A DNA stretch of 38,213 nt, taken from contig JADHTP010000003.1 in the NCBI GenBank assembly GCA_016784945.1, positions 1 to 38,213 on the forward strand. The letters are read 5' to 3'. A program made the position numbers and the translations under genes. This DNA comes from Deltaproteobacteria bacterium. Lineage in GTDB: Bacteria; Myxococcota_A; UBA9042; DTJE01. Of this stretch, positions 1 to 38,213 are shown piece after piece; the stretch's first letter is position 1, and every line of letters begins with the position of its first letter. The notes under the pieces are model-generated. The model was not told where the DNA came from, ran no database searches, and saw nothing but the letters and a program-made list of their open reading frames with translations.

Positions 1-1
1 A

Positions 2-406
2 GAAGATTCCGATTCCCTGGACAGCCAGTCGGGGATGCATGAGCTGGAGGCGCTGGGACCGGGGACGGTCTATGTGCTGCCTCACCATTCCTGGGCCCGG
101 TTCGAGCAGGACGGGGTGTTCCAGGTGGGGGTGGAGGATTCCTTCCTGGCGGCCGTGGGCCGGGTGGCGTCGGTCACGTTTCCCGACGAATCCGAACTGC
201 TGGACCAGGGCGCCGTTGGAATCCGACTTACCAACGAACCCGGCGAGGAGCATGGCGTGGCCATGCCCGTGAGTGGTCAGGTGATGGCCGTCAATCCCGA
301 GGTCATGGCCGATCCCGGGGCCATCCGGACCGACACCTGGATGATGAAGGTGCTGCCCACGCACCTGGACAGCGAGATCCGCAGCCTCATGGTACGGAAA
401 GACTAG
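2..406 (+). CDS. GcvH-like (glycine cleavage H-protein-like, lipoyl-domain fold) protein, possibly 5'-truncated by window edge
   Basis: Open frame continues to window start; HHSWARFEQDGVFQVGV...MPVSGQVMAVNPEV...WMMKVLP matches the H-protein pattern; the lysine expected in VESVKA is absent. Confidence 0.7.
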   Translation, partial: EDSDSLDSQSGMHELEALGPGTVYVLPHHSWARFEQDGVFQVGVEDSFLAAVGRVASVTFPDESELLDQGAVGIRLTNEPGEEHGVAMPVSGQVMAVNPEVMADPGAIRTDTWMMKVLPTHLDSEIRSLMVRKD

Positions 407-569
407 TGACCTGTCCCGTTATTTCGTCACATAATTCGTCGGCCCTTCACGACGCTGCCGGCGTTACGCCTCCTCAAAATACCACCGGTATTCCTTCGTC
501 GCCGTGCCTTGGCAGCCCCGCGATTGACTCGACGACTTCTGCAACGAACTTCCAAAGACAGGACACTAG
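403..569. repeat. Foldback/MITE-like imperfect palindrome with 13-bp terminal inverted repeats
   Basis: CTAGTGACCTGTC (403-415) versus GACAGGACACTAG (557-569, 12/13 match as reverse complement); central hairpin AATACC-ACC-GGTATT (478-492); arms of 82 and 84 nt around the centre. Confidence 0.75.
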
Positions 570-1528
570 GCCTGGAGGCCGAATACCTTTTTCAGGTCCC
601 GCACCTGCTGGTCGAGGTCATCGTAGAAATCATCGGAGCCGGCCGAAAACCGCAGGAGGATGTGGCTGAGTTCGGGGGGTATCCAGGGGTAGAGCCGGCC
701 CAGGTTGGCCACCCGGTGGGGAAACAGGAGCATGGCGTCTTCTTTGGCGAGGGGCCCTTCGAGACCCGGGAATCGATCGGGTTCGCGCCGGACCTCGTGG
801 ACCGTGTGGTGGCCCTGGCCCACCACGTAGACCAGCACGTTTCCCATGCTCCAGACGTCGAAGTCGGCGAAGTTGACGTGGTAGTCGAAATCGATCCAGG
901 TGAATACTCCCGTGTCCCGGTCGATGAGGATGTGGTCGTTGCGGATGTCGCCGTGGTGGTGACCCCGGCGATGCACGCCGGCCAGGGCCTCCACGCAGTC
1001 GACGACCTTCTTCATCAGGCCCGGCAGTTCCTCGTGGAAATACTGCTCGTGGCCCATGGTGTATTTCTCCATGTGCTTGAACAGGCTGCGCCCCCGGATC
1101 CGGTCGATGACCCGGATGGGATCCCCGCTCACGTCCCGACGGGTTACGCCCTGCATGAACCGGGGATCGCCCCGCACCAGGTCCATGAAGTCGCTTTCCT
1201 TGTCGGGATTGCGACGGAAACGCAGGGTGAAGTCCCCCACCGTGGTGGAAAATTGTTCGTGGAACACCAGCTTGATGATCTTTTCGGCCCCGTCTTCCAA
1301 TTTTACGGCGTACTTCACCCAGAACTTGGGCTGGTCGTCGATGCCGAATCGTCCCTCGCTGGCATTGCCCAGGATGAAGTAGTCGTTGCCTTCCAGCCGC
1401 AGGACACAGCCCCCGGGGATGGCCATGTAGTTGGAGGCGTCCTCCAGCACCTCCACGGGACCGCGCACCCGGCGGTTGCTGAACCGTTCGATGCGATCTT
1501 TGATCTCGGCGGGGTTGTCGAAGGTCAT
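566..1528 (-). CDS. Atypical protein kinase-like / phosphotransferase-fold protein
   Basis: HHHGDIRNDHILIDRDTGVFTWIDFDYH resembles kinase catalytic loop plus metal-binding segment; start MTFDNPAEI at 1528 (ORF extends to 1546). Confidence 0.7.
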   Translation of the reverse strand: MTFDNPAEIKDRIERFSNRRVRGPVEVLEDASNYMAIPGGCVLRLEGNDYFILGNASEGRFGIDDQPKFWVKYAVKLEDGAEKIIKLVFHEQFSTTVGDFTLRFRRNPDKESDFMDLVRGDPRFMQGVTRRDVSGDPIRVIDRIRGRSLFKHMEKYTMGHEQYFHEELPGLMKKVVDCVEALAGVHRRGHHHGDIRNDHILIDRDTGVFTWIDFDYHVNFADFDVWSMGNVLVYVVGQGHHTVHEVRREPDRFPGLEGPLAKEDAMLLFPHRVANLGRLYPWIPPELSHILLRFSAGSDDFYDDLDQQVRDLKKVFGLQA

Positions 1529-1569
1529 GACACAAGGATAAGGCACAACCGGCCCTCAGGGGAATAATC

Positions 1570-1590
1570 CGCCTGTCGCCTATCGCCTGT
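1570..1590. repeat. Heptad repeat CGCCTRT x3
   Basis: CGCCTGT CGCCTAT CGCCTGT between kinase and adenylate-forming enzyme genes. Confidence 0.7.
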
Positions 1591-1656
1591 CGGCGGTGGA
1601 TTGTTCCCTTCCCCTCAGGTCGCGCTACAATCCCCCTGGTCGAACCTGGGGCCGGC

Positions 1657-3060
1657 ATGCGGTATCACGAACTGATCTTCTTCGCGGTCCATCGCCTCCT
1701 GGGCACGGGAACCGCGCAGGCCTGGCGTACGTTGCTGGCGGCGGAAGACCAGTCGCCCGGGACCCTGTTCAGGTCCCGGGACGCGGCCCTCGCGGCCGTC
1801 TGGGAGCGCCTTCGGACCGCCACGCCCTTCTATCGCGAATGGCTGCCCCCGGGACCCCTGCTGGACGGGTCTGGCCGCCTGCGACCCGATGTCTGGGCCG
1901 CTGCGCCGGTGACAGACCGTCGGGACATCCGCACCCACTTCGACGACATGGTGGCCTTTCCCTCGGCCGATGCGCGGCGGGCGTGGCGGGAACGTCGGGC
2001 CCTGCCCGCCGGTTGGACCGTCCAGAAGAGCGGCGGGTCCACGGGTCAGCCCGTCGAATACCTTCAGGATCGCACGTGGCAGGCCTGGAACCGGGCCGCG
2101 GCTCTCTGGTGCGACAAGCTGTCAGGCGCCTGGCCATGTCGTGAGAAGCGCCTCAAGATCTGGGGAGGCACCCAGGAGATCCGCGGGGTGAAGGTCCCTT
2201 TGACCACGCGCCTGTCGTCCTGGCTCCAACGGGGCATCATCCTGCCGTCCTTCCGCATGGACGAAGCCACCATGCGCGGTCATATCGAAACCATCAACCG
2301 GCGCACCGACGCGCCCACCCTGGAAGGCTACGTGTCCACCCTGTACACCCTGGCCAGGTTTGCCCGGGGGGCCGGTCTGTCCGTGAGGCCCCTGCAACGG
2401 GTGATTTCCTCCGCCGGGACCCTGCATGCCCCCATGAAGGAACTCATGGAGGCGGTCTATGGCGGACCGGTGTTCGATCGCTACGGGTCCCGGGACGGCG
2501 GCGCCACGGCGAACCAGTGTGAACTGAGGCGGGGCCTCCACGTGTGCGAGCCCACGCTGTACGTGGAGGTGGTGGACAAAAAGGGTCGACAGGTGCCCGA
2601 CGGATCCGAGGGCGACATCCTGTTGACCCAGTTGCACAACCACGGCATGCCCCTCTTTCGCTACCGCATCGGCGACCGGGGTGTGATGGACCCCGAGCCC
2701 TGTCCCTGCGGGCGCCCCCACCGGGTGTTGAAGAAACTGCTGGGGCGGGTCACGGAGCGCATCTGTACACCCGACGGCCGGATCCTGGATTCCCTGTATT
2801 TCGTCCACCTCCTGGGCGTGGTGTTGAATTCGGGATGGCTCGATCGCTTCCAGGTGGTGCAGGACAAGCAAGACGAGGTCCGGATAGCCCTGGTACCCCG
2901 GGAGGGTTCCAGCCCCGGGGAAAGGGAAAGCGGCCTGCGGGCGGTGATCGCGGAACTCGAAGAATCCCTGGGTCCTTCGGTGCGTCTGGATGCCCGTCTC
3001 GTGGGGGACATCCCCCCGTCACCCTCCGGAAAACACCTCTACGTGGTCTCGTCCCTCTGA
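1657..3060 (+). CDS. Phenylacetate-CoA ligase/CapK-like adenylate-forming enzyme
   Basis: KSGGSTGQPVEYLQD P-loop-like motif, YGSRDGGATANQCE, FRYRIGDRGVM...CPCGRPHRVLKKLLGRVTE typical of PaaK/CapK proteins. Confidence 0.85.
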   Translation: MRYHELIFFAVHRLLGTGTAQAWRTLLAAEDQSPGTLFRSRDAALAAVWERLRTATPFYREWLPPGPLLDGSGRLRPDVWAAAPVTDRRDIRTHFDDMVAFPSADARRAWRERRALPAGWTVQKSGGSTGQPVEYLQDRTWQAWNRAAALWCDKLSGAWPCREKRLKIWGGTQEIRGVKVPLTTRLSSWLQRGIILPSFRMDEATMRGHIETINRRTDAPTLEGYVSTLYTLARFARGAGLSVRPLQRVISSAGTLHAPMKELMEAVYGGPVFDRYGSRDGGATANQCELRRGLHVCEPTLYVEVVDKKGRQVPDGSEGDILLTQLHNHGMPLFRYRIGDRGVMDPEPCPCGRPHRVLKKLLGRVTERICTPDGRILDSLYFVHLLGVVLNSGWLDRFQVVQDKQDEVRIALVPREGSSPGERESGLRAVIAELEESLGPSVRLDARLVGDIPPSPSGKHLYVVSSL

Positions 3061-3075
3061 GATTGGACTCTCCGC

Positions 3076-3092
3076 ACGATCAACGATCGACG
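3076..3092. repeat. Heptad repeat ACGATCR x2
   Basis: ACGATCA ACGATCG ACG, intergenic. Confidence 0.5.
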
Positions 3093-3160
3093 TTTCCATT
3101 GCAGTTTCGGGGTTTACGGGGCAAACTACGCCGTCCGATGTCTTTGCCGGCGAGGTTGGT

Positions 3161-4063
3161 TTGAAACCGATCCTGTTAGTGCCCGCCATCCTGACTTCCT
3201 TTCTGTGTTCCTCCGGCCTGGCCCAGGAGCCGGAAACAGATGGCGTGCCTCAAGCCCCGCCCGAACCGGAACCCGTCGCGGAACCGGAACCGATCCCGGA
3301 AGAGGCCCCGCCCGAGGCGCCCCCGGACGAGGTGGAGGTCGTCACACCCGATGACGGGACCGAGGATGCGGTTGAGGAGGCCGTGGCCGCTGCAAGGAAA
3401 AAGAACCATTGCCGCCACATCTGCCAGGGCGATTTCACCGTGGGCCTTGGCATCGGGTACACCTATTTCGCGGTACAGGGTGTCAGCGATGACCACATCT
3501 CCGTGATAGAAAACCAGGACGGTACCGGAACCCTGTTCCCGACCAACGAAGACCCGGGTAACCGGGGGAGCGGCTACGGGATCACGTTCACTGGTCATTT
3601 CGGCTACACCGTGGTGGACAACTGGATGATCGGGGCCGCGGTCCACTACGCCTACCAGTTCAAGACCCTGCAACTGGAGGCCTTCGGCCGGTACTACATC
3701 AAGATGAAGCAACCGGACACCCTGCCTTTCATCGGTGTGCGGCTGGGGTACCTGTGGGGCATGGGAAACCACGACTCGCCGGTGTTCAGGGAAACGCCGT
3801 TCGACAAACTGGTAGACGCGGAAGGAAATGAGAGCCTTCCTAGTTCGAACGACCAGACCGTGGTGGACGAAAAAGGTGAAAATACGGTCTTCGACAGCAA
3901 CAAGAATTCCAACGGATACCTGGGCGCCGTGGAACTGGGGGTGGTCCACTTCTTCACTCCCAACGTGGGCCTCTTCGTCACCCTGGGCTACCAGTACCTC
4001 TTCACCGGCTACAACAAGGGCGGCGGCGTGGACATCAAGGGCTGCGTCGCCTTCAGTTTCTAG
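3161..4063 (+). CDS. Secreted outer-membrane beta-barrel-like protein with Pro/Glu-rich N-terminal linker
   Basis: TTG start with upstream GAGG; signal peptide KPILLVPAILTSFLCSSGLAQ; PEPEPVAEPEPIPEEAPPEAPPDE linker; alternating aromatic C-terminal strands ending in VAFSF. Confidence 0.7.
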   Translation: MKPILLVPAILTSFLCSSGLAQEPETDGVPQAPPEPEPVAEPEPIPEEAPPEAPPDEVEVVTPDDGTEDAVEEAVAAARKKNHCRHICQGDFTVGLGIGYTYFAVQGVSDDHISVIENQDGTGTLFPTNEDPGNRGSGYGITFTGHFGYTVVDNWMIGAAVHYAYQFKTLQLEAFGRYYIKMKQPDTLPFIGVRLGYLWGMGNHDSPVFRETPFDKLVDAEGNESLPSSNDQTVVDEKGENTVFDSNKNSNGYLGAVELGVVHFFTPNVGLFVTLGYQYLFTGYNKGGGVDIKGCVAFSF

Positions 4064-4077
4064 CGGAGGTCTGATCC

Positions 4078-5499
4078 ATGGGTGAGGGGAACAGGGGCCC
4101 GGTCCGGCCGGCGAATCTGGCCCACGCCCTGGTCCCCGTGGTCTTTCTGGTGACCTCCCTCGGCGTCAACGTCCTCGCATTCGATTCGAGCCCCCACATC
4201 CCGCTCATCCTGTCCACGGCCGTGGCGGCCCTGGTGGGCTGGCGCCTCGGTCACACCTGGAAGGGACTGGAAGAGGGCCTCATTGGCGGGATCACCAAGG
4301 CCCTCCAGGCGTGCCTGATCCTCCTGGTGGTGGGTACCCTCATCGGTACCTGGATCGTGAGCGGCATCGTGCCGGCCATGATCTACTACGGGCTGCAGAT
4401 CGTGTCACCGGGCCTTTTCCTGTTCACCGCCTGCCTGTTGTGTGCCGTGGTTTCCCTGGCCACGGGCAGTTCCTGGTCCACCGCGGGCACCGTGGGCATT
4501 GCCCTCGTGGGGATGGGGCAGGGACTGGGGGTGCCCCTGCCGCTGGTGGCGGGCGCCATCGTGTCGGGGGCCTACCTCGGGGACAAGATGAGCCCCCTGT
4601 CGGACACCACGAACCTGGCTCCCGCCGTGGCCGGCACTGATCTGTTCGTCCACATCCGCCACATGGTGTACACCACCGGGCCGAGCTTCCTCATCGCCCT
4701 GGCGGCTTACCTGGCCATCGGTCTTTTCTACCAGGGCGAGTCCGTTCCCCTGGAATCCATCGCGTCCATCACCACCCTCCTCCAGGGGCATTTCAACATC
4801 AACCTCGGACTGCTGATCCCCCCGCTGCTGGTCATCGGCATGGTGGTGCTGCGTCTGCCGGCGCTGCCCGCCCTGCTTGGGGGCGCGGTCCTGGGCGGCC
4901 TGTTCGCCGCCGTGATGCAGGGGACCGGGGTCGGCGACGTCATGAAAGCGGCCTACGGGGGCTACGTGTCCCATACCGGCGTGGAAGCCGTGGACGGCCT
5001 GTTGACCCGCGGCGGCCTCACGGGCATGTATTCCACCGTGGCCCTGATCCTGTGCGCCCTGTCTTTCGGGGGCGTGCTGGAAAAGACGGGCATGCTGGCG
5101 GCCATTGCCGGTGCCATCCTGAAGCTGGCCCGGTCCACGGGGAGCCTGGTCCTGGCCACCGTGGCCACGGCCATGGCCATGAACGTGCTGGCGCCGGACC
5201 AGTACTTGGCCATCATCGTGCCTGGCCGCATGTACCAGGACGCCTACCGCAAGAGGGGCCTCCACATGAAGAACCTGTCCCGCGCCCTGGAAGACGGGGG
5301 CACCCTGTCATCGCCCCTCATCCCCTGGAACACCTGCGGGGCCTTCATGATGGCGACCCTGGGCGTGCACCCGTTCCTGTACCTGCCTTTCGCTTTCGTG
5401 AATCTGCTGAACCCGGTGATCTCGGTGTTCTACGGCTATACGGGCCTCACAATGCATCCCGCCCCGTCATCAGACGATTCCCGTACTGAAGGCGCCTGA
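4078..5499 (+). CDS. NhaC family Na+/H+ antiporter
   Basis: Multi-TM; GSSWSTAGTVGIALVGMGQGLGVPLPLVAGAIVSGAYLGDKMSPLSDTTNLAPAVAGTDLF is an NhaC signature. Confidence 0.92.
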   Translation: MGEGNRGPVRPANLAHALVPVVFLVTSLGVNVLAFDSSPHIPLILSTAVAALVGWRLGHTWKGLEEGLIGGITKALQACLILLVVGTLIGTWIVSGIVPAMIYYGLQIVSPGLFLFTACLLCAVVSLATGSSWSTAGTVGIALVGMGQGLGVPLPLVAGAIVSGAYLGDKMSPLSDTTNLAPAVAGTDLFVHIRHMVYTTGPSFLIALAAYLAIGLFYQGESVPLESIASITTLLQGHFNINLGLLIPPLLVIGMVVLRLPALPALLGGAVLGGLFAAVMQGTGVGDVMKAAYGGYVSHTGVEAVDGLLTRGGLTGMYSTVALILCALSFGGVLEKTGMLAAIAGAILKLARSTGSLVLATVATAMAMNVLAPDQYLAIIVPGRMYQDAYRKRGLHMKNLSRALEDGGTLSSPLIPWNTCGAFMMATLGVHPFLYLPFAFVNLLNPVISVFYGYTGLTMHPAPSSDDSRTEGA

Positions 5500-7057
5500 C
5501 CTGGTCCCGGAAGAACTGCTGCTTCCAGGGCGGCGCCGAATAGAACATGCCCGTGGGCGTGTCCGCGGTGAGCTCGCGATACCAGACGAAGGCGTCATAG
5601 GCCACGCCATAGAAGCTGCCGTCCAGGTCGGGAATGGCGTGATCCATGAAGGGGCTTTCGTTGCAGTCCAGGCCCGGTTCGTCCGCTGCCAGGAAGTACC
5701 GGTCCTCCGGCAGGGGATCCAGGGCGCTGGTGATTATCGGCGGTTCGGCGGGAACGGGCTGGGACATGATCCCGTAGAAGACCTGGCTGCCGTTTCCGAT
5801 GGCGGGTGTCACCGTATACACGGCGTCCTGGCCCGCGAAGACCTCCTCGTCCAGGTACGACGACACGGTCCAGGTCCCCTTTCCCGCGTGGGCCGCGCCC
5901 ATGTGGGCATAGACCCGTCCCGGCCGGGCCTCGATGGCCTTGTGGAACAGGTACTTGACCAGCTCCTCCCGGTGCTTGAGCATCTCGATCATGGCGGACA
6001 TGTCCTGTCCCGTCATGGCCGCCATCATGAAGTCCTGCGACGCCATGATGGCCCCTGTCCACAGGGCCAGTGACAGCTTCTCCAGCCATTCGCAGTCCTC
6101 GGCCGACATGGCCTGGCACACGGTGTCCAGGCTGCCCAGGATGTGTTCGCGGTAGGCCTTGGCCTGATTCACGTAGGCCGTTTCCAGGCCGAACATCCCG
6201 TAGCTGTCCACTTCCCGGGGGGGCGGCAGCGTGTCCAGGACCATGGCCTTGGCCGGGGCCGCCAGTCCGTCGACCAGGGCCTCGATCTGCTCGTTCACCC
6301 AGGCCAGTCTCTGGGGCACGTCGATACCCGCCAGGTACAGGTCCAGGCCCTCACTCCGCAATTCCAGCGCCCTCTGCGGGAAGACCCGGCGGAACATGTT
6401 GTCTCCGTACATCTGGAAGCCGATGGCCTGGGCGGCCGCGGCGTCCCCGGTTCTGGCATAGGCGTTCAGCGCGTCGGTGGTGTCCATGCCGATTTCCAGG
6501 ACCCAGGTGTCCACCCCGGCGTGGCGCGCGAGGTGCTCCGCCAGGTCCACGCTGTCCGGGCCGATTTCGTTGGACCCGTGTATCTCGCCCAGCACCATGA
6601 CCTGGCGGCCCTGGAACTCCCGCATGAACACGGTGTAGTCCCACTGTCCGCCGGATGCGTCGCACTGAAGGGGAATGGCGTTGGCCGACACGAACGCCTT
6701 GACGGCCTGCTGCCCTTCGGGGGGCGGCGTGGTGGTGGGGCAGGTGGCCAGTTCGGGCTGGTCGCAGGGGCTGGCGGGCACCATGACCTCCAGCGCCACG
6801 GTCTCCATGGCCGTTTCGGGGATCGTGTCCTCGACCCCCGTTTCGGGATCGGTGGTTTCCGGTACGGCGGTGTTGTCCGGGAAGTCCATTGGCCCCGATT
6901 CCGTCAACACGTCCAGGGGGGAATTCCCGTCCGGTCCCGGTCCCGTGTCCGGCGTCCCGTTGGAACCGTTTCCCGAGCATGCCGCAGCGAAAATCAAGAG
7001 TCCCGCTGCCGCGGCCCGCGCCACGGTGCGCCAACCTGTTCCTTGTGCCCGTTTCAT
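5447..7057 (-). CDS. Lipoprotein with TIKI/ChaN-like (heme-binding uptake superfamily) domain
   Basis: Lipobox GLLIFAAACSGN; RQVMVLGEIHGSNEIGPDSVDLAEHLARHAG and VYAHMGAAHAGK; overlaps the nhaC 3' end by 53 bp. Confidence 0.7.
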   Translation of the reverse strand: MKRAQGTGWRTVARAAAAGLLIFAAACSGNGSNGTPDTGPGPDGNSPLDVLTESGPMDFPDNTAVPETTDPETGVEDTIPETAMETVALEVMVPASPCDQPELATCPTTTPPPEGQQAVKAFVSANAIPLQCDASGGQWDYTVFMREFQGRQVMVLGEIHGSNEIGPDSVDLAEHLARHAGVDTWVLEIGMDTTDALNAYARTGDAAAAQAIGFQMYGDNMFRRVFPQRALELRSEGLDLYLAGIDVPQRLAWVNEQIEALVDGLAAPAKAMVLDTLPPPREVDSYGMFGLETAYVNQAKAYREHILGSLDTVCQAMSAEDCEWLEKLSLALWTGAIMASQDFMMAAMTGQDMSAMIEMLKHREELVKYLFHKAIEARPGRVYAHMGAAHAGKGTWTVSSYLDEEVFAGQDAVYTVTPAIGNGSQVFYGIMSQPVPAEPPIITSALDPLPEDRYFLAADEPGLDCNESPFMDHAIPDLDGSFYGVAYDAFVWYRELTADTPTGMFYSAPPWKQQFFRDQVRRLQYGNRLMTGRDAL

Positions 7058-7174
7058 CATGCGCCTCCACCTCCGGTGTCTCACGGCCCCGTGCCTCGAT
7101 CAGGGGAATGTTACACATTTGTACGGGTTCCGATACCATAGGGGTCAAAGCCTTGCGAATCGCGAGGAGGACCG

Positions 7175-8233
7175 ATGCCCAGGAAGCCCCCCGCCGGTCC
7201 AAAGCCCGTCGTGGACCTCGATCGGGCCATCGACTTCTACGAAAAGCTCGATCCCGACGTCAAGGCCCGGGTCCGACGGGAGATCATGAAGCGGGCCGCC
7301 AGGGACGAAGTGGACCGCCACGCCCGGGAAGTCCGGGAAGAAAAGGCAAAGCGCCTGCTGAGCCAGGGGCGGATTCCGCCGGAGGACCAGTACGAGCCCT
7401 TTTCGGACCAGATCATCGGTTTCCTGAAGGACACGGTGAGCGTCCTGTCCAGGGCCCTGCCCATGGACGCCTACCAGCCGGGTGACGAGAACCGGCGGGA
7501 CCTGTTCCAGAAAGACCTTCGCAACGCCCTGGAGCCCCTGGAGTGGCTGCTCAAGACCTACTTCCGCTACGAAGTGAAGGGCATCGAGAACATCCCCCGG
7601 AAGGGACGGGCCATGATCGTGTCGAACCATGGCTTCCTGCCCATCGACGGCTGGTTCCTCTACTACGAGATCCTGCGGACCATGGGTCGGTGGCCCCGGG
7701 GTCTCACGGACTGGCGGTTGTATCGTCTTCCCTGGATCCGACAGTTCTTCATGGACATGGGCATGGTCCAGGGGTCCCACGAAAACGGCGATGCACTGCT
7801 CCAGGACGAAGAGCTGATCTTCATCATGCCGGGGGGCGCCAGGGAGACCTGGAAGTCGTCCCGGTACCGTTACCGGCTCATCTGGAAAGACCGCCTGGGC
7901 TTCATCCGCCTGGCGCTGAGGAACCGGTGCCCCATCATCCCCTCCGCCAACGTGGGCACCGACGACACCTACCACCTGTTCTTCAACGGGTACACCACGG
8001 CCTACAACCTGTTCCGGACCCGCAAGGCCCTGTTCCCCATCAGCCTGCCCGTGGGCATGGGCATCCTGCCCTTCCCCGTGAAGATGACCCAGTACGTGGG
8101 CGAACCCATCCACCTACCCTATCCGCCTGAGGCCGAAAGCGACCCGGCCATCCTGGAGGAGTGCCAGGATCTGGTAAAGGCCCGGGTGTACGATCTCATC
8201 GACTGCGGGCTCCACGAAAGGGCGGCCGGGTAG
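7175..8233 (+). CDS. 1-acyl-sn-glycerol-3-phosphate acyltransferase-like (PlsC superfamily)
   Basis: IVSNHGFLPIDGWFL (NHxxxxD), IMPGGARETWK, IIPSANVGTDDTY. Confidence 0.85.
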   Translation: MPRKPPAGPKPVVDLDRAIDFYEKLDPDVKARVRREIMKRAARDEVDRHAREVREEKAKRLLSQGRIPPEDQYEPFSDQIIGFLKDTVSVLSRALPMDAYQPGDENRRDLFQKDLRNALEPLEWLLKTYFRYEVKGIENIPRKGRAMIVSNHGFLPIDGWFLYYEILRTMGRWPRGLTDWRLYRLPWIRQFFMDMGMVQGSHENGDALLQDEELIFIMPGGARETWKSSRYRYRLIWKDRLGFIRLALRNRCPIIPSANVGTDDTYHLFFNGYTTAYNLFRTRKALFPISLPVGMGILPFPVKMTQYVGEPIHLPYPPEAESDPAILEECQDLVKARVYDLIDCGLHERAAG

Positions 8234-8238
8234 GGGGC

Positions 8239-8348
8239 AGTCAATAGTCAATAGTTCATAGTCAATAGTCCGGATCTCGGGAGGGGACCTGGGACCTTGA
8301 TCGACTATCGACTATCGACTATCGACTATCGACTATCGACTATCGACT
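8239..8348. repeat. Opposed heptad arrays: AGTCAAT-type x4 and ATCGACT x7
   Basis: 8239-8266 AGTCAAT AGTCAAT AGTTCAT AGTCAAT; 8300-8348 seven perfect ATCGACT copies; the two arrays are imperfect reverse complements. Confidence 0.95.
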
Positions 8349-8365
8349 AACCCTTTTGCTAGAAT
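8336..8365 (+). promoter_or_regulatory. Candidate promoter: -35 TCGACT (within the heptad array), -10 TAGAAT
   Basis: TCGACT 8336-8341, 18-bp spacer, TAGAAT 8360-8365, upstream of ATG at 8393. Confidence 0.35.
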
Positions 8366-8392
8366 CCCGTCCAGGAATTCTGGAGCGATGGC

Positions 8393-9373
8393 ATGACAGC
8401 GGGAAGGCGGGGGGCCCTGCTCGCGGCGGGCGTGTTTCTCTGTGTCGCGGGTGGCTGTGGCAGCGACGATGGCGTCCCGGATCCGGCGGACGCGTCCGAT
8501 TCGGGCGATCAGGGCCCGGACCTGGCCGTGGACGACGGCGCCCAGGAGGACGGCGTCAACCAGACCTGCCTCCAGTGCATCGAGCCGGGGCTCATGCTGC
8601 GCTGGCACAAGATCGACCTCGTGGAGCCTTCCGTGCCCGCGGGTCTGCCGGAATTCCTGAACAACATCATCCAGCCCGACGTGAACGACTACCGCATCAA
8701 CATCGGGTTGCGGATCAACGAAATCAGCCCGAAGCCGGACGGCACCCTGGGCGTCCAGCTGACTGCGGGTACGACGTGGCATGACCTCGATCCCTCGGAC
8801 GTCCTGGCCATCCACGGGGGGGACAAGACGCCGTCCTGGTATCAGTTCATGGACGGTTTAACCACGGAGGTCGATGCCGTGGTCAAGAAGGACTGCACCT
8901 TCGGAACCAGCGAGGAAACGACCCTGTGGTTCAAGTCCGGACCCGCCGAGTTCGGGTACATGTGCTCGCCGGCCCGTCCGGACCTGGTGGCTCCCGCCGA
9001 CGTTCTGCCCTTCGAAAAGGCCATCACCTGGGGGACCTTCGACAACCAGTGCACCCGGATCATGAACGGGCGAATCGACGCCTGCATCCGGGCCGTGAGG
9101 GCCTGTGAAATCTGTGTCTTCATCCTGTCGCCGGACTACAAGACGTTCGTTTCCGAGGAAGACCCCTCGGTGGACCCGGCCGAGCCCTGCTTGCCACAAT
9201 TCTGTGATCGCTGGTGCGGGCGCGGTGAAGGCGGCGTTCCCCTGTGGACCAACCTCGGTGGCTTCATCGAGACCATCGAAGTGCCCCAGAACTGCGAGGT
9301 GAACGGGGATCCCGGGTACCATTTCGTGGTGAACTTCGAAGCGGAGGTCGTCCCGGTTCCACCCGGATCGTGA
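8393..9373 (+). CDS. Lipoprotein of unknown function, Cys-rich
   Basis: Signal peptide/lipobox LLAAGVFLCVAGGCGSDDG; TCLQC, CEIC, CDRWCG cysteine pairs. Confidence 0.75.
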   Translation: MTAGRRGALLAAGVFLCVAGGCGSDDGVPDPADASDSGDQGPDLAVDDGAQEDGVNQTCLQCIEPGLMLRWHKIDLVEPSVPAGLPEFLNNIIQPDVNDYRINIGLRINEISPKPDGTLGVQLTAGTTWHDLDPSDVLAIHGGDKTPSWYQFMDGLTTEVDAVVKKDCTFGTSEETTLWFKSGPAEFGYMCSPARPDLVAPADVLPFEKAITWGTFDNQCTRIMNGRIDACIRAVRACEICVFILSPDYKTFVSEEDPSVDPAEPCLPQFCDRWCGRGEGGVPLWTNLGGFIETIEVPQNCEVNGDPGYHFVVNFEAEVVPVPPGS

Positions 9374-9750
9374 TGACGTCTATGACCTGTGTCTTCCCCG
9401 TCCTGACACTGACTGCCCTGGTCGCGCTCCTGCTGGCGGAGTACCGCGGATTCCGGCCCGGCATCTGGATCGCCAAGCCGCTGGCCTCCCTGGGATTCCT
9501 CGGCGGCGCGGTGTACCTGGGGGCACTGGACGGATGCTACGGGGCCACGCTCTTCGCCGGGCTGGTGCTGTCCTTTGTAAGCGACGTCCTGCTGATCCCG
9601 AAAAAACCGCTGGTCTTCCGCCTGGGCATCGTCTCCTTCCTGCTGGCCCACGTGGCCTACATTGCCGCCTTCGTGAACCGGGCCTGGGGCCTGCCTTTCT
9701 ACTACGGGGGGCAATGGTTGCTGGTCTGGTCCGCCGCCCCCCTGGCCTGA
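9373..9750 (+). pseudogene. YhhN-family (lysoplasmalogenase-like) membrane protein, C-terminally truncated
   Basis: KPLASLGFLG...FAGLVLSFVSDVLLIPKKPLVFRLGIVSFLLAHVAYIAAF resembles the N-terminal half of YhhN; ends after 125 aa, 13 bp before the convergent peptidase stop. Confidence 0.6.
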
Positions 9751-9763
9751 GCCTCACCCGTTT

Positions 9764-11059
9764 TTACTTCTTCTTTCCGAACCGTTCGAGCAGGGCCGGG
9801 GCCACGTCCCGGTGGACCATCACCGTGAGCATCTTCAGGCGGATGAAGTCTTCACGGAAGAAGTAATAACCCTTGAATTTCCCCTTCCTGGCGCTGCGGC
9901 CGGAATCCTTGATCAGGTACCAGTCACTGCCGTCCACCGTGGCCCGCCCCAGCAGGTGAATGCCGTGATCGTCTCCGGTGGACTTGTTGTGGATCCGGTA
10001 TTCCCGCACATCCTGAGTGATCAGTCCGGGCGGGATGTCGAAGTCGGGAACGAAGGCCACGTCCTGCTCCGGGTTCTTGCCGGGCTCGGACACGTCACCG
10101 CCGAGGCCCACGGTGTACCCGGCCTCCACGGCCTGCCCGACCACGCCGTAAAAGTCCTCCAGCGGGACATTGTGGTAGGTGTCGTCGAGCCACCAGTTGT
10201 CGGGCACGTCGAAGAGCGCGGTCTGGAACAGGGGCTCCCGGGTGGTGGACATGAACTGGACGTAGGCGTCGGGGTCCAGGCCCAGGTAGTCCGTCACGAA
10301 GGTGACCGGGGTGTACTGCCGGCCCTCCCATTGGAACTCCGCCGGCGGCCGGCCCAGGTACCGCTCCATGATGGCGTGGATGTTGGCCAGCACCAGGGCC
10401 TCGTCCCACAGGTCCGTGGCCTTTGCGTGTTCCAGGTACTGGTTCATCTCCCGGTGCATGCGGCTGTGGTCGTGCCAGCCGTCTTCGGCCAGGATGCCGG
10501 GGAACAGTTCGTGTGGGACCGCGCCGTGCTTCTTCCACATCCGGGTGACGGAGTTGAGCTGCGATCCCTCCCCGAAGGCCGAGTCGCCCCGCCGGGCCAC
10601 GAACCGCCGGGCCTTTTCCACGTATTCCCAGTACACGGTGAACATTTCGGACATCTTGACCTTGCGGCCCCTGATTCGGTGAATCTCCGACTCGAGGTAG
10701 GACGTGCCTGCGAAGGACCAGCAGGTGCCGGTGTAGTACTGCGCCACGGGGGCAAAATGGAAAGGCGCCCCGAAGATCTCCAGGGAGGCGGGTCTCCGGG
10801 ACGCGGGCAGGTCGGCGATGAGGTCCTTCCGGCTGTCCTTCTTCAGCTTCTTTTCGGTCTTCTGGTTTTCCCGGATGTTGGCCGTGGCCTTCTTTTCATC
10901 CGCGTCCCGGGCCTCGTTCCGGTCCTTGATGGCCTTGATGACCTTGTCCTCGACGTGAGGGCGATACCGGGCCGGGTCGGGCCTGTCGGCGGGTGATGCC
11001 TCCGCCCAGGCCGGCAGGGCGGTACACACCAGGGCAACGATGAAGGGCCTTGCGTTCAT
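9764..11059 (-). CDS. Secreted papain-like (C1/bleomycin hydrolase-like) cysteine peptidase
   Basis: Signal peptide; VAQYYTGTCWSFAGTSYLESE catalytic Cys; DDHGIHLLGRA catalytic His; WYLIKDSG at the Asn position. Confidence 0.8.
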   Translation of the reverse strand: MNARPFIVALVCTALPAWAEASPADRPDPARYRPHVEDKVIKAIKDRNEARDADEKKATANIRENQKTEKKLKKDSRKDLIADLPASRRPASLEIFGAPFHFAPVAQYYTGTCWSFAGTSYLESEIHRIRGRKVKMSEMFTVYWEYVEKARRFVARRGDSAFGEGSQLNSVTRMWKKHGAVPHELFPGILAEDGWHDHSRMHREMNQYLEHAKATDLWDEALVLANIHAIMERYLGRPPAEFQWEGRQYTPVTFVTDYLGLDPDAYVQFMSTTREPLFQTALFDVPDNWWLDDTYHNVPLEDFYGVVGQAVEAGYTVGLGGDVSEPGKNPEQDVAFVPDFDIPPGLITQDVREYRIHNKSTGDDHGIHLLGRATVDGSDWYLIKDSGRSARKGKFKGYYFFREDFIRLKMLTVMVHRDVAPALLERFGKKK

Positions 11060-11112
11060 GGATTTTTCCCTCGTTGCGTTTTAGGGGGCAAGAATACTTC
11101 ATCTGCGGGGCC

Positions 11113-11126
11113 AGGCGATAGGCGAT
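11113..11126. repeat. Heptad repeat AGGCGAT x2
   Basis: AGGCGAT AGGCGAT in intergenic DNA. Confidence 0.55.
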
Positions 11127-11128
11127 AA

Positions 11129-11216
11129 GCCATCTTCGCAGGGCAAACGCATCTAATTCGTGGTCGTGCGTAGCTTCTGTTTCAACATTTTGATGCGTTT
11201 GCCATGGCCATCTTCG
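11129..11216. mobile_element. MITE-like mini element (68 bp, 11139-11206) with 15-bp TIRs and 10-bp flanking direct repeats
   Basis: GCCATCTTCG (11129-11138) / CAGGGCAAACGCATC ... GATGCGTTTGCCATG / GCCATCTTCG (11207-11216); TIRs 14/15 identical. Confidence 0.8.
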
Positions 11217-11223
11217 TCACACG

Positions 11224-11258
11224 GTAGACGACAGACGACAGACGACAGACGGCAGACG
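11224..11258. repeat. Heptad repeat RYAGACG x5
   Basis: GTAGACG ACAGACG ACAGACG ACAGACG GCAGACG. Confidence 0.9.
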
Positions 11259-11266
11259 CCTCCCCC

Positions 11267-11316
11267 ACGATCAACGATGTACGATCAGACCATCAACGTC
11301 CCGCGATAGGCGATCG
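11267..11316. repeat. Heptad-period sequence (ACGATCA/ACGATGT/ACGATCA ... GCGATAG/GCGATCG)
   Basis: Read directly; flanks the rfbB remnant. Confidence 0.6.
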
Positions 11317-11322
11317 GCTAAC

Positions 11323-11580
11323 CGGTTCCACGTGGTGGTCCTGGACAAGCTGACCTATGCTTTGCAACCTGGACAACCTGTCGGCCCTGACCCCGGAACA
11401 GAAATCACGCTTTTCCTTAGTCAAGGGCGACACCGGAGACCGCGACTGCGTGGACGGGGTTTTCGGGCAGCGGGACCTGCACGCGGTGGTCAATTTCGCG
11501 GCGGAGTCCCACGTGGACCGATCCATCGAAGACCACGAATAACGATTCGTGACCAACGTCAAACTGTTGACCCTCTTCGG
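11323..11580 (+). pseudogene. rfbB: Remnant of dTDP-glucose 4,6-dehydratase (RfbB) with frameshifts
   Basis: VVVLDKLTYA | NLDNLSALTPEQKSRFSLVKGDTGDRDCVDGVFGQRDLHAVVNFAAESHVDRSI | FVTNV split over frames; N-terminal Rossmann part and C-terminal two thirds missing. Confidence 0.8.
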
Positions 11581-11657
11581 AGGGGGGGGGCTGGCGCAAA
11601 GGTGTGCTAGCATGAAATCGGTCTGCGGCCGATGGTGTCATTCAACCGGCGAGAGCA

Positions 11658-12782
11658 ATGAACAGCAACAAGACAAGACTGCTTTCCATAGGGTTCCTCC
11701 TGGTCGCACTGACCCTTCCGGCGGCGGCCCGATCCGATCCTTTCACACCTTTCAGGGGCGAGTCGAAACCGGTGACGGTGGAGGACGTCCGGCCCCACAT
11801 CGGCGAGGACGGAAACGCCACCAACGAGTTCTACAGCGAATGGTGGTCCTTCGTGTTCCAGATGGAAGACGGCTACGGGGCCTATGCCCAGTTCCTTCTC
11901 TACAACCTGGGACCCGGTGACGGCATGGCGGCCGTCCGCACCACCCTGGCTCTCCCCGACGGCTTTCACATGAACGAAAAGACCGTGTACGAGTCGGGGG
12001 AGTGGGACTACGCAAAGGACAAGTTCGAAATCCGGCTGGGCGACAACGTGGTGGGAGGTCCCCTGGACGGGCTGAAGATACGGCTGAAGAACGAGTCCTT
12101 CGAGGCCGAATACAATCTGGAGAACATCGCCCCGCCCTGGAAGCCGGGCAGCGGTCGGGCCCACTACGGGAAGTCCGGCAAACGCCACTACGACTTCCAG
12201 GTCATCGCCCCCGTGGCCCGAATGACGGGCCGGGTGAAGGTGGAGGGCGAAGACGAATGGCGCCCGGTCAAGGGCATCATGTACGTGGATCACTCCATGG
12301 CCACCATCGGCATGCACGAGCAGTCGAAGCGCTGGCTTCGGTTCAGGAGCATCGATCCAAAGCGCACCTTCCTCATGGCGGATATCCGGCCGCCGGAGCT
12401 GTATGGCGACGAGACGATCCAGTACGCCGTGCTGTTCGAGGAGGGCCGCAAGGTGTTCGAAAGCCTGGACCTGGACCTGGGATTCGGGAGCCGATACGTG
12501 GACCCGGAAAAGAGCGGCTACGTGGCGGCCCGACTGGTGGAGATGAAGCACAAGGAAGGCGATCTCAAGATCCACGGCGCCGTGAAGGCCCGCAAAATGA
12601 CGAACCGGGAGGATTTCCTGGCGGCCCTGAGCCCTGCCATCCGTTTCGTGGTGTCCAAGTTCGTCAAGCCCATCATGTACTATTTTTCCGGCCTGTACAC
12701 CATCGAGACCGTGGACAAGGACGGCCAGAAGAAACGCTACAAGGGCAACGGAAAGTACTACGTCACCATCGTGAATCCCTGA
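11658..12782 (+). CDS. AttH/CrtC-like (hydroxyneurosporene dehydratase/lipocalin-like superfamily) secreted protein
   Basis: Signal peptide; FYSEWWSFVFQMEDGYGAYAQFLLYN and GIMYVDHSMATIGMHEQSKRWLRFRSIDPKRTFL resemble the AttH/CrtC fold. Confidence 0.65.
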   Translation: MNSNKTRLLSIGFLLVALTLPAAARSDPFTPFRGESKPVTVEDVRPHIGEDGNATNEFYSEWWSFVFQMEDGYGAYAQFLLYNLGPGDGMAAVRTTLALPDGFHMNEKTVYESGEWDYAKDKFEIRLGDNVVGGPLDGLKIRLKNESFEAEYNLENIAPPWKPGSGRAHYGKSGKRHYDFQVIAPVARMTGRVKVEGEDEWRPVKGIMYVDHSMATIGMHEQSKRWLRFRSIDPKRTFLMADIRPPELYGDETIQYAVLFEEGRKVFESLDLDLGFGSRYVDPEKSGYVAARLVEMKHKEGDLKIHGAVKARKMTNREDFLAALSPAIRFVVSKFVKPIMYYFSGLYTIETVDKDGQKKRYKGNGKYYVTIVNP

Positions 12783-12824
12783 CATGGCCCCGGTCCGGGC
12801 CGCGGTGGAACACTGCCATTTGAA

Positions 12825-13165
12825 ATGTCCCTGATGGATTCCCGGTCGCGCGTCCAGGGTCTGATGCAGGGGTGGGTGGACCTGTCCCTGCGCCACCTCT
12901 GGCGGATCATCGGCATCGCCACGCTGGTTTTCTGGACGTCGGTGCTCTTCGCGGTCCGCCTGGACCTCAAGATCGACTTTGTGGAACTGCTGCCCACGGA
13001 CTCCCCCTCCGTACTGAACCCCGAACAGCTCAAGGGGCGGGTGACGTCCTACCGGACCCTGACCGTGGCCATCGAGTCACCGGACCTCGACGTATCCATG
13101 AAGTTCGCCGATGACCCGGCCGAGCGGCTGCGGGCCTTTCCCAGGGACCGGATCCGGTACGTGGG
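12825..13165 (+). pseudogene. N-terminal fragment of an RND/MMPL-type exporter
   Basis: WRIIGIATLVFWTSVLFAVRLDLKIDFVELLPTDSPSVLNPEQLKGRVTSYRTLTVAIES resembles the TM1 plus porter-domain start of RND proteins; homology ends near IRYV; ORF continues to 13334 without recognisable family sequence. Confidence 0.7.
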
Positions 13166-13169
13166 CGTA

Positions 13170-13309
13170 CAGGGGCATGGTGGGACAGGGCTCGACCGTT
13201 GTGTCAGTATCCCGGACTTCGACCTCTACCACGTCCAGTGGCGTCCCGGCAGTGCCGCTGCAACCGAAAAGCAGCACGAACGCGGCAAGCCAATGACGTG
13301 TTTTTCATC
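13170..13309 (-). pseudogene. N-terminal fragment of a lipoprotein gene with an A-tract frameshift
   Basis: Minus strand reads KTRHWLAAFVLLFGCSGTAGTPLDVVEVEVRDTDTTVEPCP; ATG upstream is out of frame by one A (ATGAAAAACACG). Confidence 0.5.
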
Positions 13310-13354
13310 ACATTTTCCGTGCGATTCCGAATAGTACCTGTAAACGTAAAGAAA

Positions 13355-13399
13355 TTGACTTAACGAACCGATTTCCGGAGTATCGGTACCCGGGTACCG
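13355..13399 (+). promoter_or_regulatory. Candidate promoter with 16-bp perfect palindrome (operator-like)
   Basis: TTGACT 13355-13360, 17-bp spacer, GAGTAT; CGGTACCCGGGTACCG at 13384-13399, 30 bp before the ATG at 13430. Confidence 0.4.
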
Positions 13400-13429
13400 C
13401 TACTTTCTCGCGGGGGTGGGAGCAACTAC

Positions 13430-14248
13430 ATGGCAGTCATCGACTTCAGGGTGCGACCCCGAACGGCCTATTTCTTCAAGGACCTGGTGCCCGATGTCAT
13501 TCCGGCGTACCAGACCTACGTCCGGATGTTCAACATCGAGCCCCGGCTGACCCTCGTGTCCCTGGAAGACTCCGTCAAGGAGATGGTTTCCGGCGAGGTG
13601 ACCCACGGCGTCATCTTTTCGGGCAACGCCGAAGGCAATCGCGAGGTGTACAAGGCCTGCCGGCAGTTCCCCGACCAGTACTTCGGGATGGCCGGTATCG
13701 ACATCACCCAGGGCGTCACGAAGGGCATGAAGGACCTGGAACAGGCCTACGAGGAGTTTGGTCTGGCAGGGCTCAGCCTGAGCCCGTTCATGACCGGGAT
13801 TTCCGCGGACGACCCGCGTTATTTTCCCCTGTATGCCCTGTCCGAAAAGGCCGGGAAGGTGGTCCAGATCCACTCGGCCGTTCATTTCAACCAGGAGTTT
13901 CCCCTGGAGGTCTCCGAGCCGGTCCACATCGACCGGATCGCCGTGCATTTCCCGGGCCTGCGGATCGTGATGTGCCATGCCGGATTCGGTTTCGGCAACG
14001 CCGGCCTGGTCATCGTGGCGCGTCACCCCAACCTGTTCGCCGACTTCTCCGGGCTCCATCCCAGTGCCCTGCCGACGGAGATGGTGAAGGCCATCAACGG
14101 TATCCTGCGGGACAAGGCGATCTTCGGCACCAACTACCCGTGCATCACCTTCGACATCGTGCCAGAATGGAAGAAGGTCGTCAGGGAAGAGAACCAAGCG
14201 GTCTTCTTCCACCTCAATGCCCAGCGGGCCCTGGGAATCGAACGATAG
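13430..14248 (+). CDS. Amidohydrolase_2 family (TIM-barrel) protein
   Basis: MAVIDFRVRPR, KVVQIHSAVHF, IVMCHAGFGFG, IFGTNYPCITF; first HxH replaced by RVR and final Asp by Asn. Confidence 0.8.
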   Translation: MAVIDFRVRPRTAYFFKDLVPDVIPAYQTYVRMFNIEPRLTLVSLEDSVKEMVSGEVTHGVIFSGNAEGNREVYKACRQFPDQYFGMAGIDITQGVTKGMKDLEQAYEEFGLAGLSLSPFMTGISADDPRYFPLYALSEKAGKVVQIHSAVHFNQEFPLEVSEPVHIDRIAVHFPGLRIVMCHAGFGFGNAGLVIVARHPNLFADFSGLHPSALPTEMVKAINGILRDKAIFGTNYPCITFDIVPEWKKVVREENQAVFFHLNAQRALGIER

Positions 14249-14257
14249 GGCGCATCG

Positions 14258-15688
14258 ATGAAACCCGAAGACTTCGAAGCACCACTGGACGCGTTTTCCG
14301 AATACGCCATGGCCGTGGAGAACGACGACTACCCCAAGACGGATTTCACCCAGTTGCAGTTCCGCGGTCCCGTGGATCCGGCCGCCATGGCCGAGGCCCA
14401 TGACGATGCCATCGCCCTGGTCCCTATTTTCAGCAGCCACCTCGTGGAGCGGCGGCGGGGACTGTTATACCGGCCCCGCTGGGTCTTCGACCGGGAAGTG
14501 CCGAACCGGTTGCGGGTAGAAGACTGTCGCCACGTGGCCGGCGATCCCTTCGACCCCATGGATTTCAGCACCAGGCACTACGAGCTCCGTATACGGCAGC
14601 GGATGGACCTGACGCGTGAATTTCCCTGCAATTGCTCGCTGTTGCGCGTGGGCGACGAAGAGCACATCCTTTCACTTCAGTTCCATCACAGCTGCATGGA
14701 TGCCCACAAGGGTTACCTGTACCTGACCCGGCTCCTGGCCGGTTACCATGAAAGGATCAAGGGCAAGGCCCCCGACTGGGCCGACTCCCAGGGCATGGCC
14801 GCACTGACCCGGCAGGGCGATATGGTGAAGCCGGTGTCCGCCGGACGGTTCATCCGGGAACAGCTCGCGGACGTGTTCTGGCGGAACCGATCCGGGAGCG
14901 TGTCCAACATCGCTTCCGAGGAAGTGCGGGACTACCGTGAGGTCCGGGGACGGTACAGCCTGCGGGCCGTGATCGAAGACCCGGCCGTGCTCCAGGGTCT
15001 TTTCGATCGAGCACGGGCCCATCATGCCACGGTGAACGACCTGTTTTTCGCGGTGACCCGCCGGGTCCTGTCCCGCTGGAACCGCGATCACGGCGCGTCC
15101 GACGACCGGTTCCGCTTCATGCTGATCACCAGCATCAAGGGCCGGACCCGGCAGTCCGAGGCTGCGGGGGCGGGCGTTTCCGGGTTGAACTTCGTTTCCA
15201 CCGGCCAGGGGGGCGCCAGTCTCGACACGCTGATGCAGTTCTTCCGGGATGTCAGGCGCGACCAGCTCGCCCGGGGGATCGACATCCGGTTCAACCAGGC
15301 CATGTGCCGCATGGTGGGGGCGGCGCGGCTGCTGCCGCTGCGCAAGCGTTCGAGGCTTCTGAATCCGGTGGTGAACAGCATCCCGTGCACCTTCTCCCTG
15401 TCGAACCTGGGGGTGGTCTGGCCTCGCATGGAAAACGGTCGCCCCACCCTGGACTCGGAGGTGCTCGGCGCCGGGGACTTCGTGATCAGTGACATCCACT
15501 CGAGCGCGTCCGCCGGGCGTAGCGTGGGACTCGCCCTGGCCGTCCGTATCCACCAGCGACGCATGTACCTGAACTTCGTGGCCGACCGCTTCCGGTTCCG
15601 GGAGCCCGAGGCGCGGGAACTGGTCGACCGGTTCGTACGGGAACTCACGGCGGCCCACGAGCCCGGTTCCGGGCAGGAGGGGGAATGA
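14258..15688 (+). CDS. Condensation-/wax-ester-synthase-fold acyltransferase-like protein
   Basis: LSLQFHHSCMDAHKGYLYL (HHxxxD) plus NDLFFAVTRRVLSRWN and C-terminal FSLSNLG...DFVISDIH regions. Confidence 0.75.
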   Translation: MKPEDFEAPLDAFSEYAMAVENDDYPKTDFTQLQFRGPVDPAAMAEAHDDAIALVPIFSSHLVERRRGLLYRPRWVFDREVPNRLRVEDCRHVAGDPFDPMDFSTRHYELRIRQRMDLTREFPCNCSLLRVGDEEHILSLQFHHSCMDAHKGYLYLTRLLAGYHERIKGKAPDWADSQGMAALTRQGDMVKPVSAGRFIREQLADVFWRNRSGSVSNIASEEVRDYREVRGRYSLRAVIEDPAVLQGLFDRARAHHATVNDLFFAVTRRVLSRWNRDHGASDDRFRFMLITSIKGRTRQSEAAGAGVSGLNFVSTGQGGASLDTLMQFFRDVRRDQLARGIDIRFNQAMCRMVGAARLLPLRKRSRLLNPVVNSIPCTFSLSNLGVVWPRMENGRPTLDSEVLGAGDFVISDIHSSASAGRSVGLALAVRIHQRRMYLNFVADRFRFREPEARELVDRFVRELTAAHEPGSGQEGE

Positions 15689-17313
15689 TCCGAGTGCGCA
15701 AAATGGCCATGGTCTGGATCCTCGTTCCGGCGCTCCTGGCCGGGGCCTGTTCCGGCGGTGATTCGTCCGATCCGGACGACGCGATCGCGGGCGATTCGGT
15801 GGACGAGGAAACGTCGGTGACCTGTCCCGCCGTGGTCAAACAGTACCTGGAGATCGCGGGTGAACCCATACCGGACAACCCGGTTACCGGGGACGGGACG
15901 CCTTCGGAATTCAACCGGGTCCGATACATCCGCTACCGCGCCGACACCGGTGCCGATACACCCCGCCCCGTGGACGCCATCCTGGTCATGCTGCCCGGGT
16001 TCACCGTGGGAACGGGATATCTCACCTATATGGCGCGAAGCCTGGTCCGGATGTCCTGCGGCCGCATGGAAGTCTGGCTGGCGGAACGGAGGCACCATCT
16101 CCTGGAAGATCCCACGGGCATGATCGCCGCCGAGGCGGCCGGAGATCCCTGGATCGCCAACGGCTACTACTTCGAGGGCCAGGAAGTCGACGGGAAGACC
16201 TTTGCCGGGTTCATCGACGGCAACGGCCCCGACAGCGCCATCATCAGCGAGTGGGGCCTGGACATTGCCATGAAGGACATCCGGAGCGTGATCCGGCAGG
16301 TGCCGGAATCGGCACGGCAGGCCACCGTGTTCCTGGGCGGGCAGTCCCGGGGCGTGGCCTACGTGAGGGCCTATGCCGCCTATGAATTCGAGGACGGGCG
16401 TCTGGGCTGCGAGGACCTGGCCGGCCTGGTCCTGGTGGACGGCGATTCCCAGTACAAGTCGGGGATGAGCGAAGAGACCTACCTGGAGGATCTGCAGGCG
16501 ATCCGTTCCGGCGACAAGGCCCGGTTCGTCACCGTGCCGCCGGTGGGGCCCCCCATCTATACCTTCCTGGAAATCCTGGCCATGGCCTCGTCCGAGGGCT
16601 TCGGCGACCCCGCCGACCCGCAACTGGGACCTGATGGCCGTTTTCCTGAATTCGGTCCCCTGGAGCCCCTGCTGCCCCTGCTGTTCCGCCAGGAGGACAT
16701 CCAGATGACCAACGAGGCCTTCTTCGGGTTCGCCACGGACACCGACTCCGCCGTCATCGACATCCTGCGGGCCGGTCTGGGCGCCATGGACGGACCCGTG
16801 GCGGAAGACACCGTGGGCCTGTACCCCAGCGACCCGGACCACCTGTACACATGGAAGCACTGGGACGAAGTGGATCCCGTGGATTTCTGCGAGATACAGG
16901 ACCTGCTGAAATCCCTCTGGGAGGGGCCCTCCAACGCCACGGATCCCTATTACGCCTCGCGGCTGGACCTGGACTTCTTTGCGGCGGACAAGCTGGAAAC
17001 GGCGGGCGCCTGGCGTGACAAGTACTTCACCTTCCGTAGCTCGGACATGGACGCCCCGGTCTATAACCTGGGCTCCCACATCCTTCATGGCCAACCCGAA
17101 CGAGTGACCGACTACCGCGACCGCATCGCACCGGTCCGCGGACAGGACCTGCCGCGGTCCGAATACGGCTTCGACATCCTGTGGAAGCCCGAATGGGAGC
17201 ACATCGACACGGTGTTCGCCGTGGCCGAAACCAACGACTTTTTCATGGGCCTCGTGGACTGGATGCGACTGCACTCCAAGGGCGAAGTCCAGGTGCCCGT
17301 GAGCGGGGAATAG
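15685..17313 (+). CDS. Lipoprotein, alpha/beta-hydrolase-like
   Basis: Lipobox LVPALLAGACSGG; TVFLGGQSRGVAYVRAYAAY (GxSxG); start overlaps previous stop (ATGA). Confidence 0.7.
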   Translation: MIRVRKMAMVWILVPALLAGACSGGDSSDPDDAIAGDSVDEETSVTCPAVVKQYLEIAGEPIPDNPVTGDGTPSEFNRVRYIRYRADTGADTPRPVDAILVMLPGFTVGTGYLTYMARSLVRMSCGRMEVWLAERRHHLLEDPTGMIAAEAAGDPWIANGYYFEGQEVDGKTFAGFIDGNGPDSAIISEWGLDIAMKDIRSVIRQVPESARQATVFLGGQSRGVAYVRAYAAYEFEDGRLGCEDLAGLVLVDGDSQYKSGMSEETYLEDLQAIRSGDKARFVTVPPVGPPIYTFLEILAMASSEGFGDPADPQLGPDGRFPEFGPLEPLLPLLFRQEDIQMTNEAFFGFATDTDSAVIDILRAGLGAMDGPVAEDTVGLYPSDPDHLYTWKHWDEVDPVDFCEIQDLLKSLWEGPSNATDPYYASRLDLDFFAADKLETAGAWRDKYFTFRSSDMDAPVYNLGSHILHGQPERVTDYRDRIAPVRGQDLPRSEYGFDILWKPEWEHIDTVFAVAETNDFFMGLVDWMRLHSKGEVQVPVSGE

Positions 17314-17328
17314 ACCCGCGCCCCGGAC

Positions 17329-19632
17329 ATGCCGGGGAAGGGACCAATGGAACGGATCACCGGGTGGGTCGTGCGCCTTCGCTGGGTCGTGATCGCGGCC
17401 TTCGTGGGGATCACCGCCTTTTTCGCCGCCCAGATCCCCGACGCCCGGATGGACCCCGAGGTCAAGAACCAGTTGCCCACCGACATGCCGAGCCGGCTGG
17501 ACCTGGACCGGATCGAAGAACTGTTCGGCGGCACCGACATGACCCTGGTCCTCCTGCAGTCCGACGACGTCCTGACCGGCGACACCCTGGGCCGCATTCG
17601 TCGTCTGACGCGGCGATTCGAAAGACTGCGGCCCGTGGACCGGGTCATGAGCCTGTTCACCCTGAAGGACATCCGGGCCGAGGGCGGCGACATGATCGTG
17701 GACCCCGCTGTGAAACGGGTCCCGAAGGACGAGGCGGGCCGCCGGGCCCTGCGTGAGTCCCTCGAACGCAACGAGTTCGTCTACGGAAACGTGGTGTCGA
17801 AAGACTTCACCACGGCCGCCATCATCGTGTTCAAGAAGATGGATGCATCGGACGAGGAACTGTTGTCCCTCGTGGAGAAAGCCATCGAGGAGAACCCCGG
17901 TGACGAGCGGGTGGTGTACGGGGGCATGCCCTTCATCCGGAAGACCATGAGCGAGGACATGCGCCACGACCTGCGGCTGTTCCTGCCGGCGGGCCTCGCC
18001 ATCATGCTGGTGTTCCTGTTCCTGTCGTTCCGCCAGCTGAGGGGGGTCCTGCTGCCTTTCCTGGTGGTGTGCATGGCCATCGTGGTGGGGCTGGGTCTGA
18101 TACCCCTCCTGGGTTGGAAGATCCAGATGGTCACCATCATTCTGCCCGTCATCCTCATTGCCGTGGCCAACGACTACGGGATCCACCTCATGGCGGCCTA
18201 CCAGGAAAACAACCAGCCGGGCAGGGGCCTGGATCGCAAGGGTCTGGCGCTGGTGGTGGGTTCGACCCTGGGCAAGCCCATCGTCGCCACGGGCGTCACC
18301 ACCATGGCGGGCCTGTTGTGCCTGATGGCCCACGAAGTGGTACCGGCCGAGAGGTTGGGCATCCTGTCGTCGGCCGGCATTGCCTTCGCGCTGCTGGCCA
18401 GCCTGGCCTTCGTGCCGGCGGTACTGTCCCTGTTGCCAGTGGCCGCGCCGGTGACCACTGCGGCCAGCGGCGAAGCCGGCGCATCGGGCCTGGAGAAACT
18501 GCTGATCTGGAATGCCCGCCTGGTGACGCGACACCCGGGCGCGGTGACCGGGGTGTCGGCGGTGCTCCTGGCCGTCTTCGCGGTGGGGATCTTCTGGTTG
18601 CGGGTGGACACGAACCCGGTGAACTACTACACGGCCGATTCCCCGGTGGTGGAGTCCGCCGACCTGGTGAACCGTCACCTGGGCGGCGTGAACAGCGTGT
18701 CCGTGGTGGCACAGGGGGACATCAAGGATCCGGCCGTCATGGCGCGGATCGACGACCTGGAACGGTCGTTCGGCAGATTGCCCATCGTGGGCCACACTAG
18801 TTCCCTGGCGCGGACCCTGCGCAAGATGAACCGGGTCATGAACGGGGACGACCCGGCCTTCGATAAGGTGCCCGACTCCCGCAAGGCCATTGCGCAGTAC
18901 CTCCTGCTGTACTCCATGAGCGGGGACCCCGAGGACTTCGAGCGGCTGGTGGACTTTCCCTACGAGCACGCCCTGGTCACGGCCCGGATCAAGACGGCCA
19001 GCAGCCGGGACTTCGCCGACGTGGCGCAATTCGCCCGGGACGCCGCAAACCGGGATGACAGCGGCACCTTCACGAGGGTGAGCGGGTTCGCCGTGGTCTA
19101 TGCGGACCTGGTGGACGCGGTCATCGACGGCCAGTTGCTGAGCCTGGCCCTGTCCGTGCTCCTGGTGGCTCTCATGGTCTCCCTCCTGTTGCGGTCCCCC
19201 ACGGCGGGGCTGTTGACCCTGGTTCCGCTGGGCCTGGCCGCGGCATCACTGTTCGGACTGATGGGTCTGCTGGGCATCGAGCTCAACCTGATCACGGCCA
19301 TGCTGTCGTCCATCATGATCGGGGTGGGCGTGGACTACACCATCCACTTCCTGTGGCGCTATCGCGAAGAAAGGCGTGGTGGGTCCGACCCCGTCACGGC
19401 CATGGTGACCACCCTGACCACCACCGGCCGAGGCATCGTGTTCAACGCCCTGTCGGTCATCGTGGGATTCACGGTGACCTTCGGTTCGTCCTTCCTGCCG
19501 GTCCGCTATTCGGGGTTCCTGATCGTGGTGTCCATCGGCATGTGCCTGCTGGGCGCCCTGCAATTGCTGCCTGCTGTGGCCCTGTTGACCCGGCCCCGTT
19601 TCCTGGAACCGCCCGCCCCGCCTAGACAATGA
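17329..19632 (+). CDS. RND superfamily (MMPL/HpnN-like) exporter
   Basis: Two TM-rich halves; VANDYGIHLMAAYQE and GVGVDYTIHFLWRYREER motifs. Confidence 0.9.
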   Translation: MPGKGPMERITGWVVRLRWVVIAAFVGITAFFAAQIPDARMDPEVKNQLPTDMPSRLDLDRIEELFGGTDMTLVLLQSDDVLTGDTLGRIRRLTRRFERLRPVDRVMSLFTLKDIRAEGGDMIVDPAVKRVPKDEAGRRALRESLERNEFVYGNVVSKDFTTAAIIVFKKMDASDEELLSLVEKAIEENPGDERVVYGGMPFIRKTMSEDMRHDLRLFLPAGLAIMLVFLFLSFRQLRGVLLPFLVVCMAIVVGLGLIPLLGWKIQMVTIILPVILIAVANDYGIHLMAAYQENNQPGRGLDRKGLALVVGSTLGKPIVATGVTTMAGLLCLMAHEVVPAERLGILSSAGIAFALLASLAFVPAVLSLLPVAAPVTTAASGEAGASGLEKLLIWNARLVTRHPGAVTGVSAVLLAVFAVGIFWLRVDTNPVNYYTADSPVVESADLVNRHLGGVNSVSVVAQGDIKDPAVMARIDDLERSFGRLPIVGHTSSLARTLRKMNRVMNGDDPAFDKVPDSRKAIAQYLLLYSMSGDPEDFERLVDFPYEHALVTARIKTASSRDFADVAQFARDAANRDDSGTFTRVSGFAVVYADLVDAVIDGQLLSLALSVLLVALMVSLLLRSPTAGLLTLVPLGLAAASLFGLMGLLGIELNLITAMLSSIMIGVGVDYTIHFLWRYREERRGGSDPVTAMVTTLTTTGRGIVFNALSVIVGFTVTFGSSFLPVRYSGFLIVVSIGMCLLGALQLLPAVALLTRPRFLEPPAPPRQ

Positions 19633-20185
19633 CATCGAACAGGAAGGCCGCGGCCAGGACCGGGGGGAGCAGTCCGAGCAGGGTCCCCAGCAGGTAATCC
19701 CGAAAGCGTACGTCCGACAGGGCCAGGGCGTAGGTCACGGGCGGGGCCAGCAGAGTGATCAGGCGCAAAAGCGCCACCGACGCCACGGGTCGGGCGTCGA
19801 GGCGGGCCAGCATCCGTTTCACCAGGGGCCACTCGATGTGCCTTGCCGCCCGTCCGCCGATGGCCCGGAAGAACCAGAATCCCGCCGTCAGGGCGACCAG
19901 GGCCCCTCCGAAGGCCAGGATGAAGCCCGTCACGGGCCCCCACAGCAGGAAGGCGGTGGCCACGAATATCAGGCCCGGCACCTGGACGAACTGACTGGCG
20001 CAGAAAAGGGCCAGGTAGACTACGTAACCCCAGGCTCCCGCGGCCTCCACCCGGGCCCGCACGCCGTCGGCGTTAGCCTCGTCCAGGAACCCGCCCATGC
20101 GGGCCGCCACGAAGACCACCCCCACCACGCCCAGGGCGATGAAGGGGCGGAGTTTCTCCACACGTGCTCTGGTCCTGTCTTCCAA
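19622..20185 (-). CDS. TVP38/TMEM64 (VTT-domain) membrane protein
   Basis: FVQVPGLIFVATAFLLWGPVTGFILAFGGALVALTAGFWFFRAIGG; 11-bp convergent overlap with RND gene. Confidence 0.82.
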   Translation of the reverse strand: MEDRTRARVEKLRPFIALGVVGVVFVAARMGGFLDEANADGVRARVEAAGAWGYVVYLALFCASQFVQVPGLIFVATAFLLWGPVTGFILAFGGALVALTAGFWFFRAIGGRAARHIEWPLVKRMLARLDARPVASVALLRLITLLAPPVTYALALSDVRFRDYLLGTLLGLLPPVLAAAFLFDVIV

Positions 20186-20192
20186 AGGCCGG

Positions 20193-21812
20193 CTACTCCC
20201 CCCACCTCGACGGGTCTTTCACCGCTTCACAGTCCACAAAGCCGATGCCCGCCGGGTTCTTGAAGGGGGACCAGCAGTATTCCAGGAGGTGGGCCATGTC
20301 CTCGATGCGGATCAGGTGGGACTCGTGTTTCGGGTACATGCCGCCGTCGCGGAAGTTGTACACCCCGTCGGGGACCGAGTCGTCCCACAGGTCCCAGCGG
20401 GGAAAGTCGGAATAGGCTTCCACGGTGGCCAGGTGCACGGTCTGGATGTGCCGGGCCTCCTCCGCGGTCAGCGGATAGCCCAGGCTGGCTGCCATCAGGA
20501 GGAGCCGCGACATGTCCCTTTCCCAGTTGTCGCTGGACCGACCGGGTTCCTTGGATGCCGGGTCCCGATAGCGCTCGATCCGGGTGATCAGCCCCTCCAC
20601 CAGGGCCTTTGCAACCACCGGGTGGCCCGTGGTCAGCGCCAGGGCCACGGCGGCCATGTGGAACTGGTCGATGATGTCGTAGTTGAAGTAGTTGCCCGCA
20701 CCGGCAATGGCGTCGTAGGGGCTGCCCTGGCCGGACCCGCACTCCTGGTCCCGGGTGTCGCCGTATCCCAGCAGGGCCGTGGCAAGGCGAGGGTCGCACT
20801 CGGCGTCGGGAATGAAATCGATGTAGTTGACGAAGCTGTCCAGGTCCTGGTCATCCACGTGGACGGGCTTTCCGTCGGCGTCCTTGGTCCGGATCAGCCA
20901 CCCGTGGTCCACGATGTCCCGGGCGAAGAGCACCAGCAGGTCCAGCGCCTCCCGGGCCGACGCCTTGATGCCTTCATCGGGCGCCAGTTCGATCACGTAG
21001 GGCAGCCAGGCCGCCACCCGGTAGAAGTAGGGCACATCGTCCTTGGACCGCTTGTTCGTGACCCAGATGTCCCCCCAGGTGGGGTTGTTCTCATAGCGGA
21101 ACCGATCCGCGTTCCAACCCTCGTAGGGGAAGTACCACTCGGTGTAGTCCACGGCCTTCTTCTTGCCGCTGGGCAGCGTGAATGCGTGATTCAGGGTGAT
21201 GATGTTCCGCGACATCAGGTGCTCGATGGTGTCCTTGTCGTCGTAGACCATCCCCTTCATGGTGGCTGTGATGGACTTGGTGAACTGGTCCACCACCAGT
21301 CCCATGGCAGGGTCCCCTGTCGTGAGGTAGCCGCCGATGGCCTGTCCCAGCAGCAGCATGGTGGGTTCGGCATTGTTGTGGCTGCCCCCGTCGGCGGCGC
21401 TGTTGGTGAAGGTGACCGTGTCCCCCACCTTCACGGCCTTCACATCGTGCCACCAGATCAGGTAGTCGGGCTTGCCCGTGGAGGCGTCGTTTCCGTGGGT
21501 CGTCTCGTAGAGCCAGGTGAAGAGGTCCACCTGTTTCCAGAACCCGGTCATGGCCCGGGTGAAGTCCGCGATCTCGGCCGTCGACAGGGGATCTCCCGGG
21601 TCCTGCCGCGAGAGTTCGAAGGGCAGTGACAGAGGCAATCCTTCGGGCGTGGTCCGGGGCACCTCCGGCGTGGTCACGTCCTCGCCGGGGGCCGGGATGT
21701 CGTCGGCCCCGTCCATCATCGCGTCCGCGGGGTCAACCGCGTCGCTGTCGGATCCACAGGCCAGGGCCAGCAGGGTGATCGCCGTGACGGCACATCGCGT
21801 CGAATACTTCAT
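20193..21812 (-). CDS. Lipoprotein of unknown function
   Basis: MKYSTRCAVTAITLLALACGSDSD lipobox; no catalytic motif recognised. Confidence 0.7.
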   Translation of the reverse strand: MKYSTRCAVTAITLLALACGSDSDAVDPADAMMDGADDIPAPGEDVTTPEVPRTTPEGLPLSLPFELSRQDPGDPLSTAEIADFTRAMTGFWKQVDLFTWLYETTHGNDASTGKPDYLIWWHDVKAVKVGDTVTFTNSAADGGSHNNAEPTMLLLGQAIGGYLTTGDPAMGLVVDQFTKSITATMKGMVYDDKDTIEHLMSRNIITLNHAFTLPSGKKKAVDYTEWYFPYEGWNADRFRYENNPTWGDIWVTNKRSKDDVPYFYRVAAWLPYVIELAPDEGIKASAREALDLLVLFARDIVDHGWLIRTKDADGKPVHVDDQDLDSFVNYIDFIPDAECDPRLATALLGYGDTRDQECGSGQGSPYDAIAGAGNYFNYDIIDQFHMAAVALALTTGHPVVAKALVEGLITRIERYRDPASKEPGRSSDNWERDMSRLLLMAASLGYPLTAEEARHIQTVHLATVEAYSDFPRWDLWDDSVPDGVYNFRDGGMYPKHESHLIRIEDMAHLLEYCWSPFKNPAGIGFVDCEAVKDPSRWGE

Positions 21813-21831
21813 GGTCGTCCTTTTGTCGAAA

Positions 21832-22125
21832 CTAGAGGTAGTTCCAGGCGCACTTCCCGTCCACGCAGGCGAAGCCGTCCGCGGCGGGGCAGTCGTCGGC
21901 ACCGCTGCACTGGGCCACCTGGGCCAGCAGCGACTGCCAGGTTTCGAACCACTGGGCGCAGGTGCAGGTCACGCAACCCTCCACCGGGTCCCATCCCTGG
22001 CCCGCGCCGCACTCGCACTGGGAGATGCACACACCCGGGCAGATGGTCTGGACGGGCTTGCCGCAGGTCCAGGGGCCGCACCCCGACCCACAGTCGTTCC
22101 ACTGGCCCCGGGGAGGCGTTCTTCC
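21832..22125 (-). pseudogene. C-terminal remnant of a Cys-rich secreted protein
   Basis: WNDCGSGCGPWTCGKPVQTICPGVCISQCECGAGQGWDPVEGCVTCTCAQWFETWQSLLAQVAQC...CAWNYL; no signal peptide upstream. Confidence 0.55.
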
Positions 22126-22212
22126 CACTGCACGAAAAGAATAGGTGTTTTGCGTCGCCAAGACAATTGAGACCGACGGTCTGGCCGGCGTGGCCCAGGA
22201 CACCATCGAAAT

Positions 22213-25200
22213 CTAGTCTTGCCAGTCCCTTTCCACCTTCAGGCGGTGACCGGCGCTGTAGGCGTTGAATTCCGGAGCATACATGGGCTGGGCCGTGGCC
22301 GGGCTGACCTTGAAGGAACCGGCGTGAGCGGCGCGCACGCGGTACTTGAAGGTGTGTTCGCCCTGGGGCAGCCACTCGAAGAAGAAGTTCTGGCCACTGT
22401 CGCGGACCTCTTCGTAGTAGTACAGGCCCAGGTCCCACCGGTGCCGTGAGATCTGGCTGACCGGTTCGAATCCCGCGCCCCGGGGATCCCGCAGGTGGAC
22501 GTATTCCATGGGGTGCTTCGCTCGCAGGGACACCTGCACCTCCACTTCGTCGCCGGGTTGCAGGCTCGCCCCGTCCTCCAGAGGTTCCAGCGTGATGGTC
22601 TTGCCGGTCTTGACCCGCTTGAAGAAGGTGCGGGTCACGGCCAGGAAGTCACCCCGGGCCTCCTCGGGCAGCTTTTCCGTGCTGAAGTGCCAGGTGGCCG
22701 ATGCGAACAGGTGTCCCCTGGTGGCCTTTTCCACGGTGACGGTGTGGTGCTTCGCCCCGTTCACCTCATCGCCGGGAATCACGATCTGGTTCTTCTTCCC
22801 TGTGTATTCGTCGGGTTCGAACGCGAAGTGGGTGACCCGGTCGCCCACGGTCACGTCCACCGCCTCGCGCACGGCCAGTTGTTCCGTGGCCTGCAGGTAG
22901 TGGGCGAGGCTGTACACCACCTCGGCCGTGGCCTTCGTGGACTTCCAGTGGTTCAGTTTCTTGTTCAGGAAGATCCACAGGACCAGGCCGTCCAGCCTGG
23001 CGTTCTTCGGGTCCAGTTCCATGAGGGTGCGGATGGCGAAGGCGTGGGTTTCGATGGTGTCGTTGTACCACAGCCATCCCCGGTCCTCTGGGGCCCAGAA
23101 GGTGCCCTGGTCCTTTTTCGTCTTCGCCGAATCCATCACGCTTTCCCACACCAGGAGGGCGTCCTTCTTCCGGTCCATGCGCGCCAGCGTGAGGGACAGG
23201 TAGCCCTTCAGGTAGGGCGCGTGGTCCTTCCAGTGGCGAAAGCTGAAGTCCAGCATGGTCTGGCGTTCCGCAGCGGTGAACACGCCGCCGGTCCAGGAAT
23301 CGTCGGGGTAGGCGCTGATCACGTAGTTCAGGAAGGCGATGAACTCCCAGCAGCAGTCGTGGGTCATCATGTTCTTCACCAGCTCGTTCACGTAGTGCCG
23401 GTGCATGTAGGCCCAGGCCTTCCGGATCATCTGCTTCGGCACGTCCACCTGGAACTCCAGGCCCTTGGAGAAGCCGTGGAGGATGTACAGGGTCATCCAG
23501 GGGGAGGGCCGGCCACCCGGGAACCACGGGAAGGCGCCGCTGGACGTCTGGGCCTTCTTCAATTTGGCCAGCGCCCCGTTGCGCTGGGCCTTGGCGATGC
23601 GCGGGTCCAGCACGTTCAGCAGGTCGCCCGGGTCCTCGGGGCCGCCCTTGGCCTGCTGCAGCCAGGGGATCTCCTCCAGGGCCATCTTGCGGTTGGGATC
23701 GGCCGCGTCCCAGGTCTCCAGCCGGGTCTCGCGCTGCGAAAGCTTCTTTCCCATGCGCTTGAGCGCCGGGTACTGATCATAGAAGGATGACACGATCCCC
23801 GTGGACAGGAACCGGTTCAGGGTCTGCTCCGTGCATTCGTAGGGATAGTTCACCAAGTAGGGCAGGGCCGACAGGACCTGGTAGAACATCTGGGCGTCCA
23901 CCGTCACCACCAGTTGGTCGTGGATCAGGCTGGGGTCGTCGCTCCTCTTCATGTCATCGAAGGTCATCACGCGTTTTTCGCGGTCCTTCAGGGTCACGAA
24001 CCGCGACTGGGCCAGGTGGAACCGTCCGGGCAGCACCGGGATGGGACGCAGTTCGCCGTCGCTGAAGTCACCGGACATGGCGGAGATCCGGAAGGCCACC
24101 GTGCCCACGCGGTTGGGGGCCTTCACCGGGAACGTCAGGCTGGTCCCACCGCCGGCCTTCACCGTGAAAGGCCTGTCCGTCACGTCGGCGGCCCTGAGGC
24201 CGAATTCCCCCAGCAGGCTCTTTTCGGTGTCGGGATCGATGATGTCAAAGGTCAGGCGGCCCGCCATCTCCGCGTCGGAGGCGTTGTTGACCACCACCTT
24301 CAGCAGGGCGTCGTCCCCCTCCCGCAGGAAACGCGGCAGGTAGGGCCGCACCATGAGGTCCTTGACCGTTCTGGCCTCCTTCTTCACCAGCCCCGATTTC
24401 AGGTCCTCGGTGACCGCGTGGACCCAGATGTTCCAGGAGGTGACCGAATCGGGCACGGTGAACTCGATGGAAGCGGAGCCGTCGGGCCCCGTGACCAGGT
24501 GGGGCTCGAAGAAGGCGGTCTCCGAAAAGTCGCTGCGCATCTGGACCGCGGGCGGTTGCGGGCCGCCCATTTGACCGTCCACGTCATCCCCGTGACCCGA
24601 TGCCTTGGTCTTGTCCGCGAACCGTCCGTCAGCCTTTGTTTCGCCGGCCATCAGGTTGCCGGAGACCTCGGCCTCCTCGGCCACGGACATGTCCATGGAC
24701 ATGGTCTGCCGGGACACTTCCGGTGCGGCGGCCGCGGGCATGGACCTGGCGTGGAACATGCCTCGCCCGGATCCCCCGCCCCCGCGATATCGCCGCCTTC
24801 CCGGACCACCGATGCCGTATCCGCCAAAGAACACCAACTGGTCCTCCTGGAGGTGCGGGTAGGAGGGGAGCGGTGCGAACCCGTTGCTTTGAACCCAGAT
24901 CAGGCGGGCCTGGCCCAGGCTTGACCGCGCCTGCACGGCGCCGGTACGGGCGGGAAAGATCGACTGGGGTGACGCCGGGGAGTGGGCCGCAAAGAGGTCC
25001 AGGGAACGGTCGTACATGTAGGCCAGCACCTCGGCCGCCGATACCGCCGTGTCCCGGCCGGCCGGTCCGGTCACCTTCACGGTCCATTTTTCCTTTGAGC
25101 CGGGCTTCAGAAGGTCGCGGAAGGTGGAGAAGGCGACCTTCAGTTCCTTGTTGTCCCAGGGTACGAAGACCGATTGGGTGAAGCTCATGGTCTGGTGGTC

Positions 25201-28200
25201 GCGGACCGCGGTCAACGTGATGCCGAAGCCGCCACGGTGGTCCTCGGTCACGGGGATCTCGATGAGGGTGGCGTCCCTTCCCGATGTCAGGAGGCGTCGA
25301 TCCACGCGCTTGGAGGCCCGGTAGACGTCCAGGGTCATGGGCTGGTCGTACAGACCGGACACCACCAGGATGCGGGCCGTGCCGCCCACTTTCACGCTGG
25401 GCTTCTCCACCAGGAGGATCGCCGGCAAGGACAGCCGTGAACGGGTGCCCGCCACCACGATTTCCCGTGACATCTCGTATTTCGCGCCGAAGGGATCCGT
25501 GGTCTGGTAATGCAGTCGGTAGGCGCCCGGGTCCAGTGCTGGCAAGGTGACCAGGGCCTCCCCCTGCTTGCCGTGCTCCAGGCGTCCGCGGGAAAGGGTG
25601 CGTCCGTCCTTCCACTCGCGCATCACCGCCTCGGGCCGGTAACCGGGATTCCACCGGGGACGCAATCCGTCCCCCGGGGTCTTGAATTTCTGGCTGGTTC
25701 CGGGCGCCGTATGGACCGGCTGGTGGGCGGGGAGGAGGGTCCTGCGGTCCTGCCGCAGCGAGGTCAGTCGCCAGGTGCCCCTGCCGGGTGCGGGTGTCCC
25801 GTCCAGGTCCGAGCGGATCAGCTTGAGTTCCGAGGATCGGCCTTCCACGAGGAAGCCCGCGTCCATCACCAGTGAGGCCTCCACGGCCACGAAACCGAGC
25901 CGGAAGGACCGGGATGTCGTCCGTGTTTCGCCCCCTTCGTCGGTCACGTCCACGGAGATCGAATACCGGTAGGTGAGGTCGGACGCGCCATCGCCCAGCC
26001 TTTCGTCAGCCTCGGGCGTGAATTCCACGGGGAAGTTCCCGTTTTCATCCAGTTGGGAAGTGCCCGTGGCCACGGTCTGTGAACCCGCGGTTTTCGTGGA
26101 TCCCCAGCCGTACCAGTACCACCACCAGGGGTACACGGCTTCCCTGACCACCCGCCAGTTCGCCGTTCCGTTGGTCACGGGCAGGCCGAAGTAGTACTTC
26201 ACCTCCCCCTTGAGCTTCGCGGGCCGGTTCAGACGGAGGGGATCCTCGGAGTCCAGGAGCCTGGCTTCGAATGTGGGCCTCTTGTACTCTTCCACCTGCA
26301 CCCAGGCGACCCCGCTCAGGGAACTCTGGACCCGCCATCGACCCAGCATGCGGCCCGCCGGGATGTTGAACTCCCCGGACGCCGTTCCGAAGGTGTTGGT
26401 GACCGCGGTCAGGGACTCCACGGTCTGGCTGTTGGCGTCCAGCAGGGACACGGTGATCTTCCTGGACGGGGCCGCCCGGTAGTCCGCCTCGTCGTGCCGG
26501 CCACGATAGACAACGGCCTTCCACAGCAGCTTCTGGGACGGTCGGTAGATGCTGCGGTCGGTGTACACCAACGTGGCGGTTCGTTCCGGTTGCGGGTTCT
26601 GGCGATAGAAATAGAGGTAGCTCTCGTCGATGGCCACCTGCGGGCCCTTCCTGGCAAAGGTGAAGTGCTGCTGGTTGGTCTTCAACCGCTTGAACACGGC
26701 CGTGCCGTCGACGCCGGTCTTCTTCGTGGCCACCCGGCGGTGGCCCTTGTTCCAGTTGTAGGCGTACAGGGACACGCTCGCATTCTCTACCGGCTTCCCG
26801 GTGGCGCCCGATCGCACCGTGACCTCCACCTCGCCGCTCTGTTGGCGGGTCAGCAGCACCAAATCCCCGATCACCAGGGGCACGGCCACGATCCGGTTGT
26901 CGGCCTTGCGGAAATCCTTGTCCGCGGACACCGCCACCACGTACAGGCCGGGCTTGTCCATCGGGGGCGTCACCCAGGCCCTATGGTGTCGGAAGTCCGG
27001 GGTCGCGGCCAAGTCCACGGACCACTCGTGGGTGGGCCGGGCGCCATGGACCAGGCGGTTGGCCTTGCGGTAGTCGGGCAACAGGTTCCAGTCGTCGGAG
27101 GATTCCACCTGGCGTTTCAGGTTCACCGGGTAGGCCCGCAGGTACAGGGTCTTCAGGTTCTTGTAGTTGATGCCCATGCTGCGTTTCCGGGGCCCGTCAC
27201 TCTTCATGGACTCCAGGTTGTAGTCCGGGGCCTCGATGGACTTGACCATGTGCAGGCAGCGCTGTCCGCCCACGCTGTCGGGCCAGGCCTCGTGTCCCTT
27301 CAAGGCGATGCGCCGGGCCCGTATCAGGGCGTCGGGCTCGTCCAGTTGCTGTACGAAACCGGCCAGTTGCGCCCTGCCCATGGCGGACCAGGGGCGGTCG
27401 GCCATGGCGGGAATCCGCTTTTCCAGGTGGGCGCGGATCACGGCGCGGTCGGTGCCTTCCGTGAAGGCGGCGTGGAGCCGTCGCAGGCGTTCCAGGCGTG
27501 CTTCGAAGGCCCCGTTCCTGTTGCCGGAGGCGGTGTGCCAGGATTCGAGGTCTTCCAGCACCGCTACCACCCGGACCAGGGGGTGGGCGGTCCTGTTGCC
27601 CACGATCCGGGGCCTCTCGCCGGGCTTGGAACGCAGGAGATCTTCCAGGTCCAGTCGCCATGTCTCGTTGCTCTGTTCTGGGGTCCATCCCTGGGTGTCG
27701 GAAAGGGTGGCCACGAACAGGTAGGACACCGCGTCACGAAGCGTGGGCCGGATCCCCTCGGGGTAGCCGTTGGGGGTCATGATTTCCTTCAATGTGTCCC
27801 GCGGCAGGGTGCCCAGGACGGCCCGGTTGGACCAGACGGACAGGTAGGCGTCCTTCGCGGCGTCGTGGATCTGGTGCATGGTCCATCGTTTCAGGTCTAC
27901 TTCTTCCGACGACATCACCCGTTCCCGCCGGTTGATTTCCCAGGAATAGGACTGGGCGTAGGTGGTCAGGGAGCGGGCATAGAAAAGGGACAGGGCGGCG
28001 TGTGCCAGTGGTTGTGACGGCCATTCCTGGTCCTTCAGGAAGCGCACCGCGGCTTCGTAGCCGTGTAGGGCCGTGCGCAACTGGACCCAGCGGATGAGGC
28101 TCCGGGCCCATTCCTTGTCGTCACCCGTGGTGACCGCGTCCGCCAGGATCCCCTCCACCACCTTGGATGCCTTTTCGTACTTCTGTTCGCTGATCAGCTG

Positions 28201-28377
28201 GTCGAAGTCCTTTCCGGTGGCCTTGGTTGCGCCGGTCCAGGTCAGGTCCTGCCCCGGGCCCGAATCGGTGGCCAAGGGCACGGATAGCGCGTCGGGGGTG
28301 GGCCCTGCCGTGAGCCCGTTGGTGGCGCAGCTGACCAGGAGTCCCAACAGGGTCGGCAGGACGTGTGTTGACCGCAT
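22213..28377 (-). CDS. Alpha-2-macroglobulin family lipoprotein with thioester motif
   Basis: 2054 aa; lipobox LLGLLVSCATN; MRSDFSETAFFEPHLVTGPDGSASIEFTVPDSVTSWNIW (MG7-like); thioester motif YECTEQTLNRF (CTEQ at 23824-23835). Confidence 0.93.
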   Translation of the reverse strand: MRSTHVLPTLLGLLVSCATNGLTAGPTPDALSVPLATDSGPGQDLTWTGATKATGKDFDQLISEQKYEKASKVVEGILADAVTTGDDKEWARSLIRWVQLRTALHGYEAAVRFLKDQEWPSQPLAHAALSLFYARSLTTYAQSYSWEINRRERVMSSEEVDLKRWTMHQIHDAAKDAYLSVWSNRAVLGTLPRDTLKEIMTPNGYPEGIRPTLRDAVSYLFVATLSDTQGWTPEQSNETWRLDLEDLLRSKPGERPRIVGNRTAHPLVRVVAVLEDLESWHTASGNRNGAFEARLERLRRLHAAFTEGTDRAVIRAHLEKRIPAMADRPWSAMGRAQLAGFVQQLDEPDALIRARRIALKGHEAWPDSVGGQRCLHMVKSIEAPDYNLESMKSDGPRKRSMGINYKNLKTLYLRAYPVNLKRQVESSDDWNLLPDYRKANRLVHGARPTHEWSVDLAATPDFRHHRAWVTPPMDKPGLYVVAVSADKDFRKADNRIVAVPLVIGDLVLLTRQQSGEVEVTVRSGATGKPVENASVSLYAYNWNKGHRRVATKKTGVDGTAVFKRLKTNQQHFTFARKGPQVAIDESYLYFYRQNPQPERTATLVYTDRSIYRPSQKLLWKAVVYRGRHDEADYRAAPSRKITVSLLDANSQTVESLTAVTNTFGTASGEFNIPAGRMLGRWRVQSSLSGVAWVQVEEYKRPTFEARLLDSEDPLRLNRPAKLKGEVKYYFGLPVTNGTANWRVVREAVYPWWWYWYGWGSTKTAGSQTVATGTSQLDENGNFPVEFTPEADERLGDGASDLTYRYSISVDVTDEGGETRTTSRSFRLGFVAVEASLVMDAGFLVEGRSSELKLIRSDLDGTPAPGRGTWRLTSLRQDRRTLLPAHQPVHTAPGTSQKFKTPGDGLRPRWNPGYRPEAVMREWKDGRTLSRGRLEHGKQGEALVTLPALDPGAYRLHYQTTDPFGAKYEMSREIVVAGTRSRLSLPAILLVEKPSVKVGGTARILVVSGLYDQPMTLDVYRASKRVDRRLLTSGRDATLIEIPVTEDHRGGFGITLTAVRDHQTMSFTQSVFVPWDNKELKVAFSTFRDLLKPGSKEKWTVKVTGPAGRDTAVSAAEVLAYMYDRSLDLFAAHSPASPQSIFPARTGAVQARSSLGQARLIWVQSNGFAPLPSYPHLQEDQLVFFGGYGIGGPGRRRYRGGGGSGRGMFHARSMPAAAAPEVSRQTMSMDMSVAEEAEVSGNLMAGETKADGRFADKTKASGHGDDVDGQMGGPQPPAVQMRSDFSETAFFEPHLVTGPDGSASIEFTVPDSVTSWNIWVHAVTEDLKSGLVKKEARTVKDLMVRPYLPRFLREGDDALLKVVVNNASDAEMAGRLTFDIIDPDTEKSLLGEFGLRAADVTDRPFTVKAGGGTSLTFPVKAPNRVGTVAFRISAMSGDFSDGELRPIPVLPGRFHLAQSRFVTLKDREKRVMTFDDMKRSDDPSLIHDQLVVTVDAQMFYQVLSALPYLVNYPYECTEQTLNRFLSTGIVSSFYDQYPALKRMGKKLSQRETRLETWDAADPNRKMALEEIPWLQQAKGGPEDPGDLLNVLDPRIAKAQRNGALAKLKKAQTSSGAFPWFPGGRPSPWMTLYILHGFSKGLEFQVDVPKQMIRKAWAYMHRHYVNELVKNMMTHDCCWEFIAFLNYVISAYPDDSWTGGVFTAAERQTMLDFSFRHWKDHAPYLKGYLSLTLARMDRKKDALLVWESVMDSAKTKKDQGTFWAPEDRGWLWYNDTIETHAFAIRTLMELDPKNARLDGLVLWIFLNKKLNHWKSTKATAEVVYSLAHYLQATEQLAVREAVDVTVGDRVTHFAFEPDEYTGKKNQIVIPGDEVNGAKHHTVTVEKATRGHLFASATWHFSTEKLPEEARGDFLAVTRTFFKRVKTGKTITLEPLEDGASLQPGDEVEVQVSLRAKHPMEYVHLRDPRGAGFEPVSQISRHRWDLGLYYYEEVRDSGQNFFFEWLPQGEHTFKYRVRAAHAGSFKVSPATAQPMYAPEFNAYSAGHRLKVERDWQD

Positions 28378-28655
28378 GGGGCGACCTCCATGAATGTGAA
28401 AAGACGTCGTGCAGTTCGTTAGACGGCCGGACCCGCAAAAAGATTTCTTTGATTGTCGATCGGATGGATGCCTGCCGTCTACAACGAAAACCTGGTGACT
28501 GTCCCCAGGTTGTCCCCGGCGTGTGGGAACTTTCGTCCACTGGTTTCATTGCCCTTTGGAAATGGCGACTGTCCGGGATTCGGCCCTTCCCAATCCTTGC
28601 GAACACAGGGGTGGATTGGTACCTTGTGTCCATCGGGGCCTCGGGGGGATCGGTT

Positions 28656-29669
28656 TTGCAAAGCGTGTTCACTGGTGTCGTGGGAATCGGCCTGGCGCCG
28701 GCCCTGGCCCTCCTGCTGGCCTGCAGCGGCGTGGGCGGGACATCTCCCACAGACGTTACGGGGACGGACCTGGGCTCGGAAGGCATCGCCGACGTGGTGA
28801 CCAACCCTTCCATGGAAACCCAGGCGGACACTCCTTCAGACCTGCCCGTGACGGGCTGCGCAGGTGATACGCCCTGGTGCGCCTCGTCCTGCGGTTCCGA
28901 CGCCCTGGTGGGCGAGGCCGTGTGCAAGGATGACAAGTGGTTCTGCCCCGAAGGGGTCCTCTTCGACGACTGCCCGCCTGGCACCTGCTGGGGTGCGCCC
29001 ACGCCCGGTGAGATCTGCGGCGAAAGCGGCTGGGAGTGCCACCCGGATCAGACCGGGGCCTACCAGTGGTGCCCCGATTTCATGTGTCCGGAATGCACCG
29101 GGTTCGAGGGCCCCGTGACCGTGGACGGCTGCCATTGCTGGTGCGACGGTTCCTACGTCCTGTGCGAAAAGGTCCCACAGTGCCAGGCCGACGGGGAATC
29201 CGACCTGCCGGGCGTGTCCATCCACTTCCTATCCGACACCTGCACCTGGACCCTGGACGAGGCCGCCGCGGGAATCGAGATCCCCTGGATGGTAGCGGTG
29301 GCCGATGACTACCAGGGCGTAATCCCCCTGCCCCAGGACGCGGGCTGGTGCGCACAGAAGGGACCCAGCGGGCTCATCGTCTTCGAAAAGCTGACCGGCA
29401 ACGACCAGACCTATTGTATCTGCGACACGGGTCTGTGCATGGGGCCGGGCGACGACCAGGTCACCCTGAAGAAGGGGGAGCACCCTGGTTCCTTTGCCTG
29501 GGACGGGGTCAACTGGGGAGGTCCTTCGGACACGGGCATGCCCAAGGGCGATCCCTTTCCGGCGGGCAGCTACACCCTGACCGTGAGTGCCGTGGGCAAC
29601 ATCGGAAGTCGCGACGGCGCGTCTTTCAAGGTCCAGGCGACCTTCACGGTCCACCTGATCGACGAGTGA
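28656..29669 (+). CDS. Cys-rich lipoprotein of unknown function
   Basis: TTG start preceded by G-rich RBS-like sequence; GLAPALALLLACSGVGG lipobox; many Cys. Confidence 0.65.
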   Translation: MQSVFTGVVGIGLAPALALLLACSGVGGTSPTDVTGTDLGSEGIADVVTNPSMETQADTPSDLPVTGCAGDTPWCASSCGSDALVGEAVCKDDKWFCPEGVLFDDCPPGTCWGAPTPGEICGESGWECHPDQTGAYQWCPDFMCPECTGFEGPVTVDGCHCWCDGSYVLCEKVPQCQADGESDLPGVSIHFLSDTCTWTLDEAAAGIEIPWMVAVADDYQGVIPLPQDAGWCAQKGPSGLIVFEKLTGNDQTYCICDTGLCMGPGDDQVTLKKGEHPGSFAWDGVNWGGPSDTGMPKGDPFPAGSYTLTVSAVGNIGSRDGASFKVQATFTVHLIDE

Positions 29670-29676
29670 CAATCGT

Positions 29677-31836
29677 TTGAGCATGGCGAACACGCCCACA
29701 GAATGGAAGGCAGGTGCAGCCCATGTCCGGTCATGGCTGTCCACCGGCCTGCTGATCGCCCTGGTCGCCGCGCCGCTGGTGACCGTGGTGGACCTCCTGG
29801 TGACCGTGAGCCACCAGGCCGTGGGCGCCTGGGCGCCGGGCGCCTTCCCCACAGCCCTGGGACTGACCATCTTCTTCGGCGGCGTTCTGGCGCTGGTTGT
29901 CAGCGTCCCAGCGGGCTTCCTGTGGCGGGCCGCGGGCCGTGCGAACCCCCTTGATACCCGTCGCCTGGTGGTCACCATCGCCACGACGCTGCCCCTCCTT
30001 GCCCTGTCGGCCGCCGTGCTGTACGGCGCCTTCGCGTCCATCACCGAGCCCTACCTGCGTTCCCTGCTCTTCGTCACCGCCCTGGTGCTTTCGGGCGGGC
30101 TCTGCGTGTTCGCGGGCTGGGGCGTGTCCACCTTTGCGTCGGCCTTTTTGGACCGATGGGGATCCCGCGGCACCGTCTGGGTCGCGGCGTTCCTGGTCCT
30201 GGCCTGCGCCGTGGTCGTCCTGGTTCTCTGGGTCAACTTCCGGCGTTCCATGCCGGCGGGCGTCTGGCTCACCGGAACGGCTTTCTTTGCCATCGTTTCC
30301 CTGGGGTTGCTGGTTGCGGGCGGGCTGGTTCCCCGGCTTAGGCGCCTGGCCTCGAGCCTGTTGTCCAGTGCCCGGTTCAGGGTCTTCCTGTGGGCCGTGC
30401 CTCTGGCGTCCCTGCTGATGTCCCAGATCGTGGTGTCCGTGGACGGTGGTTCCGCCCGCTACCTGGCCGCCAGGGGTGGTCTGTCGGGGCACCTGGTGGT
30501 GACGGGCCGCCTCCTCCTGGACGTGGATGGTGACGGGGTGGCCTGGGTCTTGGGCGGGGGGGACTGCGACGATTTCGACGGGACACGGCATCCCCTGGCC
30601 ATGGAAGTGCCCGCCAACGGCGTGGACGAGGACTGCGACGGCCGCGATCGGCCCTGGCGGGACGTGGCGGTGAAGATCGCCCCCTTCGTTTCGGAAAAGG
30701 GGAAAAAGGAAGAACTCAACGTCATCGTCCTCTGCGTGGATGCCTTGCGTTTCGATCACACGGGCTTTGGCGGATACGGGCGCAATACCACGCCGAGGCT
30801 GGACGAACTGGCGGCCAGGAGTTGGGTTTTCGAAGAGGCCGTGGCCCCCTCTTCCACCACCCGCGAGACCATCCCGGCCCTGCTGTCCGGGAAGTACCCG
30901 TCGGGCATCCAGTGGGTCAAGGGGTCGAAGATCAACCAGGTGGCCGCCGACGAGAAGCTCCTGCCAGCCCTGCTCAAGGCCCGGGGTTACCAGACCATCG
31001 GGCTGGTGGACGAATGGTTGCGTCGTTTCCTGCCCAGCTTCCGGCGGGGCTTCGACCAGTACGAGGTCCCCTACGGCGACCTGAAATGGCACCTGTTCGG
31101 GCAACAGGCCGCGCCCTACACGACCTTCAGGGCCATCCAGTTGCTGTCCAGGCTTCGATCACCCAGACCCTTTTTCCTGTACCTGCAGTACGAGGCGCCC
31201 CATCACCCCTACGTCCGCCACGAGGGCATTCCGTCCTTCGGGGACCGCCCAATTGACCTGTACGACCACGAGATCGCCTATGCCGACCACTTCGTCGGGA
31301 TCCTCATGGACTTCCTGGAATTCGCCAACATGATGGACCGCACCATCGTGGTGGTCTATGGGGACCACGGCGAGGAATTCGGGGAACACGGGGGTGAACG
31401 GCATTCCCGGACCGTTCACCGCGAAAGCGTGCACGTGGCCCTCCTGGTCCACGTCCCCGGCAAGGGGCACGCCCGGATCAGCGAGCGGGTCTCGCTGGTG
31501 GACGTGTTTCCCACCCTCCTGGACCTCCTGGGCTTCCAGGATGACGGCGGGCAGACCCAGGGCCTCAGCCTCCTGTACGCGGTGTCACCGGACCTGGAAA
31601 CACCCGTCAGGCCCATCTATTCGGAGCTGATGGTCAATCACGAAGGGCCCGTCAAGTTCAGGAAGGCGATTTATTTGGGCGACCACAAACTGATGTGGGA
31701 CATGGCCTCGGACGAGGTCCAGCTCTACGACGTGCGGAAAGACCCCGGCGAAACCAGTCCCCTGGATCTCCCGGCCGTCCGGCGCGGACTCTTCCAGCGA
31801 CTCAAGACATTCGTTTCACTGGGAAATCACAAGTAG
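29677..31836 (+). CDS. Membrane-anchored sulfatase/alkaline-phosphatase superfamily protein with MopE-type metal-binding motif
   Basis: N-terminal multi-TM; DVDGDGVAWVLGGGDCDDFDGTRHPLAMEVPANGVDEDCDGRD; VIVLCVDALRFDHTGFGGYGRNTTPRLDELA and VVVYGDHGEEFGEHGG. Confidence 0.85.
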   Translation: MSMANTPTEWKAGAAHVRSWLSTGLLIALVAAPLVTVVDLLVTVSHQAVGAWAPGAFPTALGLTIFFGGVLALVVSVPAGFLWRAAGRANPLDTRRLVVTIATTLPLLALSAAVLYGAFASITEPYLRSLLFVTALVLSGGLCVFAGWGVSTFASAFLDRWGSRGTVWVAAFLVLACAVVVLVLWVNFRRSMPAGVWLTGTAFFAIVSLGLLVAGGLVPRLRRLASSLLSSARFRVFLWAVPLASLLMSQIVVSVDGGSARYLAARGGLSGHLVVTGRLLLDVDGDGVAWVLGGGDCDDFDGTRHPLAMEVPANGVDEDCDGRDRPWRDVAVKIAPFVSEKGKKEELNVIVLCVDALRFDHTGFGGYGRNTTPRLDELAARSWVFEEAVAPSSTTRETIPALLSGKYPSGIQWVKGSKINQVAADEKLLPALLKARGYQTIGLVDEWLRRFLPSFRRGFDQYEVPYGDLKWHLFGQQAAPYTTFRAIQLLSRLRSPRPFFLYLQYEAPHHPYVRHEGIPSFGDRPIDLYDHEIAYADHFVGILMDFLEFANMMDRTIVVVYGDHGEEFGEHGGERHSRTVHRESVHVALLVHVPGKGHARISERVSLVDVFPTLLDLLGFQDDGGQTQGLSLLYAVSPDLETPVRPIYSELMVNHEGPVKFRKAIYLGDHKLMWDMASDEVQLYDVRKDPGETSPLDLPAVRRGLFQRLKTFVSLGNHK

Positions 31837-31839
31837 GTT

Positions 31840-31867
31840 GCCGATAGCCGATAGCTTGTCGCCTATC
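31840..31867. repeat. Heptad repeat GCCGATA x2 + GCTTGTC + GCCTATC, contains thiD stop codon
   Basis: Read directly; CGATAG/CTATCG inverted pair. Confidence 0.65.
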
Positions 31868-32612
31868 GTAACGGGTTCCGACGGATTTCTTCGACGACCA
31901 CGTTCACGCCCTGCCGCACCGCATCTTCCAGTCCCTGGCCCAGGGCGAGGTGGGCGGCCACCGTGGACGACAGGAGACACCCCGATCCGTGGATTCCCCC
32001 GTGTTGCCTGGGGTGCTCCATCCGGAGCGTCTTTTCGCCCCGGCGGACCAGCACGTCCACCACCGGGTCCGTGTCCATGTGTCCTCCCTTCAGCAGGACG
32101 GCGCCGACACCGGACTCCAGGAGATCCCTTGCGGCGGCGATCATGTCGCCCGGGCCCCTGATGGTCGCCCCGGTCAGGACCTCGGCTTCCGGCACGTTGG
32201 GCGTGACAAGGGTTGCCAGGGGAAGCAGCACGTCGCGCAGGGCATCAAGGGCGCTGTCGTCGATCAGTTCCGCGCCCGTGGAGGCCCGCAGCACCGGGTC
32301 CAGCACCACCGCTGCCGACCCACCCTGGCCCTCCAGAAAGGTCGCCATGGCCTCGCAGTTGTCCCGGGAGCCCAGCATACCGATCTTCACTGCAGCCGGT
32401 GGCGCCGACCCCGCGGCGACCCGGACCTGGGCGTTCACCGATGCCGCGTCCACGGTATGGAACCCGGAGAACCGGTATTCGTCCTGGGCGGTGATCGCAG
32501 TCACCACGGCTCGCGCCCGGGCTCCCAGGGACTCCACGGCACGGACATCCCGCAGGATGCCGGCCCCGCCGCTGGGGTCGAAACCGGCCACGACCAGGAC
32601 CACGGGCTTCAT
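31863..32612 (-). CDS. thiD: Hydroxymethylpyrimidine/phosphomethylpyrimidine kinase
   Basis: VLVVAGFDPSGGAGILRDVRAVESLGA, VVTAITAQ, KIGMLGS, HGSGCLLSSTVAAHLALG. Confidence 0.93.
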   Translation of the reverse strand: MKPVVLVVAGFDPSGGAGILRDVRAVESLGARARAVVTAITAQDEYRFSGFHTVDAASVNAQVRVAAGSAPPAAVKIGMLGSRDNCEAMATFLEGQGGSAAVVLDPVLRASTGAELIDDSALDALRDVLLPLATLVTPNVPEAEVLTGATIRGPGDMIAAARDLLESGVGAVLLKGGHMDTDPVVDVLVRRGEKTLRMEHPRQHGGIHGSGCLLSSTVAAHLALGQGLEDAVRQGVNVVVEEIRRNPLR

Positions 32613-33076
32613 TTTCGTCGAATCCTCGCCACCACCAGTTGGGCGATCAGGGTGACGCCCGCCGTCACGTACAGCGCGATGGGGACGTACAGGATGGGGA
32701 GTTCGGTTCGCCGGGTCACGGGGCCCGCCATCACCGCCTGCCCGGGAACCTTGTCCAGCAGGACCCATACCCAGAACACCAGGAGGGCCAGGTTGAACGC
32801 CACCAGGCTTCCCGCGGCCACGTTGCGCCCGGCGTACTGGGCCAGGAACCGCAGGGCGATGAACAGCCACAGAAGCACACCCATGAGGGGGTACATCACG
32901 GGGTGCGGGAAGGCCTCGGTGAACACGATCCAGGTCAGGGCGGACGTGGCGGCCAGGTGGATGGTCAGTACGATGGCGGTGAGCCCGTGGATGAGGGTCG
33001 GCAGAACGGTCCTGATCTTGTCCGCATCGGCACGGACCATGGTGCCTACGTTGTGCCGGTCGGCCTTCACTGGCAT
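32609..33076 (-). CDS. Small membrane protein (about four TM segments), function unknown
   Basis: Hydrophobic segments; ATGA overlap with thiD start. Confidence 0.65.
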   Translation of the reverse strand: MPVKADRHNVGTMVRADADKIRTVLPTLIHGLTAIVLTIHLAATSALTWIVFTEAFPHPVMYPLMGVLLWLFIALRFLAQYAGRNVAAGSLVAFNLALLVFWVWVLLDKVPGQAVMAGPVTRRTELPILYVPIALYVTAGVTLIAQLVVARIRRK

Positions 33077-34455
33077 TTGCCCACCACCTGAATGTCGTCC
33101 AGGTACACGCCTTCATAAGTGTTGGCGAATCCGTTGACCGTGTCGAACACGAAGGCGACGGCCACGGTGTCTCCCGTATAGAACGCGAGGGACACGTTCA
33201 CCGGAACAAAGGCCCCCGCCGTGTTGGCGAACTGGGGGTACTGGGCCGACGACCACACCGTTGATTCCTGCCCGTCGAGGATCACCACCACGGACAGGAC
33301 GTCCGATGAGGCCACCAGTTCCGTTTCCTTCCACAGCTGGAACCGGAGTTCGGGCTCCAGGGTCTTGGTCAGGTCCAGTTCCGCGAAAACCGCCTTGCCG
33401 CCTACGGGCGTCTGGACGTCCACGTCGTAGGTGTGGGCCGCGGGGTCGCCGAAGTACAGGCTGGACGGTGGGCTGGCCGCGCGATGGGAGTCCACCACCC
33501 AGCCGGGCCCGGCACCGTAAAGCGCAGAAACGGTGAAGCCGCCCAGGCTGCCGTCGTCGAAATCCACGGTCAGCACCGAAGTGGTGCAGCACTCGGGCGA
33601 GGAAACGAGGGTGATCACGCACTCCCCCTTGTCACTGCCCACGGGGATCACGCAGGTGCCCACCTTGCAGGGATCGGTCACCTGGCAGTCCGGGTCGCCG
33701 GTGCAGCACGCCCCCACGGCCGCGTGTTCACAGTACAGGCTCACGCACACGTCCGACGTGCAGGCGTTCCCGTCGTCACATTCCTGGTCATCGGCGCAGC
33801 ACCCCGGGACCTCGGTGTACTCGCAGGCCCCCTTGTCGTTGCAGGTGCCGTCCTTTGTGCAGGGGTCGTCGTCCACGCAGTCTTCGTCGATCTGGCAGCA
33901 ACCGGTGTTGACCCACATACACTTCCCGTCCTGGCAGAAATCGTCGGTGCAGGGATTGGAGTCGTGGCAGTCCAGGTCCTTGCCGCAGCAGTCGCCGCCC
34001 ACCAGGACCGTGTAGGTGCACTTGTTGTTGAAGCAGTCGTCCAGGGTGCAGTCATTGCCGTCGTCGCACTGGGACGCCTTGGTGCAGCATGCCGGGTCCG
34101 GGACATCGTACTGGCATGCGTAGGAGTAGCATGTGTCCGTGGTGCAGGGGTTCTTGTCGTCACAGTCGGCGGGTTCGAGGCAGCACAGTGGTTTGTGCTC
34201 GTACACGCAATTGCCGCCTACGCAGACATCGTCGGTGCACAGGTTGTTGTCGTCGCAGTTCCGCAGGGTGAACTCGCATTTTCCGCCGACGCATGACGGA
34301 ATGGTGCAGGGATCGCCGTCGTCGCACTGTGACATGGACAGGCACTCGGGCGGTGGCCCGGGATCCGGCGTGGTGTTGATTTCGTCGCCACCTCCGCACC
34401 CGACCCAGATCAGGACCAGGGACAGGACGGCACACTTCCCTGTCGATGCGATCAT
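33067..34455 (-). CDS. Lipoprotein with tandem Cys/Asp repeats (CDDGxxCTxDxC)
   Basis: MIASTGKCAVLSLVLIWVGCGGGDE lipobox; repeats CDDGDPCT, CDDNNLCTDDVC, CDDKNPCTTDTC, CDDGNDCTLDDC, CDDGNACTSDVC. Confidence 0.8.
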   Translation of the reverse strand: MIASTGKCAVLSLVLIWVGCGGGDEINTTPDPGPPPECLSMSQCDDGDPCTIPSCVGGKCEFTLRNCDDNNLCTDDVCVGGNCVYEHKPLCCLEPADCDDKNPCTTDTCYSYACQYDVPDPACCTKASQCDDGNDCTLDDCFNNKCTYTVLVGGDCCGKDLDCHDSNPCTDDFCQDGKCMWVNTGCCQIDEDCVDDDPCTKDGTCNDKGACEYTEVPGCCADDQECDDGNACTSDVCVSLYCEHAAVGACCTGDPDCQVTDPCKVGTCVIPVGSDKGECVITLVSSPECCTTSVLTVDFDDGSLGGFTVSALYGAGPGWVVDSHRAASPPSSLYFGDPAAHTYDVDVQTPVGGKAVFAELDLTKTLEPELRFQLWKETELVASSDVLSVVVILDGQESTVWSSAQYPQFANTAGAFVPVNVSLAFYTGDTVAVAFVFDTVNGFANTYEGVYLDDIQVVGKCQ

Positions 34456-34515
34456 GCTTTTCCACCTGATGGACCAGTTCGAATGATAGCAGTTCATTTC
34501 TCGATGAGCGACCAA

Positions 34516-34529
34516 ACGATCGACGATCA
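34516..34529. repeat. Heptad repeat ACGATCR x2
   Basis: ACGATCG ACGATCA, intergenic. Confidence 0.45.
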
Positions 34530-34624
34530 TCGTGGCCAGCGCCTTCCGCCCTTCTGGTGACACCATCGGGCAATTGGGAATATCATTGTCCGGTTCGGGC
34601 GAACTGGGCCCGAGTACAGCAGGT

Positions 34625-35179
34625 ATGCCAATGGATTTGTCCTTACGGCTCGCGATTCCCAAGGGACGGCTCGAAGGCGCCGTCCTCGAATTGCTGGATG
34701 ACATCGGCCTCGACCCGGGCCGGAACGCCCGTTCCTATCGCCCCTCGGTGACGGCGCCCGATATTGCCGTCAAGATGTTCAAGCCCCAGAACATCCCGGA
34801 TCTGGTGGGCCTGGGATCGGCCGATGCGGGATTCACCGGTGGGGACTGGGTGGCCGAATCGGGCGCAGACGTGACCGGCGGCCGGGTGGTCAAGGGGACG
34901 CAGTTCGTGGGCCTGCGCGACGCGGGCAATCCCGTGGACCTGGCGGCCCGCTATTACCGGGAGGGCGCCGACGAGATCTTCTTCCTGGACATCACCGCCA
35001 GCGTGGATGGTCGGGATATCACCCTGGACGTGCTGCGGTCCGGGGCCGAGAAGGTGTCCGTGAATACGGCGGCCGTCAAGGACCCGTCCCTGGCGGCCTC
35101 CATTTTCCATTTCGGCGAGTACACCGTGGGGGACGTGAAAGAGTACCTGATCAGTGGCGGTGTGCCGGTGAGACTGTAA
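34625..35179 (+). CDS. In-frame HisG(N-terminal)-HisF(partial) mosaic ORF
   Basis: [18 protein letters not shown]...[11 protein letters not shown] (HisG) followed by [80 protein letters not shown] (HisF pieces). Confidence 0.85.
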
Positions 35180-35194
35180 GGCAGGAGAGTATTC

Positions 35195-36418
35195 ATGCTG
35201 GTTCCGAGCATCGACTTGATGGACGGCAAGGCGGTCCAGCTCAAACACGGAAAGGAGAAGGTCCTGGAAAGAACCGATGTGCTGGAACTGGCCGAGCGGT
35301 TCGGGCGCGTGGGCGAAATCGCCGTGGTGGACCTGGACGCCGCCATGGAGAAGGGTGACAACGAGGAACTGATCCGGAAGATCGTCCGCGTGGCGGCCTG
35401 CCGGGTGGGCGGCGGAATCCGGACGGAAGACCACGCACGACGCCTGCTCCGGGCCGGGGCACACCGAGTGATCATCGGGACGGCGGCGTCCCGGGAGTTC
35501 CTGTCCCGCCTGCCCCGCCACCGGGTCATCGTGGCCCTGGATTCCATCAAGGGCGACGTGGTCACGGAAGGCTGGACCCGGTCCACGGGCAAGACACCCG
35601 TGGAACAGATGCAGATCCTCGCTCCCCATTGCAACGGGTTCCTGTGCACCTTCGTGGAAACAGAGGGGACCATGGAAGGAATCCCCATGGAACGGGTGAA
35701 AGAACTGGCCTCCGCCACCAAGCTGCCCCTCACCGTGGCCGGGGGCGTGAAGGGTCTGGACGAAGTGGTGGCCATCGACAAGGAGGGCGTGGACGTTCAG
35801 GTGGGCATGGCAATCTACACGGGCGCCATGGACGTGTCCGACGCCTTCGTGTCCTGCGTGGACTTTTCCAAGGGGCTGGTCCCCACGGTGGTCCAGGACG
35901 GGAACGGTCAGGTCCTGATACTGGCCTATTCCAGCCCCGAGTCCCTCAAGCAGGCCATTGAAACGGGCCGTGGCACCTATTACTCCCGGTCCAGGGAATC
36001 CCTGTGGGTCAAGGGCGAAACGTCGGGCAATACCCAGGGCCTGGTCCGGGTCATGGCCGACTGCGACCGGGACGCTCTCCTGTTCGTGGTGGATCAGAAG
36101 GGGATGGCCTGCCACCGGGGCACCTATTCGTGCTTTGACGGGGGTGAAAAGCAGTTCAACCTCGGGACTCTCTTCGACGTGATCATGGAGCGACGGCAGA
36201 GTCCCCGGCCCGGTTCCTACACGTCCTTCCTGTTCGAGAAAGATGACCGCATCCCCCGCAAGCTCAACGAAGAGGTGTACGAACTGCTGACGGCCCAGAG
36301 CCACGACGACGTGGTCTGGGAGGCGGCGGACGTGCTGTACTTCATGCTGACCTACGCGGCGAAACGCGGGGTTGCCCTGGAAGAAATCGTGGTGGAGCTG
36401 CGGGGCAGGGAACGATGA
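35195..36418 (+). CDS. Fused HisA-HisI-HisE histidine biosynthesis protein
   Basis: HisA-like MLVPSIDLMDGKAVQLKHG...VVDLDAAM...VGGGIRT...GWTRSTG; HisI-like YSRSRESLWVKGETSGNTQ...ADCDRDALLFVV; HisE-like LFDVIMERR...KLNEEVYELL...EAADVLYFML. Confidence 0.88.
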   Translation: MLVPSIDLMDGKAVQLKHGKEKVLERTDVLELAERFGRVGEIAVVDLDAAMEKGDNEELIRKIVRVAACRVGGGIRTEDHARRLLRAGAHRVIIGTAASREFLSRLPRHRVIVALDSIKGDVVTEGWTRSTGKTPVEQMQILAPHCNGFLCTFVETEGTMEGIPMERVKELASATKLPLTVAGGVKGLDEVVAIDKEGVDVQVGMAIYTGAMDVSDAFVSCVDFSKGLVPTVVQDGNGQVLILAYSSPESLKQAIETGRGTYYSRSRESLWVKGETSGNTQGLVRVMADCDRDALLFVVDQKGMACHRGTYSCFDGGEKQFNLGTLFDVIMERRQSPRPGSYTSFLFEKDDRIPRKLNEEVYELLTAQSHDDVVWEAADVLYFMLTYAAKRGVALEEIVVELRGRER

Positions 36419-36615
36419 AGCGCGTGCACTACAGCGAACTGAACGCCGGGTTGCTGGCCCCCGCGAAGCCCGACCCGGACGTGTCAAAGGCCGTGATGGC
36501 CATTTTCGACACCGTGGAATCCGAAGGGGACGACGCGGTCCGGCGATACGCCGGGAGTCTGGACGGCCCGGGCCGAGGGTCTTTTCGGCTACGAAGCCGC
36601 GGCCAGGCGTCGCCA
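36415..36615 (+). pseudogene. hisD: hisD remnant: N-terminal ~50 codons joined to the last ~15 codons with frame change
   Basis: DPDVSKAVMAIFDTVESEGDDAVRRYAGSLDG resembles HisD N-terminus; another frame reads AEGLFGYEAAARRRQ* resembling HisD C-terminus (AEGL..Ha.a...R). Confidence 0.7.
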
Positions 36616-36655
36616 GTAGTCCGGCAGGAGAATCCAGAAAACTGAGGGTTGGCGT

Positions 36656-37594
36656 CTAACGACGGCCGTACCTGGTGCGCAACACCAGGGCCGCCACGAC
36701 CCAGGTGAGGAACAGCCACGGTAGGCCGCTCATGGGGCGGGGACCGGCGGTGCATCCGATGTCGCCACCGTCACCGGCTGCCGCCTTTTCTTCGGGGGCG
36801 GGGGACGTGGGGTCCTGGGGGCTCCCTGTGCCGTCGTTCTGGGAACCGCCCAGGCTGGCAAAGGCACTGTCCGGCGAGGATTCGGACCCCTGGTAGCCCG
36901 CACCGGACCAGCCGCCGGGAAGGCAGGCCTTATCGCCCGGGTCGTCGCATTCACAGGGCGGGCAGTCGCATTCTGGGACCTCGGGACAGTCGTCGTCGGC
37001 GGGACAGACCATCCCCGTGCACACGCACGGGGCGCATCCGCAGGGGACGGGGATCGCCTCGCACTCCCATCCGTCCGGGCAGTCGGACACGTCTTCACAG
37101 GCCTGCTGGGCGGGCATGCACCAGGCACCATCCACTTCGCACTGCTCCTGGAAGTCGTCTGGATTGCAGTCACATTCGATGACTTCAGGGCAATCGCAGG
37201 GCGGGCACTCGACGTCCGGTGGGCAGGTGGGACAGGCGCAGGCCGAGCAGGCGCATCCCGACCCCTGGCAGGATTCTACTTCCACGCATTCGAACCCGGC
37301 CTCACAGTCGTCGTCCTTGGTGCATTCCACCGGGTCGTACCGGCACATCTTTACCGTCTTGGTTTCACAGGGTTCGGGTTCGGGACAGGGGTCGCACTGG
37401 CACGGCGGGCACTCTCCTTCCGGGGGACAGAGGCAGGGGCAGGGCGGGCAGTCCGGCGCCGTGGCGCAGGGCAAGGTGACCTCTTCACACTGGAATCCGT
37501 AGGGGCAGTCCGCGTCAACGGTGCAATCGTCATCGGCCATGGCCGTCATCGGCACCGCCATCAGCAGGGCCGTCATGAACACCCGGATCTTCAT
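36656..37594 (-). CDS. Secreted Cys/Pro-rich surface protein with MYXO-CTERM-like C-terminal sorting signal
   Basis: Signal peptide MKIRVFMTALLMAVPMTAMA; Cys-rich; C-terminus GCTAGPRPMSGLPWLFLTWVVAALVLRTRYGRR (Cys + TM + Arg). Confidence 0.8.
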   Translation of the reverse strand: MKIRVFMTALLMAVPMTAMADDDCTVDADCPYGFQCEEVTLPCATAPDCPPCPCLCPPEGECPPCQCDPCPEPEPCETKTVKMCRYDPVECTKDDDCEAGFECVEVESCQGSGCACSACACPTCPPDVECPPCDCPEVIECDCNPDDFQEQCEVDGAWCMPAQQACEDVSDCPDGWECEAIPVPCGCAPCVCTGMVCPADDDCPEVPECDCPPCECDDPGDKACLPGGWSGAGYQGSESSPDSAFASLGGSQNDGTGSPQDPTSPAPEEKAAAGDGGDIGCTAGPRPMSGLPWLFLTWVVAALVLRTRYGRR

Positions 37595-37606
37595 AGGACA
37601 CCTCCC

Positions 37607-38164
37607 TTATTCCAGGTCCGCCGTCAGCATGGCTTCCACCGCAATACTAACGAATTCTTCCTGGGTCAGCCCCAGACCCTCGAACTGGCCGATCCGCTCA
37701 CGGCTGATCTTGGCGGCGAATCGCCTTTCCTTGATGCGTTTCCGCACGGATTTTGGTTTCACGTCCGCCAGCTTCTTCGATGGCAGGATCAGGGCGGTCG
37801 CGAACACCAGTCCCGAGATGGATTCGCCGGCGGTCAACGCGAATTCTAGGGGGGTCTTGCAGGGGATGCCCAGTTCGTCGCCGTTGTGGGACAGGATGGC
37901 GTCCAGGCCTTCTTTGGGGTAGTCCAGGTCGTTGAGGATCGCCACGGTCCGGAGTCCGTGGAGTTTCGGATCACCGTCCACCAGTTCCAGGTCCAGGTCA
38001 TGGAGCAGGCCGGTGATCCCCCACAACTCTTCGTCGTGTTCCAGTCGGTGTGCCAATCCCCGCAGGATGGCCTCGGAGGCCAGGCAGTGCTTGCGCGTGT
38101 AATCGACCTTCAGGTACCTGTTCAGGAGCGTAACGGCTTCGTCGCGCGTGGGCAGTCTGGACAT
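37607..38164 (-). CDS. HD-domain (HDIG-like) phosphohydrolase-family protein
   Basis: RKHCLASEAILRGLAHRL...WGITGLLHDLDLE...AILSHNGDE. Confidence 0.8.
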   Translation of the reverse strand: MSRLPTRDEAVTLLNRYLKVDYTRKHCLASEAILRGLAHRLEHDEELWGITGLLHDLDLELVDGDPKLHGLRTVAILNDLDYPKEGLDAILSHNGDELGIPCKTPLEFALTAGESISGLVFATALILPSKKLADVKPKSVRKRIKERRFAAKISRERIGQFEGLGLTQEEFVSIAVEAMLTADLE

Positions 38165-38213
38165 GGCGGCCTCCTCGTGCGGTCAAGTCTATCACAGCGA
38201 TCCCGGGGGGCGC

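Follow-up and report, generated by a model that had tools for sequence, protein, structure and literature searches.

The window, a stretch of 38,213 nucleotides, is contig C216 of the source bin (2.73 Mb, 247 contigs, 68% complete). It contains a 68-bp intergenic element, and the question it raises is whether this element arrived by transposition and, if so, which transposase moved it and in what form. The element lies between divergent genes, with a peptidase C1-like gene on one side and an ORF without a Pfam match on the other. Read directly, it is bounded by 15-bp TIRs identical at 14 of 15 positions, the one mismatch being G/T at the third position from the outer end. Both TIRs directly abut 10-bp direct repeats of GCCATCTTCG, a word present at only these two places in the window. 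Just 38 bp separate the TIRs, leaving neither a passenger gene nor a transposase. The features are as follows.

11129..11138, + strand: left 10-bp target-site duplication (TSD) GCCATCTTCG, by direct reading
11139..11206, + strand: probable ISAs1-type MITE, 68 bp, internally deleted form, by direct reading and copy search
11139..11153, + strand: left TIR CAGGGCAAACGCATC, same letters as the ends of the ISAs1-family IS at locus L213
11154-11191: interior between the TIRs, 38 bp
11162..11168, + strand: GGTCGTG, 7-bp direct repeat, collapse point from ~165 bp to 68 bp (L002 versus L009)
11192..11206, - strand: right TIR GATGCGTTTGCCATG, CATGGCAAACGCATC when read inward, 14/15 to the left TIR
11207..11216, + strand: right 10-bp TSD GCCATCTTCG, by direct reading

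The original prediction of a perfect 10-bp duplication and 15-bp TIRs around 68 bp was exact in coordinates and letters on re-reading, and the flush 14/15 TIRs were likewise confirmed. An arrangement of this kind (a perfect 10-bp repeat flush with 14/15 TIRs, with the spacing anywhere from 40 to 600 bp) is expected by chance roughly 9e-7 times in 38 kb of sequence. The element could in principle be immobile, a hairpin that acts as a terminator or as a regulatory palindrome and happens to have a direct repeat next to it, and its position between divergent genes and its good fold as a single-stranded 68-mer (-14.1 kcal/mol, z = -4.1) would suit this. However, the chance expectation of ~1e-6, together with a genome-wide family carrying locus-specific 10-bp duplications, refutes it and leaves it practically no probability.

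Heptamer tandem repeats (AGGCGAT / AGACGAC) occur near both sides of the element, at 11113-11127 and 11226-11258, and other family copies (L004, L009, L021) also lie in or near heptamer arrays. Just to the right, at 11330-11580, is an apparently broken remnant of an RmlB-like nucleotide-sugar dehydratase/epimerase gene, which matches PF16363 at 46 bits in a manual translation that follows a change of frame.

The family was defined with an 88-bp query (the element and its TSDs), the copies being retrieved and their ends located. Further copies in the source genome, as foreseen, were found at no fewer than 35 loci on many contigs, with flanks unrelated from locus to locus, so that the window element belongs to a short, multicopy, transposase-less family. 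Twenty-three copies are paired, with sizes of 68 bp (n = 4, at four unrelated sites), 74 bp (n = 2), 88 bp (n = 1), 155-200 bp (n = 15) and 492 bp (n = 1). Two remnants of 32 and 41 bp extend the series to 32-492 bp, and ten loci retain a single recognisable end. With the remnants counted in, most paired copies have a 10-bp TSD: it is perfect in 9 of 25 and matches at 8/10 or better in 16 of 25, in small and large size classes alike. At other lengths, the same 25 copies yield nothing at 80% or above for 6-9 or 12-13 bp, and a single 9/11 match. Flanks drawn from different loci match at 8/10 or better in only 6 of 2000 draws. Insertion by a cut staggered by 10 bp is therefore supported across the family and not at the window site alone. 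The exact right-end 23-mer, sought in named genomes, had no match outside the source genome.

The empty site in close relatives that the original prediction had looked to was not found. The only genome of the same genus (G001) conserves just the right-hand gene, at 76% identity, and is not syntenic on the left side, hence no empty site could be shown. Copies inside genes were also sought for a restored reading frame, with no convincing case; ORFs spanning copies were considered as disrupted genes and rejected, as they looked like leaders or antisense frames.

The identity of the transposase is indicated by elements in other genomes. An 18-bp end pattern was searched in 378 genomes of the phylum. 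In G284, a 1255-bp element (L094) has CAGGGCAATCGCATC ends with one mismatch each and a transposase matching NF033564 (ISAs1 family) at 402.6 bits, as well as PF13808 and PF01609; at two other loci (L100 and L102), ISAs1-type genes are accompanied by comparable ends. The exact end, searched in named genomes, occurred in at least 118 stretches, the listed matches being largely from Nostoc and other cyanobacteria, Bacteroidota and Anaerolineae. The closest counterpart is a 1189-bp IS in a Chitinophagaceae MAG (L213), in which both 15-bp ends are identical to the left TIR of the window element, an ISAs1-type transposase (PF13808, PF01609) lies between them and a perfect 10-bp TSD, TGGGGGCAAG, surrounds the whole. 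Target duplications of the ISAs1 family are 8-10 bp long, and the 10 bp of the window element is the length seen in L213. In G042, an 831-bp stretch (L115, 1043-1873) has CAGGGC-like ends, shows a perfect 10-bp duplication, GCGTCGGGGC, and adjoins an ISAs1-type gene match; it is probably an ISAs1 element that has suffered a deletion.

A transposase gene between CAGGGCAAACGCATC ends, proposed as a check of the original prediction, thus exists in another organism and was not recovered from the source bin, where neither a PF13808 profile match nor a tblastn match to the L213 transposase was found. The same-genus G001 and 11 of 12 genomes of the same family or order (G002-G013) likewise yielded no ISAs1 transposase. 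Repeats often escape binning and the bin is 68% complete, so the missing gene is weak counter-evidence. It is what would be expected if a different DDE transposase family (IS4-like or other, also with ~10-bp TSDs) drove the elements and the likeness to ISAs1 ends were convergent. That reading is very improbable, however, given an autonomous ISAs1 element with identical 15-bp ends and the same TSD length (L213), the near-identical ends of L094 and the similar ends beside ISAs1-type genes at L100 and L102.

The larger copies point to what the family once carried. The 492-bp copy (L019) lies within a perfect TSD, TGGCTCGGGG, and its minus strand still codes for the N-terminal half of a protein of the four-helix-bundle (23S-rRNA-IVP) type. 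A 49-residue piece matches TIGR02436 at 27.1 bits (cut-off 24), and in a genome scan the locus matches PF05635 above the cut-off, at 36 bits. Further broken pieces of IVP genes lie at other family loci, and L010 at its right end has GGTCAAGGGG in common with L032 at its left end, as though two contigs each held part of one former IVP-bearing copy. The IVP gene is thus seen between ISAs1-type ends in the 492-bp copy and in split or truncated copies. All IVP copies found within the family are broken, and most family copies lack the gene.

Comparison of the size classes reveals how the short forms may have arisen. In the ~165-bp form, the sequences on either side of a ACATCGAG direct repeat have been brought together (L019 versus L023), and in the 68-bp form the junction falls at GGTCGTG, where the two sides overlap by 7 bp (L009 versus L002). 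These junctions support deletion between short direct repeats and fit two successive steps. L036, a 32-bp remnant that keeps a perfect TSD, GCCCCACCGA, shows that shrinkage in place occurs in the family. Since the 68-bp form can be derived in place from the ~165-bp form, the window copy may owe its size to a loss at its present site: a copy of ~165 bp or more would have inserted at 11129-11216 and lost its middle there by slippage between two GGTCGTG repeats, the 68-bp form never having moved as such. The junction exactly at a 7-bp direct repeat found in longer copies, the L036 remnant, which is probably too short to transpose, and the perfect TSDs across small and large size classes argue for this. 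On the other hand, the four 68-bp copies at four unrelated sites are as expected if the 68-bp form itself had spread, and shrinkage in place needs repeated identical deletions, though a fixed repeat pair makes such deletions likely. We give in-place loss a roughly even chance, and it refines the best explanation without excluding it. The footprint of transposition claimed originally stands, then, though the 68-bp form itself may not have been what moved.

Copies have also recombined. L025 (C244) and L026 (C104) have no TSD of their own. The 10 bp to the left of L025 recur unchanged to the right of L026, and those to the left of L026 to the right of L025, the product of a reciprocal exchange between elements located on different contigs. 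In Aeromonas, the same pattern has been described for inversions triggered by ISs, which leave target duplications in reciprocal arrangement (PMC5756416).

Taken together, the 68-bp stretch is very probably a non-autonomous, internally deleted ISAs1-type MITE. Its ancestor would be a larger cassette with a four-helix-bundle (23S-rRNA-IVP) gene between ISAs1-type ends. The ACATCGAG deletion would have removed the gene to give ~165 bp and the GGTCGTG deletion would then have given 68 bp; the two junctions are visible in the copies and we infer their order. An ISAs1-family (DDE) transposase would have inserted, in trans, a family member with ends of this type, cutting the target at points staggered by 10 bp; repair of these cuts would have produced the GCCATCTTCG duplication. 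We infer the enzyme and the staggered cut from the identity of ends and TSD with autonomous ISAs1 elements.

The origin of the passenger is suggested by its closest intact relative, in G026 (61% over 49 residues). This IVP gene has no ISAs1 ends within two mismatches and is bracketed by inverted CTCGTG/CACGAG hexamer arrays. Remains of such arrays persist in longer family copies, CGTGGT CGTGAT on the left and TTCACG TTCACG on the right. Read most simply, this suggests that an IVP gene, along with its arrays, came to lie between ISAs1-type ends. An intact, unrelated IVP gene of the source genome (contig C168) has no ISAs1 ends, and the other IVP loci checked for such ends gave no convincing pair: L182 (G033) has a weak single end without partner, CTGGGCGATCGCATC, and L144 (G021) a two-mismatch match.

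IVP genes are multicopy in several relatives (L139-L186), with 17 matches in G013, 8 in G033 and 7 in G009. This multiplicity would fit a role in the mobility machinery itself for the IVP protein that the large forms formerly encoded, as would older proposals, taken up in PMC4990558, that ORFs within IVSs promote mobility. We regard such a role as most unlikely, because the IVP copies found in the family are all broken, the gene is missing from most copies, MITEs with ISAs1 ends in other organisms gave no IVP match, and no convincing pair of such ends turned up at IVP loci outside the family.

In the relatives, the flanks of IVP genes are rich in 6- and 7-base tandem repeats, several pairs of them inverted. 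Periodic matches of at least 24/30 occur in 19 of 53 near flanks and, at the same loci, in 0 of 35 distal segments. This is a lead only, as the loci are not independent (some share a genome, and a few are counted twice) and the distal segments are often coding. Heptamers bracket the intact C168 gene (L058, ~245-295 and 700-736). Similar ones occur in the window at 8239-8349, where inverted arrays, (AGTCAAT)n then (ATCGACT)n, stand 30 bp apart with no gene between them, possibly a gene-less remnant of a C168-type IVP unit.

The family links an IVP/four-helix-bundle gene of unknown function to a DDE-transposon vehicle, so that a long-standing question, the means by which IVS-type genes spread, becomes testable within one family. 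Its decay stages of 492, ~165, 68 and 32 bp can be read alongside the direct repeats where the deletions occurred. It is conceivable, if rather doubtful, that ISAs1-type ends captured an IVP gene with its inverted hexamer arrays, spread as a transposase-less cassette and collapsed into MITEs, and that such capture could be one dispersal route for the IVP genes of 23S rRNA intervening sequences.

Among known systems, ISAs1-family ISs (NF033564; PF13808 and PF01609) have in common with the window element the 15-bp ends, identical in L213, and the 10-bp TSD, but the window element has no transposase and is 68 bp rather than ~1.2 kb long. Eight transposase-less elements from other phyla, in Nostoc, Gloeocapsa, Anaerolineae and Flavobacteriales (L195, L196, L198, L201, L212, L265 and two copies in L237) likewise have ends matching CAGGGCAAACGCATC at 12/15 or better and perfect 10-bp TSDs. 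They differ in their unrelated interiors, their length of 127-303 bp and the lack of any IVP match or remnant. Mobile insertion cassettes (MICs) consist of IS ends and a passenger gene without a transposase. Similarly, the 492-bp copy with its TSD and IVP remains, and the split copies, hold a non-transposase gene between IS ends, so that the large forms are of this kind and the gene-less window copy is not; the difference here is a four-helix-bundle/IVP passenger that is broken in every copy found. That MICs and MITEs are transposase-less IS derivatives that can be activated by a cognate transposase is established (PMC3129680). The intervening sequences of 23S rRNA with an S23p/IVP ORF in Coxiella and Leptospira (PMC4990558) encode the same protein family as the large-form passenger, and short tandem repeats adjoin the ORF in both, heptamers preceding the S23p ORF in Coxiella (PMC4990558) and hexamers in the window's family. 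The window copy itself, considered as such an intervening sequence, was rejected, since it lies between protein genes and not inside a 23S rRNA gene; it differs also in its DDE-type ends and TSD. The MITE family is new and the MITE/MIC kind is already established; the IVP passenger and the readable decay series go beyond the routine.
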